Origin: Blastococcus sp. TF02A-35 | Lineage (GTDB): Bacteria > Actinomycetota > Actinomycetes > Mycobacteriales > Geodermatophilaceae | Reading direction: 5' to 3' | Length of the DNA stretch: 64,000 bases | Assembly (NCBI RefSeq): GCF_004571075.1 | Contig: NZ_SPQP01000013.1 | Coordinates: forward strand, 1 to 64,000 | Shown here: positions 1-64,000 of the stretch, in pieces | How positions within the stretch are numbered: position 1 is the first letter of the stretch | Layout: each line of letters opens with the position of its first letter | Position numbers and translations under genes: made by a program | The notes under the pieces: model-generated | Told to the model about the DNA's origin: nothing | Seen by the model: only the letters and a program-made list of their open reading frames with translations | Database searches by the model: none

Positions 1-95
1 CCTACCACCGCCGGCGGCGTCAGGACGCCCTCGGTCGACTCACGCCCATCGAGTACGAGACCATCGTGCCCACAATGGCCGCGCAGGCAGCCTGA
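1..95 (+). CDS. IS3-family transposase, C-terminal end (partial)
   Basis: The frame starting at base 3 reads through the window edge to a TGA at 93-95. It encodes a 30-residue tail with an Arg-rich HRRRR stretch followed by ALGRLTPIEYE. That matches the extreme C-terminus of IS3-family OrfB (DDE) transposases, which usually end in a 'tall RRR-x-ALG-x-L-TP-x-E-[YF]-E' signature. Only the last residues are in the window, so catalytic residues and integrity cannot be judged. It marks the left border of the nitrate/NO gene block. No terminal inverted repeat could be defined in the 150 bases that follow. Confidence 0.7.
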   Translation, partial: YHRRRRQDALGRLTPIEYETIVPTMAAQAA

Positions 96-248
96 CCCAA
101 CCTGTCACCGATCCGTGCAGCAGTCCCGTCCGATTCAGCCTGGGGTCCCACGGCTCCACGAATAGGTGCTCCAGCAAGGACGACGGGCCCGGGGGACACA
201 GGCAGGCGTGCGGGACCGATGGGTCCGGCTCCGCGCGCCGCCGCTCGG

Positions 249-1517
249 CTACCGAGCGGGTCCGCCACTGCGGCCTTCGTCGAGGTCCCGGTCGGTGCCG
301 GGAGCCGGGGTGGTGACCGTGTCGGCCTGCCACAGATCGGGTCCGAAGACCTCGTACTGGATGTCCCGGGGCGGCACGCCACAGTCGACGAGCGCGCTGC
401 GCACCGCCTGCATGAACGGCAGGGGACCGCACAGGTAGTAGACGGCGTCCTGCGGCAGCTGCACCGCGGAGAGATCCATGATCCCACCGTGCACGCCGTC
501 GACGGGCAGGCTGCACTCCGCGCCGCGCTCGAACCAGACGTGTACCGAACTGTTGGGGAGCTTCCGGACGTCGCCGAGCACCTGCTGGCGCAACGCCCAG
601 GACGACTCGTCGACGTCAGCGTGCAGCAGTGTCAGATCGAGCCGGGAGCCTGCGGTGGCCAGATGGGAAAGCATGCCGGCCATCGGGGAGATGCCGATGC
701 CGGCGCTGGCGAAGACGGCCGGCCGCGAGTCGTCGAGGACGACGTCCCCGAATGGGAGGGACAGGGTGACCGTGTCGCCGACGTCGACGGTGTCGTGCAG
801 CAGGTTGGACACCTCGCCGGCAGGCTTGCCGTTACTCCGTATTCGCTTGACGCTGAACTGGCGGTGTTCACCGTCGTCGGCGCGGGTGAGGCTGTACTGC
901 CGAGGCTGGTGCAGGCCGTCCGCCGTCGGCATCTGCACGGTCACGTACTGGCCGGGCAGCGAGGTCTTGACGAGCCGGTCGTCGATTCGCTTGACCACGA
1001 AGGTGACGACGTCGTCGGTCTCGCGGACCTTCCGCTCCACCTGCCAGGGCCGCCACACCGTCTCCGGCCGGACACCACGGGAGCTGTACAGCCCGCGTTC
1101 CATGTTGATCAGTGCGTAGGCCATCAGCCAGTAGACCTCGTCCCAGGCGGCCGCCACCTCCGGGGTGACCGCGTCGCCGAGCACGTCGACGATTGCCCAG
1201 AAGAGGTGCTCGTGGACGATGTCGTACTGCGCCGGGGTGATGCCGAGGGAGACGTGCTTGTGCGCGATCCGGGTCAGCAGTCGCTCGGGCACCTGCTCAG
1301 GGGTCTTGACCAGGGCACTGGCGAAGACGGCGACCGAGCCGGCCAACGCCACCTGCTGCGTGCCCTCGGCCTGGTTGCCGCGGTTGAACGTGCCGTCGAA
1401 CAACTCGGGGTGGGCGCTGAACATGTGCCCGTAGAACCGCCGGGCGATCTCTTCGATGTTCTCGGCGACGACCGGCAGCGTGGCCTCGATGACAGGACGG
1501 GATCGTTCGGACAGCAC
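249..1517 (-). CDS. hmp: Flavohemoprotein (nitric oxide dioxygenase)
   Basis: This is a 422-residue protein with an N-terminal globin domain and a C-terminal ferredoxin-NADP reductase-like domain, the architecture of Hmp enzymes that oxidise NO to nitrate with O2 and NAD(P)H. The globin half shows the distal Tyr in RRFYGHMF, a PELF/FN..NQ..G.Q region, and the proximal His in AHKHVSLGI. The reductase half shows the FAD motif RQYSLT, the nucleotide site GIGISPM, CGPLPFM and a terminal YEVFGP. I chose the GTG at 1517 because AGGAG lies about 6 nt upstream; the frame stays open to 1598. It lies beside the nar operon, so it probably detoxifies NO arising from nitrate respiration. Confidence 0.93.
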   Translation of the reverse strand: MLSERSRPVIEATLPVVAENIEEIARRFYGHMFSAHPELFDGTFNRGNQAEGTQQVALAGSVAVFASALVKTPEQVPERLLTRIAHKHVSLGITPAQYDIVHEHLFWAIVDVLGDAVTPEVAAAWDEVYWLMAYALINMERGLYSSRGVRPETVWRPWQVERKVRETDDVVTFVVKRIDDRLVKTSLPGQYVTVQMPTADGLHQPRQYSLTRADDGEHRQFSVKRIRSNGKPAGEVSNLLHDTVDVGDTVTLSLPFGDVVLDDSRPAVFASAGIGISPMAGMLSHLATAGSRLDLTLLHADVDESSWALRQQVLGDVRKLPNSSVHVWFERGAECSLPVDGVHGGIMDLSAVQLPQDAVYYLCGPLPFMQAVRSALVDCGVPPRDIQYEVFGPDLWQADTVTTPAPGTDRDLDEGRSGGPAR

Positions 1518-1592
1518 AGCGGCTCCTGGTCCTTGACAGCGTGAGTTGACCGCTTCGTTCGGAAGGCGGCCGATGGTTCGACCGTAAGCGGC

Positions 1593-1607
1593 GTCCAAAG
1601 TTTGGAC
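1593..1607. promoter_or_regulatory. Inverted repeat in the hmp/cupin divergent promoter region
   Basis: GTCCAAAGTTTGGAC is a perfect 7-bp inverted repeat around one central base. It sits in the 192-bp gap between the divergent hmp (start 1517) and cupin (start 1710) genes, about 75 bp upstream of hmp. Position and symmetry suggest an operator. The binding regulator is unknown, and I do not recognise a published consensus. Confidence 0.45.
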
Positions 1608-1709
1608 AACAGGGCGTCGTAGTAACCACGACCTCTGGTAGAAAAGCGGGAGGACGCCCGATTACCGCGCGCTGGCGGCCACCGCAGCGCCGAACGGCAG
1701 GGGGACACC

Positions 1710-2039
1710 GTGCACCAGGCGAACGTGGCGGCGCTGTCGCGCCGGTTGCTGGCGACAGCAGCCGCGCACCACTCCCGACGTGCTGGTGAGACCGTCTACG
1801 GCGCCCACGAGACGACGCTGCACCAGACGGTGATCGCCCTGGTGAAGGGTGCCGGCCTGGCCGAGCACGAGAGCCCGGGGGAGGCCACCCTCCAGGTGCT
1901 GACCGGCCGCGTGCGCCTGGTGGCCGGGGATCGGTCGGAAGAGGGACTGGAGGGAGACCTGCTCGTCATTCCCCCGGTCCGGCACAGCCTCGAGGCGCTC
2001 GACGACTCGGTGGTCCTGCTGACGGTCGCCCGCGGCTGA
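1710..2039 (+). CDS. Small cupin-domain protein
   Basis: This is a 109-residue single-domain cupin. A first cupin motif is recognisable around ESPGEATLQVLTGRVRL, and a second around GDLLVIPPVRHSLEAL near residues 85-95. The metal-binding pattern is incomplete: the usual G(X)5HXH is replaced by AEHESPGE, with His and Glu retained. The GTG start has AGGGGGA just upstream. It is transcribed divergently from hmp. Small cupins of this type often sit next to hmp or nar genes, but the substrate is unknown; a role in sensing or quenching a small reactive ligand is only a guess. Confidence 0.8.
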   Translation: MHQANVAALSRRLLATAAAHHSRRAGETVYGAHETTLHQTVIALVKGAGLAEHESPGEATLQVLTGRVRLVAGDRSEEGLEGDLLVIPPVRHSLEALDDSVVLLTVARG

Positions 2040-2076
2040 CCCGGTGATGGGACCGGGCGGGAGGGGAGCCGTCGGA

Positions 2077-2823
2077 TCAGCCGAGCGGAGCAGCTGCCCC
2101 GTTCGCAGCGGATGGCGGAAGGTCCGCGTCGGACTCGGGACCCACCGGTGCCAGGTGGGCCTCGCACAGCGAGGGCTCGACGAACGGCAGCAGTCGATCG
2201 GCGGTCACCGGGGCGCGCATCTCGGCCAGTGCTCCGCGCATCAGTCCCAGGTGGATCGAGCAGATCACCTGGCGCTGCGCCTCGGCCACCTCGCGGAACG
2301 GGCAGTGCGGCAACAGGATGCGCCGTGGATCGTCGACGGCGAGCTCGGGGGCGAAGCCGATGTCGCCGAGGATGCGCAGGAGCTCAGCGACGGCCTCCTG
2401 CTCGCTCGTCCGCTCGAAGGGCGCCGGGGCGTCGGTGAGGTGGTGTCCCCAGGCCCGTCCGGTCTCGATGGCTGCCCCGGCTGGGTCCTCCGCCGTGCCG
2501 GACACGTAGCTGGCGAGGATCTCGGCCAGGAACCGGTAGTTGCGCCGGTTCGCCGCCGGGTCCGGCGTCGGGGTAGCGGTGTAGGTGAGCCGCGGTCTTC
2601 CCGGCTCGACGCGCTCCTCCTCGGCCTCCCGTGCCGCCAGCCCGTCCGCGACGAGGCGGTCCAGGTGGAAACGCACCGTGTTCGGGTGCAGGCCGGTTCG
2701 CTGGGCGAGATCTTGGACGCCCAGACCTGCCGGTGCGCTGCGCAGCAGGTCCAGGACGTGCTGCCGGCGCACGCCCGCCCGCGCGGTCTCCGCCGCTCTG
2801 GGTTGGGTCCGCCGTTCCTCCAT
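2077..2823 (-). CDS. Winged-helix (ArsR/SufR-like) regulator with C-terminal cysteines
   Basis: This is a 248-residue regulator. Residues about 15-75 form a winged helix (VLDLLRSAPAGLGVQDLAQRTGLHPNTVRFHLDRLV) of the ArsR/DeoR-like type. The C-terminal half carries three well-placed cysteines: LPHCPF, then VICSIHLG 13 residues later, then EPSLCEAHL 31 residues later. This layout resembles SufR-type regulators that hold an Fe-S cluster. The ATG at 2823 was chosen because the upstream extension (to 2952) is Pro/Arg-rich and runs into the divergent promoter region. It is transcribed away from narG across a 152-bp gap, so it is the obvious candidate regulator of the nar operon, perhaps redox- or NO-responsive. 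The cluster itself is inference. Confidence 0.82.
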   Translation of the reverse strand: MEERRTQPRAAETARAGVRRQHVLDLLRSAPAGLGVQDLAQRTGLHPNTVRFHLDRLVADGLAAREAEEERVEPGRPRLTYTATPTPDPAANRRNYRFLAEILASYVSGTAEDPAGAAIETGRAWGHHLTDAPAPFERTSEQEAVAELLRILGDIGFAPELAVDDPRRILLPHCPFREVAEAQRQVICSIHLGLMRGALAEMRAPVTADRLLPFVEPSLCEAHLAPVGPESDADLPPSAANGAAAPLG

Positions 2824-2975
2824 CGCTCCAATGTCCCAGATCGCGCAGACCGGGCGCTTCTGCCGCGGCGCCCGAACCACCCTCGCGGGGGACGTCGGCC
2901 ATCCGGTGCGGCGGCTCCTGGCACAAGAGAGGCAGACCGACGCCCGGTCCACGGCGGATTTGCAGAAGGGGACTC

Positions 2976-5900
2976 ATGACCAGCACCCGAACCGGCCCGG
3001 ACGAGGCGTTCGAGGGGGGCTTCGACAGCCCCCTGTCGGAGGCTCTCGTCGGTACCTCCCGCTACTTCCGCAAGGGCGAGACGAGCGCCGACAAGCGTTC
3101 CCTCCACCAGATCGGCGGTCGGGACGCCGACAGCTTCTACCGGGACCGGTGGAGCCACGACAAGGTCGTCCGTTCCACGCACGGCGTGAACTGCACCGGG
3201 TCGTGCTCGTGGAAGGTCTACGTCAAGGACGGGATCATCACCTGGGAGGCGCAGCAGACCGACTACCCGTCGACCGGCGCCGACCGGCCCGAGTACGAGC
3301 CCCGCGGCTGCCCGCGTGGCGCCGCCTTCTCCTGGTACACGTACTCGCCGACCCGGGTCCGCTATCCCTACGTCCGCGGCTCGTTGCTGCAGATGTACCG
3401 GGAGGCCCGGCAGCGCCTCGGCGACCCGGTCCTCGCCTGGGCCGACATCGTCGACGACCCAGAGAAGGCCCGGACCTACAAGTCCCAGCGCGGCAAGGGT
3501 GGGCTCGTCCGGGCCTCGTGGGACGAAGCGACCGAGATGATCGCCGCCGCCCACGTGCACACGATCAAAAAGTACGGGCCCGACCGCGTCGCCGGCTTCT
3601 CCCCGATCCCGGCGATGTCGATGGTGTCGCACGCCGCCGGGGCGCGATTCATGTCGCTGATCGGTGCGCCGATGCTGTCGTTCTACGACTGGTATGCCGA
3701 CCTGCCGGTGGCCTCGCCGCAGGTGTTCGGTGACCAGACCGACGTCCCGGAGTCCGGGGACTGGTGGGACGCCTCCTACCTGATCCTGTGGGGCTCCAAC
3801 GTCCCGGTGACCCGCACCCCGGACGCGCACTGGATGACCGAGGCGCGCTACCGCGGCCAGAAGGTCGTCGTGATGAGCCCCGACTACTCCGACGCGACCA
3901 AGTTCGCCGACGACTGGCTGGCACCGCACCCCGGCACCGACGGGGCGCTGGCCATGGCCATGGGCCACGTCGTCCTCAAGGAGTTCTTCGTCGACCGGCA
4001 GGTGCCGCGCTTCCAGGAGTACGTGCGGAAGTACTCCGACCTGCCCTTCCTGCTGACCCTGACGCGGCACGGCGACGGCTATGTCCCGGGCAAGTTCCTC
4101 ACCGCTGCCGACCTCGGCGACAAGGAGGAAGGCGCGGAGTTCAAGACCGTGCTCGTGGACTCGGCCACCGACCAGCCGCACGTGCCGAACGGTTCGCTGG
4201 GCTTCCGCTTCGGCGAGGCCGGCAAGGGCAGATGGAACCTCGACCTCGGCGAGGTCGACCCACGCCTCAGCCTCTACGACGGCGCCACCGAGTCGGTCCC
4301 GGTCGACCTTGCGCGGTTCGACACCCCGCGCGGCGAGGGCGCCACCATGCGCCGCGGGGTGCCCGTCCGCCGGATTGGCAAGCACCTGGTGACCACGGTG
4401 TACGACCTGCTGCTGGCCCAGTTCGGGGTCGGGCGGGCGGGGCTGCCGGGGGAGTGGCCCGCCGGCGAGGACGACGCCTCGCAGCCGTACACACCGGCGT
4501 GGCAGGAGCAGTTCACCGGCGTCTCCGCGGCGGCCGCAGCCCGGATCGGCCGGGAGTTCGCGCAGAACGCCGAGGACTCCGGCGGCCGCTCGATGATCAT
4601 CATGGGCGCCGGCACGAATCACTGGTTCCACTCCGACACGATCTACCGAGCCTTCCTGACCCTGACCACGCTGACCGGCTGCCAGGGGGTCAACGGCGGT
4701 GGCTGGGCGCACTACGTCGGCCAGGAGAAGTGCCGGCCGGTGACCGGCTGGCAGACGCTGGCGTCGGCCCTGGACTGGGCGCGTCCGCCGCGGCAGATGA
4801 TCCAGACCGCCTACTGGTACCTGCACACCGACCAGTGGCGCTACGACCAGACCACGCTGGACGGGTTCGCCTCCCCGCTGGGCACGGGGCGCTTCGACGG
4901 GAAGACGCCGGCTGACGTGCTCGCGCAGTCGGCGCGGATGGGCTGGATGCCGTCGTACCCGACGTTCAACCGCAACCCGCTGGACATGGCCGACGAGGCC
5001 GCCGCCGCCGGCAAGGCACCCGGCGAGCACGTCGTCGACGGCCTGCGCGACGGCAGCCTCCGGTTCGCCGCCGAGGACCCGGACTCGCCGGAGAACTTCC
5101 CGCGGGTGCTCACCATCTGGCGGGCCAATCTCCTGGGCTCCTCCGCCAAGGGCAACGAGTACTTCCTGAAGCACCTCCTCGGCACCGACTCCTCCGTGCG
5201 TGCCGAGGAGGCGCCGCCGGAGGCCCGCCCGAAGGACGTCGTCTGGCACGACGAGGCGCCCGAGGGGAAGTTGGACCTGCTGCTGGCCCTGGACTTCCGG
5301 ATGACCAGCACGACGATCTTCTCCGACATCACGCTGCCGGCCGCCACCTGGTACGAGAAGCACGACCTGAACACCACCGACATGCACCCCTACGTGCACT
5401 CGTTCAACCCGGCCATCGCGCCGCCGTGGGAGACCCGCACCGATTTCGAGGCCTTCGGCACGATCGCGAAGGCGTTCAGCCGGCTGGCCGCGAAGCACCT
5501 CGGCGTCCGCAAGGACCTCGTGGCGCTGCCCCTGCTGCACGACACCCCGGACGAGCTGGCCAACCCGCGCGGGGTGGTGCGCGACTGGAAGGCCGGCGAG
5601 TGCGACCCGGTGCCCGGCCAGACGATGCCGAAGTTCGTCGTTCAGGAGCGGGACTACGGGGCGGTCGCCCAGAAGTGGTCCGCGCTGGGCCCGCTGGTCG
5701 AGGAGCTCGGCCTGCAGGTCAAGGGCGTCACGACGAAGCCGGACAAGGAGGTCGACTACCTCCGGCACAAGAACGGGGTGATCCGGGACGGCGCCGCGGC
5801 GGGCCGGCCGGCTCTCGCCCGCGACGTGCACTGGTGCGAGACCATCCTGGCCCTCTCCGGGACCACGAACGGCCGGCTGGCGACGCAGGGCTTCCGGTTC

Positions 5901-6683
5901 TCCGAGGAGCGCACCGGCACCCGGATGGCGGACCTGGCCGAGGAGCACCAGGGCAAGCTGATCACCTTCGCCGACACCCAGGCCCGCCCCACCCCGGTGA
6001 TCACCTCGCCGGAGTGGTCGGGCAGCGAGCACGGTGGACGCCGGTACTCGCCGTTCACCATCAACGTCGAGCGGCTCAAGCCCTGGCACACCCTGACCGG
6101 CCGGATGCACTTCTTCCTCGACCACGACTGGATGACCGAGGCAGGGGAGAACCTCCCGGTCTACCGCCCCCCGCTGGACATGCACGCCCTGTTCGGGGAG
6201 CCGCACGTCGGCGACACCGGCGAGCTCGGCATCACCGTCCGGTACCTCACGCCGCACAACAAGTGGTCGATCCACTCGGAGTACCAGGACAACCTGTTCA
6301 TGCTGTCGCTCTCCCGCGGCGGGCAGACGATCTGGATGAGCACCCAGGACGCCGCGAAGGTGGGGGTGCGCGACAACGACTGGATCGAGGCGGTCAACCG
6401 CAACGGCGTCGTCGTCGCCCGCGCGATCGTGTCCTCCCGCATGCCCGAGGGGACCGTCTACATGCACCACGCCCAGGACCGGCTGATCGACGTCCCGAAG
6501 GCGGAGACGTCGGGGAAGCGCGGCGGGATCCACAACTCGCTGACCCGGCTCTTCCTCAAGCCGACGCACCTCATCGGGGGCTACGCGCAGCTGTCGTTCG
6601 CCTTCAACTACCTCGGTCCCACCGGTAACCAGCGCGACGAGGTCACCGTGATCCGTCGCCGTTCACAGGAGGTCCAGTACTGA
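2976..6683 (+). CDS. narG: Respiratory nitrate reductase, alpha subunit
   Basis: This is a 1235-residue molybdopterin-bis-MGD catalytic subunit that reduces nitrate to nitrite on the inner side of the membrane, together with NarH and NarI. The FS0 [4Fe-4S] ligands are visible as H69-X3-C73-X3-C77-X34-C112, the NarG-specific His plus three Cys. The Mo ligand Asp is D238 in SFYDWYADL. The length matches the family. ATG at 2976 is preceded by AGAAGGGGA. There is no twin-Arg signal, as expected for cytoplasmic-facing NarG. It is the first gene of narGHJIK; its TGA shares one base with the narH ATG. No nitrite reductase is present in the window. Confidence 0.97.
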   Translation: MTSTRTGPDEAFEGGFDSPLSEALVGTSRYFRKGETSADKRSLHQIGGRDADSFYRDRWSHDKVVRSTHGVNCTGSCSWKVYVKDGIITWEAQQTDYPSTGADRPEYEPRGCPRGAAFSWYTYSPTRVRYPYVRGSLLQMYREARQRLGDPVLAWADIVDDPEKARTYKSQRGKGGLVRASWDEATEMIAAAHVHTIKKYGPDRVAGFSPIPAMSMVSHAAGARFMSLIGAPMLSFYDWYADLPVASPQVFGDQTDVPESGDWWDASYLILWGSNVPVTRTPDAHWMTEARYRGQKVVVMSPDYSDATKFADDWLAPHPGTDGALAMAMGHVVLKEFFVDRQVPRFQEYVRKYSDLPFLLTLTRHGDGYVPGKFLTAADLGDKEEGAEFKTVLVDSATDQPHVPNGSLGFRFGEAGKGRWNLDLGEVDPRLSLYDGATESVPVDLARFDTPRGEGATMRRGVPVRRIGKHLVTTVYDLLLAQFGVGRAGLPGEWPAGEDDASQPYTPAWQEQFTGVSAAAAARIGREFAQNAEDSGGRSMIIMGAGTNHWFHSDTIYRAFLTLTTLTGCQGVNGGGWAHYVGQEKCRPVTGWQTLASALDWARPPRQMIQTAYWYLHTDQWRYDQTTLDGFASPLGTGRFDGKTPADVLAQSARMGWMPSYPTFNRNPLDMADEAAAAGKAPGEHVVDGLRDGSLRFAAEDPDSPENFPRVLTIWRANLLGSSAKGNEYFLKHLLGTDSSVRAEEAPPEARPKDVVWHDEAPEGKLDLLLALDFRMTSTTIFSDITLPAATWYEKHDLNTTDMHPYVHSFNPAIAPPWETRTDFEAFGTIAKAFSRLAAKHLGVRKDLVALPLLHDTPDELANPRGVVRDWKAGECDPVPGQTMPKFVVQERDYGAVAQKWSALGPLVEELGLQVKGVTTKPDKEVDYLRHKNGVIRDGAAAGRPALARDVHWCETILALSGTTNGRLATQGFRFSEERTGTRMADLAEEHQGKLITFADTQARPTPVITSPEWSGSEHGGRRYSPFTINVERLKPWHTLTGRMHFFLDHDWMTEAGENLPVYRPPLDMHALFGEPHVGDTGELGITVRYLTPHNKWSIHSEYQDNLFMLSLSRGGQTIWMSTQDAAKVGVRDNDWIEAVNRNGVVVARAIVSSRMPEGTVYMHHAQDRLIDVPKAETSGKRGGIHNSLTRLFLKPTHLIGGYAQLSFAFNYLGPTGNQRDEVTVIRRRSQEVQY

Positions 6684-8407
6684 TGCGCGTCATGGCCCAG
6701 ATGGGCATGGTGATGAACCTGGACAAGTGCATCGGGTGCCACACCTGCTCGGTCACCTGCAAGCAGGCGTGGACCAACCGCAGCGGCGTCGAGTACGTCT
6801 GGTTCAACAACGTGGAGACCCGGCCGGGGCAGGGCTACCCACGCACCTACGAGGACCAGGAGAAGTGGCGGGGCGGCTGGCAGCTCGGGCGCAACGGCCG
6901 GCTCTCGCTGCGCACCGGCAGCCGGCTCAAGCGACTGCTCACGATCTTCTCCAGCCCGGTCCAGCCGTCGATCAACGACTACTACGAGCCCTGGACCTAC
7001 GACTACGAGACGTTGACCAACGCTCCGGTCCAGGAGCACACCCCGGTCGCCCGGCCGCGCTCCCTGCTGACGAACAAGCCGATGAACATCAAGTGGAGCG
7101 CCAACTGGGACGACAACCTGGGCGGGGCGCCGGAGCTCACGCAGGCCGACCCGGTGCTGCAGAAGATCTCGGCGGAGATCAAGGAGAAGTTCGAGCAGAC
7201 CTACATGTTCTACCTGCCGCGGATCTGCGAGCACTGCATCAATCCGTCGTGCGCGGCGTCCTGCCCGTCGGGCGCCATCTACAAGCGGGAAGAGGACGGC
7301 ATCGTCCTGGTCGACCAGGACCGCTGCCGCGGCTGGCGGCAGTGCGTCACGGGGTGCCCGTACAAGAAGGTGTACTTCAACCACCGCACCGGCAAGGCCG
7401 AGAAGTGCACGTTCTGCTTCCCGCGCGTGGAGGTGGGGATCCCGACGGTCTGCTCGGAGACCTGCGTGGGCCGGCTGCGCTACATCGGCATCATCCTCTA
7501 CGACGCCGACCGCGTGCTCGAGGCGGCGTCCACCCCGAACGACCAGGACCTCTACATGGCCCAGCGGTCGATCATCCTGGACCCGCACGACCCCGAGGTG
7601 GTCCGGGCCGCCGAGCGGGCGGGCATCTCCCGCGACTGGATCGACTCCGCGCAGCGCTCGCCGATCTACTCGCTCATCACCAAGTTCGAGGTGGCCCTGC
7701 CGCTGCACCCGGAGTACCGCACCATGCCGATGGTCTGGTACATCCCGCCGCTGTCACCCGTGGTGGACGCCCTCACCGAGACAGGGCACGACGGGGAGGA
7801 CGCCGGCAACATCTTCGGCGCCATCGAATCGCTGCGGATCCCGATCGAGTACCTGGCCGAGCTGTTCGCCGCCGGTGACACCAGCCTGGTTACCGGGGTG
7901 CTCAAGAAGCTCGGGGCGATGCGCGCCTACATGCGCGACCTGAACCTCGGCCGGCCGGCCGACGAGTCGATCGCGACCGCGGTCGGCATGACCGGTCAGG
8001 ACATCCAGGACATGCACCGGTTGCTGGCGATCGCCAAGTACGACGAGCGCTACGTCATCCCGGCGATCCACGCCGAGCAGGGGCCTGAGCGCGAGGAGTT
8101 CGACACCGGCTGCTCCCTGGACTACGAGGACGGCCCGGGCATGGGTGGCTGGGGTCCGTTCGGCGAGACGTCGGGCGGGTCGACGCCGATCGCGGTGGAG
8201 AACTTCCACATGCTGTCGGCCCGGCAGACCACCGACACGCTGTCCGCGCCACCGACGAAGGCGCAGCGGGTCAACCTGCTGAACTGGGACGGCAAGGGAG
8301 CTCCCGAGGGGCTCTTCCCGTCCCGTGGGAACGACGACGCACGGCACGGTCCCGACGGTGGCGGGGACGGACCTGGCTCGCCGAGCGTCACGGAGCCCAA
8401 GCCGTGA
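6683..8407 (+). CDS. narH: Respiratory nitrate reductase, beta subunit
   Basis: This 574-residue iron-sulfur subunit passes electrons from the NarI hemes to NarG. The ferredoxin-type Cys clusters are visible: CIGCHTCSVTC near the N-terminus, CEHCINPSCAASCP, CRGWRQCVTGCP and CTFC...CSETC. Trp in CRGWRQC replaces a Cys, which is the hallmark of the NarH [3Fe-4S] centre. An internal start at 6692 (MAQMGM) is an alternative. The last 60 or so residues are Gly/Pro/Asp-rich and probably disordered, longer than in E. coli. The stop overlaps narJ by four bases (GTGA), so expression is translationally coupled. Confidence 0.97.
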   Translation: MRVMAQMGMVMNLDKCIGCHTCSVTCKQAWTNRSGVEYVWFNNVETRPGQGYPRTYEDQEKWRGGWQLGRNGRLSLRTGSRLKRLLTIFSSPVQPSINDYYEPWTYDYETLTNAPVQEHTPVARPRSLLTNKPMNIKWSANWDDNLGGAPELTQADPVLQKISAEIKEKFEQTYMFYLPRICEHCINPSCAASCPSGAIYKREEDGIVLVDQDRCRGWRQCVTGCPYKKVYFNHRTGKAEKCTFCFPRVEVGIPTVCSETCVGRLRYIGIILYDADRVLEAASTPNDQDLYMAQRSIILDPHDPEVVRAAERAGISRDWIDSAQRSPIYSLITKFEVALPLHPEYRTMPMVWYIPPLSPVVDALTETGHDGEDAGNIFGAIESLRIPIEYLAELFAAGDTSLVTGVLKKLGAMRAYMRDLNLGRPADESIATAVGMTGQDIQDMHRLLAIAKYDERYVIPAIHAEQGPEREEFDTGCSLDYEDGPGMGGWGPFGETSGGSTPIAVENFHMLSARQTTDTLSAPPTKAQRVNLLNWDGKGAPEGLFPSRGNDDARHGPDGGGDGPGSPSVTEPKP

Positions 8408-9093
8408 GGCTGCGTCCCGGCGGCGGGGCGACGCCGGCCCAGCTCGCCACGGTGCGCCAGGCGGCGTCCCTACTGATCGGTTACCCGGACGAGGAGCTGG
8501 TCGGCCGGCTACCGCTGCTGCGGGCGGCGGTCGCCCCGCTCCCGGGCGAGTTCGCCGGACCGCTCGGCCGGTTCCTCGACCACCTGGAGACCACGCCGCT
8601 GACCGAGCAGCAGGCGGCCTACGTCGAGACCTTCGACCTGCGCCGCCGGTGCTCGCTGTACCTGACCTACTACGCCTACGGCGACACCCGGAAGCGCGGC
8701 ATGGCGCTGCTGCAGTTCAAGCACCTCTACGGCCGCGCAGGCATGGCCCTCACCGACGACGAGTTGCCCGACCACCTGGCCGTCGTCCTGGAGTTCACCG
8801 CGGTCGGCGACCCCGTCCGGGGTGAGCGGTTGCTGCACGAGCACCGGGCCGGTCTGGAGCTGATCCGGCTGGCGCTCGAGGACCGCGGGTCGCCCTACGC
8901 GGCGGTGCTGCACGCGGTGTGCGCGACGCTGCCGCCGGTGCGGGCCGAGGACCGGGCAGCGGTGCTGAAGCTGGCCGCCGAGGGCCCGCCCACCGAGGAC
9001 GTCGGCCTCGACCCGTACGGGGCGACGCCCTTCGCGCCCCCGGACTACATCCCGCAACCGACCGCCGGCGCACCCGCAGGAGTTGCCCCGTGA
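8404..9093 (+). CDS. narJ: Nitrate reductase molybdenum cofactor assembly chaperone
   Basis: This is a 229-residue all-helical NarJ/TorD-family chaperone, needed for inserting the Mo cofactor into NarG and docking NarGH on NarI; it is not part of the final enzyme. Recognisable segments are the YVETFDLRRRCSLYLTYYAYGDTRKRGMALL core and the following LPDHLAVVLEF, both typical of NarJ. The GTG start lies inside the narH stop, and its own TGA overlaps the narI GTG in the same GTGA arrangement. The Pro-rich C-terminus (after about residue 205) is variable in the family. Confidence 0.95.
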   Translation: MRLRPGGGATPAQLATVRQAASLLIGYPDEELVGRLPLLRAAVAPLPGEFAGPLGRFLDHLETTPLTEQQAAYVETFDLRRRCSLYLTYYAYGDTRKRGMALLQFKHLYGRAGMALTDDELPDHLAVVLEFTAVGDPVRGERLLHEHRAGLELIRLALEDRGSPYAAVLHAVCATLPPVRAEDRAAVLKLAAEGPPTEDVGLDPYGATPFAPPDYIPQPTAGAPAGVAP

Positions 9094-9830
9094 ACGCCCT
9101 CGACATCGTCCTGTGGGTGATCGTCCCGTACATCAGCCTGGCGATCTTCGTCGTCGGGCACTACTGGCGGTACAAGTACGACAAGTTCGGCTGGACCACC
9201 CGGTCCAGCCAGCTCTACGAGTCCCGCCTGCTGCGGTGGGGGAGCCCGCTGTTCCACTTCGGCATCCTGTTCGTGCTCATCGGGCACGTCATGGGCCTGG
9301 GCATCCCCAAGTCGTGGACCGAGGCCGTGGGGCTGTCCGAGACGGCCTACCACGCCATGGCCATCGGGGTCGGGGCGATCGCCGGCTTCGGCACCCTGGT
9401 CGGCCTGGGCATCCTGCTCTACCGGCGGCGCACCACCGGGCCGGTGTTCAGCGCGACCACCAAGAACGACAAGTTCATGTACCTGGTGCTCACCATGACC
9501 ATTCTGTTCGGGCTGAGCAACACCGTGCTGGGGGTCGTGGGGCATGGGGGCGTGGACTACCGGGACACCGTCTCGCCGTGGTTCCGCAGCATCTTCTACT
9601 TCAACCCCCAGCCCGAGCTGATGGCCGCGGCCGGGCCCGGTTTCCAGCTGCACGCGCTCTCGGCGTTGCTGCTGTTCGCGATCTGGCCTTTCACCCGGCT
9701 CGTCCACGTGTTCAGCGCGCCCCTGGGCTACTTCACCCGGCCCTACATCGTCTACCGCAGCCGCGACCGCCAGCTCGGCAACCGGGCGACACCGCGCGGT
9801 TGGGATCGAGTGGGAGGGCCACGCAGGTGA
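9090..9830 (+). CDS. narI: Respiratory nitrate reductase, gamma subunit (cytochrome b)
   Basis: This 246-residue membrane subunit oxidises quinol and anchors NarGH. Five hydrophobic segments are visible (about residues 5-25, 48-68, 85-108, 125-147 and 183-203). Heme-ligating histidines are plausible in FHFGILFVLIGHVMG, the segment near AYHAMAIG, QLHALSALLLF and RLVHVFSAP, as in other NarI proteins. The GTG at 9090 is preceded by GCAGGAG and overlaps the narJ stop; the narI stop in turn overlaps the narK start. The complete G-H-J-I set implies a working membrane nitrate reductase. Confidence 0.95.
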   Translation: MNALDIVLWVIVPYISLAIFVVGHYWRYKYDKFGWTTRSSQLYESRLLRWGSPLFHFGILFVLIGHVMGLGIPKSWTEAVGLSETAYHAMAIGVGAIAGFGTLVGLGILLYRRRTTGPVFSATTKNDKFMYLVLTMTILFGLSNTVLGVVGHGGVDYRDTVSPWFRSIFYFNPQPELMAAAGPGFQLHALSALLLFAIWPFTRLVHVFSAPLGYFTRPYIVYRSRDRQLGNRATPRGWDRVGGPRR

Positions 9831-11068
9831 CCACCGCACCGTCGCCCGGTTCCGCGGGCACACCAGGGACGTCCGCGGAGGCCATCCCCCGGGAGGCCTG
9901 GGTGATGCTGGCGGTCGCGACCGTCGGCTTCGCCATCAATTTCTGGGCGTGGGCCCTGGTGAGTCCACTCGGCGCGTTCTTCACCGACGAGCTGGGCCTC
10001 AGCGCGCTCGAGAAGTCGCTGCTGGTGGCCGTACCCGTGGTGGTCGGGTCGCTCGGGCGCATCCCCGTGGGTGCCATGACCGACCGGTTCGGTGCGCGGC
10101 TCATGTTCCCGTTGATCAGCGCGATGACCATCCTGCCGGTGCTCTTCATCGGGTACGTCGGCAACGACTCCTACCCGATGATGTTGCTCGGCGGCTTCGT
10201 CCTCGGGCTGGGCGGCACGACCTTCGCCATCGGCGTGCCACTGGTCAACTCGTGGTTCCCGCCGGCCAAGCGCGGCACCGCGCTGGGCATCTTCGGCGCC
10301 GGCATGGGCGGGACCGCCATCTCCGCCTTCACCACCGTCGGACTCAAGGATTCCTTCGGCCTCGCCTTCCCGTTCACTCTGGTCGCCATCCTGCTCGCGC
10401 TCTACGGGGTCGCCTCCTACGCCCTGCTGCGGGATGCCCCGGGGCGCACGGCCGTGACCGGGGGAGTGCTCCGGCGGACGTGGGAGACCTTTCGATTGCC
10501 GGTCACCCTGCAGATGTCGTTCCTCTACGCGGTCGGCTTCGGTGGCTTCGTCGCCTTCAGCGTGTACCTGCCCACCTACCTGCGCGACGCCTTCGGCCTG
10601 ACCCCCGGCGACGCCGCGCTGCGCACCGCCGGGTTCGTCGTCCTCGCGGTGATCATGCGGCCGGTCGGCGGGGTCCTGTCCGACCGGTTCCACCCTCTGC
10701 CCGTGCTCGTCGGTTGCTTCGCGGTCGTCACAGCGTTCGCGGCGGTGTCGGCGCTGGAGCGGCCGTTGGAGTGGACAGGCACGGTCGCCTTCCTCGCCAT
10801 GGCCGCCGCACTCGGCGCCTCGTCCGGTGCGGTGTTCGCCCTCGTGGCCCTGGCCGCCCCGGCGGGCAAGGTCGGCGCGGTCACCGGCATCGTCGGCGCC
10901 GCCGGCGGCCTCGGTGGGTTCGCCCCGCCGCTGGTCATGGGCGCCATCTACGGTTGGTCCGGAAATTACAAACCCGGCCTCTGGTTGCTGGCCGGAACGG
11001 CTCTCCTCGCCGCCGCCTACACCTTCTGGGGTATGCGGTCGGTAGGGCGACCGGCACGGGCGAAGTGA
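9827..11068 (+). CDS. narK: Nitrate/nitrite transporter, major facilitator superfamily
   Basis: This 413-residue MFS protein has about 12 membrane segments. It shows the MFS loop signature GRIPVGAMTDRFGAR between helices 2 and 3, and a second related loop, RPVGGVLSDRF, in the C-terminal half. Glycine-rich helices (GGFVLGLGGTTFAIGVPLVNSWFPPAKRG and GIVGAAGGLGGFAPPLVMGAIYG) correspond to the nitrate signature motifs of NarK/Nar1 carriers. GTG at 9827 lies in the narI stop (GTGA). It is the last gene of the operon and would bring nitrate in and/or export nitrite. Confidence 0.95.
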   Translation: MTTAPSPGSAGTPGTSAEAIPREAWVMLAVATVGFAINFWAWALVSPLGAFFTDELGLSALEKSLLVAVPVVVGSLGRIPVGAMTDRFGARLMFPLISAMTILPVLFIGYVGNDSYPMMLLGGFVLGLGGTTFAIGVPLVNSWFPPAKRGTALGIFGAGMGGTAISAFTTVGLKDSFGLAFPFTLVAILLALYGVASYALLRDAPGRTAVTGGVLRRTWETFRLPVTLQMSFLYAVGFGGFVAFSVYLPTYLRDAFGLTPGDAALRTAGFVVLAVIMRPVGGVLSDRFHPLPVLVGCFAVVTAFAAVSALERPLEWTGTVAFLAMAAALGASSGAVFALVALAAPAGKVGAVTGIVGAAGGLGGFAPPLVMGAIYGWSGNYKPGLWLLAGTALLAAAYTFWGMRSVGRPARAK

Positions 11069-11110
11069 CGCGCCTCACCGGCGGCCGCGGGATGGCCGAT
11101 GCAGCGAGGG

Positions 11111-11126
11111 CACTTGAATTCAAGTG
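11111..11126. promoter_or_regulatory. Perfect 16-bp palindrome, candidate operator
   Basis: CACTTGAATTCAAGTG is fully self-complementary over 16 bp and AT-rich at its centre in an otherwise very GC-rich stretch. It sits 42 bp after the narK stop and 60 bp before the ATG of the hemerythrin-like fragment, where a promoter for that gene would lie. Its form fits a dimeric repressor site. The cognate regulator is not known; the divergent winged-helix regulator at 2077-2823 is one candidate. Confidence 0.6.
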
Positions 11127-11186
11127 ACGACCGAGCCGGGCCCCGGCCAGCCACCGTACCCGCCCTGCGATGGAGGAGACCTATCG

Positions 11187-11285
11187 ATGTGCGACCACTG
11201 CGGCTGCCGGAACCTCACCCCCGTCGCCCGGCTGATGGACGAGCACGACCGCTTGCGTGAACTCAGCGGCCAGCTCGCTGGGAAG
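11187..11285 (+). pseudogene. Hemerythrin-like protein, N-terminal fragment only
   Basis: ATG at 11187, preceded by GGAGGAG, starts MCDHCGCR, the characteristic Cys/His-rich leader of actinobacterial hemerythrin-domain proteins. It is followed by a first helix with LMDEHDRL, in which E and H would be iron ligands. After about 33 residues (near 11285) the similarity ends. The frame stays open to 11642 but turns into low-complexity, Arg/Gly-rich sequence without hemerythrin ligands. I read this as a gene cut by insertion or deletion. Intact homologues often accompany NO/nitrate genes, which agrees with its position after narK. Confidence 0.65.
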
Positions 11286-11450
11286 ACGAACACTCCGCGC
11301 CGCGAGCACTGCCCGTCAACTGACGGGATGCGGCGGCGCCCGACCAGTTGTGTGCCGAAGCTCCGGTCGAGGGGAGTCCCGCCGTCAGGCTTTGTCTGTG
11401 GGCGGAGCGCCGACGAGGGTCCGGTCTACATCGATCGCAACGACGGGATG

Positions 11451-11603
11451 TCAGGCGGCGGGTGTCACGCCGCCGCGACTGCATTGGGAGTCGGTGCCGA
11501 TCGCGGTTCTTGTGGCCGGGCTGGATGGGGGCACCCGCTGACCGGTGGTGCCGTTCACGAGTGCGGCGAGGGCGCGACGGTCGAAGTTGAAGTCGCGAGG
11601 CAT
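11451..11603 (-). CDS. Hypothetical 50-residue ORF in mobile-element debris
   Basis: A small minus-strand frame begins with ATG at 11603, with a GGGGAGAGAG stretch upstream, and reads [18 protein letters not shown] before a Ser/Pro/Thr-rich tail ending at 11451. I do not recognise a family. The stretch lies between the broken hemerythrin gene and the IF2-N gene, so it may be a truncated relic of an inserted element rather than a working gene. The 11286-11722 interval otherwise shows no convincing coding region. Confidence 0.25.
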
Positions 11604-11722
11604 CGGAGGAATGGCTCTCTCCCCGGAGTGTCGGGCGAGTAGCCCGTGGAGTTGTCGTACAGGTGTGCGAGCCTCGGAGGCGTCTTGTCCATCCGCAGTT
11701 CGCTCGGAGGGAGCGGCACGGG

Positions 11723-12421
11723 ATGCCAGGTAAGGCCCGCGTACACGAACTCGCCAAGGAGTTCGGAGTCGATAGCAAGATCCTGCTCGCCAAGCTCAAG
11801 GAGCTGGGCTTCTTCGTGAAGTCGTCGTCCAGCCTTGTAGAGGCGCCGGTGGCCCGACAGCTTCGGGAGTGCTTCCCGCAGGCTCAACGGCCAGTGTCGG
11901 CGCCAGGTCGTCCGGCTCCGCGATCAGCGGTGCAGGAGCACGCTGCGCCGTTGCCGCCCGTGAGACGGATGTCGTCTGCGCTGCCACCACGGCCGCAGCC
12001 GCTGCCCGCCTTCCCGAGCCGCCGACTCAGGCGTGAGTGGTATCGCGGAACCCCGCCGGAGGGGCTCACCAAGTACCTGCTCGACCACTACGTCGTCTGC
12101 CGGCGGGATCCAGAGGGAAGGTCGCCGGGTGGCTCCTACTCCTACTTCGAGGACGAGGTTCGCCAGGCAAGGGATCTATCGGCCGAGTGGGCGCCGACTC
12201 TCTTCGATGGCCTCAAGTTCGCGGACATCGTGCGGTGGATGCGGGAAGGTGCGCCTGCCCAGTACGCGGGCGATCTGCACCGAGCGGGCGTCCGGCCGGA
12301 GGAGCTGAGTTGGTCGTACGAGGACCGAGGCGCCGAGCCCCTGAGCATGCGACTGATCCGCGGTCGGTGGACGGTGGAGATGGTCGTCAACGAGGTCGAG
12401 CGGCGGCGTGAACTGAGGTGA
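11723..12421 (+). CDS. Orphan IF-2 N-terminal-domain protein
   Basis: This is a 232-residue protein. Residues 1-50 match the IF2_N fold found at the N-terminus of translation initiation factor IF-2: [16 protein letters not shown], then [17 protein letters not shown] and PVARQLRE. A Pro/Arg-rich linker (about 55-105) leads to an unrecognised C-terminal domain (110-232) rich in Trp, Tyr and Arg, with [20 protein letters not shown] and LSWSYEDRG. No G domain is present, so this is not infB. ATG at 11723 was chosen because it starts the domain and has GGAGGGA upstream. Its composition is less GC-rich than neighbouring core genes, and it lies in the mobile-element scar region. The function is unknown. 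Confidence 0.75.
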
Positions 12422-12740
12422 TGCGGCGATGGAACGCTTCGCCAGCGGTGAAGCGGGCGTCGCGTTGGCGTTCACCTCCATCCCTCATCGGTGACTGCCC
12501 TAGTAGCAGGGTGGGCCGAAGTGGATCAGGCGGGGTTTTTGGGCGTCCCCTGAGATGGTCGCCGGGAAGGAGCGTGGAGGGTGATCGCCGCAGTCGCGGG
12601 ACCGGCGACAGGCACTCTTTAGGCACCCAATACTCCCGTAATCGGCCGTCACGAGCCGTCGTAGCCAACGCTTCGCAGCCCCTCTGACCTGCGTCTTCAA
12701 CGTGAGCCAACGCGAGCAAGCGCCTCAAGATCAAATCGCA
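12422..12740. other. Gene-free stretch, probable remnant of an integrated element
   Basis: I see no gene with recognisable family features on either strand. Composition is mixed and less GC-biased than in the neighbouring core genes, and short frames on both strands look random. Position between the IF2-N gene and a tRNA 3' fragment suggests leftover DNA from an excised or decayed integrative element. Confidence 0.4.
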
Positions 12741-12745
12741 GGGTT

Positions 12746-12770
12746 ATTGGTTCGAGTCCAATCGGGGGAG
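12746..12770 (+). other. tRNA 3'-end fragment, probable attachment-site scar
   Basis: The sequence folds as a T arm, ATTGG-TTCGAGT-CCAAT, followed by a 7-nt acceptor 3' strand CGGGGGA and a discriminator G. A terminator lies 8 nt downstream, as behind real tRNA genes. The expected 5' acceptor (TCCCCCG) and D arm are absent from the 70-100 bases upstream. Integrative elements that target tRNA genes leave such 3' duplicates, so this is probably an att scar. The tRNA identity cannot be assigned with confidence. Confidence 0.55.
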
Positions 12771-12777
12771 CCCTTCC

Positions 12778-12808
12778 AAGGCCCTTGACCGACACGGTCA
12801 GGGGCCTT
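12778..12808 (+). terminator. Terminator behind the tRNA 3' fragment
   Basis: AAGGCCCTTGACCG pairs with CGGTCAGGGGCCTT across a 3-nt loop, with one G-U wobble in 14 pairs. It lies just downstream of the tRNA 3' end. It probably once terminated the complete tRNA gene. Confidence 0.75.
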
Positions 12809-12838
12809 CGTCGTCCCTGGGCGTCGCCGTGGACGACT

Positions 12839-12871
12839 CGGGGCCCGCCCGGACGAACCGGACGGGCCCCG
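12839..12871 (-). terminator. Terminator of the amidase operon
   Basis: CGGGGCCCGCCCGG and CCGGACGGGCCCCG form a 14-bp stem with one imperfect pair (a G-U wobble in the minus-strand RNA) around a 5-nt loop. It lies 14 bp after the stop of the minus-strand amidase gene. Confidence 0.75.
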
Positions 12872-12884
12872 AGGGTGGGACGGG

Positions 12885-13910
12885 TCAGCGCTGGGCGAGG
12901 TAGGCCGCGCCGGTCTGCCGCAGCCGGTCGTGCACGCCGTCGTTCACCGTGACGCCCTCGCGGCCGAGGAACGCCTTCGCCAGCTTGGCGACCATCGTGT
13001 AGTTGGTGTCCACGACGTTGGCCACCGGCGCGAGCCCGGCCTGGCTGACCAGCTGGTAGGCGTCGAGGGTGTCCCAGCCGGTGAGCTCGGCGGCCCAGGT
13101 GACCAGGTCGTGCTGGCTCACCCGGTAGGCGTCCTCCAGCGGCTTGGTGGAGCCGGTCGACATGAGGAAGTCGTCGGTCTCCAGCCGCGGCCAGGGGTTC
13201 CCGCCGCCCTTGATGAGGTCCACCACGACGACGGTGCGCATGGCCGCCTCCACGGCGGTGCCGCACACCTCGCCCTCGCCCTGCCGGCAGTGCCCGTCGC
13301 CGATCGCCAGCTGGCCGCCGGCCACGTTGACGCCGAAGTACGCCGTCGTGCCGGCCCGCAGCTCCGGGGTGTCCATGTTGCCGCCGTGCGCCCCGGGCGT
13401 GACGGTCGCGAACACCTCGCCGCCCGCGGGGGCGACCCCGACGGTCCCGTGCATCGGGTCGAGCGGCAGCTCCACCTCGGGGCCGCCACGGCGCGGCCGG
13501 AACAGGCAGGTGCCGCGCTCGCGGTCGACCTCGTAGACCCACACGACCTCGTCGAGGGGGGCGTGCAGCATCGCCGTGGTGTGCGTGGCCGTGAGCGCCC
13601 CGAAGTGCGGGAACGTCGTCGAGACGGCCCAGTCGCGGGCCGGCGCGATCTCGACGAAGTGCACCGCCAGGGTGTCGCCGGGCTCGGCGCCCTCGACGTG
13701 GATCGGCCCGGTGACCGGGTTGAGCTGCGAGAAGTCGCAGACGGCGCTGGGCAGGTCGTCGGCGCTGGTCACCCGGCCGCCGAAGCAGTCCTCGGTGGTC
13801 AGCTCGACGACGGTGCCCGGCCGCACCCGCACCAGCGGCTCGGGGGCGCCGCCGAAGGTGTAGCGGTACTGGTCGGGCGTGGGCGAGAGCTGGACGACCT
13901 CGAGGCTCAC
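12885..13910 (-). CDS. Acetamidase/formamidase-family amidase
   Basis: This 341-residue protein belongs to the FmdA/AmdA family, which hydrolyses formamide or acetamide to ammonia and the carboxylate. Family features include the EDCFGG segment, NPVTGPIHVEGAEPGD, the PHFG segment, TPGAHGGNMDTPEL around the metal-binding region, and GDGHCRQGEGEVCGTAVE. Start GTG at 13910 overlaps the upstream permease stop (GTGA), so the two genes are co-translated. The pairing with a permease and an amide-sensor-like protein suggests uptake and use of short amides as a nitrogen source. The exact substrate cannot be read from the sequence. Confidence 0.92.
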   Translation of the reverse strand: MSLEVVQLSPTPDQYRYTFGGAPEPLVRVRPGTVVELTTEDCFGGRVTSADDLPSAVCDFSQLNPVTGPIHVEGAEPGDTLAVHFVEIAPARDWAVSTTFPHFGALTATHTTAMLHAPLDEVVWVYEVDRERGTCLFRPRRGGPEVELPLDPMHGTVGVAPAGGEVFATVTPGAHGGNMDTPELRAGTTAYFGVNVAGGQLAIGDGHCRQGEGEVCGTAVEAAMRTVVVVDLIKGGGNPWPRLETDDFLMSTGSTKPLEDAYRVSQHDLVTWAAELTGWDTLDAYQLVSQAGLAPVANVVDTNYTMVAKLAKAFLGREGVTVNDGVHDRLRQTGAAYLAQR

Positions 13911-15343
13911 AGCGCGTCCTCCGTCCTGAGCTCCGGCTTGCGGCCGGTGGCCAGCAGCACGACCAGCAGCACGACGCCGACGGCGAACCACACGAACCCG
14001 AGCTCCTGGGCGGCCACCTGGGCGTTGTAGACGACGTAGGCCAGGATCGCGAAGCCGATGACGGGCACCGCGAGGTGCAGCCACCAGTTCCGGCTCTTCT
14101 GCCGCCCGATGTAGTGCACGACCACGGAGACGTGCAGCAGCAGGAACGCCGACAGGGCGCCGAAGTTGACCAGCGTGGACAGCAGCGTGATGCCGTCGTC
14201 GCGGGTGCTCATGTAGATGCCGAGCACCAGCGAGATCGCCGCGACGAGGAAGGTCGCGTTGACCGGCACCCGCCGGGTCGGGTGGACGCTGGCGAGGAAC
14301 GCCGGCAGCTGCCGGTCGCGCGCCATGGCGAACAGCAGCCGCGAGGTGGCTGCCTGGGCCACCAGCGAGTTGGCGAAGCCCCACGCGATGGCGGTGGCGA
14401 CGGCCGTCAGGGTGCCCAGCCAGGCCCCGCCGGCGACCTCGGCAGCGTCGTAGAAGGCGGTGCCGGCGGCGTCGCCCTCGGCGATCAGCGTCTCGGGGTC
14501 GGCCACGAGCAGCGCGGCGACCCAGGTCTGGACGACGAACAGCGTCCCGGCGAGCACCAGCGCCGCGATCATCGACTTGCCGATCGAGCGGGCTGCGTCC
14601 TTGTTCTCCTCGGCGAGGGTGGAGATCGCGTCGAAGCCCAGGAAGCTCAGCACGGCGATGGAGACCGCGCCGAACACCAGCTCCAGGGAGAAGGTGTCGC
14701 TGTTGTAGATGGGCGAGAGGTCCCAGCCGCCGCCCTCGCCCGAGGAGAGCGCGACGACGCCGATGACGAGGAAGATCGCCAGCACGACCAGCTCGGCGAC
14801 CAGCACGATCTTGTTCACCCGCGCGGTGAACTCGATGCCGAAGTAGTTGACGACGGTGTTCAGCACGATGAAGCCGACGATCCACGCCCAGACGGGGACG
14901 CTGGGGATGATCGAGGTCATCGCGAACCCGGAGATCAGGTACAGCAGGCCGGGGATGAGCAGGTAGTCCAGCAGCACCATCCAGCCGGCGATGAAGCCCA
15001 CCGGCTGGGCGATGCCGCGGCCGGCGTAGGTGTAGACCGAGCCGGCCATCGGGAACGCGCGCGACATCTGCGAGTAGGACGCGGCGGTGAACGCCATGGC
15101 CAGCCCGCCGATGATGTAGGCGAGGGCCACCATGCCGCCGGAGGCCTGGAAGACGCCGCCGAAGATGCCGAACGGCGCGATCGGGACCATGAAGACCAGG
15201 CCGTAGACGAGCAGGTCGCCGAAGGTCAGCGTGCGCTTGAGTTCCTGCTTGTAGCCGAACGACTCGACGCCGGCGGCGGTGGCGGCGGGGGTCACGCCTG
15301 CGGGGCCGGTCGAGGTGCCGGTGGTGGTGCGAGGGTCGCTCAT
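13907..15343 (-). CDS. APC-family amino acid/amide permease
   Basis: This is a 478-residue amino acid-polyamine-organocation permease with about 12 membrane helices. It shows the conserved first-helix region around LTFGDLLVYGLVFMVPIAPFGIFG, GGLAMAFTAASYSQMSRAFPMAGSVYTYAGRG in helices 2-3, and LGFDAISTLAEENKDA near helix 6. The N-terminal 30 residues are Thr/Ala/Gly-rich and cytosolic. It overlaps the amidase gene by four bases, so its substrate is probably the amide or a product of amide metabolism. An inverted repeat lies about 65 bp upstream of its ATG. Confidence 0.92.
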   Translation of the reverse strand: MSDPRTTTGTSTGPAGVTPAATAAGVESFGYKQELKRTLTFGDLLVYGLVFMVPIAPFGIFGGVFQASGGMVALAYIIGGLAMAFTAASYSQMSRAFPMAGSVYTYAGRGIAQPVGFIAGWMVLLDYLLIPGLLYLISGFAMTSIIPSVPVWAWIVGFIVLNTVVNYFGIEFTARVNKIVLVAELVVLAIFLVIGVVALSSGEGGGWDLSPIYNSDTFSLELVFGAVSIAVLSFLGFDAISTLAEENKDAARSIGKSMIAALVLAGTLFVVQTWVAALLVADPETLIAEGDAAGTAFYDAAEVAGGAWLGTLTAVATAIAWGFANSLVAQAATSRLLFAMARDRQLPAFLASVHPTRRVPVNATFLVAAISLVLGIYMSTRDDGITLLSTLVNFGALSAFLLLHVSVVVHYIGRQKSRNWWLHLAVPVIGFAILAYVVYNAQVAAQELGFVWFAVGVVLLVVLLATGRKPELRTEDAL

Positions 15344-15407
15344 GGGCGGTTCACTCCGTCTCTCCTCCCGGTGCGGTGCCGGGGCGCGAGCAGAGTAGGA
15401 CCGAATC

Positions 15408-15421
15408 CTTCCAGGTGGAAG
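15408..15421. promoter_or_regulatory. Inverted repeat upstream of the permease-amidase operon
   Basis: CTTCCAGGTGGAAG has 6-bp perfect arms around a 2-bp centre, with partial symmetry extending two or three bases on each side. It lies 65 bp upstream of the permease ATG and just beyond the stop of the binding-protein gene, inside an 86-bp intergenic gap. It may be the site of the MarR regulator encoded at 16489 or of a nitrogen regulator. Confidence 0.45.
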
Positions 15422-15429
15422 TATCCGTC

Positions 15430-16467
15430 TCAGGCCGTGGGAACGATCGGGATCTCGCGCAGCGCGAGGCCGTCGGCGCGGGCCAGCCGGGCGGCCGGGC
15501 CCCGGCGGCGGAAGCGGCCCGGGCCCGAGACGGCGACCCGGACGCCCTCGTACAGCCCGCGGGCGTAGGCGCAGGCCACCGGCGCGGTCGGTCCCGACCG
15601 GCGGGCGAGCCGCTCCTGCAGCTCCAGCTGCGTGTGGTCGGGCCCGTCGGCGGACGAGGCGAACGAGGGCATGCAGGCGTAGAGCTCGCCGGTGCCGTCG
15701 CCGCCGACGGCGTACAGGCCGTTCTCCTCCAGGGCACCCGACAGCCGCACCACCCTGCGGTCCAGCCCGGCCCGGGTGAACTCGCGGTTGAAGGTGACCA
15801 GGTCGCGCCCGACCATGCTCAGCAGCACGCCGTCCGCCCGCGTCCGGCGGACGAGGTCGAGCAGCGGGCCCATGTCGGTGGGGCCGAACGGCACCAGGGC
15901 CTCGCCGACCACCTGCGCGCCGGCGGCGGCCAGTGCCCGGCGAGCGGCCCGGTGCACCGCCCGTGGCCACACGTAGTCGGTGCCCAGCAGCACCCACCGC
16001 CGCGCCCGCCGGTTGCCGACCAGCCAGGTCAGGGCCGCGGCGTGCTGCTCGGCCGGGGAGGCCCCGGTGCGGACGACGCCCGGGCGCAGCCGGCCGCCCT
16101 CGTGCGGCGGGGTGAACACGTAGCGGGCCGCCGGCGGGAGCGCCCGCTCGAGCGCGCGGTGCACGTCGCTGGTGTGGAACCCGACGAGGACGTCGAAGGC
16201 CCCCGCGCGGAACAGCGACGCCGCCTCCGCGGCAACCACCTCGGGCGCCCGGCCCGAGTCGAGGCTGACCAGCCGCACCTCGCGGCCGTCCACCCCGCCC
16301 GCGGCGTTCAGCTCGTCGGCGGCCAGCCCGGCGAGGTCGAGCGCGGACGGCGCGGTGAGCGCCAGGGGGCCCGACAGCGGCACCGCGAGGCCGACGTGGA
16401 AGACGTCGCGGCGCGGACCCGTGAGCAGGAGGTCCCACGGGTCCAGCGGACGCGTGGCACCGGACAC
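15430..16467 (-). CDS. Periplasmic-binding-fold protein without signal peptide (AmiC-like)
   Basis: This 345-residue protein has the type-1 periplasmic-binding fold of urea, short-amide and branched-chain amino acid receptors. It begins DVFHVGLAVPLSGPLAL and continues with DELNAAGGVDGREVRLV, VLVGFHTSDVHRALE, TPPHEGGRLRPGVVRTGASPAEQ, WVLLGTDYVWPR and MVGRDLVTFNREF. There is no signal peptide or lipobox: from the GTG at 16467 the N-terminus is short and polar, so the protein should be cytosolic. No ABC permease or ATPase gene is nearby. This matches AmiC-type cytosolic amide sensors rather than transport receptors. It lies between the amidase-permease pair and a divergent MarR gene. Confidence 0.8.
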   Translation of the reverse strand: MSGATRPLDPWDLLLTGPRRDVFHVGLAVPLSGPLALTAPSALDLAGLAADELNAAGGVDGREVRLVSLDSGRAPEVVAAEAASLFRAGAFDVLVGFHTSDVHRALERALPPAARYVFTPPHEGGRLRPGVVRTGASPAEQHAAALTWLVGNRRARRWVLLGTDYVWPRAVHRAARRALAAAGAQVVGEALVPFGPTDMGPLLDLVRRTRADGVLLSMVGRDLVTFNREFTRAGLDRRVVRLSGALEENGLYAVGGDGTGELYACMPSFASSADGPDHTQLELQERLARRSGPTAPVACAYARGLYEGVRVAVSGPGRFRRRGPAARLARADGLALREIPIVPTA

Positions 16468-16474
16468 GCGCAGA

Positions 16475-16482
16475 AGTATGGT
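16475..16482. promoter_or_regulatory. Overlapping divergent -10 elements for leaderless transcripts
   Basis: Only 21 bp separate the start codons at 16467 (minus) and 16489 (plus). On the plus strand TATGGT lies 6 nt before the ATG; on the minus strand CATACT, from the same bases, lies 7 nt before the GTG. Neither gene has a clear ribosome-binding site. This spacing is typical of actinobacterial leaderless genes, and one promoter would exclude the other. Confidence 0.5.
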
Positions 16483-16488
16483 CTCCCC

Positions 16489-16932
16489 ATGTTCCCGGCA
16501 GGTGACGTCGACGCCGTGCGCGTCACCGACGACCTGGTCGAGCTGCTGACCGTCACCCAGCGGCGGGTGGCCGCGCAGGTGTCGGCCGCCCTCGCGGAGG
16601 ACGGCGGGACCCTCGACGGCTACCGGCTGCTCCGGGCCCTGGCCGGGACCGGCCGCGCGATGGGCGAGCTGGTGGCGGTGCTGCACCTGCCCGCGCCCAC
16701 CTGCACCCGGCTGGTGGACGCCGCCGTCGACCGGGCGCTGGCCTACCGGCTCCCGCACCCGGACGACGGTCGCAAGGTGGTCGTCCACCTCTCCGACGTC
16801 GGCCGGGACCGGCTGCGCCGCTGGGAGGCGCTGGTCGCCGTCCAGGAGTCCGCGCTGTCGGCCGCGCTCGGTGCCGCCCGGGTCGACGCCCTCCGCCGCG
16901 CGCTCGACGAGCTCGCCCACCCCGACGGCTGA
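16489..16932 (+). CDS. MarR-family transcriptional regulator
   Basis: This is a 147-residue MarR-type winged helix. It shows the helical dimer region (VELLTVTQRRVAAQVSAAL), a recognition region (MGELVAVLHLPAPTCTRLVDAAVDRALAYR), and the wing signature HPDDGRKVVVHLSDVGRDRL near residues 84-103. It is divergent from the AmiC-like gene with a 21-bp gap and has a probable leaderless start. It is the likely local repressor of the amide permease-amidase operon. A weak 5-bp stem (16940-16952) follows the stop. Confidence 0.88.
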   Translation: MFPAGDVDAVRVTDDLVELLTVTQRRVAAQVSAALAEDGGTLDGYRLLRALAGTGRAMGELVAVLHLPAPTCTRLVDAAVDRALAYRLPHPDDGRKVVVHLSDVGRDRLRRWEALVAVQESALSAALGAARVDALRRALDELAHPDG

Positions 16933-17017
16933 ACGGCCGCCCCCTGCGGGGGAACCGGGCGCGGCTCGTGCGCCCGCGCGTGCGAGGGTTCCCGGGAGAC
17001 GCGATGGAGGAGTTGGC

Positions 17018-18712
17018 ATGACCTGGCCCCGGCCGGTCCCGGTGATCGGTGACCAGACCCACGCCGCCGAGCGGGCCGCCGACCCTGCGGGCTGGGCGTT
17101 CGACCCGGCCACGGTCGAGGCCCTGCACGCGGTCGTCGGTGCCCGCCGCGACATCCGCCGCTACCGTCCCGACCCGGTGCCGGACGAGCTCCTGCGCACC
17201 GTCCTGGAGGCCGGCCACCGCGCACCGTCGGTGGGGCACTCGCAGCCCTGGCGCTTCGTCGTCGTCACCGAGCAGGCCACGCGCGACCGGGCCGCGGTCC
17301 TGGCCGACCGCGAGCGGCTCCGCCAGGCCGAGCTGCTCACCCCCGACCGCCGCGCCCGCCTGCTGGACCTGCAGCTGGAGGGGATCCGCGAGGCGCCGGT
17401 GGGCATCGTCGTCGCCTGCGACCGCCGCACCCACGCCACCGGCGTGCTCGGCCGCGCGACCTTCCCCGACGCCGACCTGTGGAGCTGCGCCTGCGCCATC
17501 CAGAACATCTGGCTGGCCGCGCGCGCCTCGGGGCTGGGCATGGGCTGGGTGACGCTGTTCCAGCCGGCCGACCTCGCCGAGCTGCTGCACCTGCCCGAGG
17601 GCGTGGAGACCCTCGGCTGGCTGTGCCTCGGCTGGCCCGACGAGCGCCCGCCCGAGCCGGGGCTGGTGCGGCACGGCTGGTCCACCCGCGCCCCGCTGGA
17701 GGACGTCGTCCTGCGCGAGCGGTGGCCGGGGGAGGAGAGCCCGGCCGCGCCGGTCTCGCACCTGGCCGGGCCGCAGCCCGAGGCGGTGGTCGCCGCCCGC
17801 GACACCGGCGACGACCTGCTCGCGGTACCCGGCTCGCTGGGCGTCCTGGACCGCGCTGTCGACCGCGTGCTCGCCCTGCCCGGCCCGGTGCCGGGCACCG
17901 GCACGCTGGTCGTCGTCGCCGGTGACCACCCCGTCGCCGCCGCGCACGCCGTCTCCGCGTACCCGGCGTCGGTCACCGCCGACGTCCTCGCCGCCACCGG
18001 CACGGGGGAGTCGCTGGGGGCCTCGACCGCGCGGCAGGCCGGGCTGCACGTGCGCGCCCACCACGCCGTCTCGCCCGACGTCCAGGGCGACCTGCTCACC
18101 GCCGACGCGCTCACGGGCACCGCCGCCGCGGCGCTGGTCGAGGAGGGGCGGGCGCTGGGCACGGAGCTCGCCGCCACCGGGCTGGTCTGCCTCGGCGAGG
18201 TGGGCATCGGGAACACCACGGTCGCCGCCGCGCTCGCGTGCGCGCTGCTCGACCTCGACCCGGACGACGCCGTCGGGCTGGGCGCGGGCGCCGACGCCGC
18301 GATGCTGGACCGGAAGCGGGCGGTGGTCCGTGGGGCCGTCGAGCGGGTCCGGGCGGAGCACCCGTCCGCCGGCCCGCTCACCCTGCTGGCCGCTCTCGGC
18401 GGCCCGGAGGTCGCCGTGCTCACCGGCATCACGCTCGGCGCCGCCGCGGCCGGCGTCCCGGTGGTGCTCGACGGCCTCGTCACCTCCGTCGCGGCGGCGG
18501 TCGCGGTCCGCCTGGAGCCGGCGGCGCAGACGGCGCTGGTCGCGGGCCAGCGCAGCCGCGAGCGCGGGCACGCGGCGGTGCTCACCGACCTCGGCCTGGA
18601 GCCGCTGCTGGACCTGCGGCTGCGGGCGGGGGAGGGCGTCGGGGCCGCGCTCGCCGCGCAGCTCCTGCTCACCGCGCTGCGCGCCCGCGCCACCGCGGGC
18701 CGGGTCTCGTGA
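17018..18712 (+). CDS. bluB-cobT: BluB-CobT fusion: DMB synthase and NaMN:DMB phosphoribosyltransferase
   Basis: This is a 564-residue bifunctional protein. Residues about 25-215 are a BluB/nitroreductase-fold flavoenzyme that cleaves FMNH2 to 5,6-dimethylbenzimidazole: RRDIRRYRPDPVPDELL, APSVGHSQPWRFVVV, then ASGLGMGWVTLF and LGWPDERPPEPGL. Residues about 245-564 are CobT, which turns that base and nicotinate mononucleotide into alpha-ribazole phosphate: GLVCLGEVGIGNTT, GLGAGADAAMLDRK and VVLDGLVTSVAA. One polypeptide thus makes and activates the lower ligand of B12. ATG at 17018 follows GGAGGAG. It is the first gene of an overlapping cobT-cobU-cobS operon. No complete cobalamin riboswitch is visible upstream. 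Confidence 0.93.
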   Translation: MTWPRPVPVIGDQTHAAERAADPAGWAFDPATVEALHAVVGARRDIRRYRPDPVPDELLRTVLEAGHRAPSVGHSQPWRFVVVTEQATRDRAAVLADRERLRQAELLTPDRRARLLDLQLEGIREAPVGIVVACDRRTHATGVLGRATFPDADLWSCACAIQNIWLAARASGLGMGWVTLFQPADLAELLHLPEGVETLGWLCLGWPDERPPEPGLVRHGWSTRAPLEDVVLRERWPGEESPAAPVSHLAGPQPEAVVAARDTGDDLLAVPGSLGVLDRAVDRVLALPGPVPGTGTLVVVAGDHPVAAAHAVSAYPASVTADVLAATGTGESLGASTARQAGLHVRAHHAVSPDVQGDLLTADALTGTAAAALVEEGRALGTELAATGLVCLGEVGIGNTTVAAALACALLDLDPDDAVGLGAGADAAMLDRKRAVVRGAVERVRAEHPSAGPLTLLAALGGPEVAVLTGITLGAAAAGVPVVLDGLVTSVAAAVAVRLEPAAQTALVAGQRSRERGHAAVLTDLGLEPLLDLRLRAGEGVGAALAAQLLLTALRARATAGRVS

Positions 18713-19254
18713 TCGGCCGGCCCGCCCGCCGCACGCTCGTGCTGGGCGGGGCCCGGTCGGGCAAGTCGAGCTATGCCGAGCAGCTGCTGCGCCGCGCCCG
18801 CGAGGTCGAGTACGTCGCCTGCGGGCTGCCCGCCGACGGCGGTGACCCCGAGTGGGCCGACCGCGTCGCACTGCACCGCGACCGGCGCCCGGCGAGCTGG
18901 CGGACGGTCGAGACCGTCGACCTCGTCGGCGTCCTCGGCCGTCCCGGCCCGCCGGTGCTGGTCGACTGCCTCTCCACCTGGCTGGCCCGGGCGATGGACG
19001 ACTGCGGCGTCTGGGCCGAGGAGCCCGGTGCCGACGAGCGGCTGGCCGGCGCGGTCGACGACGTCGTCGCGGCCTGGGCCGGGACCCGCCGCCGGGTGGT
19101 CGCGGTCAGCAACGAGGTGGGGTCCGGAGTCGTCCCGGCGACAGTCTCCGGCCGCCGGTACCGCGACGAGCTGGGCATCCTGAACGCACGCGTCGCGGCG
19201 GCGTCGCAGCGCGCGTGGCTGCTCGTCGCCGGCCTGCCGCAGCGGCTGAAGTGA
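18709..19254 (+). CDS. cobU: Adenosylcobinamide kinase / GTP guanylyltransferase
   Basis: This 181-residue CobU/CobP protein phosphorylates adenosylcobinamide and attaches GMP, giving the GDP-activated intermediate used by CobS. The Walker A site is LVLGGARSGKSSYAEQ. The later family motif VLVDCLSTWLARAM and the SNEVGSGVVP region contain residues typical of the guanylylation half. It ends GILNARVAAASQRAWLLVAGLP. GTG at 18709 overlaps the fusion gene's stop, and its own stop overlaps the cobS start, both as GTGA, so the three proteins are translated in series. Confidence 0.95.
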   Translation: MIGRPARRTLVLGGARSGKSSYAEQLLRRAREVEYVACGLPADGGDPEWADRVALHRDRRPASWRTVETVDLVGVLGRPGPPVLVDCLSTWLARAMDDCGVWAEEPGADERLAGAVDDVVAAWAGTRRRVVAVSNEVGSGVVPATVSGRRYRDELGILNARVAAASQRAWLLVAGLPQRLK

Positions 19255-20045
19255 CCGGCCCCGCTCGCGGAGGCCCGCTGGCGGCGCTGGGCCTGTTCAG
19301 CGTCCTGCCGGTGCCGGCGTCCGCCCGCGTCCCCGGTGCCGGCGTCCTGCGCTGGCTGCCGCTCGTGGGCGTGCTGCTCGGCGCGCTCGCCTTCGTGCCG
19401 GCGCTCGCGGTGTGGCGGGGCGAGGGCGAGGGCAGCCCGCTCCTCGCCGCCGCGCTCGTCGTCGGAGCGCTCGCCCTGCTCACCCGGGGGCTGCACCTCG
19501 ACGGCACCGCCGACCTGGCCGACGGACTGGGCAGCGGGCGGCCGGCCGAGCAGGCGCTGGCCATCATGCGCCGGCCGGACGTCGGCGCGTTCGGTGTCGC
19601 GGCGCTGGTCTGCCTGCTGCTGGTGCAGGTGACGGCGCTCGGCGCGGTGCTGGCCGGCTCCTCTCGTCCCACCGGGCTGCTCTGCGTGGTGCTCGCGGCC
19701 GCCGCCGGGCGGGTGGCGGTGCTGCACGCGGCCGCCCGGCCCGCCGCGCCCGGCTCGTCCCTGGGCGTGCTGGTCGCCGGCGCGCGCACACCGGTGGCCC
19801 GCTGGACGGCGACGCTGCTCCTGCTCGCCGGTGCGGCCGGTCTGCGGCTGGCGACGGGCGGCTCGGTGGGCGACGCCGCCTGGGCGGTGGCCGCCGTGCT
19901 GCTGGCGCCGGCGGTGGGCGCCGGCCTCACCGCGCACGCCGCGCGGCGGCTCGGCGGGGTCAACGGCGACGTCTTCGGAGCCGTGGTGGAGGTCGCCACG
20001 ACCGTCGCGCTCGTCTCCCTGGCCGCCGGGGTGACCTGGGCCTAG
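19251..20045 (+). CDS. cobS: Adenosylcobinamide-GDP ribazoletransferase (cobalamin synthase)
   Basis: This 264-residue polytopic membrane enzyme joins adenosylcobinamide-GDP to alpha-ribazole (phosphate), the last committed step of B12 assembly. The CobS signature is clear: LHLDGTADLADGLGS, with the Asp residues that bind Mg, followed by MRRPDVGAFGVAALV. The C-terminus has GGVNGDVFGAVVEVATTVAL. About six to seven hydrophobic helices are visible. With BluB-CobT and CobU it completes nucleotide-loop assembly. No corrin-ring genes lie in the window, so the operon may serve cobinamide salvage or act with genes elsewhere. Confidence 0.95.
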   Translation: MTGPARGGPLAALGLFSVLPVPASARVPGAGVLRWLPLVGVLLGALAFVPALAVWRGEGEGSPLLAAALVVGALALLTRGLHLDGTADLADGLGSGRPAEQALAIMRRPDVGAFGVAALVCLLLVQVTALGAVLAGSSRPTGLLCVVLAAAAGRVAVLHAAARPAAPGSSLGVLVAGARTPVARWTATLLLLAGAAGLRLATGGSVGDAAWAVAAVLLAPAVGAGLTAHAARRLGGVNGDVFGAVVEVATTVALVSLAAGVTWA

Positions 20046-20055
20046 CCCGCCCGGG

Positions 20056-20829
20056 TCAGTCGGCGGGGAAGAGGGCGCGCAGGCCGAACCGGGTGGGCCG
20101 CTGGAACGGGCGCCAGGCGCCCCGTGGCTGGGCCAGCCGGTCGGCGACGACCCACAGCACCGCCGGGTCGACGCCCATGCCGAGGTGGCTCGCGTGCACC
20201 GCCACGTTCTCGCTGGTCGGGCCCTCCTCCTGCAGGCAGGTCCGCCAGTCGACGACGCCGTCCCACCGCGAGTAGACCGACGTGCTCGGCACCTTCAGGG
20301 CCCGGGCGGGGCGCACCTCCTCGACGGCGCGCAGCTCCCGGTAGGCCCGGTACATCCCCGCCCCGGACGGCGGGCGCTCGCGGGGGGTGACACCCGCGAA
20401 CGGCGAGCCGAGCGAGACGACCTGGCGGACCAGGTGCGGGCTGCGCTCTGCCAGCCGCCGGGCGTAGATCCCGCCCAGGCTCTGGCCGACGATGCTCACC
20501 GAGGTGCCGTGCTCGTCGGCCAGCCGCTCGACCAGGGCGCGGACCCCCTCCACGACCTCCGGCCGCGGGCCGCGGTTGCGGCCCAGGTCCCAGCCGACGG
20601 TCGGGTAGCCGAGGGTGCCCAGCCAGCGCCGGATCGTGCGGGTGGAGACGTCGGAGGCCAGCCACCCGGGGAGGACGACGACGGGGTGCGGCTCCCCGCG
20701 CGCCGCGAACCGCAGCAGCGGGTACCCGGCCGCGAGCGCACCGGCGCTCACCATCGCCCGAGCGGGCTCGGTGAGGGCCAACAGGTTGTCGACGCGCTCG
20801 CCGCGGGCGGGCTCGGAGGGGGTGCTCAC
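20056..20829 (-). CDS. Alpha/beta-hydrolase (lipase/esterase-like)
   Basis: This 257-residue hydrolase has the nucleophile elbow GQSLGG (Ser in SIVGQSLGGIYAR), preceded by VVVLPGWLASD near the oxyanion region. Candidate acid and base residues are Asp in SRWDGVVDW and His in VHASHLGMG. The order fits triacylglycerol lipase-like or PGAP1-like hydrolases. There is no signal peptide. GTG at 20829 was taken as start; another GTG lies two codons upstream. It is convergent with cobS, 10 bp apart, and adjoins a gene for a small Cys-rich protein on the same strand. The substrate is unknown. Confidence 0.85.
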   Translation of the reverse strand: MSTPSEPARGERVDNLLALTEPARAMVSAGALAAGYPLLRFAARGEPHPVVVLPGWLASDVSTRTIRRWLGTLGYPTVGWDLGRNRGPRPEVVEGVRALVERLADEHGTSVSIVGQSLGGIYARRLAERSPHLVRQVVSLGSPFAGVTPRERPPSGAGMYRAYRELRAVEEVRPARALKVPSTSVYSRWDGVVDWRTCLQEEGPTSENVAVHASHLGMGVDPAVLWVVADRLAQPRGAWRPFQRPTRFGLRALFPAD

Positions 20830-20858
20830 GGGCACTCGATGCCCGGCCGGGGCCGGGA

Positions 20859-21164
20859 TCAGTCGCCCGGGGGCAGGACACGGGGGACGAAGACCTCGTC
20901 GACCGGCCGGGGGCCGACGTACTGGCGGCAGGTGCAGGGCACCCAGCTGTGGCCCGACCACCGGCCGCGCTTGTCGTAGGTGTCGCGGCGCAGCTCCGCG
21001 TAGCAGGTGTTGGTGGCGGTGTCGTGCTGGCTGAGCGTGTGCCCGCACCCGCACAGCGGTGTGACCGGCGGGGGAGGTGCGGGGGTGCGCCCGCGGCCCA
21101 GCCGTCCCGCCACGAAACCGACACCGAGCAGGGCGGCGCCCACCAGCAGGCTGACCGGTTCCAT
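20859..21164 (-). CDS. Membrane-anchored Cys/His-rich small protein
   Basis: This is a 101-residue protein. Residues 4-21 form one hydrophobic segment (VSLLVGAALLGVGFVAG), followed by a Pro-rich linker. A domain then carries LCGCGHTLSQHD, TNTCYAE and WVPCTCRQYVG, giving five Cys and several His in a zinc-ribbon-like layout. I know similar 'CGCGH-x-H-D' proteins in actinobacteria only as hypotheticals. The soluble part would be cytosolic if the N-terminus acts as a simple anchor. Its role is unknown. Confidence 0.7.
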   Translation of the reverse strand: MEPVSLLVGAALLGVGFVAGRLGRGRTPAPPPPVTPLCGCGHTLSQHDTATNTCYAELRRDTYDKRGRWSGHSWVPCTCRQYVGPRPVDEVFVPRVLPPGD

Positions 21165-21316
21165 CCGCGTGCACCTCTTCCGAACGAGGCCTCCGACGGT
21201 AGCGCGGCCGGCGGCACCGGCGAGCGCGGACGGTGGTCGCGATTGCCGCCCGGAGCCGTCCGTATTCGCCCGATCGGGGGGGATTGGACGGCCGTGACGC
21301 AGGGCACTGGACGAAC

Positions 21317-21577
21317 GTGAGCGCCTATGCCGTGGGGTTCGCCCGACCGGACCGTTGGTCGGGCAGCCAGCCGAACCAGCAGACCTACCCCTGGCACGCC
21401 GTCGAGGCGCACCGTTCGCCGGCGGAGCTGGACGGCGAGGTCGAGCTCGCGGTCTGCGGCGCGATCGTCCAGGTGTGGGGCACGCAGAAGTGGGAGCGCG
21501 TCGGCATCGGCCGCACCGGCTGCCCGGAGTGCGCCCGCATCACCGCCGTCGACCAGCGGCTGACCCGGGCGAGCTGA
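21317..21577 (+). CDS. Conserved hypothetical protein with C-terminal CPEC motif
   Basis: This is an 86-residue protein from GTG at 21317. It contains WHAVEAHRSPAELDGEVELAVCGAIVQVWG in the middle and ends GRTGCPECARITAVDQRL. Together with the earlier Cys, the CPEC pair could bind zinc. Its overall pattern resembles short actinobacterial hypotheticals. There is no membrane segment and no obvious partner; it stands alone between the divergent minus-strand small protein gene and the acyl-CoA dehydrogenase gene. The start could also be upstream, but the preceding frame is unlike coding sequence. Confidence 0.6.
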   Translation: MSAYAVGFARPDRWSGSQPNQQTYPWHAVEAHRSPAELDGEVELAVCGAIVQVWGTQKWERVGIGRTGCPECARITAVDQRLTRAS

Positions 21578-21622
21578 GCCCGCAGGCCCCCCGCACCGGC
21601 CGGCCGCAGCCGGCCGGTGCCC

Positions 21623-22810
21623 TCAGCGCTTCTCGGGCCTGCGTCCGCTGATCGCCGACAGCCCGGTGATCGCCCGGCCCACGATGAGCGCCTGCACCGA
21701 GTCGGTGCCCTCGAAGGTGAAGACCGCCTCCATGTCGGCGAAGTGCCGTGCGACGTGGTGGTCGATGAGGATGCCGTCGCCGCCGAGGATGTCCCGGGCG
21801 TCGGCGACGATCGCCCGGGCCTTGGCCGCGTGGTTCATCTTGGCCAGCGAGGCCATCGCCGCGGTCATCCGGCCCTGGTCCGCCAGCTTGGACAGCCGCC
21901 AGCACATCAGCTGCATCGAGGTGATCTCGGCGAGCATCCGGGCCAGCTTGTCCTGCACCAGCTGGAAGCCGGCGATCGGCTGGCCGAACTGCTCGCGCTG
22001 CATCGCGTGGGCCAGCGCCAGCTCGTAGGACGCCGTCGCCAGGCCCAGCGCCCGCCAGGCCACGGTGTAGCGGGTGCGGTCGAGGACCTGGGAGACGTCC
22101 TTGAAGGAGTGGCAGTTCGCCAGCTTGTTCTCCGCCGGGACCCGGACGTCGGTCAGGGTGATCTCGGCCTGCCACACCGCGCGCAGCGCCGTCTTCCCGG
22201 TCATGACCGTGGCCTCGTACCCGGGCGTGCCCTTCTCGACGACGTAGCCGCCGACCTTGCCGTCCTCACCGCGGGCCCAGATGATCACGAAGTCGGCGAT
22301 GGAGCCGTTGCCGATCCACTTCTTCGCGCCGTTGAGCACGAAGGAGTCGCCGTCCCGGCGGGCCGAGGTCTCCAGGCCGACGGCGTCGGACCCGTGCGCG
22401 GGCTCGGTGAGGCCGAAGGCGCCGATCTTCTCCAGCCGGGCCATCGGCGGCAGGAACCGCTCGCGCTGCTCCTCGTCGCCCAGCAGCGCGATCGACTGCA
22501 TGGCCAGGAAGCTGTGCACGCCGTTGAAGGTGCCGATGCTGCCGTCGGCACGGGCCAGCTCGGCGGCCACGAGGCCGGCGGCGACGTTGCTCATCCCGGG
22601 GCAGCCGTAGCCCTCGATGGTGCCGCCGACGATGCCGGTCTCCGCCAGCCGGGGCACCAGCTCGAACGGGAACTCCGCGCGCTCCCAGTACTCGTTGATG
22701 CGCGGCACGACCTCCTTCTCGCCGAAGGCACGCACGCGGTCGCGGATCTCGACCTCCTCCGGCTCGAGCAGGTCCTCGAACGCGTAGAAGTCAGGGCTCT
22801 CGACGGTCAC
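21623..22810 (-). CDS. Acyl-CoA dehydrogenase, glutaryl-CoA dehydrogenase-like
   Basis: This 395-residue flavoprotein oxidises an acyl-CoA, with FAD as cofactor. The C-terminal FTFEGTDSVQALIVGRAITG places the catalytic Glu as in glutaryl-CoA dehydrogenases. Other family regions are FGLTEPAHGSDAVGLET, KKWIGNGSIADF and the REQFGQPIAGFQLVQDKLARML stretch. GTG at 22810 gives the usual length and has TAGCGT about 8 nt upstream, so it may be leaderless; an ATG at 22840 would overlap the divergent glycerate kinase gene. The exact acyl substrate is uncertain. Confidence 0.9.
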   Translation of the reverse strand: MTVESPDFYAFEDLLEPEEVEIRDRVRAFGEKEVVPRINEYWERAEFPFELVPRLAETGIVGGTIEGYGCPGMSNVAAGLVAAELARADGSIGTFNGVHSFLAMQSIALLGDEEQRERFLPPMARLEKIGAFGLTEPAHGSDAVGLETSARRDGDSFVLNGAKKWIGNGSIADFVIIWARGEDGKVGGYVVEKGTPGYEATVMTGKTALRAVWQAEITLTDVRVPAENKLANCHSFKDVSQVLDRTRYTVAWRALGLATASYELALAHAMQREQFGQPIAGFQLVQDKLARMLAEITSMQLMCWRLSKLADQGRMTAAMASLAKMNHAAKARAIVADARDILGGDGILIDHHVARHFADMEAVFTFEGTDSVQALIVGRAITGLSAISGRRPEKR

Positions 22811-22838
22811 GAGCGCGAACGCTACGACGATCCGGGGC

Positions 22839-23978
22839 ATGCTGCGCGTCGTGCGCATCGTGATCGCCCCGGACTCGTTCAAGGGCACCCTGACCGCCGA
22901 GGCCGCGGCCGACGCGGTCGCGGCGGGCCTGCGCCGGGTGGTCCCGGACGCCGACCTGGTCCTGCGGCCGGTCGCCGACGGGGGAGAGGGGACGGTGGCG
23001 GCGGCCCTCCGCGCCGGCCACGCCGCGCGGCGCGTGCGGGTGAGCGGCCCGGACGGGCGCCCGGTCGAGGCGACCTTCGCCCTCGACGGGACCACGGCCG
23101 TGGTCGAGCTGGCCTCGGCCGCGGGGCCCGGGCTGCTCGACCGGCCGGCACCGACGACGGCGACGACGCGCGGGGTCGGCGAGCTGCTGCTGGCCGCGCT
23201 GGACGCCGGGGCGCGGCGGGTCGTGCTGGGGCTGGGCGGCAGCGCCACGACCGACGGCGGCGCCGGCATGCTGCAGGCCTTGGGCGCCCGGCTGCTCGAC
23301 GCGGCCGGCTACGAGGTCGGGCCGGGGGGTGCCGGCCTGGCCGACCTGGCGCGGGTCGACCTCAGCGGCTTGGACCCGCGGCTCCGGGACACCCGGGTCG
23401 TCGTCGCCACGGACGTGGACAACCCCCTCACCGGGCCGTCGGGTGCGGCCGTGGTCTTCGGCCCGCAGAAGGGCGCGTCCCCGGAGGACGTGGCGCTGCT
23501 CGACGCCGCGCTGGCCCGGTACGCCTCGGTGCTGGTGCACACGACCGGCGCCTGGGTCGAGCGGCGGCCGGGAGCCGGCGCCGCGGGCGGCACCGCGGCC
23601 GGCGCCATGGCCGTGCTCGGGGCGGAGCTGGTCTCCGGCGCGGCACTGGTCTGCGACCTCGTCGGCCTGGACGCCGCGCTCGCCGGCGCCGACCTCGTGG
23701 TCACCGGGGAGGGCGCGCTCGACGAGCAGACGCTGCGCGGCAAGGCGCCCGCGGAGGTGGCCGCCCGGGCGCGGACCGCGGGCGTGCCGTGCGTCGTCCT
23801 CGCCGCGGAGGTCCGCCTCGCGGCCGAGCGGCTGCCCGCCGCGGGCATCGCCGCCGCGCACGCGCTGACCGAGGTGCAGCCCGACGTCGCGCGATGCCGG
23901 TCCGAGCCCGCGCCGGTGCTCGCCGACCTGGCGGCCCGCGTGGCGCGGAACGGGGTCCCGACCGCCGGCTCGCGGTAG
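22839..23978 (+). CDS. Glycerate kinase
   Basis: This 379-residue kinase of the GlxK/GarK family phosphorylates D-glycerate. The hallmark start IVIAPDSFKGTLTA is followed by RPVADGGEGT, GLGGSATTDGGAGMLQALGARL, ATDVDNPLTGPSGAAVVFGPQKGA and VVTGEGALDEQTLRGKAP. These cover the substrate and ATP sites. ATG at 22839 is used; GTG at 22854 is a possible alternative that begins closer to the conserved core. It is divergent from the acyl-CoA dehydrogenase gene with a 28-bp gap. No other glyoxylate-pathway genes are adjacent. Confidence 0.93.
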   Translation: MLRVVRIVIAPDSFKGTLTAEAAADAVAAGLRRVVPDADLVLRPVADGGEGTVAAALRAGHAARRVRVSGPDGRPVEATFALDGTTAVVELASAAGPGLLDRPAPTTATTRGVGELLLAALDAGARRVVLGLGGSATTDGGAGMLQALGARLLDAAGYEVGPGGAGLADLARVDLSGLDPRLRDTRVVVATDVDNPLTGPSGAAVVFGPQKGASPEDVALLDAALARYASVLVHTTGAWVERRPGAGAAGGTAAGAMAVLGAELVSGAALVCDLVGLDAALAGADLVVTGEGALDEQTLRGKAPAEVAARARTAGVPCVVLAAEVRLAAERLPAAGIAAAHALTEVQPDVARCRSEPAPVLADLAARVARNGVPTAGSR

Positions 23979-24013
23979 CTTGCGTCGTCCCGGTCCGCTG
24001 CCCAGGAGTCCCG

Positions 24014-25051
24014 TTGCCGTTCTTCATCCGCAGCCTCGGCCGCTTCATCCGGCTCCGGCTGCACGGCTGGCGGCTGCCGCTGGCGGTCGCCGTCCTCGTG
24101 TTCCTCAGCAGCTGGCTGCTGATGAGCCTGGTGGAGCCGGCCGGTGCCGCCATCACCGCGCCGGGCACCTACTGGTGGTACTTCCTGGTGACCGCCGCGA
24201 CCGTCGGCTACGGCGACGTCTTCCCGACCTCTCCCGGGGGCCGCGCCGTCGGGGCCTACGTGATCGTCGGCGGCATCGTCACGCTCACGCTCCTGTTCAC
24301 CCAGCTGGCCGCGGCGCTGCAGTCGGTCCGCGGCCGTCGTCTGAGAGGTGTGGTCCCCCTGGACCTGTCCGACCACGTGGTGCTGCTGGGCTACTGGCCC
24401 GGCCGGACCGAGCGCATCGTCGCCGAGCTGACCGCCGAGGGGCGCTTCCAGGTCGCGCTGTGCGCCTGGGACGACGTCGCCGAGAACCCGATGCCGGACC
24501 AGCCCGCGGTGCACTTCGTGCGCGGTGACCTGACCCGGGAGGACGTCATGACCCGGGCGTGCGTGGCGAGGGCCCGGACCGTCGTCATCGACGGCCGGGA
24601 CGACAACGAGACGCTCGCGGTCGCGGTGGCGGTCGACCACGCCAACCCCGGCGTGCACCTCGTCGCCGCGGTCCGCGACCTCGGGCGCCGGGAGAACCTG
24701 CGCTACGTCAACGCCGGCGTGCAGGCGGTGCAGTGGCACATGCCGTTCCTGCTGTCGGAGGAGGCGACCGACCCCGGCATCACGCAGGTCTACAACGACC
24801 TGATGAGCAGCGGCGGGCACGGCAACACCTACTCGATGGCCGTCCCGCCCGGGTTCCCCCACCGCACGTTCGGCGAGTGCCAGACCTGGTTCGGCCAGGG
24901 CTTCGGCGCCACGCTGCTCGCTCTGCGGGGCGAGGGGCCCGACGGGCTCCGGGTCAGCCCGCCCTGGGACACCCCGGTGCCGGCGGGGACGACGCTGTAC
25001 TACGTCGCCGCCCAGCGGATCCCGGCCCGGGAGCTGACGCAGCGCGCCTAG
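24014..25051 (+). CDS. Potassium channel with RCK (TrkA-N) domain
   Basis: This is a 345-residue two-helix potassium channel. A first membrane segment (about residues 21-41) is followed by the pore loop with selectivity filter TVGYGDVFP, a second membrane segment (about 75-100), and a cytosolic NAD-binding-like RCK domain (DHVVLLGYWPGRTERIVAEL, later VIDGRDDNETLAVAVAV) with a C-terminal regulatory portion. The start is TTG at 24014 with AGGAG five bases upstream; no ATG or GTG fits better. The role is probably potassium flux and membrane-potential control. Confidence 0.9.
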   Translation: MPFFIRSLGRFIRLRLHGWRLPLAVAVLVFLSSWLLMSLVEPAGAAITAPGTYWWYFLVTAATVGYGDVFPTSPGGRAVGAYVIVGGIVTLTLLFTQLAAALQSVRGRRLRGVVPLDLSDHVVLLGYWPGRTERIVAELTAEGRFQVALCAWDDVAENPMPDQPAVHFVRGDLTREDVMTRACVARARTVVIDGRDDNETLAVAVAVDHANPGVHLVAAVRDLGRRENLRYVNAGVQAVQWHMPFLLSEEATDPGITQVYNDLMSSGGHGNTYSMAVPPGFPHRTFGECQTWFGQGFGATLLALRGEGPDGLRVSPPWDTPVPAGTTLYYVAAQRIPARELTQRA

Positions 25052-25185
25052 GAGGGGTGCCCCTCGACGTCGGCCTCGTCGCCCTGCGGCGCCTCGCGGG
25101 GCTCGCTCTGGGCCTCCAGCGAGGCCTCGACCTCGGCGGTCTCCTGCTCGACGGCGATGTCGCGGGGCTGCGGCGTCTCGGTCAT
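25048..25185 (-). CDS. Small acidic hypothetical protein
   Basis: A 45-residue minus-strand frame runs from ATG at 25185 to a TAG that overlaps the stop of the channel gene. It is strongly acidic (MTETPQPRDIAVEQETAEVE, then more Glu/Ala and a Gly/Asp tail), probably disordered. I do not recognise a family. The ribosome-binding site is weak (AAGGTGGGG). The even, Glu-rich composition suggests a genuine small gene, but it could be chance in GC-rich DNA. Confidence 0.4.
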   Translation of the reverse strand: MTETPQPRDIAVEQETAEVEASLEAQSEPREAPQGDEADVEGHPS

Positions 25186-25225
25186 GGCCCCACCTTGGCG
25201 CAGGTGCCGCCGCTCCGCTCGCCGC

Positions 25226-25729
25226 TCACCCGAGGAGCCCGCGCGCGTAGCCGATCTGCCCGAGGTGCTGCATGTCGTCGCCGATGACGCTCACCAGCCG
25301 CATGCCGACGGTGACCGGCGGGTCGTAGGAGTCGTCGACCATGCGGTCGAGGTCCTCGTCGGTGACCCCGCGCAGGTAGGCGGCCGACTGCGCGTGGACG
25401 GCGTCCGCATAGCCGGTCAGCAGGTCGACCGACGGGATGCGCACCGCGGAGACCTGCTCGCGGTCGAAGCCGTAGCCGGTCTCGCTCGGGTCGAAGGGCA
25501 GGCCGAAGCGCTCCGCCCAGCCCTGCGCGGTCCACACCTGCTCCCGGCCGGCGAGCTCGGCGACGTGGTCGTCCTGGACCCGCAGCAGGTGCCAGGCCAG
25601 CCAGCCGATCGGGTTGGCGTCGGGTGCGACCCGGTGGCCCAGGTCGTCGGCGCCCAGGCCGCCGAGGCTGCTCAACAGCATCTCGTGGATCTGGTCGTAG
25701 GCGTAGAGGTACACGTCGGAGCTGCGCAT
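25226..25729 (-). CDS. DinB/DUF664-family protein
   Basis: This is a 167-residue four-helix-bundle protein of the DinB superfamily. Candidate metal-ligand histidines are in NPIGWLAWHLLRVQDDH and near the C-terminus in GDDMQHLGQIGYARG. These small enzymes often act as thiol-dependent (mycothiol or bacillithiol) transferases, but the reaction here is unknown. ATG at 25729. It lies downstream of the protein kinase gene on the same strand, 43 bp away, and might be co-transcribed with it. Confidence 0.85.
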   Translation of the reverse strand: MRSSDVYLYAYDQIHEMLLSSLGGLGADDLGHRVAPDANPIGWLAWHLLRVQDDHVAELAGREQVWTAQGWAERFGLPFDPSETGYGFDREQVSAVRIPSVDLLTGYADAVHAQSAAYLRGVTDEDLDRMVDDSYDPPVTVGMRLVSVIGDDMQHLGQIGYARGLLG

Positions 25730-25772
25730 GACCGTCGTCCTACCCGTCCGGGACGGTTTCCTCCCGGTGCGC

Positions 25773-26984
<1,212 letters not shown>

Positions 26985-27011
26985 GGGCGTCCTCCTACCC
27001 GGAGGCCGTGG

Positions 27012-28676
27012 TCAGGACGCCCCCGTGCCGTCGCGGAGCTCCCGGCGCAGGATCTTGCCGGTCACGGTCTTGGGCAGCTCGTCGATCAGCTCGACGATCC
27101 GCGGGTACTTGTAGGCCGCCATCCGCTCCTTGCAGTGCGCGATGAGCTCCTCGGGCGTGGTGGTCGACCCGGGCTTGAGGCTCACGAAGGCCTTGACCGT
27201 CTCGCCGCGCTTCTCGTCCGGCACGCCCACGACGGCCGACTCCCGCACCGCCGGGTGCTCGGCCAGCACGTCCTCGACCTCGCGCGGCCAGACCTTGTAG
27301 CCCGACGCGTTGATCATGTCCTTCTTGCGGTCGACGATGAACACCCAGCCCTCGGGGCTCATGAACCCGACGTCGCCGCTCCTCAGCGCCCCGCCGGGCA
27401 GGTTGGCCGCCGTCTCCTCGGGCTTGCCCCAGTAGCCGGCGACCACCTGCGGCCCGTCGGCCACGATCTCGCCCACCTCGCCCAGCGGCAGGTCGTTGCC
27501 GTCGTCGTCCTGGATGCGGACGACCGTGCTCGGCGCCGGGACGCCGACCGACAGCGCCCCCGAGGTCGGGTCGACCGGGGACGGCGAGCCGAACGGGGTG
27601 ACGGTCATCGGCGACGTCGTCTCGGTCAGCCCGTAGGCGTTGTGCACCTGCTTGCCGGTCGCGGCGAGGAAGTTCTGCTCGGCGGTGGGGGAGATCGCGG
27701 CACCCCCGGAGTAGATGGACCGGAACGACGCGAAGTGGTCCTTGCTGAAGCCCGGCGCGTTGAGCAGGGCGGTGAAGGCGGTGATCGCGCCGATGGTGAA
27801 CGTCGGCCGGTGCTCGGCGAAGGCGTCGAGCACCACCTGCGGCTCGAACCGGTAGGCCAGCACCAGGGGGGCGGGCGCCAGCATGCTGACGGCGATGTGC
27901 CCGATCAGACCGGTGATGTGGAACAGCGGGGCGACGCCGAAGATCGCGCCTCCGTCGGCCCCGGCGTGCACCCAGTCCCGGTACACCTGCGCAGTGAAGA
28001 CGACGTTGCGGTGGGTGTTCATCGCACCCTTGGGCACACCCGTCGTCCCCGACGTGTAGGTCAGGAACGCCACGTCGTCCGGCGCGAGACCGACCGGCGG
28101 AGGCACGCTGCCGCGGTGCTGGGCGATGAACTCGGAGAGGTCCGTCGTCCCCTCGTGCCGCTGCCGGGCCAGGCCGGCGAAGAGCCGCTCGTCGTCCCTG
28201 GTCTGGAACTCCAGCTCGCTGGTGGTGAGCACCAGCTCGACGTCGGTACCGGGCACGACGTCCCGGGCCACCTGGTCGTAGAGCGCCTCCAGCGACACCA
28301 GCACCTTCGCGCCGGAGTCCGCCAGCAGGTAGGAGAGCTCGCGGGCCCGGCTCATCGGGTTGATGGAGACCATGACGCCGCCGGCCTTCCACGCGGCGAC
28401 CATCGCGATGACGAACTGCGGCACGTTCTGCAGGTAGACGGCCAGCCGGTCACCGGGTGCGAACCCTCGGGCGAGCAGCCCCGCGGCCAGCCCGTCGCTG
28501 AGCCCGTCCAGCTCGGCCCGGGTGATCACGCCGTCGAAGTAGCGCAGCGCCACCGCGCCGGGGTCGCGGGCGACCCCGGCGCGGAACATCTCCAGCGCGT
28601 TGCCGAACTCGATGTCGTAGTCGGCCGGGTGGTCCCCGTAGAGCGCCAGCCACGGGCGCTCGTCGTAGGCGCTCAT
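27012..28676 (-). CDS. Acyl-CoA ligase (AMP-forming, long-chain fatty acid type)
   Basis: This is a 554-residue ANL-superfamily ligase that activates a carboxylic acid with ATP and CoA. The AMP-binding signature TSGTTGVPKGAMNTHRN is intact, followed by NAYGLTETTSPMT and the C-terminal VDRKKDMINASGYKVWPREVEDVL and KTVTGKILRREL with the catalytic Lys. It shares a strand with the downstream kinase (27-bp gap) and the upstream cyclase-family gene (10-bp gap), so it may be in one transcript with the latter. The substrate chain cannot be read from the sequence. Confidence 0.93.
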   Translation of the reverse strand: MSAYDERPWLALYGDHPADYDIEFGNALEMFRAGVARDPGAVALRYFDGVITRAELDGLSDGLAAGLLARGFAPGDRLAVYLQNVPQFVIAMVAAWKAGGVMVSINPMSRARELSYLLADSGAKVLVSLEALYDQVARDVVPGTDVELVLTTSELEFQTRDDERLFAGLARQRHEGTTDLSEFIAQHRGSVPPPVGLAPDDVAFLTYTSGTTGVPKGAMNTHRNVVFTAQVYRDWVHAGADGGAIFGVAPLFHITGLIGHIAVSMLAPAPLVLAYRFEPQVVLDAFAEHRPTFTIGAITAFTALLNAPGFSKDHFASFRSIYSGGAAISPTAEQNFLAATGKQVHNAYGLTETTSPMTVTPFGSPSPVDPTSGALSVGVPAPSTVVRIQDDDGNDLPLGEVGEIVADGPQVVAGYWGKPEETAANLPGGALRSGDVGFMSPEGWVFIVDRKKDMINASGYKVWPREVEDVLAEHPAVRESAVVGVPDEKRGETVKAFVSLKPGSTTTPEELIAHCKERMAAYKYPRIVELIDELPKTVTGKILRRELRDGTGAS

Positions 28677-28686
28677 GTCCGGGTCG

Positions 28687-29652
28687 CTACTTGATGACGA
28701 CCGGGTTGACCGGGGTGCCGGCGGCCTTGGCGACCTTCAGCGGCGCGGCCACGTAGAGGAAGGCGTACTGCCCGTCCTCCGCGCAGTCGGCGGCGAGCTT
28801 CTCCAGGTCCGCGATCTCGGTGAGGGTCACGCCGAGGTTGCGCATCAGCGCGTTGTGCAGGACCAGGGCGACGCCGTTGTTGGGGTCGAAGGTGACCTCG
28901 TTGGCGATCGTGTCGGTGGCCAGGTTCGGGATCTCCATGTCCTGGAACCACTGCACCAGCTCGGGGCTGTAGACCAGGCCGGGCTCGTTGAAGCCCTCGT
29001 AGAACGCCTCGCCCTGGTCGTGGAACAGCTTCAGGAAGTTGGTGCGGACGACGAGGATGTCGCGCTTCTCGATCGGCGTGCCCTGGGCCTCCGCGCAGGC
29101 GACGAGGTCCTCGTGGGTGAAGGTCTCGCCCTTGTCGAGGGTCTCCTTGCCGCGGAACCGGGCCATGTCCAGCAGCACCGCCCGGCCGACGACGCCGCGC
29201 TCGGCGATCGGCGCGACGCTTGCCTTCTCCAGGCCGCCGACCGTGGTGCGGGCGTCGTAGCCGTTCCAGATCTTGCCGTCGTACCAGAGGTGGCCGAGGG
29301 CGTCGTACTGGGTCGACCCCTGGAGGTAGGCGTCGATCTTGTCGTCGGCGTAGTGCAGGCCACCGGGGTACTGGGCGCCCTTGCCGCCCTCGTCCCAGTC
29401 GCTCTCGTCGAGCACCTGGGTGCGGACGGCGGGGGTGCGGCCGGGCCACACCGGGTCGCCCTTCGGGTCGCCGATCAGCCGCTGCAGCGTGAAGACCTTG
29501 CCCGAGCGGACCAGCCTGACCGCGGCGAGCACCTGCTCGGGGCCGAGGTAGTTCAGCGCGCCGACCTCGTCGTCCGGCCCCCACTTGCCCCAGTTCGTCG
29601 GCGAGTCCTTGAGCAGGTCACCGAGGTAGGGAGCGGCGGGGGTGTCGGTCAC
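28687..29652 (-). CDS. Cyclase-family (kynurenine formamidase-like) hydrolase
   Basis: This 321-residue protein belongs to the metal-dependent cyclase/formamidase family. Recognisable parts are the N-terminal NWGKWGPDDEVGALNYLGPE, typical of the long actinobacterial branch, and the metal-site region YDALGHLWYDGKIWNGY, which replaces the short-form HxGTHxDxP motif. GRAVLLDMAR, DILVVRTNFLK, ATDTIANEV and the C-terminal LYVAAPLKV segment follow. GTG at 29652 has GGAGG upstream. It is divergent from a transhydrogenase gene, with two nested inverted repeats between them. The substrate is unknown. Confidence 0.88.
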   Translation of the reverse strand: MTDTPAAPYLGDLLKDSPTNWGKWGPDDEVGALNYLGPEQVLAAVRLVRSGKVFTLQRLIGDPKGDPVWPGRTPAVRTQVLDESDWDEGGKGAQYPGGLHYADDKIDAYLQGSTQYDALGHLWYDGKIWNGYDARTTVGGLEKASVAPIAERGVVGRAVLLDMARFRGKETLDKGETFTHEDLVACAEAQGTPIEKRDILVVRTNFLKLFHDQGEAFYEGFNEPGLVYSPELVQWFQDMEIPNLATDTIANEVTFDPNNGVALVLHNALMRNLGVTLTEIADLEKLAADCAEDGQYAFLYVAAPLKVAKAAGTPVNPVVIK

Positions 29653-29691
29653 GAGGGCCTCCAGGGCTGGGAGCGCGAGCGGGGTGCCCCG

Positions 29692-29728
29692 ACACCACCA
29701 CGACCCCCTTGTGGTGTCAATCACAAGG
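29692..29728. promoter_or_regulatory. Two overlapping inverted repeats in a divergent promoter
   Basis: ACACCAC (29692-29698) pairs with GTGGTGT (29711-29717), and CCTTGTG (29707-29713) pairs with CACAAGG (29722-29728); both are perfect 7-bp arms and they share bases. The site lies in the 133-bp gap between the cyclase gene and the transhydrogenase gene. The TTGTG-N8-CACAA form resembles operators of GntR-type regulators. No regulator gene adjoins it. Confidence 0.55.
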
Positions 29729-29785
29729 ATCTGGAAGGTTCTGGGGAGACCCGCCCGACGCCGTCCGCTCGCCCTGGGGGAAGCC

Positions 29786-31075
29786 ATGAGCACCACCGTT
29801 CCCGGTAGCCCGGAGACCGTCTTCACCTACGGTGCGCCGCAGCTGAAGTTCGGCAACGGGGCGTCCGACGAGATCGGCTACGACCTGAGCCGGTACGGCG
29901 TGAAGCGGGTCCTGGTGGTCACCGACCCGGGGGTCGCGGCCACCGGCCACCCGCAGCGGGTGGCCGACCAGATGGCGCAGTTCGGCATCGAGGCGCGGGT
30001 CTACGACGGCGTGCACGTCGAGCCCACCGACGTCAGCCTGGTCGCGGCCATCGAGGAGGCCCGGTCCAGCGGTCCCTGGGACGCCTTCGTCGCCGTCGGC
30101 GGCGGGTCGAGCATCGACACCGCCAAGGCGATCAACCTCCTCACCACCAACCCCGGCGAGCTGATGGACTACGTCAACGTGCCGGTGGGGAAGGGGCAGG
30201 CGCCGCCGGAGCCCCTCAAGCCGCTGGTCGCGGTGCCGACGACGACGGGCACCGGTGCGGAGAGCACCACGATCTGCGTGATGGACGTGATCTCGGCCCG
30301 GGTGAAGACCGGCATCAGCCACGCCCGGCTGCGGCCGACGCTCGCCGTCATCGACCCGGACCTGACGTTCACCCAGCCGGCCGGGGTGACCGCGGCGTCG
30401 GGGATGGACATCCTCTGCCACGCGCTGGAGAGCTACACCGCCCGCTGGTACACGACCTACGACCACCGGACGCCGGAGCAGCGGGTGCCCTACTGCGGCT
30501 CGAACCCGATCTCGGACATGTGGTCGGAGAAGGCGCTCACCCTGCTGGCCGGCTCGTTCCGCACCGCGGTGCGCAACGGCGAGGACGCCCAGGCCCGCTC
30601 GGACATGGCGATCGCGGCCACCTTCGCCGGCATGGGCTTCGGCAACGCCGGCGTGCACATCCCGCACGCCAACGCCTACCCGATCGCCGGGCAGGTGAAG
30701 GACTTCCACCCCAAGGACTACCCGGCCGGCGAGGCGATGGTGCCGCACGGGATGTCGGTGTCGCTCACCGCGCCGGAGGCCTTCCGGTTCACCTTCGACG
30801 CCTCCCCGGAGCGGCACGTCCGGGCCGCCGAGCTGCTGGCGCCCGGCGCCGACCGCCCGTCGGACCTGGCCGAGTTCCTGCCCACCGTGCTCGCCGACCT
30901 GATGCGCGACATCGACATGCCGAACGGCATCGGGGCCGTCGGGTTCGACGAGGGCGACATCCCCGACCTGGTCGAGGGCACGATGAAGCAGCAGCGGCTG
31001 CTGGCCACCAGCCCGAAGGCGGTCACCGAGGACGACGCCGCGGGGATCTTCCAGCGCTCGGTGGAGCTGTGGTGA
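29786..31075 (+). CDS. Iron-containing alcohol dehydrogenase, hydroxyacid-oxoacid transhydrogenase type
   Basis: This 429-residue group III alcohol dehydrogenase resembles hydroxyacid-oxoacid transhydrogenase (ADHFE1/HOT), which moves hydride from 4-hydroxybutyrate to 2-oxoglutarate, giving succinic semialdehyde. Supporting regions are VGGGSSIDTAKAINLL, PTTTGTGAESTTICV, the metal-site DILCHALESYTARW and HIPHANAYPIAGQVKDFHP, and MVPHGMSVSLTAP. ATG at 29786 follows GGGGGAAG. Its neighbours are the divergent cyclase and acyl-CoA ligase genes, and the LLM oxidoreductase convergent six bases downstream. The transhydrogenase call rests on sequence resemblance. Confidence 0.88.
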   Translation: MSTTVPGSPETVFTYGAPQLKFGNGASDEIGYDLSRYGVKRVLVVTDPGVAATGHPQRVADQMAQFGIEARVYDGVHVEPTDVSLVAAIEEARSSGPWDAFVAVGGGSSIDTAKAINLLTTNPGELMDYVNVPVGKGQAPPEPLKPLVAVPTTTGTGAESTTICVMDVISARVKTGISHARLRPTLAVIDPDLTFTQPAGVTAASGMDILCHALESYTARWYTTYDHRTPEQRVPYCGSNPISDMWSEKALTLLAGSFRTAVRNGEDAQARSDMAIAATFAGMGFGNAGVHIPHANAYPIAGQVKDFHPKDYPAGEAMVPHGMSVSLTAPEAFRFTFDASPERHVRAAELLAPGADRPSDLAEFLPTVLADLMRDIDMPNGIGAVGFDEGDIPDLVEGTMKQQRLLATSPKAVTEDDAAGIFQRSVELW

Positions 31076-31081
31076 CGCCGC

Positions 31082-32068
31082 TCAGCTGAACAGCGCCGCC
31101 AGCTCCGCGTCGGAGGCGGCCAGGGCGTCGCGGTCGAAGGTGCTGCTGGAGGCCACCAGCTCGGCCGCGCCGGTGCGCTCCAGCAGCTCGGCGAGCCGGC
31201 GCTCCACCTGCGCCGGGGTCCCGGCGACCGCGGCCGCCGCGGTCTGCTCGAGGTACTGCTGCTGGCGCGGGGTGCGGGCGGCGGCCCGTACCTCGGCCAC
31301 CGGCTGCAGCGCGGGGAAGGCGCCCTCGGTGCGGGAGCGCGCCATCGCCCACGCCTCGGGCAGCAGCAGGTCCGCGGCCTCCTCCGCGGTGTCGGCGACG
31401 ACCACGTCGAGGCTGACCGACACCCGCGGCTCGGGCTGCTGCGCCGAGGGGCGGAAGCCCCGGCGGTAGGCCGCGAGGGCCTCGACCCCGGGCTGCGGGT
31501 CGCCGGCCACCCCCAGGATCGGGCCGCCGACGACCACCGGCAGCCCCAGCTCGGCGGCGACCTGCAGGCCGCTGCCGGTGGCGAGCACGTGCAGCGGGAC
31601 CGGGCCGGCCGGCTGCGGGTGCAGGGTGATCGCCGCGGTGCCGGTCAGGTAGGCGCGCAGCTCGTCGAGGTCGGCGGGGAAGTCGCGCTCGGTCTCCCGC
31701 AGCGCGCGCCGCACCGGAGGGGTGAAGCCGGGGGAGCGGCCCAGGCCCAGGTCGACCCGGCCGGGTGCGAAGGCGGTCAGGGTGGCGAACTGCTCGGCGA
31801 CGACGAGCGGCTGGTGGTGCGGCAGCATCACGCCGGCCGAGCCGAGCCGGATGGTGCTGGTGCGCCCGGCGACCGCGGCGAGCAGGACGGCGGGCGCGGC
31901 GCCGGCGACCCCGGGGACCCCGTGGTGCTCGGCGACCCAGAACCGGCCGAAGCCGAGCCGCTCGGCGTGGACGGCGCGGGCGGTGGTCCCCAGGAGTGCG
32001 GCGGAGTCGGGCTCGCCCACCCGGGTGCGGGACCGGTCCAGGAGCGAGAGCCGGGGCGTCGGGGTCAC
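31082..32068 (-). CDS. LLM-class flavin-dependent oxidoreductase
   Basis: This is a 328-residue luciferase-like monooxygenase, short form. Typical segments are the N-terminal LSLLDRSRTR, ARAVHAERLGFGRFWVAEHHGVPG, STIRLGSAGVMLPHHQPLVVAEQFATL and APGRVDLGLGRSPGF. These are found in reduced-flavin-using enzymes of the MsnO8-like group. No flavin reductase gene is adjacent. GTG at 32068. It is convergent with the transhydrogenase gene and 41 bp downstream of the thioesterase gene on the same strand. Confidence 0.9.
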   Translation of the reverse strand: MTPTPRLSLLDRSRTRVGEPDSAALLGTTARAVHAERLGFGRFWVAEHHGVPGVAGAAPAVLLAAVAGRTSTIRLGSAGVMLPHHQPLVVAEQFATLTAFAPGRVDLGLGRSPGFTPPVRRALRETERDFPADLDELRAYLTGTAAITLHPQPAGPVPLHVLATGSGLQVAAELGLPVVVGGPILGVAGDPQPGVEALAAYRRGFRPSAQQPEPRVSVSLDVVVADTAEEAADLLLPEAWAMARSRTEGAFPALQPVAEVRAAARTPRQQQYLEQTAAAAVAGTPAQVERRLAELLERTGAAELVASSSTFDRDALAASDAELAALFS

Positions 32069-32109
32069 GGGACCGGCAGCGCCGCCGGGGTCCGCGCTGT
32101 TCCGGCCGC

Positions 32110-32541
32110 TCAGCGCAGCGGGACGACGGACTTCGTGACCTGGCCGCTGGCGACCAGCACGCCGTCGACCGTGGCCTCGGCGCGCATGAAGGCCACCGCC
32201 CGGCCGCGCCGGAGCACGGTGGCGACGACGTCGACCGTCGCGCCGCTGCTGACCGGGCGGAGCAGCGAGGCGGCGACGTCGTGGGTCACCGCGTGCTCGC
32301 CCGGTCCCAGGGAGGGCAGCAGGGCGAGGAAGGAGGCGACGTCGAGCAGCGCGTAGACGACGCCGCCGTGCAGCAGCCTCGCCGGGTTCTCCGACGCCGT
32401 CCCGACCTGGAAGCGGATCCCGGCGGAGGGGTCCTGCCGGTCGCGCAGCTCGACGCCGAGGAAGCGGTGCAGCGGGATGTCGAGGACTGCCTGGACGCGG
32501 GCGTCTGCGAGGGGCTCACCGGACATCGGGCCAGCATCCAT
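32110..32541 (-). CDS. PaaI-type hotdog thioesterase
   Basis: This is a 143-residue hotdog-fold protein of the PaaI/YbgC-like group. RLLHGGVVYALLDVASFLALL holds the HGG and the catalytic-region Asp, and later strands read AVTHDVAASLLRPVSSGATVDVVATVLRRGRAVAFMRAE. It probably hydrolyses an acyl- or aryl-CoA thioester. ATG at 32541 was chosen because GGGAG lies 8 nt upstream; an internal ATG at 32526 is possible. The actual thioester is unknown. Confidence 0.88.
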   Translation of the reverse strand: MDAGPMSGEPLADARVQAVLDIPLHRFLGVELRDRQDPSAGIRFQVGTASENPARLLHGGVVYALLDVASFLALLPSLGPGEHAVTHDVAASLLRPVSSGATVDVVATVLRRGRAVAFMRAEATVDGVLVASGQVTKSVVPLR

Positions 32542-32640
32542 CAACAGCTCCCGCGGTTCCCACAGGCCCTGCCGCACCGGGCGGCGAGCGCGCCGGCTCC
32601 CATAGGCTCCGGCCCAGTTCAGCAACTGGAGGGGGCGGCG

Positions 32641-33063
32641 GTGGGCTTGTACGGGGATCCGGGCGCCCTGGATGCGCTGGCATCGGAGCTCTCCCAGCGC
32701 GCCCGGGAGGTGCGGGCAGCGGGTGAGGAGCACCGGGCCGAGGGTGCCCGCACCCGCTGGGTGTCGGAGGCGGCCACGGCCTACCGCGAGCAGCAGGCGA
32801 AGGACTGCGCCGACGTCGACGCCGCGGCCGACGCGATGGAGCGTGCCGCCGACCTGCTGCGCCAGCACGCGGACGAGGTCCGGGAGCGGCTGGCGGCGAT
32901 CGCCCGGGCCGAGGAGGCGGTGCGCTCCTGGCTCTCCGAGCAGGCCGCCCGCGGCGGGGAGCTGCTCGACGACGTCGGCGACTTCCTCGGCGACCTCCCC
33001 GAGGCCGGCGCGGACGCCTGGCGCGGGCTCTCCCGGCAGCTCGGCCGGCTGGGGCTCATGTGA
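32641..33063 (+). CDS. WXG100/ESX-like helical protein
   Basis: This 140-residue, highly helical protein lacks a signal peptide. It has a hairpin-like pattern of Ala/Glu/Arg-rich amphipathic helices: LDALASELSQRAREVRAAGEEH, then TRWVSEAATAYREQQ and DAAADAMERAADLLRQHADEV. The W-V-S turn occupies the place of the WXG motif. This is the fold of type VII secretion substrates or their partners. GTG at 32641 follows GGAGGGGG. Its stop overlaps the start of the EspG-like gene (ATGTGA), making it the first gene of a four-gene cassette. Confidence 0.7.
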   Translation: MGLYGDPGALDALASELSQRAREVRAAGEEHRAEGARTRWVSEAATAYREQQAKDCADVDAAADAMERAADLLRQHADEVRERLAAIARAEEAVRSWLSEQAARGGELLDDVGDFLGDLPEAGADAWRGLSRQLGRLGLM

Positions 33064-33842
33064 GCGCGGCCCCGCGGCGCCTGACGCTCACCGCGGCGGA
33101 GTGGGCGGTGCTCGTGACCGACCGGCTGGCGGACCCCCCGCCGGCGTTCGTGCCCGCGCCGGTGGCCCCCGCCGACCGCGACGGCGCGGTCGCCGCGCTC
33201 GTGCGGGCGCGCGTGCTGGTGGCCCCGCCCGGAGGGGCCGCGGAGCCGGTGCCGCCGGTGGCCGCCGACCTCGCCGTGCTGAGCCGCCCGCTCCTCGCCG
33301 TCCGCCTGGCCGTCTCGGGGCGGACCGGGGAGCGGCACGGCTGGTTCGCGCTCGGACCGGGGGTCGTCGTCGGGGTGCTGACGCTGCCGGGTGGGGGGGT
33401 GGAGCTGTCGCTGGCCCCCGCCGTGCGACTGGGCACCGAGCTGGCCCGCGCCGTCCCCGAGGCACCGGAGGTGACCGGCCCGTGGCCGGCCGAGGAGGAG
33501 CCGACCGACGGCGCCCCGCTGTCCGGGCGGGTTCCCCTGGCGCTGCTGGCGGACGAGCCGGCACCCGGCTCCTCCGACGACGAGCGGGCGCTGGCCCGGG
33601 AGCTGGAACGGCGGACGACGGGGTCGCTGAGCTGCCTGGTGCTCGGTCGGGCGGGGGGCGACCTGGCCGTGGGGCAGGTGTCCTGGCTGGCCACCGACGC
33701 GGGCTGGGTCGGGCTGCGGCCCCGCCTCGACGGCGGCCCGCGCCGGATGGTCGACCTCGTGCCCGTGGAGCCGGCCGACCTCGGCACCTGGGTGGCGCCC
33801 ACGGTGGCGGCGCTGCTGGAGGCCGACTATGACCGGCTCTGA
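33060..33842 (+). CDS. EspG-like ESX secretion-associated chaperone
   Basis: This is a 260-residue protein. The N-terminus RLTLTAAEWAVLVTDRL resembles the start of EspG family proteins, cytosolic chaperones for type VII secretion substrates. Blocks of beta/alpha structure follow, with RHGWFALGPGVVVGVLTLPGG in the middle and LSCLVLGRAGGDLAVGQVSWLATDAGWVGLRPR near the C-terminus, as in EspG-type folds. There is no signal peptide or membrane segment. It overlaps the WXG-like gene upstream and the hydrolase gene downstream by 14 bp, so the trio must be made together. Confidence 0.65.
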   Translation: MSAAPRRLTLTAAEWAVLVTDRLADPPPAFVPAPVAPADRDGAVAALVRARVLVAPPGGAAEPVPPVAADLAVLSRPLLAVRLAVSGRTGERHGWFALGPGVVVGVLTLPGGGVELSLAPAVRLGTELARAVPEAPEVTGPWPAEEEPTDGAPLSGRVPLALLADEPAPGSSDDERALARELERRTTGSLSCLVLGRAGGDLAVGQVSWLATDAGWVGLRPRLDGGPRRMVDLVPVEPADLGTWVAPTVAALLEADYDRL

Positions 33843-35205
33843 GATCTCCGTCAGCGGCGGCGCGGGCGGCCTGGAGGCGGACCTCGCCGACCTCGCCGCG
33901 CTGGGCCGCAACAGCACCGACCTCGCGGAGATGCTGGCGGCGACCAGCCTGACCTGCCACGGGATGCTGGTCGACCCCGACGTCCTGGCCTCGGCGGTCC
34001 TGGACCCGGCCGGGGTCGCCCGGTTCGAGGCAGCGCTGCTGGAGGCCCTGGACGGCCCCGGTGGCTTGAGCGCACTGGCGGTCCGGTTCGCCGCCCGCGC
34101 GGCCACGCTGCAGGCCGCCGCGCTCGCCTACGAGGCGGCGGACGCTGCGCTGGCCGAGATGGCCGACACCCTGGACTGGGCGATCGGGACCATCCCCGGG
34201 CTCTTCGTGACGACGGTCCTCGCCGAGGTGGCCGCGGAGCTGCTGAGCGACCCCGAGGGCGCGGCCGACGCGCTCGGGGAGCTCATCGAGGACCCCGAGC
34301 GGTGGGTCACCGAGCACCCGGGGCTGGTCGACTCCGTGGTCAACAAGGCGCCGGGGCTGCTCGGCGGGCTCTCGCTGCTCGGCGGGGGCGACGTCCGGGC
34401 GGCTGCGGCACTGCTCGGGAACCTGTGGCCGGACGGGCGGCCGGTCGTCACCAGGCGGCCCGACGACGTCCGGCAGGGCGTCCTCCAGCCTCCGCGGAAC
34501 GTCACCGACCTGCTCACCGCGCTGGACCTCCGCAACCGGTCGGCGGCGGAGCGGGACACCGACCAGGTCAGCGTCCGCGTGATCACCCATGCCGACGGCA
34601 CCCGGGCGTTCGTCGTCGACATCCCGGGAACGCAGGACTGGAGCCCGCCCGGGCTCTCGCCCAACCGGGCGCCGAACGACCTGGGCACGAACGTCCGCGT
34701 CCTCGGTGGTGACGTGACGACGCGCCAGGAGGCCATCGCCATGGCGCTGCACCGGGCGGGCGCGGGCCCGACGGACCCGGTCATGCTGGTCGGGCACAGC
34801 CAGGGCGGGATGGTGGCCGCGCAGGCGGCGCACGACTCGGGGACGGCGGCCTTCCCCTACGACGTCCGGAGCGTCGTGACCGCCGGGTCGCCGGTCGCCC
34901 GGGCCGGCATCCCGGAGTCGGTGCAGGTCCTCGCGCTGGAGAACGCGCACGACATCGTCCCGCACCTCGACGGCCGCTCGAACGACGACGACCCCAACGT
35001 CACCACCGTCACCTTCGACCGGCAGAAGGGGAGCGTCGGCGAGAACCACGGCATCAGCACCGCCTACCGGTACGGTGCCGAGCAGGTGGACCGCAGCGAC
35101 GACCCGTCGATCGCGCACTTCCGCGCCGCCTCCTCGCCGTTCTTCGTCGAGCCGGGGGAGAGCGCGACGGTCCGGGCACAGGTCTTCGAACTCGAGCAGA
35201 GGTGA
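33829..35205 (+). CDS. Helical domain plus alpha/beta-hydrolase, probable type VII effector
   Basis: This is a 458-residue protein. Residues 1-150 form a long helical region without a Sec signal, similar to ESX substrate N-termini. Residues about 240-430 are an alpha/beta-hydrolase with nucleophile elbow GHSQGGMVA, candidate acid Asp in ENAHDIVPHLDG and candidate His in ENHGISTAY. It begins within the EspG-like gene and is followed, 7 bp on, by a lipoprotein gene. The order chaperone-hydrolase-lipoprotein suggests an exported lipase or esterase, possibly a toxin with its protector. No secretion machinery genes (EccC etc.) are in the window. Confidence 0.75.
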   Translation: MTGSEISVSGGAGGLEADLADLAALGRNSTDLAEMLAATSLTCHGMLVDPDVLASAVLDPAGVARFEAALLEALDGPGGLSALAVRFAARAATLQAAALAYEAADAALAEMADTLDWAIGTIPGLFVTTVLAEVAAELLSDPEGAADALGELIEDPERWVTEHPGLVDSVVNKAPGLLGGLSLLGGGDVRAAAALLGNLWPDGRPVVTRRPDDVRQGVLQPPRNVTDLLTALDLRNRSAAERDTDQVSVRVITHADGTRAFVVDIPGTQDWSPPGLSPNRAPNDLGTNVRVLGGDVTTRQEAIAMALHRAGAGPTDPVMLVGHSQGGMVAAQAAHDSGTAAFPYDVRSVVTAGSPVARAGIPESVQVLALENAHDIVPHLDGRSNDDDPNVTTVTFDRQKGSVGENHGISTAYRYGAEQVDRSDDPSIAHFRAASSPFFVEPGESATVRAQVFELEQR

Positions 35206-35212
35206 GCCGACG

Positions 35213-35668
35213 ATGCGCGCAGCCAGGTCGCTGACGCGACGGTCGCCGGGGGCGCTGGTCGTGGTCCCCCTGGTCGTGCTCGCCCTCGCCGGCTGCTCCT
35301 GGGTCGGGGCGGAGGACGACCGGCCGGAGAACACGGTCGAGGACAACGAGAGCATCGGCGCAGGGCTCGCCGCCGAGCTCGCCGAGCGCGACGACGTGGC
35401 CTCCGCCGAGGTGCGCTACCTCGACACGTTCACCGTCCCGAACAGCGCCAGCGTCGAGATCCGGATGGAGCCGGGGGCGGACGTGGAGGCCCTGTACGAC
35501 GAGGGGCTGCGGCTGGTCTGGCAGAGCGAGATCAACCCCATCTCAGTGATCTACGTGGACGTGGTCAACCCCGAGGACCCGCCGTCGGGGATCTCCCGGT
35601 CGGTCGACGCGACCGAGCCCTCCGTCCGCGAGGAGCTCGACGAGAAGTACGGCCCGCACCCGGACTGA
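35213..35668 (+). CDS. Small lipoprotein, candidate partner/immunity for the hydrolase
   Basis: This 151-residue protein has an Arg-rich start, a hydrophobic core (GALVVVPLVVLALAGC) and the lipobox LAGC near residue 28. The mature part is acidic (AEDDRPENTVEDNES) and then forms a compact alternating beta/alpha domain: VASAEVRYLDTFTVPNSASVEIRMEPGADVEALY. It would be anchored on the outer face of the membrane. It directly follows the exported-hydrolase candidate, 7 bp away. A protective (immunity) or docking role is inferred from this position only. It is convergent with helR, 6 bp between stops. Confidence 0.75.
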   Translation: MRAARSLTRRSPGALVVVPLVVLALAGCSWVGAEDDRPENTVEDNESIGAGLAAELAERDDVASAEVRYLDTFTVPNSASVEIRMEPGADVEALYDEGLRLVWQSEINPISVIYVDVVNPEDPPSGISRSVDATEPSVREELDEKYGPHPD

Positions 35669-35674
35669 GCGCCG

Positions 35675-37843
35675 TCAGGGGCTGGTGAGCACCACCAGCT
35701 CCTGGGTCGCCCTCGTCATCGCGACGTACCGGTCCACGGCCCCCTCGATCGCCGTGCCGAAGGTCTGCGGTTCGACCAGGACGAGCAGGTCGAACTCCAG
35801 CCCCTTCGCGAGGAGCGGGTCGAGCGACCTGACCCGCGGGGTCGGGCGGAAGGCCGGGGCGCCGATCACGCAGGCCACCCCTTCGGCGTGCCCGGCCAGC
35901 CAGGCCGCGACGACGGCGTCGAGGTCGGCCGCGGAGCCGTGCCGGACCGGGGCACCGCTGCTGCGGATGGACGTCGGCACGTTGGCGTCGGGCAGCACGG
36001 CCCGGATGACCGGCTCGGCCTCGGCCATGACCTCGGCCGGCGTCCGGTAGTTGACCGTCAGGGACGCCAGCTCGACCCGGCCCAGCTCGACGCGCTCGAG
36101 CCGCTCCCGCCACGTCTCGGTGAACCCATGCCGGGCCTGCGCCCGGTCGCCGACGATGGTGAAGCTGCGGGACGGGCAGCGCAGCAGGAGCATCTGCCAC
36201 TCGGCGTCGGTCAGCTCCTGGGCCTCGTCGACGACGACGTGCGCGAAGGGGCCGGCCAGCTCGTCGGGCTCGGCGGTGGGCAGCGCGGCCTGGTCCACCA
36301 GCGCGTCGCGCAGGTCGCCGTGCCGCAGGCTGGTCATCAGCAGCAGCTCGGAGTCGTCGGCCGCGACCAGCTCGTCGATGACACCGGCCATGCGCTCGCG
36401 CTCGGCCGCGACGACGGCGTCCTGACGGCGCCTGCGCCTGGAGGCCTCGGGGTCGCCGAGCCGCTGACGGGCTGCGTCGAGCAGCGGCAGGTCCGACGTC
36501 GTCCAGGCCCGCGGGTCGCGGCGCTGCAGGAGCCGGACCTCGTCGGGGGAGAGCCCCGGAGCGGCCATGCGCAGGTAGGCCTGCACGGACCACAGGTCGC
36601 CGACGACGTCGGTCGCCTCGAGCACGGGCCAGGCCCGGCTGAACGTCGCGCGCAGCTCGCGGTCCTGCAGCAGCGCCTTCCGGAGCAGGTCGTCGTCGAC
36701 CTCGCCGTCGTGCTTGTCCGCGACGATGGTGAGCAGCTCCTCCCAGACCTGCTCGCGCGCCTCGTTGTGCGGCGTGCCCGGCTCGGCGGCCCCGAACGCC
36801 TCGGCCCAGTCGGCGGCGGTGGGCCGGACCTCGTCCCACGGCGTCGTGACCGTGGACGCCCGCGACGGGGGCTCCTCGTAGAACCGGACCGCGGCCTCGA
36901 CCGCCGCCACCAGGTCCACCCTCGACTTCAGGCGGGCCACCTCCGGGTCGGGCTCCGGCGTCGCTGCCGCGCCCTCGGGGACCAGGTCGCGCAGCGTGCA
37001 GGTCCGCACGCCCTCCTCGCCGAGGCTGGGGAGCACGTCGGAGACGTAGGCCAGGTAGGGCTCGTGCGGGCCGACGAACAGGACGCCGCCGCGCCGGTGG
37101 CCCAGCCGGGGGTCGGCGTAGAGGAGGTAGGCGGTGCGGTGCAGGGCGACGACGGTCTTGCCCGTCCCCGGCCCGCCGTCGACGACCAGGGCGCCCTCGG
37201 AGCCGGCGCGGATGATGGCGTCCTGGTCGGCCTGGATGGTGCCCAGCACGTCGCGCATCCGCGCCGTCCGCTCGCTGCCCAGGCTGGCGATGAAGGCGGA
37301 CTGGTCGTCCAGCGCGGCGTGCCCCTCGAACCCGTCGGCGGTGAAGACCTCGTCCCAGTAGTCGGTGACCCGCCCGCGGGTCCAGCGGTACCGGCGGCGG
37401 CTGGCCAGGCCCATCGGGTGGGCGTGGGTGGCGGCGAAGAACGGCTCGGCGGCGGGGGAGCGCCAGTCGAGGAGGAGCCGGCGGCCGGAGCTGTCGGTGA
37501 GGCCGAGCCGTCCCACGTACACCGGCTCGGCGCCGTCGGCGGCCACGATCCGGCCCAGGGTCAGGTCCAGCCCGAAGCGGCGCAGGGTGCGCAGCCGGGC
37601 GCTCAGCCGGTGCACCTCCAGGTCCCGGTTGAGGGCCTCCTCGCCGCTGCCGCCGGGCGCCTTCCGCTCGGCGTCGAGGCGGGCGGACAGCTCGGCGACC
37701 TGCTGCCGGAGGCTCTCGGCGATGGCGGCGAAGTGCTGCTCGTCGGCGGCGACCAGGGCCGGGTCGGCCTTGGCGGCGAGCGTCTCGGGGAGGGCGAACG
37801 CACTGGTGGCTGAGGGCTGGGGCTGGTGCCGGTGGTCGCTCAC
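35675..37843 (-). CDS. helR: RNA polymerase recycling motor ATPase, HelR-type (rifamycin protection)
   Basis: This 722-residue UvrD/HelD-like superfamily 1 ATPase has an N-terminal coiled coil (about 30-90), the HelD-specific DWRSPAAEPFF (126-136), and Walker A GGPGTGKTV (223-231). Walker B-like VVVDEAQELTD, VGDRAQARHGFTETW and a C-terminal VAMTRATQELVVLTS follow. HelD-type proteins pry RNA polymerase from stalled complexes; the HelR branch also displaces bound rifamycin in Streptomyces and mycobacteria. The HelR assignment rests mainly on a rifamycin-associated element 26 bp upstream of the GTG start (37843). Expression is therefore probably rifamycin-inducible. Confidence 0.88.
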   Translation of the reverse strand: MSDHRHQPQPSATSAFALPETLAAKADPALVAADEQHFAAIAESLRQQVAELSARLDAERKAPGGSGEEALNRDLEVHRLSARLRTLRRFGLDLTLGRIVAADGAEPVYVGRLGLTDSSGRRLLLDWRSPAAEPFFAATHAHPMGLASRRRYRWTRGRVTDYWDEVFTADGFEGHAALDDQSAFIASLGSERTARMRDVLGTIQADQDAIIRAGSEGALVVDGGPGTGKTVVALHRTAYLLYADPRLGHRRGGVLFVGPHEPYLAYVSDVLPSLGEEGVRTCTLRDLVPEGAAATPEPDPEVARLKSRVDLVAAVEAAVRFYEEPPSRASTVTTPWDEVRPTAADWAEAFGAAEPGTPHNEAREQVWEELLTIVADKHDGEVDDDLLRKALLQDRELRATFSRAWPVLEATDVVGDLWSVQAYLRMAAPGLSPDEVRLLQRRDPRAWTTSDLPLLDAARQRLGDPEASRRRRRQDAVVAAERERMAGVIDELVAADDSELLLMTSLRHGDLRDALVDQAALPTAEPDELAGPFAHVVVDEAQELTDAEWQMLLLRCPSRSFTIVGDRAQARHGFTETWRERLERVELGRVELASLTVNYRTPAEVMAEAEPVIRAVLPDANVPTSIRSSGAPVRHGSAADLDAVVAAWLAGHAEGVACVIGAPAFRPTPRVRSLDPLLAKGLEFDLLVLVEPQTFGTAIEGAVDRYVAMTRATQELVVLTSP

Positions 37844-37868
37844 GGCGGGCGAGTCTCCGGCACGACCC

Positions 37869-37887
37869 GGGTCTTGCCGCAAGCCCC
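37869..37887. promoter_or_regulatory. Rifamycin-associated element (RAE)
   Basis: On the minus strand this reads GGGGCTTGCGGCAAGACCC, a 19-bp inverted repeat with the perfect core CTTGC-x-GCAAG. It agrees, apart from about one base, with the RAE known upstream of rifamycin-inactivating genes and helR in actinobacteria. It lies between helR and the divergent immunity-like gene. Confidence 0.85.
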
Positions 37888-37902
37888 GGGGTGAGCTATA
37901 CG
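37874..37902 (+). promoter_or_regulatory. Promoter of the immunity-like gene, overlapping the RAE
   Basis: TTGCCG (37874-37879) and TATACG (37897-37902) are spaced by 17 bp, a good SigA-type arrangement. The -35 box is inside the RAE, so a factor at the RAE should affect this promoter directly. The -10 lies 20 bp before the GTG start. Confidence 0.65.
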
Positions 37903-37922
37903 TTGGAAGTGGCAGGAGGTCG

Positions 37923-38432
37923 GTGATCCTCCCGAAGGTCCGCGACCCGCGGTTCACGACCATCCGTCGGGGCGGCAGCCTGACCGACGACGACCACCGG
38001 CTCCTCGCGCTCTGGGCAGCCGACTGCGCCGAGCACGTGCTGCACCTGTTCGAGTCGGTGCGACCTGAGGACCCGCGGCCGAGGCAGGCCATCGAGCACG
38101 CCCGTGCGTGGGTGCGCGGCGAGGTCCCGATGATGCAGGCGCGCGCAGCCGGTGGGCACGCCATGGGAGCGGCCCGCGACCTGCGCGGAGCGGCCCGCTT
38201 CGCCGCCTACGCCGCAGGGCAGGCGGGAGCCGTGGCGCACGTGGCGGCGCACGAGCTCGGCGCAGCCGCGTACGCGATCAAGGCGGTGCGGGCAGCGGCG
38301 CCGGACGACGACGACGCCGGCCGGCGGGAGTGCCGGTGGCAGCGCGAACAGCTGCCGGAGCCGGTCGGCGAGCTGGTGCTCGACGACCAGCGGCTGCGCA
38401 ACGACATCTGCTGGTACGTCTTCGACTGCTGA
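37923..38432 (+). CDS. Immunity-like (Imm-5-like) all-helical protein
   Basis: This 169-residue Ala/His-rich helical protein resembles actinobacterial proteins annotated, as I recall, as 'putative immunity protein'. It begins VRDPRFTTIRRGGSLTDDDH, continues with LALWAADCAEHVLHLFES and IEHARAWVRGEVPMMQARAAGGHAMGAAR, and ends LRNDICWYVFDC. It has no signal peptide. GTG at 37923 is preceded by AGGAGG at short spacing. No toxin gene is adjacent; its neighbours are the divergent helR and a tRNA gene. Its promoter overlaps the RAE, so it may be rifamycin-responsive. The molecular function is unknown. Confidence 0.75.
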   Translation: MILPKVRDPRFTTIRRGGSLTDDDHRLLALWAADCAEHVLHLFESVRPEDPRPRQAIEHARAWVRGEVPMMQARAAGGHAMGAARDLRGAARFAAYAAGQAGAVAHVAAHELGAAAYAIKAVRAAAPDDDDAGRRECRWQREQLPEPVGELVLDDQRLRNDICWYVFDC

Positions 38433-38445
38433 CCGCGGGTTCCGG

Positions 38446-38522
38446 TGGTGGGGCGGGTGGGGCTCGAACCCACGACCCAGGGATTATGAGTCCCATGCTC
38501 TGACCGGCTGAGCTACCGCCCC
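38446..38522 (-). tRNA. tRNA-Met (anticodon CAT)
   Basis: The cloverleaf is complete on the minus strand. The acceptor GGGGCGG pairs with CCGCCCC, the anticodon stem is GGGA(C)/(T)CCC around CTCATAA with anticodon CAT, and the T arm is GTGGG-TTCGAGC-CCCAC. CCA is encoded (38446-38448). The D arm AGCTCAGCCGGTCAGAGC is typical. The anticodon arm GGACTCATAATCC fits elongator tRNA-Met rather than initiator; tRNA-Ile with a modified C34 cannot be fully excluded. Confidence 0.93.
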
Positions 38523-38600
38523 GTGCTGACAGCCTGCCAGATGCCGACGACCGTCTGCCCCCGCCGCCCGGGCCGCTGACCTGGGCGTCGTGACCGCGCT

Positions 38601-38629
38601 GTGACATCCGGTGCGATCGCTTGTACCGT
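38601..38629 (+). promoter_or_regulatory. Promoter of the riboswitch-peptidase transcript
   Basis: GTGACA (38601-38606) and TACCGT (38624-38629) are separated by exactly 17 bp. A start about 7 bp downstream, near 38636, would begin transcription just before the riboswitch. Confidence 0.55.
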
Positions 38630-38635
38630 CGCCTG

Positions 38636-38822
38636 CGGCCCGGACGACCCCGCCCCCGAACCCGGGGGCTCGCCCGGGCCCCGCCGAACCGCTCCGGCCC
38701 TCGGGCCGAGCGGACCGGGGACCCACCGTTCCACTGGGGTGAATCCCGTCTGCGCCACCACGGGCAGACAGGTAGGGCCACGTTCCAGCCCGAACCCGTC
38801 AGCTGACTCGGTAGGCGGAGCG
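38636..38822 (+). ncRNA. ydaO/yuaA-type cyclic di-AMP riboswitch
   Basis: The leader of the M23 peptidase gene carries the conserved ydaO elements: GGACCGGGGACCCAC (38712-38726), GGGGTGAATCCCG (38736-38748), AGGGCCACGTTCC (38774-38786) and CGAACCCGTCAGCTGACTC (38791-38809) followed by GGTAGGCGG. In actinobacteria this class typically precedes cell-wall hydrolase genes and turns expression off when c-di-AMP is high. The 5' edge is approximate. The gene start lies 20 bp after the 3' edge. Confidence 0.88.
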
Positions 38823-38841
38823 AGGAACGGAGAACGTCGCC

Positions 38842-40032
38842 TTGGCGACCCTGCACCACCAGTACCCCCATGCCCGCCTGCTGCGACGCTCCGCCGTCGT
38901 CACCACCCTGGTCGCTGCATCCCTCTTCACGGCCCCCACGGCCTCCGCCGCTCCCGACGAGGGGCGGGCCGACCAGGACGTCGCCGCCCAGGTCGAGGCC
39001 ATCGGGCAGAAGGTCCGCGACGCCGAGGCCAACCTGCAGCGCATGACCATCGAGGCGGAGGCCGCCAGCGGCGCCGCCATGGAGGCCCAGACGCAGCTCG
39101 CCGACGCGCAGCGGCACGCCGAGACGACGGCCGCCCAGCTCGCCGCCGTCCGCGAGGCCGTGGCGGAGGGCGAGGACGACGTCGCGGCTCTCGGCCGGCA
39201 GGCCTTCATGGGCGGCGGCGACACCCGCAGCTCCATGCAGATCGTGCTGCACGCCGGCGGGCCGGCCGAGCTGCTCCAGCAGGCCGCCACCCTCGACCTG
39301 CTCGGCGAGCAGCGTGCGGAGACCCTCGAGGACCTCGAGCGCGACGAGGCACGGGAGGAGCGTCTGGACCAGGAGGCCCGCGACGCCGTCGCCGACCGCG
39401 ACGCCGCCGCCCGCGCCGCCGTCGAGACCCAGCAGGCCGCCGAGGCGCAGCTGGCGTCCGCGCAGGCGGACTTCGACGCCCTGGCTGCGGAGAAGGCGAC
39501 CCTGGACCAGCAGCTGCGCGACGCCGAGATCCGGCTGCTCGCCATGCGCGGCGCCGCCGACGCCGAGGCCGCCTGGGCGCAGCTGCAGGCCGCCGAGGAG
39601 GCGGTCGGTGCGCTCACCGCTGCCGGCGGCGCCGTCCCACCGACGATCGGCCGCGTCACCTCCTGCTACGGCAGCCGCTGGGGTGCCATGCACTACGGCG
39701 TGGACATCGCCGCGCCGATCGGCACCCCGGTCCACTCGCCCGAGCCGGGCGTCGTCCTGCAGGCCGGTCCCGCGAGCGGCTTCGGTCTCGCCGTCGCCGT
39801 CCAGCACCCCGACGGGGCCATCACGGTCTACGGCCACGTCAACCAGTTCTTCGTGCGCCCCGGCCAGGTGGTCGGCGGCGGCGAGCGGATCGCCGAGGTC
39901 GGCAACAAGGGCCAGTCCACCGGGCCGCACCTGCACTTCGAGGTGCACCGGGGCGGCCTCTACGCCGACCGCTCGAACCCGGTGCCGTGGCTGGAGCAGC
40001 GCGGCATCTCGCTCGGGGGCGGTTGCGGCTGA
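38842..40032 (+). CDS. Secreted M23-family peptidoglycan endopeptidase
   Basis: This is a 396-residue exported protein. After the TTG start it has a Sec signal (RRSAVVTTLVAASLFTAPTASAA, cleavage near residue 34), then a long Ala/Glu/Gln-rich coiled coil (about 45-255) like NlpD/EnvC-type hydrolases. The C-terminal LytM/M23 domain (about 270-380) shows the zinc motif HYGVDIA, then VYGHVNQ and HLHFEV. It should cut peptide cross-links of peptidoglycan. A c-di-AMP riboswitch in its leader ties its expression to osmotic or wall state. Confidence 0.93.
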   Translation: MATLHHQYPHARLLRRSAVVTTLVAASLFTAPTASAAPDEGRADQDVAAQVEAIGQKVRDAEANLQRMTIEAEAASGAAMEAQTQLADAQRHAETTAAQLAAVREAVAEGEDDVAALGRQAFMGGGDTRSSMQIVLHAGGPAELLQQAATLDLLGEQRAETLEDLERDEAREERLDQEARDAVADRDAAARAAVETQQAAEAQLASAQADFDALAAEKATLDQQLRDAEIRLLAMRGAADAEAAWAQLQAAEEAVGALTAAGGAVPPTIGRVTSCYGSRWGAMHYGVDIAAPIGTPVHSPEPGVVLQAGPASGFGLAVAVQHPDGAITVYGHVNQFFVRPGQVVGGGERIAEVGNKGQSTGPHLHFEVHRGGLYADRSNPVPWLEQRGISLGGGCG

Positions 40033-40044
40033 GCCGGTGAGGCC

Positions 40045-40740
40045 GTGACGGAGGATGACCCCGTGCGGGACGGCGGGGGGATCTGGCTGCGAGCGGCTGC
40101 GCTCTGCCTGCTCGTCGTGGCGGGCACCGTCGCGGCGCTGGTGGGGGACCTGCCGGAGCCCGCCGCGGTGCGCGCCTGGCTCGACGGCGGGGGAGCGGCC
40201 GCCTGGGCGCTGCTGGTCGGCGGGGTCGCGGTCGTGCTCCTCGCGCCGGTGCCCCGGTCGGTGGTGTCGGTGCTGGGCGGCCTCGTGCTCGGCTTCGGAG
40301 CCGGGTTCGCCGTCGCCGTCGCCGGGGGCCTCCTGGCCGCGGTCATGGCGTTCTGGCTCAGCCGGGCGCTGGGACGTCCCGCCGTCGAGCGGCTCGCCGG
40401 GCCCCGCCTGCACCGCGCCGACGAGCTGCTCAGCGAGCGCACCTTCGTCTCCGTGCTCGCCGGCCGGGTGATCCCGGTGATGCCCTTCGTGGTGATCAGC
40501 TACGGCGCCGGGCTCAGCGGCGCGCGCTTCGCTCCCTACATCGCCGCCACCGCGGTGGGCCTGCTGCCCAGCACGGTGGTGCAGGTCGGCATCGGGGCCT
40601 CGACCGGCTTCGTCGTCGACCACCTGACCGCCCTCACGGTGGTGCCGGCGGCCGCCGTCGCGCTGGTCCTCGCCGTCGCGGCCGGCTGGTGGCTGCGGCG
40701 GCGGTCGCGGCGGGTGGGGGAGGGATCCCTGCCCGGCTGA
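40045..40740 (+). CDS. TVP38/TMEM64-family membrane protein
   Basis: This is a 231-residue polytopic protein of the DedA/VTT superfamily. The VTT domain is visible in LLAPVPRSVVSVLGGLVLGFGAGFAVAVAGG, ERTFVSVLAGRVIPVMPFVVISYGAGLSGARFAPYIAAT and TVVQVGIGAS. About six hydrophobic segments are present. Relatives act as lipid scramblases or flippases, but the lipid here is unknown. GTG at 40045 is 12 bp after the M23 peptidase stop, so it may share the riboswitch-controlled transcript. Confidence 0.88.
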   Translation: MTEDDPVRDGGGIWLRAAALCLLVVAGTVAALVGDLPEPAAVRAWLDGGGAAAWALLVGGVAVVLLAPVPRSVVSVLGGLVLGFGAGFAVAVAGGLLAAVMAFWLSRALGRPAVERLAGPRLHRADELLSERTFVSVLAGRVIPVMPFVVISYGAGLSGARFAPYIAATAVGLLPSTVVQVGIGASTGFVVDHLTALTVVPAAAVALVLAVAAGWWLRRRSRRVGEGSLPG

Positions 40741-40744
40741 GCGC

Positions 40745-41620
40745 TCAGCCCCGCCCGAAGAGCCGGCCGAGCACGCCTCCGGCACCGCCCATGGTGCGGG
40801 CGGCCAGCTGGAGGATCGGCCCGCCCGGGATGCCGGGCACCTTCTGCACGATCGGCGCGAGCTGCAGCAGCCCGCCGACGTCGTGGACCTTGAGCTTGCG
40901 CCGGGCGACGGCCGGTACCGGGTTGACCCGCCCCGACGCGGCCTCCAGCAGCAGGTCCGCCGCGCCCTCGACCGCCGGGCCGTCGACCGTGCCCGCGGGC
41001 ACCCGCCGCACCTGCCAGCCCGAGGCGTCGGCGGTGAAGCCCCAGCCGCCGTCCGGGGTGGCGAGCGTGACCCGGCCGCTGATGCCGGTGTCGGCGGCCA
41101 GCGCCCCGGTGACGTCGGTGAGCGCCGCGAGCCCGGACTGGAGGACGTCGGCGGGCGGCGGCTCCGCGCCGCAGGACACCAGGTCCAGCCAGTGGACGGC
41201 GAGCTCGTAGGCCTGGCCCAGCACGACGCTCAGCAGCGGGATGCGGCCGACGACGGAGACGGCGGGCGCGGTGTCCAGCTCGACGGGCTCCTCGGCCAGG
41301 TACCGGGCGGTCGCCTCGCGGTTGCGGCGCAGGGCGGCGAGCACCTCCTCGCGCGAGGCGGACCGGTGCGCCGCCGTGACACGGGCGTTGACGGCGTCGG
41401 GGTCCGGCGGGGTGCCCGGCCCGCCCGAGCGGGCCGAGGCGACCAGGTCGCGCAGCGCCTGGTGGTCCTCCCAGCAGCCCAGGTGCACGCAGATCTCGTG
41501 GGCGCGCCAGCCCGGCAGCCGGGAGTCCCGGGTGAGGTCGAGCGCCTCGGCCTGGGCGATGAACCCGTCCCACGCTCCCAGCACCATCTGGGAGATCTCG
41601 TCCCGTCCGGCATCGGCCAT
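40745..41620 (-). CDS. Maleylpyruvate isomerase/DinB-like mycothiol-dependent protein
   Basis: This is a 291-residue protein. The N-terminal bundle resembles mycothiol-dependent maleylpyruvate isomerase (MDMPI): LPGWRAHEICVHLGCWEDH provides one candidate metal-binding His, and LGQAYELAVHWLDLV the second. A C-terminal sterol-carrier-like region follows (about 180-260). Many actinobacterial paralogues have no known substrate. ATG at 41620 is preceded by AGGGA; a GTG at 41638 is possible. It is convergent with the VTT gene, 4 bp apart. Confidence 0.85.
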   Translation of the reverse strand: MADAGRDEISQMVLGAWDGFIAQAEALDLTRDSRLPGWRAHEICVHLGCWEDHQALRDLVASARSGGPGTPPDPDAVNARVTAAHRSASREEVLAALRRNREATARYLAEEPVELDTAPAVSVVGRIPLLSVVLGQAYELAVHWLDLVSCGAEPPPADVLQSGLAALTDVTGALAADTGISGRVTLATPDGGWGFTADASGWQVRRVPAGTVDGPAVEGAADLLLEAASGRVNPVPAVARRKLKVHDVGGLLQLAPIVQKVPGIPGGPILQLAARTMGGAGGVLGRLFGRG

Positions 41621-41777
41621 TCCCTGGTGTCGTCCCACGTCAGCGCCCTACCCGGGGCGCGCGCCGGGCAGGCATCGATCGCGGACCGCACATCCACCGC
41701 CGTCGGAGAAGCACCTCTCACCCTCCCGGGGGAGGCGGGGCGTCAAGCAGCCGGCGTCTCGCGCCGATCGCACTCAC

Positions 41778-42923
41778 GTGAGCCAGCCCCCCGTGCGAGA
41801 CCGCCGAGCCAGCGGTGCGACGCCGTCCGACCAGCCGACCGACGGCTGGCTGCGGGCGGCGCTGCGCGCTGCCGGCGCGGGCCTCTTCCGGACGCTGGCC
41901 GACGACGACGACCGCGCCGCCTACTGGGTGCGCCACGTCCGCATCGGGATCGTGGTCAGCGAGGTCTCGGCCCTGGCCTTCGCGGTGTACGCCCTCTGGA
42001 CCGGCGGGTCCGATGGGCTGGACCCGGCGCTCCTGGCGCTCCCCGTGCTCGTCGCGGTGACCACGCCGGGGATCCTGCTGCTCCCGCTCCGGGCGATGAT
42101 GCGCGACTGGCGCGGCCCCGCCTTCTTCTACGCCTGGTCGGCGGTCGTGGCCGCGGTGGTCATCGCCGCCACCCGCATGGACGGTGGGGCGAGCAGCCCG
42201 CTGGACGCGCTGCTGTTCCTCTCCCTCACCTACACCGCCGTCGCGTACACGCCCCAGGGCGTCGTGGCGACCGGTGGCTTCACCATCGTCGGCTACCTGC
42301 TGTTCGTGGAGCTGCCCGGCTTCAGCACGGCGGGCGCCTTCTTCCTCACGATCCTGGTGGTCTTCACGATCATCAGCGCCATGGCGTCGGCCAACTCGTG
42401 GGCGGCCTACGACCGGCAGGTGCTGCTGATCCGCACCCAGGAGATGCTCGCCTCCACCGACCCCCTCACCGGCATCCCCAACCGGCGGCTCTTCCTGGAC
42501 CGCGTCTCCGGCGCGGTGGAGGCTGCGGCCTGGGGGCACCAGGCGGTCGTGCTCCTCGTCGACCTCGACGGCTTCAAGGCCGTGAACGACGCCGACGGCC
42601 ACGCCGCCGGTGACGCGCTCCTCACCGCGGTGGGCGTGGCCCTGGGCGGGGCGGTCCGGGAGACTGACACCGTCGCCCGGCTCGGTGGCGACGAGTTCGG
42701 CGTCCTGGCCGACGTCACGGCCGGGTTCTCCGCCACGCTGCTCGCCGAGCGGCTCCGGGAGGCCGTCGCGGTCGCCGGCGCCCGGTACGGCGTGACGGCC
42801 AGCGTCGGTGTCGCGGAGATCGACCCGGGGGACGACGTCGAGGACCTCATGCACCGGGCCGACGTGGCGATGTACCAGGCGAAGGCCGGCGGAGGGGACC
42901 GCGTCCGCTCGCTGGACGCCTGA
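41778..42923 (+). CDS. Membrane diguanylate cyclase (GGDEF)
   Basis: This is a 381-residue protein with five to six membrane segments between residues about 50 and 215, and a C-terminal GGDEF domain (about 225-380). The active site RLGGDEFGVL is canonical. The product-inhibition site RETD lies exactly five residues upstream of GGDEF, so the enzyme should be feedback-regulated by c-di-GMP. DPLTGIPNRRLFLDR and DLDGFKAVNDADGHAAGD complete the Mg/GTP site. There is no EAL domain and no recognised sensory domain beyond the membrane part. GTG at 41778. Confidence 0.93.
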   Translation: MSQPPVRDRRASGATPSDQPTDGWLRAALRAAGAGLFRTLADDDDRAAYWVRHVRIGIVVSEVSALAFAVYALWTGGSDGLDPALLALPVLVAVTTPGILLLPLRAMMRDWRGPAFFYAWSAVVAAVVIAATRMDGGASSPLDALLFLSLTYTAVAYTPQGVVATGGFTIVGYLLFVELPGFSTAGAFFLTILVVFTIISAMASANSWAAYDRQVLLIRTQEMLASTDPLTGIPNRRLFLDRVSGAVEAAAWGHQAVVLLVDLDGFKAVNDADGHAAGDALLTAVGVALGGAVRETDTVARLGGDEFGVLADVTAGFSATLLAERLREAVAVAGARYGVTASVGVAEIDPGDDVEDLMHRADVAMYQAKAGGGDRVRSLDA

Positions 42924-43367
42924 GCGCCTCTGGGACGCGCCGTGGTTCTGCCGCGACGCTGGGTCACCGTTCGTGGGGGTAGCTGCGCAGGTCATCGGCG
43001 CGTCGTGCCGGGGACATCAGCGACGACTGGTGACGGAGAGTGACCTGCGTCATGGTCGGTGACGTGCGGCCCGCCACCCGGCGGCTCGTGCCCGGCCGGG
43101 CCGCTGCGGCGGTGTCCAGGAACGTCCACCCACGGGTAGACGGGGCGCGCTGAAGCGTGGTATTGGCCGTTGACCAGCGCCGAGAGGTGCCGGCGGAGAT
43201 CATCGACCACTTTCGTCCCAGGAGTCGCACCCGGGCTGGCGCGATCGGGTCACCATCGTGCAAACTTGTCGCGAGAGCCCTGCTCCGCCACTGCCGAACA
43301 CAGCGCGTCACCGAATCGATGGGTCCGTAGGGGAAGACGAGACCGATCGAGTCGATGGAGGTGCCCC
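42924..43367. other. Intergenic region without recognisable gene
   Basis: I see no convincing coding region on either strand in these 444 bases; the minus-strand frame over 42964-43383 has no recognised motif. A 9-bp inverted repeat, CGCAGGTCA (42986-42994) and TGACCTGCG (43041-43049), has a 46-nt loop and may be chance. The last part must hold the DUF3145 promoter. Confidence 0.4.
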
Positions 43368-43868
43368 GTGCAGCGACGGTCAACCCAGGGTGTCGTCTTC
43401 GTGCACGCGTGCCCGAAGGCGCTCTGCCAGCACGTCGAGTGGGCGCTTGAGCGCGTGGTCGGCGCGCCGGTCTCCTTGTCGTGGGCTGAGCAGCCCGCGG
43501 CGCACGGTTCCTACCGTGCCGAAGTGGCCTGGACCGGTTCGCCCGGCACCGGCGCCAAGCTGGTCGCTGCGCTGCGCGCGTGGCCCATGCTGCGCTTCGA
43601 AGTGACCGAGGAAGCCAGCCACGGCAACGACGGCGAGCGCATGTCCTACGTGCCCGGCAAGGGCGTGTTCCGCGCCCCCACGAGCGCCAACGGCGACCTC
43701 GTCGTCTCCGAGCAGCAGCTGCGCCACCTGGCCGCGACCGCCGGCTCCATCGAGGCGTTCCGCCACGGGGTCGACGAGCTGCTGGGCGCTGCCTGGGACG
43801 CCGACCTCGAGGTCTACCGGCACGCCGGTGACGGCAGCCCCGTCACCTGGCTGCACCAGGTCGTCTAG
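43368..43868 (+). CDS. DUF3145 domain protein
   Basis: This is a 166-residue actinobacterial conserved protein. It begins TQGVVFVHACPKALCQHVEWALERVVG, then shows SWAEQPAAHGSYRAEVAW and ERMSYVPGKGVFRAPTSANGD, and ends VTWLHQVV. It is a signature protein of actinobacteria, usually next to the FAS-II or acyl-CoA carboxylase genes as here. The function is unknown. GTG at 43368 has GGAGG seven bases upstream. It is convergent with the carboxylase gene, with a strong bidirectional hairpin between them. Confidence 0.9.
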   Translation: MQRRSTQGVVFVHACPKALCQHVEWALERVVGAPVSLSWAEQPAAHGSYRAEVAWTGSPGTGAKLVAALRAWPMLRFEVTEEASHGNDGERMSYVPGKGVFRAPTSANGDLVVSEQQLRHLAATAGSIEAFRHGVDELLGAAWDADLEVYRHAGDGSPVTWLHQVV

Positions 43869-43947
43869 TCGTCGGGCCTGCGCGAGCAGGTCACGATCAG
43901 GGCACGACACTCCCGGCTCGGCCGGGCAGCCGTCGTAGCCTGGAGCG

Positions 43948-43988
43948 GGCCGTCCGGGCGCCGTCGGGGAAGCGGCGCCGGGACGGCC
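43948..43988. terminator. Bidirectional terminator between DUF3145 and accD
   Basis: GGCCGTCCGGGCGCCG and CGGCGCCGGGACGGCC form a 16-bp stem with one imperfect pair around a 9-nt loop, followed by TTTCC on the plus strand. It would stop both convergent transcripts. Confidence 0.8.
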
Positions 43989-44019
43989 TTTCCACGTTCC
44001 CTGGCGGGGGCCGCGCCCG

Positions 44020-45432
44020 CTACAGCGGGATGTTGCCGTGGGCGCCGCGGCCCAGCGGGGCGTCGGCCAGGGCCTGGACCAGCCGCCGCCGGGTGTGCGC
44101 CGGCTCGACCACCTCGTCGACGACGCCGATCTGCAGCGCGCGGTTCACGCCGCCCGCGATCCGCTCGTGCTCCTCGGCCAGCTGCGCGTGCAGCGCCTCG
44201 CGCTCCCCGGGCGGGGCGGCGGCCAGCTTCTTGCGGTGCAGGATGCCCACCGCTGCCTTGGCGCCCATGACCGCCACCTCGGCGCCGGGCCAGGCGAAGA
44301 CCTTCGTGGCGCCGAGCGACCGCGAGTTCATCGCGATGTAGGCACCGCCGTAGGACTTGCGGGTCACCAGCGTCACCCGGGGGACCACCGCCTCGGCGAA
44401 GGCGTGCAGCAGCTTCGCGCCGCGGCGCACCACGCCGTCCCACTCCTGGCCGACGCCGGGCAGGTAGCCGGGCACGTCGACCAGCACCACGAGCGGGACG
44501 CCGAAGGCGTCGCACATGCGCACGAAGCGCGCCGCCTTCTCCGCCGAGGCGGAGTCGAGGCAGCCGCCCAGCCGGATCGGGTTGTTGGCGATCACGCCGA
44601 CGGTGCGCCCGGCCAGCCGGCCGAGGGTGGTGACGACGTTCGGCGCGAAGCGCGGGTGCAGCTCCAGGCCCGGCTCGTCCAGCACCGCCGAGATCAGCGG
44701 CTTCACGTCGTAGGCGCGGTTGGTCTGCTCCGGCAGCAGCGCCCGGAGGTCCGCCTCCGGCTCGCCCGCGTCCGGGGCGAAGGTGCCCTGCGCGGCCAGC
44801 AGCTCGACGGCCAGGCGGGCGGTCTCCAGCGCGGCCGGCTCGGAGTCGGTGACCACGTGGACGACGCCGGAGCGCCGGCCGTGGGTGTCCGGGCCGCCCA
44901 GCTGCTCCTGGTCCACGACCTCGCCGGTCACCGAGCGGACGACGTCCGGGCCGGTGACGAAGACGCGGCCGGCCGGTCCCATGATCACCAGGTCGGTGAG
45001 CGCGGGGCCGTAGGCAGCGCCGCCGGCGGCCGCGCCGAGGACCACCGAGATCTGCGGGATCCGGCCCGAGGCACGCACCATGCCGGCGAAGACCTCGCCG
45101 ACGGCGTGCAGGGCGGTGACGCCCTCGGCCAGCCGGGCACCGCCGGAGTGCCAGATGCCGATGACCGGCACCCGCTCCCGCAGCGCGGTGTCGATCGCGT
45201 CGACGATGTGCCGGCAGCCGTCGACGCCCATCGCGCCGCCCATGACCGTGGCGTCGGTGCAGAAGGCGACCACCGGGCTCCCGCTGACCGTCCCGCGGGC
45301 CGCCATCACACCCGAGGTGTCCCGGGCGGCGAGGGGCTGCAGCGAGCCGGGGTCGAAGAACCGCTGGAGGCGGTCCTCGGGGTCCCGCGGGTCGGGGGCG
45401 GTCAGGGGCGGGGCGGCCGGCGCGGCGGTCAC
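44020..45432 (-). CDS. accD: Acyl-CoA carboxylase beta (carboxyltransferase) subunit
   Basis: This 470-residue biotin-dependent carboxyltransferase has crotonase-fold N and C halves. GIWHSGGARLAEG and VLGAAAGGAAYGPALTDLVIM form the acyl-CoA oxyanion site; VLVDVPGYLPGVGQEWDGVVRRGAKLLHAFAEA and YGGAYIAMNSRSLGATKVFAWP form the biotin side. It lies last in the fab operon like mycobacterial accD6, so it probably makes malonyl-CoA for FAS-II. The alpha subunit is not in the window. GTG at 45432; the gap to fabF is 40 bp. Confidence 0.93.
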   Translation of the reverse strand: MTAAPAAPPLTAPDPRDPEDRLQRFFDPGSLQPLAARDTSGVMAARGTVSGSPVVAFCTDATVMGGAMGVDGCRHIVDAIDTALRERVPVIGIWHSGGARLAEGVTALHAVGEVFAGMVRASGRIPQISVVLGAAAGGAAYGPALTDLVIMGPAGRVFVTGPDVVRSVTGEVVDQEQLGGPDTHGRRSGVVHVVTDSEPAALETARLAVELLAAQGTFAPDAGEPEADLRALLPEQTNRAYDVKPLISAVLDEPGLELHPRFAPNVVTTLGRLAGRTVGVIANNPIRLGGCLDSASAEKAARFVRMCDAFGVPLVVLVDVPGYLPGVGQEWDGVVRRGAKLLHAFAEAVVPRVTLVTRKSYGGAYIAMNSRSLGATKVFAWPGAEVAVMGAKAAVGILHRKKLAAAPPGEREALHAQLAEEHERIAGGVNRALQIGVVDEVVEPAHTRRRLVQALADAPLGRGAHGNIPL

Positions 45433-45472
45433 GGCGTCTCCTCGGGAAGCGGGGGCGGGGGGAGGGACGGCG

Positions 45473-46714
45473 TCACGCGGTGGTGAAGACCAGCGCGATG
45501 TTGTGGCCGCCGAAGCCGAACGAGTCGTTGACCGCTGCGCGCAGCGTCGCCTTGCGGGGCTCGGACCGCACGATGTCGAGCGCCTGCACGGCGGCGTCGT
45601 CGTCCGGGTCGTCGAGGTTCGCCGTCGCGGGGACGACCTGCTCGCGCAGGGCGAGGATCGCGAAGACCGACTCCAGTGCGCCGGCGGCGCCCAGCAGGTG
45701 GCCGGTCTGGCTCTTGGTCGCGCTGACGAGCACGTGCTCGCCGAGGGAGTTGCGGATGGCCGAGGCCTCGGCGGTGTCGCCGACCGGGGTGGAGGTGGCG
45801 TGCGCGTTGACGTGGCCGATGTCGGAGGCCGACAGGCCGGCGTCGCGCAGCGCGGCGGTGATCGCGCGCCCGGCGCCCTCGCCCTCCGGGTGCGGGGCGA
45901 CGAGGTCGTAGCCGTCGGCGGTGGCGCCGGCGCCGGCCAGGCGCGCGTGCACCCGGGCGCCGCGGGCGGCGGCGGAGTCGGCCCGCTCCAGCACGAGCGC
46001 GGCCGCGCCCTCGCCGAGCACGAAGCCGTCCCGGCCCTTGTCGAACGGGCGGGAGGCGCGCTCGGGCTCGTCGTTGCGGGTGGACATCGCGCGCATCGCG
46101 GCGAACCCGGCCATCGGCAGCGGGTGCACGCAGGCCTCCGCGCCGCCCACGAGCACGACGTCGGCGCGGTCGAAGCGCAGCAGGTCCAGGCCCCAGCGGA
46201 TGGCCTCGGCGCCCGAGGCGCAGGCGCTCACCGGGGCGTGCACGCCACCCTTGGCGCCGATCGCCAGCCCGACGGCGGCAGCGGGCCCGTTGGGCATGAG
46301 CATCGGGATGGTGAAGGGGGAGACCCGCTTGGGGCCCTTCTCCTCGAGGACGTCGTCCTGCCCGAGGAGGGTGAGCGCGCCGCCGATGCCGGTGCCGAAG
46401 ACGACGGCGATCCGCTCGGGGGCCACGCCCGCGTCGGCGGCGCCGGACTCCTTCCACGCCTGCTCGGCGGCGATGACGGCCACCTGCTGGCTGCGGTCCA
46501 GGCGGCGGGCGCGGACGCGGTCGATCTGCTCGGTGGGGTCCGACGCCAGGCGGGCGACCAGCTGGGCCGGGAACTCCTTGACCCAGTCGTCGGTGATCCG
46601 GCTGACGCCCGAACGGCCCGCGAGCAGGGCCTCCCAGGTGCTGGCCACGTCACCGCCGAGCGGCGTGGTGGCACCCAGGCCGGTGACGACGACGTCGGAG
46701 GTGGGCGCGCTCAT
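45473..46714 (-). CDS. fabF: 3-oxoacyl-ACP synthase II
   Basis: This is a 413-residue condensing enzyme. The active-site Cys is in APVSACASGAEAIRWG, followed by His in NAHATSTPVGDTAE and His in KSQTGHLLGAAGALES. The C-terminal NDSFGFGGHNIALVF is typical. It extends acyl-ACP with malonyl-ACP in FAS-II. ATG at 46714 is preceded by GAGGAG. A perfect hairpin lies between it and the acp gene upstream, and accD follows. Confidence 0.95.
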   Translation of the reverse strand: MSAPTSDVVVTGLGATTPLGGDVASTWEALLAGRSGVSRITDDWVKEFPAQLVARLASDPTEQIDRVRARRLDRSQQVAVIAAEQAWKESGAADAGVAPERIAVVFGTGIGGALTLLGQDDVLEEKGPKRVSPFTIPMLMPNGPAAAVGLAIGAKGGVHAPVSACASGAEAIRWGLDLLRFDRADVVLVGGAEACVHPLPMAGFAAMRAMSTRNDEPERASRPFDKGRDGFVLGEGAAALVLERADSAAARGARVHARLAGAGATADGYDLVAPHPEGEGAGRAITAALRDAGLSASDIGHVNAHATSTPVGDTAEASAIRNSLGEHVLVSATKSQTGHLLGAAGALESVFAILALREQVVPATANLDDPDDDAAVQALDIVRSEPRKATLRAAVNDSFGFGGHNIALVFTTA

Positions 46715-46770
46715 GGGATCTCCTCGTGCTGCGTGCGGGGGCGCCGCGGCCGGTGGGCCGGGCGGGTGGC

Positions 46771-46801
46771 GGGTCCCGCCGGCGGTCGGCCGGCGGGACC
46801 C
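46771..46801 (-). terminator. Intra-operon hairpin behind acpP
   Basis: GGGTCCCGCCGGC and GCCGGCGGGACCC form a perfect 13-bp stem around a 5-nt loop. In transcription direction it starts 7 nt after the acp stop and ends 56 nt before fabF. There is no U-tract. It may be a partial terminator or an mRNA-stability hairpin that sets a higher level of ACP than FabF. Confidence 0.7.
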
Positions 46802-46808
46802 CGGGCCG

Positions 46809-47054
46809 TCAGCCCTGGTTGCTCTCGATGAAGCTGATCGCGTCACCGACGGTCTTGATGTTCGCCAGCTGGTCGTCGGGGATGGCGACGCCGAACTTGT
46901 CCTCGACCGCGGTGGCGATCTCGACCATCGACAGCGAGTCGACGTCGAGGTCGTCGGTGAACGACTTCTCCGGAGTGGCGTCGGCGGGCGCAACGCCGGC
47001 CACCTCCTCCAGGATCTCGCCGAGCCCGGCCTGGATCTCCTGGGTGCTGGCCAA
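46809..47054 (-). CDS. acpP: Acyl carrier protein
   Basis: This is an 81-residue acidic four-helix ACP. The phosphopantetheine attachment Ser is in DDLDVDSLSMVEIATAVEDKFG, and FGVAIPDDQLANIKTVGDAISFI completes the fold. The start is TTG at 47054, the only plausible initiator in frame, with GAGAGAGGA upstream. It carries growing acyl chains between FabD, FabH and FabF. Hairpins flank the gene on both sides within the operon. Confidence 0.95.
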   Translation of the reverse strand: MASTQEIQAGLGEILEEVAGVAPADATPEKSFTDDLDVDSLSMVEIATAVEDKFGVAIPDDQLANIKTVGDAISFIESNQG

Positions 47055-47111
47055 CGTGGGGTCCTCTCTCTCGGATGGGACGGCGACCCCGGTCGGGGGC
47101 GCCGTCGTCGT

Positions 47112-47130
47112 CCGGGACCAGGTGTCCCGG
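47112..47130 (-). other. Hairpin between fabH and acpP
   Basis: CCGGGAC and GTCCCGG form a perfect 7-bp stem around CAGGT, 31 bp after the fabH stop in transcription direction. It may be a processing or partial-termination site separating fabDH from acpP-fabF. Confidence 0.45.
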
Positions 47131-47161
47131 GGACTGGGGGGAGCATCGCTCCGTCGCGGCG

Positions 47162-48130
47162 TCACGGCAGCCGCAGCACCTGGCCGGCGAAGGTGAGCCC
47201 GGCGCCGTAGCCGAGGACGAGCGCCAGGTCGCCGGACTTCGCCTCGCCGGACTCCAGCAGCGCGCCGAGCGCCAGCGGGATGGAGGCGGCCGAGGTGTTG
47301 CCGGCCTGGACGATGTCGCGCGCGATGACGGTCCGCTCGCCGAAGCCGAGCTTCTTGGCCATCGACTCGATGATCCGCAGGTTGGCCTGGTGCGGGGCGA
47401 AGACGTCGATGTCCGCGGCGGTCACCCCGGCCTTGTCCATCGCCTCCTGCAGCGTCTCGGTCAGCCGCGTCGTCGCCCACCGGTAGACGGCCTGGCCGGC
47501 CATCGTGAGGAACGCCGACTCGACGTCGATCTCGATGGCGCTGTACTGGTCGCCGTCGCTGCCCCAGGCGACCGGGCCGATGCCCGGCTCGTCGGAGGGC
47601 CCCACCACGACCGCGCCCGCACCGTCGGCGAAGATCACCGCCGTCGCCCGGTCGTTGCGGTCGGTCACGTCGGTCAGCCGCTCGACGCCGACGACGACGA
47701 CGTGGCGGGCCGACCCGGTGCGGATCGCGTCGGAGGCCAGCCCGAGGGCGTAGCAGAACCCGGCGCACCCGGCGTTGAGGTCGAACGCGCCCGGGCGGGG
47801 GATGCCCAGCCGGTGAGCGACCTGCGGGCCGATGCCGGGGATCGGGTGGCGGAGGCTGGCGCTGGCCACGATCACCAGGTCGACCTGGTCGGGGGCCAGG
47901 CCGCTGGCGGCCAGCGCCTTGCCGCCGGCCGCAACCGCCATCTCGACGAGGGTCTCGTCGTCCTCGGCCCAGCGCCGCTCGGCGATGCCGACCCGGCTCT
48001 GGATCCACTCGTCGTTGGTGTCCATCACCTGCGCGAGCTCGTCGTTGGTGACCCGGCGGCGCGGCCGGTAGCCGCCGACGCCCAGGATGCGGGCGCCGGG
48101 GGCGCCCTCGGCCGGCTTGATGGTGGTCAC
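47162..48130 (-). CDS. fabH: 3-oxoacyl-ACP synthase III
   Basis: This 322-residue initiating condensing enzyme joins a starter acyl-CoA to malonyl-ACP. The catalytic triad is visible: Cys in FDLNAGCAGFCYALGLA, His in VFAPHQANLRIIESMAKKLG and Asn in VQAGNTSAASIPLALG. The N-terminal GARILGVGGYRPRRRVTND and IQSRVGIAERRW are typical. GTG at 48130 overlaps the fabD stop (GTGA). In this phylum FabH usually accepts branched starters, but the pocket cannot be judged here. Confidence 0.95.
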   Translation of the reverse strand: MTTIKPAEGAPGARILGVGGYRPRRRVTNDELAQVMDTNDEWIQSRVGIAERRWAEDDETLVEMAVAAGGKALAASGLAPDQVDLVIVASASLRHPIPGIGPQVAHRLGIPRPGAFDLNAGCAGFCYALGLASDAIRTGSARHVVVVGVERLTDVTDRNDRATAVIFADGAGAVVVGPSDEPGIGPVAWGSDGDQYSAIEIDVESAFLTMAGQAVYRWATTRLTETLQEAMDKAGVTAADIDVFAPHQANLRIIESMAKKLGFGERTVIARDIVQAGNTSAASIPLALGALLESGEAKSGDLALVLGYGAGLTFAGQVLRLP

Positions 48131-49329
48131 GAGGACACCTCCGGGTAGAGCCGGGCGATCGGGTCGCCGGCGTCGACGAGGTCACCGTCGTGCACGAGCC
48201 ACTCGGCGAGCACGCCGTCGTAGCCGGCGGAGACGTTGACCTCCTCCCGACGGCCGCGGATGCAGCCGAGCGGGGTGCCGGCGGGCAGGTGCGTGCCCTC
48301 GGCGATCTCGGCCGGGCTCACCGTCCCGCGGGCGGGGGCGACGACCATGCGCCAGTCGGGGAGGTGCTCGGCCTCGGCACGGCCGCGCTCGGCGGCGATC
48401 AGCTCGCGGGCGCGGTCGAGGTCGGCGGGGCTGCTGACCGCGAGGATCTCGATGCCGGCGCCCTTCCACTCGCGCTTGGCCAGCCCGGCCAGCGCGCCGG
48501 CCGGCGGCAGCTCGATCACCGCGGTCACCCCCAGCTCGCGCATCGTGGCCAGGCAGGAGTCGAAGCGGACCGGGCTGGTGACCTGACTGACCAGGCGGGA
48601 CAGCGCCTCGGCGCCCGAGCCCACCGCGGCGCCGTCGGCGTTGGAGAGCAGCAGCCGGCTGGGGTCGGCCGGCCGGAGACCGCCGACCAGCCCCTCCAGC
48701 TCCTCGCGGGCCGGTGCCATGTAGGAGGTGTGGAAGGCGCCGGCGACCGACAGCGGCATGACCCGCGCCTTGGCCGGCGGCTGGGCCTTGAGCGCGTCCA
48801 GCCCGTCCAGCGGGCCGGCGACGACGACCTGCCCGCCGCCGTTGTAGTTCGCCGCGGAGAGCCCGTGCTCGTCCAGTGCGGCCTGCAGCTCGTCGGGGTC
48901 GCCGCCCAGGACGGCGGACATGCCGGTCGGCGTCAGCGCGCAGGCCGCCGCCATGGCCCGCCCACGGACGGCGGTGAGCGCGATGGCGGCCTCGACGGAG
49001 AGGACGCCGGCCAGCGCCGCGGCGGTGAGCTCGCCGACGCTGTGCCCGGTGATGACGACGTCGCGCCCCGCGTGCGGCGTGTGCGCGACCGGCCCCGGTA
49101 GCCCGCCCAGCTCGCGGGCGACGAAGAGGCTCATCGCGACGACGAGCGGCTGGGTGACCGCGGTGTCCTTGATCGCCTCCGCGTCACCCTCGGTGCCCAG
49201 CGTCAGGAGGTCGGCGCCGGCGATGGCCCCGGCCCAGCGGAAGAACGGCTCCGCGCCCGGGAGGTCGAGCCAGTCGGTGAGCATCCCTGGTTTCTGCGCA
49301 CCCTGACCCGGGGCGAGGACGGCGAGCAC
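48127..49329 (-). CDS. fabD: Malonyl-CoA:ACP transacylase with C-terminal biotinyl-like domain
   Basis: This is a 400-residue protein. Residues 1-310 are the malonyl transferase: VLAPGQGAQKPGM, nucleophile Ser in ITGHSVGELTAAA, catalytic His in VAGAFHTSYMAPA and the late ELPPAGALAGLAKR. Residues about 328-400 form an extra domain: VVAPARGTVSPAEIAEG, then GTPLGCIRGRREEVNVSAGY and DGVLAEWLVHDGDLVDAGDP. That is the pattern of biotinyl/lipoyl carrier domains, but the place of the modified Lys has no MKM. Typical FabD proteins end near 310 residues. GTG at 49329 starts the conserved core. It opens the fab operon. Confidence 0.92.
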   Translation of the reverse strand: MLAVLAPGQGAQKPGMLTDWLDLPGAEPFFRWAGAIAGADLLTLGTEGDAEAIKDTAVTQPLVVAMSLFVARELGGLPGPVAHTPHAGRDVVITGHSVGELTAAALAGVLSVEAAIALTAVRGRAMAAACALTPTGMSAVLGGDPDELQAALDEHGLSAANYNGGGQVVVAGPLDGLDALKAQPPAKARVMPLSVAGAFHTSYMAPAREELEGLVGGLRPADPSRLLLSNADGAAVGSGAEALSRLVSQVTSPVRFDSCLATMRELGVTAVIELPPAGALAGLAKREWKGAGIEILAVSSPADLDRARELIAAERGRAEAEHLPDWRMVVAPARGTVSPAEIAEGTHLPAGTPLGCIRGRREEVNVSAGYDGVLAEWLVHDGDLVDAGDPIARLYPEVSS

Positions 49330-49362
49330 CCCCTCACCGTGCCAGTGATCCGGCTCGGCCGC

Positions 49363-49388
49363 GGTGGGCTGCGATACGAAAGCCCACC
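49363..49388. promoter_or_regulatory. Inverted repeat upstream of fabD, candidate FasR site
   Basis: GGTGGGCT (49363-49370) and AGCCCACC (49381-49388) are perfect 8-bp arms with a 10-bp spacer, 33 bp upstream of the fabD start and in the 138-bp gap downstream of the regulator gene. Location and symmetry suggest a regulator site controlling the fab operon. Confidence 0.5.
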
Positions 49389-49467
49389 GGTGATCTTTGT
49401 GGGAACCCTCCAACACATGCAGCAGAACAGCCTCGTGGCGACCCGGTCCGTGGTGGGGTTCGGACGG

Positions 49468-50646
49468 TCAGTGCCAGAGCGAGCGCTCGTCGGCGAGGGC
49501 GGAGAGGGCGAGTGCAACCTGGAGGGTCCAGCTCCCGCGGGGGTCGGTCGCCGAGACGCCGGTGAGCTCTGCGGCCCGCTTCAGCCGGTACCGCACGGTG
49601 TTCGGGTGCACGAAGATCGCGCGGGCGCTGGCCTCCAGGTTCCCGCCGCTGGCGAGGACCGCCCGCACGGTCTCCAGCACGCCACCCCCGGCGGCCCGCA
49701 GGGGTGCGGCCACCCGCTCCTGCAGCGCGGCCCGGGCCAGCGGGTCGCCGTCCAGGGCGCGCTCGGCCAGGAGCGCGTCGGCGGACACCGGCCGCGGCGC
49801 CTCCGGCCAGGCCCGGGCCGCGCGCAGGCCGGCCAGCGCCGCCGCGGCGGAGAGGCCGGCCCGGCTCAGCCCCTCCACGACCGGCCCGGTGACGACCGGG
49901 CCCGCGCCGAACTCCTCGCTGACCCGGTCCGCCGCGAGCTCCAGGTCGTGCTCCCCGCCCAGCACGACGACCAGCTGCTCGGCGTGCACGCCGACGAGGA
50001 CGTCGCAGCGCACCGAGCGGGCCGCCCGCCGCACCGCGGCGTGCGGGTCCTCCACGTCGGTCGGGGCCGGGCCGACGACGACCACCGCCGTTGTGGTGGC
50101 CGCCCACCCCAGCGCGGCGGCGCGCCCCGACAGCTCGTCGGTCCGCTCGCCGCGCACCAGCGCGTCGACGGCGAGCGCCTCCAGCCGGGCGTCCCAGGCG
50201 CCCCGGTTCTCCGCGAAGCTGGCGTAGACGTGCGCGGTGGCGAAGGCGACCTCGCGGCTGAACAGGAGGACGGCCAGCCGGAGGGCGTCCTCGTCACCGG
50301 GCTCGGCGACCGAGGACACCCGCTCCTCGACCACCTCGACGGTGACCTTGACCAGGTCCACGGTCTGCTTGAGCGCCACGGTCCGGGCCAGCTCCCGGGG
50401 GGCGGCGCCGAACACCTCGCCGGTGAGCTTGGGCGGGCGGCCCGGGCTGCGGCACCACTCGACCAGCGACGCGATGCCGGCCTGGGCCACCAGCGTGACC
50501 CAGGAGCGCTGGTCGGCGGGCATGGCGCGGAACCAGGACAGCTCCTCGTCCATCCGGGCCACGGCCTGGGTGGCCAACGACCCGGACGCGCGCTCCAGCC
50601 GGCGGAGGGTGGCCTCCGACGGTGGGCGGTTGCTCACCCGGCTCAC
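49468..50646 (-). CDS. fasR: FasR-type (PucR/CdaR-like) activator of fatty acid synthesis
   Basis: This is a 392-residue regulator with a C-terminal PucR-type helix-turn-helix (VLASGGNLEASARAIFVHPNTVRYRLKRAAELTG) and a long GGDEF-like or helical N-terminal region. It lies directly upstream of fabD-fabH-acpP-fabF. In Streptomyces coelicolor the protein in this position, FasR, is of this class and activates the operon. The function here is inferred from family and synteny. GTG at 50646; a second GTG four codons inside (50637) is possible. It is divergent from the PAP2 gene. Confidence 0.88.
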   Translation of the reverse strand: MSRVSNRPPSEATLRRLERASGSLATQAVARMDEELSWFRAMPADQRSWVTLVAQAGIASLVEWCRSPGRPPKLTGEVFGAAPRELARTVALKQTVDLVKVTVEVVEERVSSVAEPGDEDALRLAVLLFSREVAFATAHVYASFAENRGAWDARLEALAVDALVRGERTDELSGRAAALGWAATTTAVVVVGPAPTDVEDPHAAVRRAARSVRCDVLVGVHAEQLVVVLGGEHDLELAADRVSEEFGAGPVVTGPVVEGLSRAGLSAAAALAGLRAARAWPEAPRPVSADALLAERALDGDPLARAALQERVAAPLRAAGGGVLETVRAVLASGGNLEASARAIFVHPNTVRYRLKRAAELTGVSATDPRGSWTLQVALALSALADERSLWH

Positions 50647-50691
50647 CCGGTCAGCGTGTCACGCCGCCCAGTGGTGGGGGAGAGTGGACCG

Positions 50692-51390
50692 GTGAGCGTT
50701 CCCCCGGTCGGCACCGCGGATGTCACCCGGGCGCGTGCCGCCGTCCCGGCCGGGCTGGTGGTGGCCACCGTCGCCGGGTTCGCCCTGGTGGCCCTGCTGG
50801 GTGCCGGCGTGCGGACGGGGTTCGCACCGCAGCTGCGCCTCGACGCGGCGGTGAGCGAGGCGCTGTACGCCGGCGACGACCGCGCCCGGGCGCTGGACTG
50901 GCTGCTCGAGACGCTCACGGCGCCCGGCCTGTCCGCCGTCCGGCTGGTGCTCCTCCTGCCGGTGGTGGTGTGGCTGGCCCGCCGCCGGGCCTGGCGGACC
51001 GTGGCCTGGGTGGTGCTCTCGGCCGGCCTGGTCAGCCCGGTGACGGCGCTGCTGAAGGACTACTTCGGCCGCGTGCGCCCGCCCTTCGACGACGGCGGGG
51101 CCCGGTACGAGTCGCTCAGCTACCCGAGCGGCCACTCCTCGGGCATCGCCGCCCTGGTCACCGTCGCCCTGGTCCTCGCCTGGCCCTGGCTGACGTCGGC
51201 GTCGCGGCGCCTGTGGGCCACCGCGGGTGTCGTCCTCGTCGTCCTGGTCGGGCTCACCCGCATGTGGCTGGGCGTGCACTACCTCTCCGACGTCCTGGGC
51301 GGCTGGGCGCTGGGGCTGTCCTGGTGCCTGCTCGTGGCCGTGCTGCTCGACGCGCTCCCGGGTGGTCGCGCCGCCCTCCCGCCCCGGTGA
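50692..51390 (+). CDS. PAP2-family phosphatase
   Basis: This is a 232-residue membrane phosphatase with about six helices. All three acid-phosphatase motifs are present: KDYFGRVRP (KX6RP), YPSGHSS (PSGH) and TRMWLGVHYLSDVLGG (SRX5HX3D form, with Thr in first place). Likely substrates are lipid pyrophosphates such as undecaprenyl diphosphate, or phosphatidic acid. GTG at 50692. Its stop overlaps the pirin gene start (GTGA). Confidence 0.92.
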   Translation: MSVPPVGTADVTRARAAVPAGLVVATVAGFALVALLGAGVRTGFAPQLRLDAAVSEALYAGDDRARALDWLLETLTAPGLSAVRLVLLLPVVVWLARRRAWRTVAWVVLSAGLVSPVTALLKDYFGRVRPPFDDGGARYESLSYPSGHSSGIAALVTVALVLAWPWLTSASRRLWATAGVVLVVLVGLTRMWLGVHYLSDVLGGWALGLSWCLLVAVLLDALPGGRAALPPR

Positions 51391-51932
51391 GCGGCCCCGA
51401 CCAGCACGTCGTGCTGGCCCCCGACGACGGCTCGCTCGGCCCGCTGCTGCGGGTCGCCGACGACCGCCTGGCGCCGGGGGAGGGCTACGGCCGGCACGAG
51501 CACCGCGCCGTCGACGTCGTCGCCGTCGTCCTCGCCGGTGCGGTCACCCACCGCTGGGGCGAGGGGGCGACGGTCGCCGCGGGGGACGTCGCGGTGCTGC
51601 GCGCCGGGCAGGGGCTGGTGCACGACGAGGTGGCCGGGGCAGCCGGCGCCCGGGTGCTGCAGTGCTACCTGCGCAGCGCCGACGCCGCGGCGCCGACCTC
51701 GCACGAGGTGCACCGTGCGCCCGCCGGCCGGCTGGACCTGCGCCGCCCGGACGCCCGGCTCTGGCTCGGCCGCGCGGAGCCGGGGGAGGAGCTGGTGGTC
51801 CCCGCGGGGGTGGTGCTGGTCGCCACCGCGTCCGGGGTCGCCCGGCAGGACGCGGGGCCGGTGCGGGTGGCCGAGCCGGCGACGGTCGTCGTCTGGGAGG
51901 TCGACACCGGCCGGCCGTCCTGGGCCGTGTGA
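51387..51932 (+). CDS. Pirin-like bicupin protein
   Basis: This 181-residue protein is of the pirin/YhaK-type bicupin family. The N-terminal cupin shows GEGYGRHEHRAVDVVAVVLAGAVTHRW with metal-site His residues and LRAGQGLVHDEVAGAAGARVLQCYL. The C-terminal cupin is reduced (LWLGRAEPGEELVVPAGVVLVAT). Proteins of this group can act as quercetin 2,3-dioxygenases or as redox-sensing regulators; the role here is unknown. It is translationally coupled to the PAP2 gene. Confidence 0.85.
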   Translation: MSGPDQHVVLAPDDGSLGPLLRVADDRLAPGEGYGRHEHRAVDVVAVVLAGAVTHRWGEGATVAAGDVAVLRAGQGLVHDEVAGAAGARVLQCYLRSADAAAPTSHEVHRAPAGRLDLRRPDARLWLGRAEPGEELVVPAGVVLVATASGVARQDAGPVRVAEPATVVVWEVDTGRPSWAV

Positions 51933-51942
51933 CAGTGGAGGC

Positions 51943-53148
51943 ATGCCGACCAGCCCCTCCGACCTGCTCGCCGCCGCCTACTCCGACGCCGACCGCACGA
52001 TCGAGCTGCGCCGCCGGCTGCACCGGCACCCGGAGATCGGCCTGCACCTGCCGCAGACCCAGGCGACGGTGCTGGAGGCGTTCGCCGAGCTGCCGCTCGA
52101 GGTGACCACCGGGACCTCCACGAGCTCGGTCGTGGGCGTGCTGCGCGGGGCCCGGCCCGGCCCCACCTACCTGCTCCGCGGTGACATGGACGCGCTGCCG
52201 GTGCACGAGGACAGCGGCCTCCCCTTCGCCTCCGAGGTGCCCGGCGCCATGCACGCCTGCGGCCACGACACCCACGTGGCGATGCTGGTGGGCGCCGCGC
52301 GGGTGCTCTCGCAGCTGCGCGAGGAGATCGCCGGGCAGGTCGTGTTCATGGCGCAGCCGGGGGAGGAGGGCTTCCACGGCGCCCGGTACATGCTCGACGA
52401 GGGGCTGCTCGACGTCGTCCCCGAGGCGCCGGTCAGCGGCGCGTTCGCGCTGCACGTCTCCTCGACCATGCCGAGCGGCACCGTCAACCTGCGGCCGGGC
52501 CCGGTGATGGCTGCGGCCGACCAGTGGCGCATGACGCTGCGCGGGCGCGGCGGGCACGCCTCGGAGCCGCACAAGGCCGCCGACCCGATCCCGGTGGCCG
52601 CCGAGATCGTGCTGGCCCTGCAGGCGATGGTCACCCGCCGGGTCGACGTCTTCGACCCCGCCGTCGTCACCGTCGCGCACATCGAGGCGGGCTCGACCAA
52701 CAACGTCATCCCGGACACCGCGGTGCTCCAGGGCACGATCCGCACGCTCTCGGCCGAGCGGCGGGCCGACATGGTGGCGTCCGTGGAGCGGGTGGCCACG
52801 CACGTCGCCGCCGCGCACGAGATGGAGCTGCACTGGGAGCACTTCGAGGGCTACCCGGTCACCGTGAACGACCCGGCCGCGGCGGCGCAGGTGCTGGAGA
52901 CGGCGGCGACGCTGTTCGGCCGGGAGGCGGGGGTGCTGATGCCCGCGCCGCTCATGGGCGCGGAGGACTTCTCCTACGTGCTTCAGCAGGTCCCCGGCGT
53001 CATGGCCTGGCTCGGGGCCTGCCCGCCCGGGCTGGACCCGGCGACCGCGCCGGCCAACCACTCGAACCTGGTGGTGTTCGACGAGGAGCCGCTGCCGGCC
53101 GGCGTCGCCCTCTACGCGCAGATGGCGCTGCAGGCGCTGGCCGGCTGA
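51943..53148 (+). CDS. M20-family amidohydrolase
   Basis: This 401-residue zinc amidohydrolase is of the hippurate hydrolase/AbgB type. It shows RRRLHRHPEIGLHLPQT, LRGDMDALPVHEDSG, the metal motif MHACGHDTHVAML, FMAQPGEEGFHGARYML and GRGGHASEPHKAADPI. PAPLMGAEDFSYVLQQVPG carries the later ligand. It probably deacylates N-acyl amino acids or related amides. ATG at 51943, 10 bp after the pirin stop, preceded by GGAGG. It is convergent with the LacI regulator gene, 10 bp between stops. Confidence 0.93.
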   Translation: MPTSPSDLLAAAYSDADRTIELRRRLHRHPEIGLHLPQTQATVLEAFAELPLEVTTGTSTSSVVGVLRGARPGPTYLLRGDMDALPVHEDSGLPFASEVPGAMHACGHDTHVAMLVGAARVLSQLREEIAGQVVFMAQPGEEGFHGARYMLDEGLLDVVPEAPVSGAFALHVSSTMPSGTVNLRPGPVMAAADQWRMTLRGRGGHASEPHKAADPIPVAAEIVLALQAMVTRRVDVFDPAVVTVAHIEAGSTNNVIPDTAVLQGTIRTLSAERRADMVASVERVATHVAAAHEMELHWEHFEGYPVTVNDPAAAAQVLETAATLFGREAGVLMPAPLMGAEDFSYVLQQVPGVMAWLGACPPGLDPATAPANHSNLVVFDEEPLPAGVALYAQMALQALAG

Positions 53149-53158
53149 CCGGCGGCGC

Positions 53159-54187
53159 TCAGGCGGAGGCGCGCCGGACGAGCGCGGTGTCGCAGACGCG
53201 GGTCTCGACCGACCGCTCGCCGTGCTCGATCTGGTCCAGCAGCAGCTCCACCATCAGCGTGGTCATCTCGCCGAGCGGCTGCGCCACGGTGGTCAGCGGG
53301 GGGTCGCAGGCCGCGGCCACCGCGGCGTCGTCGAACCCCACGACGGCGACGTCGTCGGGCACGCGGCGCCCGGCCGCGCGCAGCGCCTGCACGGCGCCGA
53401 CGGCCATGGGGTCGGACGCGACGAAGACCGCGTCGAGGTCCGGCGCCCTCTCCAGCAGCTCGGTCATGGCCCGCATCCCGCCGGCCTCGGTGAAGTCGCC
53501 GGCGGCGACCAGGGCGGGGTCGACGGGGCGGCCCGACCGCTCCACGGCCGCGCGGTAGCCGGCGAACCGGTCGAGCCCGGCCACCATGTCCTGCGGCCCG
53601 GTCACGGTCGCCACGCGGCGGCGGCCCAGCGAGAGCAGGAGCCCGGTCGCGGCCGCGGCGCCGCCGGTGTTGTCGGCGTCGACGTAGGCGATGGGCCGGC
53701 CGTCGAGCGGCCGGCCGGAGAGCACCAGCGGGAGCCGGGTGCCGGTGAGGATGTCGGGCAGCAGGTCGTCGCTGTGCAGCGACATCAGGATGACGCCGTC
53801 GACGTGGCCCTGCCGCACGTAGCGGCCGATCTTCTCCTGCTCGCGCTCCCCGCGGGCGGCCAGCAGGACGAGGTTGAGGTCGGTGTCGGCCAGGCGCGCG
53901 GACAGCCCGCGCACGATGCTGGCGAAGAACGGGTCGGAGAAGACCTGGGTGTTGGACTCCGACAGGACCAGCGCGATCGTGTCGGTCCGCCGGGTGACGA
54001 GGCTGCGGGCCATCCGGTTGGGCACGTAGCGCAGCGCCTCGACGGCGGCCTGCACCGCCAGCCGCGCCTCGGGGCTGACCCGGGGCGAGTCGTTCACGAC
54101 CCGCGACACCGTGGCCCGGGAGACGCCGGCCAGCTGGGCGACCTCGTCGAGCGTGGGGGAGCCGACCCGCGTGCCGGTGGTCGTCAT
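53159..54187 (-). CDS. LacI-family repressor of the beta-glucoside operon (CebR-like)
   Basis: This is a 342-residue LacI/GalR regulator. The DNA-binding domain is intact: TLDEVAQLAGVSRATVSRVVNDSPRVSPEAR, with hinge helix region ALRYVPNRMARSLVTRRTDTIAL. A type-1 periplasmic-binding-fold effector domain follows (VDADNTGGAAAATGLLL, VFVASDPMAVGAVQALRAAGRRVPDDVAVVGFDD). It is divergent from the sugar transport operon, with two symmetrical operator-like sequences in the gap. By analogy with CebR of Streptomyces it would release DNA on binding cellobiose or a similar beta-glucoside; the ligand is inferred. Confidence 0.92.
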   Translation of the reverse strand: MTTTGTRVGSPTLDEVAQLAGVSRATVSRVVNDSPRVSPEARLAVQAAVEALRYVPNRMARSLVTRRTDTIALVLSESNTQVFSDPFFASIVRGLSARLADTDLNLVLLAARGEREQEKIGRYVRQGHVDGVILMSLHSDDLLPDILTGTRLPLVLSGRPLDGRPIAYVDADNTGGAAAATGLLLSLGRRRVATVTGPQDMVAGLDRFAGYRAAVERSGRPVDPALVAAGDFTEAGGMRAMTELLERAPDLDAVFVASDPMAVGAVQALRAAGRRVPDDVAVVGFDDAAVAAACDPPLTTVAQPLGEMTTLMVELLLDQIEHGERSVETRVCDTALVRRASA

Positions 54188-54262
54188 GGCCGTCCCTCCC
54201 GGCTCGGTGGCCGTCCCGGTCCGTCGCCCCGGGAGCCGGGGCGGCAGCGCAACGGTAGCGCC

Positions 54263-54278
54263 GTGAAAGCGTTTCCAC
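54263..54278. promoter_or_regulatory. LacI-type operator 1
   Basis: GTGAAAGCGTTTCCAC has the central CG and the TGRAARCGYTTYCA-like symmetry of LacI-family sites. It lies 8 bp upstream of the TTGACA element and 76 bp from the repressor gene start. Confidence 0.75.
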
Positions 54279-54285
54279 GATCCCC

Positions 54286-54291
54286 TTGACA
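54286..54291 (+). promoter_or_regulatory. -35 element TTGACA of the sugar operon
   Basis: A perfect TTGACA lies between the two LacI-type operators. The -10 is poor (CACTCT at 18-bp spacing, 54310-54315). Operator 2 would begin about 15 bp after it, over the start of transcription. Confidence 0.6.
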
Positions 54292-54330
54292 GGTGATTGT
54301 GACTCAGGCCACTCTGGCCGCCGTCAGGTC

Positions 54331-54346
54331 GTGAGAGCGTTCTCAC
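54331..54346. promoter_or_regulatory. LacI-type operator 2
   Basis: GTGAGAGCGTTCTCAC is almost a perfect palindrome around a central CG, with one mismatched pair. Its centre is 68 bp, six to seven helical turns, from operator 1, and it lies downstream of the -35. This fits repression by loop or roadblock. Confidence 0.8.
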
Positions 54347-54402
54347 GACGGACCCTCGAGCCCGTCCCTCCGTGGGTGCGGCCGACGACCAGGAGGTCTG
54401 CC

Positions 54403-55726
54403 ATGTCCGTGTCCGCGAGGGACCAAGGCGGCGTCGGCGGCGGTCGCCGTCGCACTGCTCACCGGAGCCTGCGGCAGTTCCGGCGCCGCAGACGACGGCC
54501 CGTACGACCCCGACGCACCGGTCACCCTGACCCTCGGGCTGTTCGGCACCTTCGACTTCGACAACGCCGGGCTCTACGAGGAGTACATGGAGCTCCACCC
54601 GAACGTCACGATCAAGCAGAACACCGTGGCCCAGTCCGCGCCGTACTACAAGTCGCTGCAGACCCGCCTCGCCGCGGGCTCCGGCCTCGACGACATCCAG
54701 GGCCTGGAGATCGGGTTCATCGCCGACGTCGTGGCCAACCACGCCGACGCCTTCGTCGACTTCGGCGCGGAGGAGAACGCCGAGGAGCTCGAGGCCAACT
54801 TCTACGACTGGAAGTGGGGCCAGGCCAGCAGCCAGGACGGCAAGGTCGTGGGCCTGGGGACCGACGCCGGCCCGGAGGCCATGTGCTTCCGCAAGGACAT
54901 GTTCGAGGCCGCCGGCCTGCCCACCGACCGCGCCGAGCTCGGCGAGCTGTGGTCGACGTGGGACGAGTACCTCGAGGTCGCCCGCCGCTACGAGGCCTCG
55001 CCGACCAAGCCCGCGGACAGCGCCTTCGTCGACAGCCCGGCGAGCATCTTCTCGGCCTCGGTCTACCAGGGCGAGACCGCCTACAACGACGAGGACGGCA
55101 ACCCCATCCCGGAGGAGAGCGACGGCGTCGAGTCGGCGTGGGGCTACGCCAGCCAGGCGGCCGCGGAGGGCCTCACCGCCAACCTGTCGCAGTTCGGTGA
55201 CGAGTGGGTCGCCGCCTTCCCCAACGACGCCTTCGCCACGATCGCCTGCCCGGCCTGGATGCTCGGCTACATCAAGTCCCAGATGGGCGAGGACCGCGCC
55301 GGGGTGTGGGACGTCGCGCCGCTCCCGGGCTCCAGCGAGTCCGCCGCCAACTGGGGCGGGGCGTGGCTCGGGGTGCCCTCCAGCGGCAAGAACGTGGAGG
55401 CGGCCAAGGACCTCGTCGAGTGGCTGACCGCACCCGAGCAGCAGGTGAAGCTCTTCACCCGCACCGGGCACTTCCCCTCCAGCCCGCAGGCGGCGGAGGA
55501 CCCGGCCGTCGTCGGCCACGTCGACGAGTTCTTCAGCGGCGCACCGACCGGCGAGATCTTCGGGAAGTCGGCCGCGGCGATCAAGCGGACGCCTATCGGG
55601 CCGTACGACACCCAGATCCAGGAGGCGTTCACCACCGCCCTGACCGACATCGCGTCGAGCGGCACCAAGCCCGACGACGCCTTCGAGGACGCGATCAAGG
55701 CCACGCAGCAGGCCATCGGCGGCTGA
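54403..55726 (+). CDS. Sugar ABC transporter substrate-binding lipoprotein (apparent frameshift in signal peptide)
   Basis: ATG at 54403 with AGGAGG upstream is the natural start, but it is one base out of frame with the rest. The main frame, from 54425, encodes a lipoprotein signal core (AASAAVAVALLTGAC, lipobox LTGAC) and then a family-1 binding protein to 55726: LFGTFDFDNAGLYEEYMELHPNV, WLGVPSSGKNVEAAKDLVEWLTAPEQQ. No ATG, GTG or TTG exists in the main frame before 54587. One base is therefore missing between 54403 and 54425, by mutation or sequencing error. Downstream genes suggest beta-glucosides (CebE-like). If the shift is real, the receptor is lost. Confidence 0.8.
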
Positions 55727-55858
55727 CCCCCGCCCGGCACGCCCCACCGGACGCGGTGCCCGGGAGCGATCCCGCTCCCGGGCACCTGCACCGGCACCTC
55801 GCCGCCCCCGGCCGTCCCGGGGGACCCCGGTCCGCCCCCGAACTCCTCGAGGCCCCGC

Positions 55859-56839
55859 ATGACCATCGCGAGCCAGAGCCCCGCCGAGGCGCTCGTCGCA
55901 GCGCCCCTCCGCCCCGCCGCCCCGCCACCACCGCCCCGCCGCCGGCGTCGGCTCAGCCAGAACCGCTGGGGGTACGCCTACGTCGCCCCCTTCTTCCTCG
56001 TCTTCGGGGCGTTCAGCCTCTACCCGTTCCTCTACACCGCCTGGGTGTCCCTGCACCGGACCAGCCTGTCCGACATCGACGGCGGCACGTTCGTGGGCCT
56101 GGAGAACTACCGCAACCTGCTGCAGAGCGAGTTCTTCTGGAACGCCGCCCGGAACACCCTCACCATCGGCGTCCTCGCCACGGTGCCGCAGCTGTGCATG
56201 GCCCTGGGCCTGGCCCACCTGCTGAACTACAAGCTCCGCGGGCGGACCTTCTTCCGCACCGTGATGCTCATGCCCTACGCGACCAGCATCGCCGCCGCGA
56301 CGCTGGTCTTCGCCCAGCTCTTCGGCCGCGACTACGGGCTGATCAACACCGCCCTCGAGGCGGTCGGCCTGGAGCGCATCGACTGGGAGAGCGGCACCTG
56401 GAGCAGCCAGTTCGCCATCGCCGTCATCGTCACCTGGCGGTGGACGGGCTACAACGCCCTGATCTACCTGGCGGCGATGCAGTCGATCCCCGGCGAGCTC
56501 TACGAGGCCGCGGAGATCGACGGCGCCAGCCGGTGGAAGCAGTTCCTGCACGTCACGATCCCGTCGCTGCGCCCGACGATCGTGTTCACGATCGTCGTCT
56601 CGACCATCGGCGCGGTCCAGCTGTTCGGTGAGCCGCTGCTGTTCGCCGGCAACGGCACCACCTCCGGCGGCTCGTCGGGGCAGTACCAGACGCTCGGCCT
56701 GCTGATGTACCAGCAGGGCTGGAGCAACTTCCACATCGGCCAGGCGGCCACCACGGCCTGGGCCATGTTCATGATCATCCTGCTCGTCGTGGGGCTGAAC
56801 GCCGTGGTCGGCCGCCTCCGCGCCCGGGCCGACCGGTAG
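55859..56839 (+). CDS. Sugar ABC transporter permease (CebF/MalF-like)
   Basis: This is a 326-residue permease with six membrane segments after a Pro/Arg-rich cytosolic N-terminus. The EAA loop, which docks the ATPase, reads ELYEAAEIDGASRWKQFLHVTIPSLRPTI. Typical first-helix text is VAPFFLVFGAFSLYPFLYTAWVSLHRTS. It follows the binding-protein gene and is 9 bp before the second permease. ATG at 55859. Confidence 0.94.
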   Translation: MTIASQSPAEALVAAPLRPAAPPPPPRRRRRLSQNRWGYAYVAPFFLVFGAFSLYPFLYTAWVSLHRTSLSDIDGGTFVGLENYRNLLQSEFFWNAARNTLTIGVLATVPQLCMALGLAHLLNYKLRGRTFFRTVMLMPYATSIAAATLVFAQLFGRDYGLINTALEAVGLERIDWESGTWSSQFAIAVIVTWRWTGYNALIYLAAMQSIPGELYEAAEIDGASRWKQFLHVTIPSLRPTIVFTIVVSTIGAVQLFGEPLLFAGNGTTSGGSSGQYQTLGLLMYQQGWSNFHIGQAATTAWAMFMIILLVVGLNAVVGRLRARADR

Positions 56840-56848
56840 GGGCCGGAC

Positions 56849-57766
56849 ATGACCATCACGCTTCCCGGCACCGGCACCACCGAGGTACGCCCCGTCGGCC
56901 GTGCCGCCGACGGCGCGGGCGGACGGGCCCGCAAGGGCCGCGGTGGGAAGTCCGGCAAGGCCGGACCGGTGACCTACACGGTGCTCACCCTCACCGCGCT
57001 GGTGTCGATCTTCCCGCTCTACTGGACGGTCGTCGCCGGCTCCCACACCAACGCCGAGCTCGCGGCCAGCCCGCCGCCGTTCCTGCCGAACGCCAGCCTG
57101 TTCGACAACTTCGCCGCGGCGCTGGACCAAGCGCCCATCGGCAAGGCGATCCTCAACTCGGTGCTGGTCTCCGGCGCCATCACCGTCGGCACCGTGCTCT
57201 TCTGCACGCTGGCCGGGTTCGCCTTCGCCAAGCTGCAGTTCCGCGGCCGCGGGCTGCTGCTCGCGCTGGTCGTCGGCACGATGATGGTGCCCACCCAGCT
57301 GTCGGTGATCCCGCTGTTCATGATGATCGCCGACCTGCAGTGGGTGAACCAGCTGCAGGCGGTCATCCTGCCGACCCTGGTGAGCGCCTTCGGCGTGTTC
57401 TTCATGCGGCAGTACCTGATCAGCGCCCTGCCCAACGAGCTGCTCGAGGCCGGGCGCGTGGACGGCGCCTCCACGTTCCGGATCTTCTGGTCGATCGTCG
57501 TCCCGGTCGCCCGCCCGGCGATGGCGGTGCTCGCGATGCTGACCTTCCTGACCGCCTGGAACGAGTTCTTCTGGCCGATCATCGCGCTGACCACCGCCAA
57601 CCCCACGGTGCAGGTCGCGCTGGCCGGGCTCGGCTCGGGCTACGTGCCCCAGCAGTCGGTGATCATGGCCGGCACCCTGCTCGGCACCCTGCCCGTGCTG
57701 GTCGTCTTCACGATCCTCGGCAAGCAGATCGTGGGCGGGATCATGCAGGGCGCGGTCAAGGGATGA
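56849..57766 (+). CDS. Sugar ABC transporter permease (CebG/MalG-like)
   Basis: This is a 305-residue permease with six membrane helices. The N-terminal 40 residues are basic and cytosolic. The EAA loop reads ELLEAGRVDGASTFRIFWSIVVPVARPA, and MRQYLISALPNEL precedes it as in MalG-type proteins. The C-terminal FTILGKQIVGGIMQGAVKG is the usual ending. It pairs with the preceding permease to form the channel. Confidence 0.94.
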   Translation: MTITLPGTGTTEVRPVGRAADGAGGRARKGRGGKSGKAGPVTYTVLTLTALVSIFPLYWTVVAGSHTNAELAASPPPFLPNASLFDNFAAALDQAPIGKAILNSVLVSGAITVGTVLFCTLAGFAFAKLQFRGRGLLLALVVGTMMVPTQLSVIPLFMMIADLQWVNQLQAVILPTLVSAFGVFFMRQYLISALPNELLEAGRVDGASTFRIFWSIVVPVARPAMAVLAMLTFLTAWNEFFWPIIALTTANPTVQVALAGLGSGYVPQQSVIMAGTLLGTLPVLVVFTILGKQIVGGIMQGAVKG

Positions 57767-57851
57767 CGGCCTGCCCCGGCGGCGCGGCGCGAGGCGCCGC
57801 CCCACTGCTCCTCAGCCCCTCCACCCCTCCCTCCCGGAAGAGGACCGACCC

Positions 57852-58946
<1,095 letters not shown>

Positions 58947-59004
58947 CCGCGGCCGCGCCGCACCCACCGCCCCATCCCCCCGACCGTCGAGGAGACGCAC
59001 GCCC

Positions 59005-60408
59005 ATGACCACCACCGACGCCCGACCCGACCTCGCCATCGCGCTGCGCTTCCCGCCCGGCTTCACCTTCGGCGCGGCCACGGCCGCCTACCAGATCGAG
59101 GGGGCGGTCGACGTCGACGGCCGCGGCCGGTCGATCTGGGACACCTTCAGCCACACCCCGGGCCGCACCTTCCAGGGGCACACCGGCGACGTCGCCGTCG
59201 AGCACTACACCCGCTTCCCGCAGGACGTGGCGCTCATGGCCGAGCTCGGGCTGTCGGCGTACCGCTTCTCGGTCGCCTGGGCGCGGGTGCTGCCCGAGGG
59301 GGCCGGCCGGGTCGAGCAGCGGGGCCTGGACTTCTACCGCCGGCTGGTCGACGAGCTGCTCGACCACGGCGTGGACCCGTGGCTGACGCTCTACCACTGG
59401 GACCTGCCGCAGGCGCTGCAGGACGCCGGGGGCTGGGCCGCCCGAGACACCGCGGCCCGCTTCGCCGACTACGCCGAGGTCGTGCACGGCGCGCTGGGCG
59501 ACCGGGTGCGCCACTGGTCGACGCTGAACGAGCCGATGTGCAGCGCGCTGCTGGGCCACATGTCCGGCCAGCACGCGCCGGGGGAGCGCGACGCCGTCGC
59601 CGCGGCCCGCGCCACGCACCACCTGCTGCTCGGCCACGGCCTCGCGACCCAGGCCCTGCGGGCCCGCGGGGTGGAGAGCGCGGGCGTCACGCTGAACTTC
59701 ACGCCGATGACGCCGGCCAGCGACCGGCCCGAGGACGTCGACGCCGCCCGTCGGCTCGACGGCCAGCAGAACCGGATGTTCCTGCTGCCGATCGTCACGG
59801 GGGAGTACCCCGCCGACGTCGTCGCCGACCTGGAGGGCGCCGGCGCGCCGCTGCCGGTCGAGGACGGCGACCTCGCGGTGATCGCCGCCCCGCTGGACTG
59901 GCTCGGGGTCAACTACTACTTCGAGTCCACCGTGCAGGTCGGCGTCCGTCCCCCGGACCGGCCGACCTCGTTCATCGGCGCCGAGGACGTGGTCGAGCTG
60001 GAGCCCGAGGGCCCGACGACGACGATGGGCTGGGGCATCAGCCCCGAGGCCTTCACCCGGCTGCTGCTGTGGATCTCCGACCAGGCGCCGGGCCTCCCGC
60101 TGGTCGTCACCGAGAACGGCTCGGCGTGGGAGGACGAGGTCTCCGACGACGGGGCGGTGCACGACCCGGAGCGCACCGACTACCTGTTCCGGCACCTCGA
60201 GGCGGTGAGCACCGCGATCGCCGCGGGGGCCGACGTCCGCGGCTACTTCGCCTGGTCGCTGCTGGACAACTACGAGTGGGCCCGGGGGTACGCGCAGCGC
60301 TTCGGCCTGGTCCACGTCGACTACGCGACCCAGCGGCGCACCGTCAAGGACAGCGGGCGCGCCTACGCAGAGGTCCTCCGGCGCCACCGGCAGGCTCCGG
60401 AGGTCTAG
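59005..60408 (+). CDS. GH1 beta-glucosidase
   Basis: This is a 467-residue family 1 glycoside hydrolase. The acid/base Glu is E176 in WSTLNEPMCSA and the nucleophile E370 in LVVTENGSAWED. The N-terminal FTFGAATAAYQIEGA and YHWDLPQALQDAGGW are standard, as is the late RGYFAWSLLDNYEWARGYAQRFGLVHVDY. There is no signal peptide, so it acts inside the cell, splitting beta-glucosides imported by the preceding transporter. ATG at 59005 follows GAGGAGA. A strong terminator follows. Confidence 0.96.
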   Translation: MTTTDARPDLAIALRFPPGFTFGAATAAYQIEGAVDVDGRGRSIWDTFSHTPGRTFQGHTGDVAVEHYTRFPQDVALMAELGLSAYRFSVAWARVLPEGAGRVEQRGLDFYRRLVDELLDHGVDPWLTLYHWDLPQALQDAGGWAARDTAARFADYAEVVHGALGDRVRHWSTLNEPMCSALLGHMSGQHAPGERDAVAAARATHHLLLGHGLATQALRARGVESAGVTLNFTPMTPASDRPEDVDAARRLDGQQNRMFLLPIVTGEYPADVVADLEGAGAPLPVEDGDLAVIAAPLDWLGVNYYFESTVQVGVRPPDRPTSFIGAEDVVELEPEGPTTTMGWGISPEAFTRLLLWISDQAPGLPLVVTENGSAWEDEVSDDGAVHDPERTDYLFRHLEAVSTAIAAGADVRGYFAWSLLDNYEWARGYAQRFGLVHVDYATQRRTVKDSGRAYAEVLRRHRQAPEV

Positions 60409-60409
60409 G

Positions 60410-60453
60410 ACGGGAGCCGGCGGCGCAGGGGGGTCTGCGCCGCCGGCTCCCGT
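60410..60453. terminator. Perfect 19-bp terminator stem between beta-glucosidase and aceE
   Basis: ACGGGAGCCGGCGGCGCAG and its exact reverse complement CTGCGCCGCCGGCTCCCGT enclose a 6-nt loop. It starts just after the beta-glucosidase stop and lies 14 bp beyond the aceE stop, so it would end both convergent transcripts. Confidence 0.9.
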
Positions 60454-60466
60454 TCCCGGGCCTGCG

Positions 60467-63274
60467 TCAGGTCGCCGGGCTCGGGTCCGTCCGCTCCTCG
60501 GCCGGGGCGGCCTGCACGTCGCGCACCTGGTACTTCTCCACCGCCTGCCGGACGACGGAGCGCTCGACCTCGCCCCTGTCGGCCAGCGTGGCCAGCGTCC
60601 GCACCACGATCGTCTCCGCGTCGACGTGGAAGTGCCGGCGCAGCGCCGGGCGGGTGTCGGAGAGGCCGAACCCGTCGGTGCCCAGCGTGGACATCCCACC
60701 GGGGACGTAGGGCGCGATCAGGTCGGGGACGGAGCGCATCCAGTCCGACACCGCCACGACCGGGCCCTGGGCGTCGGCCAGCTTCGCGGTGACGAACGGG
60801 ACCTTCGGCTCCTCCTCGGGGTGCAGGAAGTTGTGCTCGGTCACCTCGTCGGCCTGGCGGCGCAGCTCGCCCCACGACGTCACCGACCACACGTCGGCCG
60901 AGACGTTCCAGTCGTCCGCCAGCAGCTCCTGCGCGCGCAGCGCCCACGGCACGGCCACGCCGGACGCGAGCAGCTGCGCCTTGCGCCCGCCCTCGGTCGC
61001 CGGCCCCTCCGCGTAGCGGTACATGCCCGCCAGCAGGTCGGCGACCTCCAGGCCCTCCGGCTCGGCGGGCTGGCTGAACGGCTCGTTGTAGACCGTCAGG
61101 TAGTACATGACGTCCGGCGAGCGGTGCCCGCCCAACGGGGCGCCCGGGTCGTCGCCGTACATGCGGACCAGCGCGTCGCGGGTGATGTGGGCGACCTCGA
61201 AGGAGAAGGCCGGGTCGTAGGAGACCACCGCGGGGTTGGTGTGGGCGAGCAGCAGCGAGTGCCCGTCCTCGTGCTGGAGCCCCTCGCCGTTGAGCGTCGT
61301 CCGCCCGGCCGTGGCGCCCAGGATGAACCCGCGGGTCATCTGGTCGGCAGCCGCCCAGAACCCGTCACCGGTCCGCTGGAACCCGAACATCGAGTAGAAG
61401 ATGTAGATCGGGATCATCGGCTCGCCGTGGGTGGAGTACGACGTGCCGACGGCGGTGAACGACGCCGTGGAGCCGGCCTCGTTGATGCCCTCGTGCAGGA
61501 TCACGCCCTGCTCGGACTCCTTGTAGGCCAGCATCAGCTCGCGGTCGACCGAGGTGTACCGCTGGCCGGCCGGGTTGTAGATCTTGTGGCTGGAGAAGAG
61601 GGAGTCCAGGCCGAAGGTCCGGGCCTCGTCCGGGATGATCGGCACGAAGCGCGGGCCGAGCTCCTTGTCCTTGAGCAGCTCCTTGAGCAGGCGGACGAAC
61701 GCCATCGTCGTCGCCACCTCCTGCTTGCCCGACCCGCGGCGCAGGACCTCCAGCGCCTTGTCGTCGGGCGCCTTGAGCGCCTTGGCCTCCGACCGGCGGC
61801 GGGGGACCGCCCCGCCGAGGGCGCGGCGCCGCTCGAGCATGTACTGCATCTCGTCGGAGTCCGGGTCGGGCTTGTAGTAGGGCGGCAGCGTCTTGTCCAG
61901 CGCCGAGTCCGGGATGTCCAGGTAGAGCCGGTCGCGGAACCCGGCGAGGTCCTCGGCGGTCAGCTTCTTCATCTGGTGCGTGGAGTTGCGGCCCTCGAAG
62001 TGGCTGCCCAGCGTCCAGCCCTTGATCGTCTTGGCGAGGATCACGGTGGGCTGGCCCTTGTGCTCCATCGCGGCCTTGTAGGCGGCGTAGACCTTGCGGT
62101 AGTCGTGGCCACCGCGGGCGAGGTCCCACACCTCCTTGTCGCTCATGTCCTCCACGAGCTTGCGGGTGCGCGGGTCGCGGCCGAAGAAGTGCTCGCGGAC
62201 GAAGGCGCCGTCCTCGGCCTTGTAGGTCTGGTAGTCGCCGTCCGGCGTCTGGTTCATCAGGTGCACCAGGGCGCCGTCGCGGTCGGCGGCCAGCAGCTTG
62301 TCCCACCCGCGGCCCCAGATCACCTTGATCACGTTCCAGCCGGCGCCGCGGAAGAACGACTCCAGCTCCTGGATGACCTTGCCGTTGCCGCGCACCGGGC
62401 CGTCGAGCCGCTGCAGGTTGCAGTTGACGACGAAGGTGAGGTTGTCCAGCTCCTCGCGGGCGGCCAGGCCGATGGCGCCGAGCGACTCGGGCTCGTCCAT
62501 CTCGCCGTCGCCGAGGAAGGCCCACACGTGCTGGTCGGAGGTGTCCTTGATGCCGCGGCCGTGCAGGTAGCGGTTGAACCGCGCCTGGTAGATCGCGTTC
62601 AGCGGGCCGAGGCCCATGGAGACGGTGGGGAACTCCCAGAAGTCGGGCATCAGCCGCGGGTGCGGGTAGGAGGAGAGGCCGCCGCCGGGGTGGCTGACCT
62701 CCTGGCGGAAGCCGTCGAGCTGCTGCTCGGTCAGCTGGCCCTCGAGGAAGGCACGCGCGTAGATGCCGGGGGAGGCGTGCCCCTGGAACCAGATCTGGTC
62801 GCCGCCGCCGGGGTGGTCCTTGCCGCGGAAGAAGTGGTTGAAGCCCACCTCGTAGAGCGACGCCGAGCTGGCGTAGGAGGAGATGTGGCCGCCGACGCCG
62901 ATACCGGGGCGCTGGGCCCGGTGCACCATGATCGCGGCGTTCCAGCGGATGTAGGCGCGGATGCGGCGCTCGATGTGCTCGTCGCCCGGGAAGTACGGCT
63001 CCCGCTCCGGCGGGATGGTGTTGATGTAGTCGGTGCTGCGCAGCGAGGGGACGCCGACCTGCTGCTCGCGGCTGCGCTCCAGCATCCGCAGCATCAGGTA
63101 TCGGGCCCGGCCCCGACCGGCGTGGTCGATGACGGCGTCGAGGGACTCCACCCACTCCTGGGTCTCGTCGGGGTCGGTGTCGATCAGCTGGCTCGGCAGC
63201 CCGCTCGTGATGACCGGGCGGGGCTGGCCTGCGTCGCGGGCGGGGTCGCCGTCCGTCTGCTGCGGTGCGCTCAT
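60467..63274 (-). CDS. aceE: Pyruvate dehydrogenase E1 component, homodimeric type
   Basis: This 935-residue thiamine-diphosphate enzyme decarboxylates pyruvate and acetylates the lipoyl E2. Features include [41 protein letters not shown], the ThDP motif [36 protein letters not shown] (GDGE...NCN), [13 protein letters not shown] and [19 protein letters not shown]. The length matches actinobacterial AceE. ATG at 63274 was chosen; the frame is open further upstream but unlike coding sequence. E2 and E3 are not in the window. It is divergent from DUF3052, as in mycobacteria. Confidence 0.96.
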
Positions 63275-63697
63275 GCCCCCATCGTCCACCGCCGGAGCGG
63301 CCGCCGTCACGTCTCGTGCCGATGTGGGCGGGGAGGCGTGTCGCGCCCGGGCGGTGTCCGCGCGCTGTCGGCCCTGTGCGCGCAGGCTTGCGCCGTGCCC
63401 GTCATGCCCTACGCTTCCGCCTGCGGTGCCTCGTCTTCGGCGACGCCGCCCCGGATGCCCGGCCACCGACGGCCGGACGGCGGGCGGGTCGACGCAGCGA
63501 GAGGGGTGACATGACCAGGGTGCGGGTGGTTCTCCCGCTGGTCGTGTCCGCCGTCGGCTCGTGCCCGCTCGGCTCCCGGCCCGGACACGTCGTCCACCCG
63601 GTCGTCCCGTGACGCGTCCCCGCGCGGTCAGCGGCCCGACAGGGCACCATCCACGTCACAGCGGACCAGCAGGATCACGTATGGAGGAGCAGCAGGG
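63275..63697. other. Divergent aceE / DUF3052 intergenic region
   Basis: These 423 bases must hold promoters for both genes. No clear pair of -35/-10 boxes or operator stands out. A 33-codon frame at 63511-63612 with a fair ribosome-binding site is Val/Pro-rich and unconvincing. No RNA motif was recognised. Confidence 0.4.
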
Positions 63698-64000
63698 ATG
63701 AGCGTCGACAGCGCCGGCATGGCGGCCCGGCTGGGCATCAAGCCGGGCATGGTCGTGCAGGAGCTCGGCTGGAGCGAGGACGCCGACGAGGACCTGCGCG
63801 ACTCCATCATCGAGGCCTCCGGCAGCGAGATGGTCGACGAGGACACCGACGAGGTGGCCGACGTCGTGGTCCTGTGGTGGCGGGAGGACGACGGCGACCT
63901 GTTCGACGCCCTCACCGACGCCCTGACCTCGCTGGCCGACGAGGGCGTCGTCTGGCTGCTCGTCCCCAAGTCCGGCCGGCCGGGGCACGTCGAGCCCGGC
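63698..64000 (+). CDS. DUF3052 family protein (partial, runs off the window)
   Basis: The first 101 codons are present, beginning MSVDSAGMAARLGIKPGMVVQELGWSED and continuing with DLRDSIIEASGSEMVDED and VADVVVLWWREDDGDLFDALTDALTSL. This matches the DUF3052 family, a single-domain actinobacterial protein encoded next to aceE in mycobacteria. The function is unknown. ATG at 63698 follows GGAGGAG at some distance. The 3' end lies outside the window. Confidence 0.92.
   Translation, partial: MSVDSAGMAARLGIKPGMVVQELGWSEDADEDLRDSIIEASGSEMVDEDTDEVADVVVLWWREDDGDLFDALTDALTSLADEGVVWLLVPKSGRPGHVEPG

Follow-up and report, generated by a model that had tools for sequence, protein, structure and literature searches.

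Comparison of 173 leaders carrying the rifamycin-associated element (RAE) suggests that the RAE palindrome holds the overlapping −35 elements of two opposite promoters, each −35 being separated from its own −10 by exactly 19 bp. One promoter is predicted to read into the resistance gene, and the other, referred to in the following as leftward, away from it. The association of helR with RAE was already known; what appears to be new is the RAE as the centre of two back-to-back promoters. The locus described here, in a 64,000-nucleotide stretch of DNA from the soil-type actinobacterium Blastococcus sp. TF02A-35 (the window), is an ordinary new member of the group, and the back-to-back module is the point of interest. 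RAEs precede rifamycin-resistance genes in many actinobacteria, and a fixed two-promoter anatomy makes their mechanism approachable by a few single-site tests.

The helR gene of the window

The initial annotation had read the locus as a HelD/HelR-like ATPase behind a RAE, and this reading is supported. The predicted protein matched the NCBIfam profile NF041254 (motor_HelR) with 1253.3 bits (cut-off 750), aligning residues 16–720 with profile positions 1–706 of 706. Its scores against HelD_MYCSM (386 bits) and motor_HelR_2 (417 bits) were below the respective cut-offs of 1051 and 1100. In a tree of 88 rows made by a quick method, the protein did not join HelD proteins that lack a rifamycin function, the outcome that would have spoken against the annotation, but grouped within a nine-row set of Geodermatophilaceae HelRs with a support of 100. 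The HelD paralog of the same genome and six partial HelD/HelR rows of a second clade fell outside this set. A RAE was present in six of the nine HelRs, the window counted, and none was found at the genome's HelD paralog. The protein has a DWR motif at residue 126 and a Walker A motif at residue 223; the Walker A sequence GGPGTGKT was conserved in all 80 of the 80 loci in the HelR panel. The tip of the PCh-loop, acidic in class II HelD proteins, reads DDSE (residues 496–499), where the commonest panel residues are D, D, D and G. In the rpoB of this genome we checked the positions that we take to be those most often changed in rifamycin-resistant mutants, and these residues were intact. Because the residues commonly mutated in resistance are retained, the RNA polymerase target looks rifamycin-sensitive.

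The RAE upstream of helR (Table 1) was near-consensus, as annotated, differing at one position from GGGGCTTGCGGCAAGGCCC, which we take to be the RAE consensus; against the 19-bp palindrome form GGGnCTTGCnGCAAGnCCC it had no mismatches. An exact GGGGCTTGCGGCAAGGCCC occurred within 400 bp upstream in 14 of the 80 HelR loci. The element was indeed close to the GTG, at a counted distance of 25 bp rather than the 26 bp given originally. Allowing three mismatches, the window contained two RAE matches, both from a single site that matches on either strand. Over 100 shuffles the mean was 0.32, and at least two matches occurred in 7 of them. In the 3.93-Mb genome, this was the only site with two or fewer mismatches. 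The other four places had three mismatches each and look like chance matches, because at that threshold the reversed pattern matched more often than the true one (14 versus 6). The reversed pattern, used as a control, also matched in some of the other genomes searched.

Table 1. Observed and predicted features of the helR locus (positions in the window).
Feature	Position	Strand	Basis
helR, RNA polymerase recycling motor ATPase HelR, 722 aa	35675..37843	−	NF041254, 1253 bits; tree; motifs
Predicted helR start zone GCCGTG, including the GTG at 37843–37841	37841..37846	−	Inferred from −10 spacing
Predicted −10 (GAGACT) of helR promoter	37852..37857	−	xAnnnT at same spacing in 172/173 sites
RAE, GGGGCTTGCGGCAAGACCC, read from 37887 to 37869	37869..37887	−	Sole genome site at ≤2 mismatches
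Predicted −35 (TTGCGG) of helR promoter, within the RAE	37877..37882	−	19-bp spacer to xAnnnT in 172/173 RAE leaders
Predicted leftward −35 (TTGCCG), 3-bp overlap with helR −35	37874..37879	+	Palindrome on opposite strand
Predicted leftward −10 (TACGTT), 19-bp spacer	37899..37904	+	TAnnnT there in 167/173 RAE leaders
Predicted leftward +1 (G)	37911	+	G there in 170/173 sites
Shine-Dalgarno-like AGGAGG of leftward gene, 3 nt before its GTG	37914..37919	+	Sequence
Leftward gene, Imm-5-like putative immunity protein, 169 aa	37923..38432	+	PF21805, 144 bits (cut-off 25)

Sites compared

The comparison set consisted of 173 deduplicated RAE leaders before helR, rox, rph, rgt or arr, and the window was left out of it. 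Deduplication was limited to identical 100-bp blocks and reduced 176 sites to 173. Many of the sites counted are mutually related. The set took in 92 of the 99 RAE sites in loci L088–L117 and L151–L219. Five sites without a gene-based orientation (L089, L161, L208, L212 and L217) were excluded, as were sites with flanks too short for a 188-bp block; at L114, L185, L187, L195, L198 and L219 the orientation or gene was set by hand. Also outside the set were 17 HelR loci without RAE and 8 of 29 family loci lacking the exact RAE pattern, two of which had it at one mismatch. Of 45 further places chosen among the matches listed, 40 were retrieved, and from additional genome pattern searches only the places given as loci were used. 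A comparison of one family, which we presume to be the Mycobacteriaceae, left out 13 of 31 loci without a helR or arr match. These were included in a set selected by RAE pattern alone, in which one of 127 sites was too near a contig end, leaving 126.

Two back-to-back promoters at the RAE

On the gene side, xAnnnT followed the 19-bp spacer in 172 of the 173 leaders, with T as the first base in only 2. The leftward side carried the canonical TAnnnT at the same spacing in 167; with the remaining spacers of 15–23 bp, TAnnnT was found at only 0–2 of the 173 sites. This leftward −10 comprised 26 distinct hexamers, with T1 in 168, A2 in 170 and T6 in 170 sites and positions 3 and 4 variable, and the predicted leftward +1 was G in 170. 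The anatomy extended to the 40 sites that did not precede helR or helD (rox, rph, rgt, arr and two unclear), with the gene-side −10 in 39 and the leftward −10 in 37. It was also seen in the 18 helR or arr sites presumed to be from Mycobacteriaceae, three of which belong to the 173 as well (18/18 and 17/18), here with differing inner bases such as TATAGT. Among the 126 sites selected by pattern without a gene filter, which overlap the main set, 118 had both −10s and 8 lacked one or both; in 114 of the 118, one of the two −10s, and not the other, began with T. The comparison thus shows the elements, the spacing and the asymmetry of the two predicted promoters, along with a hairpin at part of the sites. 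Requiring both −10s, beyond the palindrome alone, would make for a sharper search for true RAEs.

As a control, 80 loose pattern matches on viral contigs were scored, and none carried both −10s; it is a weak RAE decoy, since the GGG/CCC arms were present in only three of the 80. We had considered whether phages carry RAEs, but these matches (80 loci of 82 stretches) are most likely due to chance. In HelR leaders the arms were conserved in 61–63 of 63, in a search that did not demand them exactly.

Two other readings of the sequence upstream of the RAE were weighed. The conserved AACNTATAGCG block might be a sense promoter, P1, with TATAGC as its −10 and the RAE inside its transcript, in the manner of the mycobacterial tandem P1/P2 layout. 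TATAGC indeed occupies −12 to −7 in 135 of the 173 sites, and excerpts of PMC10719064 (this and the other papers cited were seen in part) describe two sense promoters in Mycobacterium smegmatis, with the start of P1 mapped ≈20 bp upstream of the RAE. That start does not match the position of the TATAGC hexamer, however, and the compared leaders gave no sign of a P1-type sense start ≈20 bp upstream of the RAE. Moreover, the last base of the hexamer was T in none of the 173, and the arr leaders of the presumed Mycobacteriaceae lose TATAGC but mostly keep the leftward TAnnnT (17 of 18 sites), making a sense promoter at this place very improbable. We give equally little credence to the A+T block being an UP element of the gene promoter, contacted by the polymerase alpha subunits. 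The block lies ≈52–59 bp before the predicted gene start, and the alpha C-terminal domains can reach UP elements at such a distance; such a function leaves unexplained a TAnnnT with free inner bases, the leftward +1 G and the terminators at that point.

Two mechanisms were rejected on geometry. MerR-type control was considered in connection with the 19-bp spacers; in MerR systems the palindrome lies within the promoter spacer, whereas the centre of the RAE palindrome falls on the −35. Alternating RNA hairpins within the helR 5′ leader, formed by the RAE core and a downstream TGCCGCA, were discarded since the RAE is in neither predicted transcript.

The window, which lies outside the 173 sites, fits the back-to-back module, with GAGACT and TACGTT each 19 bp from a TTGCNG and a G at the leftward +1. 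A standard sigma-70 scan of the region with 16–18-bp spacers found no promoter. The predicted helR start zone includes the GTG itself, and the helR mRNA may have little or no 5′ leader. The initial annotation had the RAE as a plain upstream element; its location stands, but the description is incomplete, as the RAE appears to hold the helR −35 together with that of an opposite promoter. The predicted leftward promoter aims into the Imm5-like gene. No terminator-like site was found at the window's leftward +1, and the leftward leader folded no better than shuffles (z 0.65). Throughout the compared sites, a credible leftward gene was present in 12 of 172, with a terminator in only one of the 12. 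The Imm5-like gene was rejected as a regular partner of RAE and helR: among the compared loci, the window's own aside, it occurred in a single further genome (L141, L160; other genus).

Hairpins at the leftward start

A terminator-like hairpin was detected at the leftward start in 69 of the 173 sites, compared to 16 on the gene side and 28 in shuffled sequences; in the remaining 104 it was not found. A hairpin of −7 kcal/mol without a T tract barely discriminated (166 leftward, 120 gene side, 143 shuffled). The terminator hairpin at the leftward +1 is frequent, but does not define the module.

When hairpin arms were swapped between sites, the leftward arms paired with their own partners at 8 or more of 9 positions in 71 of 173 sites, against 10% for swapped arms, a result reached by 0 of 2000 permutations. 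The corresponding gene-side values were 3 of 173 and 0.3%, reached by 1 of 2000 permutations for all sites, 16 for helR and 105 for rox/rph/rgt. Because the gene-side control also beats most permutations, effect size alone separates the two sides. RNAalifold found no structure when the leftward leaders were aligned with MAFFT (58 and 35 rows), which we think is due to varying loop lengths.

A model for RAE function

We think it rather probable that helR lies behind an RAE acting as the shared centre of two overlapping, back-facing promoters, with rifamycin shifting occupancy to the gene promoter. The palindrome would offer TTGCNG as a −35 on each strand, each paired with a −10 exactly 19 bp away, and RNA polymerase seated in one orientation at a time would make the promoters mutually exclusive. 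A choice between them is the likely working mode. Both would be active, with leftward as the default direction: the gene promoter, with its degraded −10 (mostly CAnAAT), is expected to have low default activity, while the leftward promoter with its canonical TAnnnT would produce a very short RNA ended by the terminator hairpin at or near +1. In some genomes, including this one, it may yield the mRNA of a neighbouring gene instead. With rifamycin present, occupancy would move to the gene promoter and HelR would be made, which then would release polymerase from the drug and the DNA, the action attributed to HelR in excerpts of PMC10719064.

Plain promoter competition does not predict induction, because a leftward polymerase stalled by rifamycin would block the gene promoter too. 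Also counting against the model, basal activity at five E. coli bidirectional promoters was too low for competition (PMC12825309, in excerpt). The P1 start mapped in M. smegmatis and the empty sigma-70 scan of the window region speak against it as well. The GGG/CCC arms flanking the −35s are conserved, which points to help from a symmetric DNA-binding factor rather than to polymerase acting alone. The mechanism of the RAE was left open, with an unknown regulator suggested, by a review of 2022 (PMC10719064) and a study of January 2026 (PMC12802891), both in part.

The RAE could instead be the operator of a dimeric, rifamycin-responsive regulator that controls the gene promoter, with the leftward one a harmless by-product of symmetry. 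A 19-bp palindrome with such well-conserved arms exceeds what a −35 needs, excerpts of PMC10719064 and PMC12802891 favour or suggest an additional factor, though they name no such regulator, and E. coli promoters with symmetric DNA commonly transcribe in both directions (PMC12825309, in part). A mere by-product, however, would not be expected to keep the canonical, exactly spaced −10 of 167 of 173 sites, a +1 G and, at part of the sites, a covarying terminator hairpin that begins there, and we consider the operator possible but on the unlikely side. Rather doubtful, too, is a bolder form of the two-promoter model, in which the RAE would have no drug receptor of its own and RNA polymerase would be the sensor: leftward idling on a terminated RNA of ≈25–40 nt would be broken by rifamycin, and drug-free polymerase would load rightward to produce HelR, Rox, Rph, Rgt or Arr. 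If true, this would be the back-to-back counterpart of the convergent Bacillus alarm, across an actinobacterial class.

Comparison with known systems

RAE–helR pairs have reportedly been studied in Streptomyces venezuelae and Mycobacterium abscessus by Surette (2022) and Hurst-Hess (2022). According to excerpts of PMC10719064 and PMC8655204, the RAE in these species is, like here, at the promoter of a class II HelD/HelR and overlaps the −35 of the sense promoter; S. venezuelae likewise has one RAE-linked helR alongside HelD paralogs without RAE. The same excerpts contain no description of a leftward promoter with a terminated transcript for RAE–helR. The window differs in having its predicted start at or next to the GTG, and an Imm5-like gene that begins 35 bp on the other side.

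The rifampicin alarm of the B. subtilis helD and pps leaders also has two opposed promoters per leader, the antisense promoter being the stronger and having a 19-bp spacer (PMC12802891, in part). There, the promoters are convergent and interfere by collision, whereas here they are predicted to stand back to back with overlapping −35s, so that the path of polymerase from the opposite promoter would avoid the gene promoter. In the leader region of the window, no antisense promoter of the B. subtilis type facing the gene promoter was encountered; the predicted opposite promoter points away from helR.

In the bidirectional promoters of E. coli and Salmonella, symmetric DNA lets polymerase bind in either orientation but never both, and SoxR drives one side of such a promoter while repressing the other (PMC12825309 and PMC10268837, in excerpt). 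These promoters share a −10 and have starts 7–25 bp apart, whereas in the RAE module the −35s overlap, the predicted starts are ≈66 bp apart and one function is served in many genomes. The two-promoter anatomy connects the RAE with the alarm of Bacillus as well as with bidirectional promoters.

The protein behind the window RAE and its relatives

The ORF behind the RAE encodes a protein of 722 amino acids that scored 1253 bits against the NCBIfam model motor_HelR (NF041254; cut-off 750), bearing out the HelD/HelR-like ATPase of the initial annotation. Its scores against HelD_MYCSM (386 bits) and motor_HelR_2 (417 bits) fell far under the respective cut-offs of 1051 and 1100, and in the PDB it matched M. 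smegmatis HelD, chain 6yxu_H (346 bits). A second HelD of the same genome, encoded on another contig (C27), reached 443 bits against NF041254, below the cut-off, and was 34% identical to the window HelR over its best tblastn alignment; within 600 bp upstream of it, the best RAE-like match had six mismatches. The segment of rpoB that was read (32 residues) keeps the D, H and S of the resistance-mutation positions, which we take to be the residues most often altered in resistant mutants, and presumably differs at two nearby positions from its counterparts in E. coli and M. tuberculosis.

A HelR panel (loci L008–L087) was assembled from the best 80 of 510 relatives confirmed in a scan of GTDB genome contigs. 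With a RAE called at up to two mismatches over 16 fixed positions within 1.2 kb upstream, 63 of the 80 loci carried the element and 17 did not. The PCh-loop tip of the window protein is DDSE (residues 496–499), the commonest panel residues being D, D, D and G. The initial annotation had also proposed placing the protein in a HelD/HelR phylogeny: in an 88-row tree made by a quick method, it grouped, with good support, among nine HelRs from Geodermatophilaceae, six with a RAE (window included) and three without. These named neighbours suggest that the window genome belongs to the same family. On the same quick tree, RAE presence switched at least 15 times, 11 of these forced by starred branches, and clustered no more than with shuffled labels. 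The 17 RAE-less genes were spread across the HelR tree. Since close relatives differ in RAE presence, the element seems to have been often lost or gained while HelR persisted. A separate search of Geodermatophilaceae gave a strong HelR match in 33 of 57 genomes; among 29 loci besides that of the window, 21 had the exact RAE pattern, two had it with one mismatch and six lacked it.

Features of the window discussed in the text
Feature	Position	Strand	Remarks
helR	35675–37843	-	GTG at 37843
RAE	37887–37869	-	GGGGCTTGCGGCAAGACCC
Imm5-like gene	37923–38432	+	PF21805; divergent to RAE-helR
tRNA-Met (cat)	38446–38522	-	ARAGORN; sole tRNA it finds in the window
c-di-AMP riboswitch	38682–38817	+	RF00379, 59.9 bits (gathering 38); ahead of ORF 38842–40032
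ORF	38842–40032		resembles M23-type peptidoglycan peptidase (by eye)

The RAE was indeed found ahead of the helR start codon, as first annotated, at a distance of 25 bases rather than the 26 bp claimed. At up to two mismatches, the window site was the single place in the 3.93-Mb genome with the searched form; four further places appeared at three mismatches, a tolerance at which a backwards control pattern gave more matches genome-wide (14) than the RAE pattern (6).

Two predicted promoters across the RAE

Conservation upstream of the 63 HelR loci with a RAE extends well past the palindrome. With the first RAE base numbered 1, A32, A34 and T36 on the gene side are invariant (63/63), forming the pattern xAnAnT 19 bp downstream of TTGCGG (6–11). 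On the other side, T-12, A-11, A-15 and A-16 are retained in 61–62 of the 63 loci, and this block reads on the opposite strand as TANGTT, 19 bp after TTGCCG (14 to 9). C-23, also invariant (63/63), would supply a G where the opposite transcript is expected to start (+1). The two -10s occupy mirror positions about the palindrome centre, but the mirroring is mainly at A2 and T6, the bases on which a -10 depends, with the others unmirrored, and this pattern speaks against a single long palindromic operator.

A wider search with the pattern GGNNCTTGCNGCAAGNNCC gave matches in 166 of 394 genomes of the class, 38 of 81 of the order and 43 of 78 of the genus of G003, which we take to be Mycobacterium. 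Only some of the places listed were taken on as loci, and further stretches were added. The class and order sites were oriented by the gene behind them, with the window HelR as tblastn query and with clusters of nearby ORFs, which from their sequences we presume to be rox, rph, rgt and arr. Once the 63 HelR loci and those of the family had been added and identical blocks removed, the set comprised 173 sites (helR 131, rox 23, rph 6, rgt 6, arr 3, distant helD 2, unclear 2).

Many of the compared sites share descent. At a 19-bp spacer, a gene-side xAnnnT was present at 172 of the 173 sites, with T first in only two, and a TAnnnT pointing away from the gene (leftward) at 167. The predicted leftward +1 is a G at 170 sites. 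At other spacers within 15–23 bp, the leftward TAnnnT occurred at 0–2 sites and the gene-side TAnnnT at none of the 173, while the gene-side xAnnnT occurred at 17 sites at 21 bp, 31 at 22 bp and 0–1 elsewhere. The leftward -10 took 26 distinct hexamers. The 40 sites not ahead of helR or helD behaved similarly (gene-side xAnnnT 39/40, leftward TAnnnT 37/40), as did 18 helR or arr sites of family f2, which we take to be Mycobacteriaceae (18/18 and 17/18; 13 of 31 loci were unassigned and left out, and three of the 18 are also in the 173-site set). The leftward -10s of this family differ in their inner bases (TATAGT, TAAAGT, TACAGT). The window, which lies outside the set, has a leftward TTGCCG, 19 bp, TACGTT and a G at +1.

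When 126 sites, overlapping with the 173, were taken with no gene filter, both -10s were present at 118, one at seven and neither at one. T was first on exactly one side in 114 of the 118, which points to one canonical and one degraded side in nearly every RAE module. Among 80 pattern matches in viral contigs, used as a negative control, none had both -10s and 11 had at least one, although these are loose decoys, with GGG/CCC arms in only three of the 80. All of this comes from comparing sequences, and we have high confidence in reading the RAE anatomy as two putative back-to-back promoters.

One variant RAE (locus L089, 1501–1519) has the leftward TACGTT and no gene-side xAnnnT. It is flanked by an alpha/beta-hydrolase gene and an ORF that resembles a GNAT acetyltransferase by eye and had no NCBIfam match.

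Fate of the predicted leftward transcript

Leaders were scored as terminator-like if, folded by one program, they had a hairpin of -7 kcal/mol or lower with a T-rich stretch behind it and with its start anywhere from 3 nt before to 8 nt past the leftward +1. This was the case for 69 of the 173 leftward leaders, compared to 16 on the gene side and 28 of the dinucleotide shuffles (Fisher p = 2e-11 and 1e-6, respectively, kinship being ignored). Without the T tract, the -7 kcal/mol hairpin discriminated little (leftward 166, gene side 120, shuffled 143 of 173); at -10 kcal/mol the numbers were 151, 68 and 114. The best leftward hairpin most commonly began exactly at +1 (54 of 166), followed by 3 nt earlier (43). 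Loci L156 and L064 are among the top-scoring hairpins, and L097 and L212 look like textbook terminators by eye.

The arms of the predicted leftward hairpin covary. At least eight of nine positions paired at 71 of 173 sites, compared to 10% when arms were swapped between genomes (means 6.90 and 6.08), and a sum as high as that observed appeared in none of 2000 permutations. The corresponding gene-side values were 3 of 173 and 0.3% (means 5.32 and 5.15), with the observed sum reached by 1 of 2000 permutations (helR 16, rox/rph/rgt 105). Because this control also beats the permutations, relatedness inflates the arm-swap test and only the effect size counts. RNAalifold found no structure in alignments of the leftward leaders.

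By GC-frame criteria, 12 of 172 sites have a credible leftward gene whose start lies no more than 80 nt from the leftward +1; three of the 12 represent a single gene shared by related genomes. Applied to the known gene side, these criteria detected a gene at 145 of 172. Only one of these 12 sites had a terminator, compared to 68 of the 161 others (p = 0.03). At locus L104, an ATG lies 2 nt past the predicted +1. In the window, the leftward +1 is followed by AGGAGG and the GTG of the Imm5-like gene, and no terminator was found in the leader.

An Imm5-like relative is also divergent to RAE-helR in one other genome of the same family with another genus code (L141, L160), and in both genomes the predicted leftward promoter points into the Imm5-like gene. 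The RAE of L212 (1501–1519), with its textbook leftward terminator by eye, precedes a drrA-type ABC transporter ATPase gene (379–1305, minus strand; TIGR01188, 338 bits, cut-off 312), which is not among the genes usually linked to RAEs and is a candidate for a rifamycin-induced exporter.

A possible switch and comparison with known systems

The main support for our model comes from the putative -10s, their spacing and their asymmetry; for the switch logic our confidence is low. Polymerase would occupy the RAE in one orientation at a time, because the -35s overlap by 3 bp. Leftward loading may be the default state, as suggested by a canonical leftward -10 and a degraded gene -10, and rifamycin would then have to shift the balance toward the gene promoter. 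In a back-to-back layout, a leftward polymerase, once stalled, would block the gene promoter, so the model would call for either short-lived stalled complexes or a factor binding the palindrome. The GGG/CCC arms favour such a factor, since they are nearly invariant and no part of the -35s.

According to a 2022 review (PMC10719064), a sense promoter downstream, P2, has its -35 overlapped by the RAE, and M. smegmatis has a further sense start, P1, some 20 bp upstream of the element; P1 does not yet fit the back-to-back picture. The same text offers loss of the P2 -35 or of an unknown activator as causes of lost induction. PMC8655204 describes RAE-linked helD genes as two sub-branches and some HelR-group genes without a RAE, the latter matching our panel. 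Passages of PMC7283461 and PMC13246000 held nothing further on RAE anatomy, and no description of a leftward promoter at RAEs was found in the accessible parts of the open-licence literature searched. A 2026 paper (PMC12802891) describes the RAE mechanism as still to be worked out.

Polymerase in one orientation only is the rule for E. coli bidirectional promoters, as stated in PMC12825309. In B. subtilis, rifampicin silences a stronger antisense promoter and the gene promoter gains, according to PMC12802891; those alarm promoters converge, whereas the RAE promoters are predicted to stand back to back.
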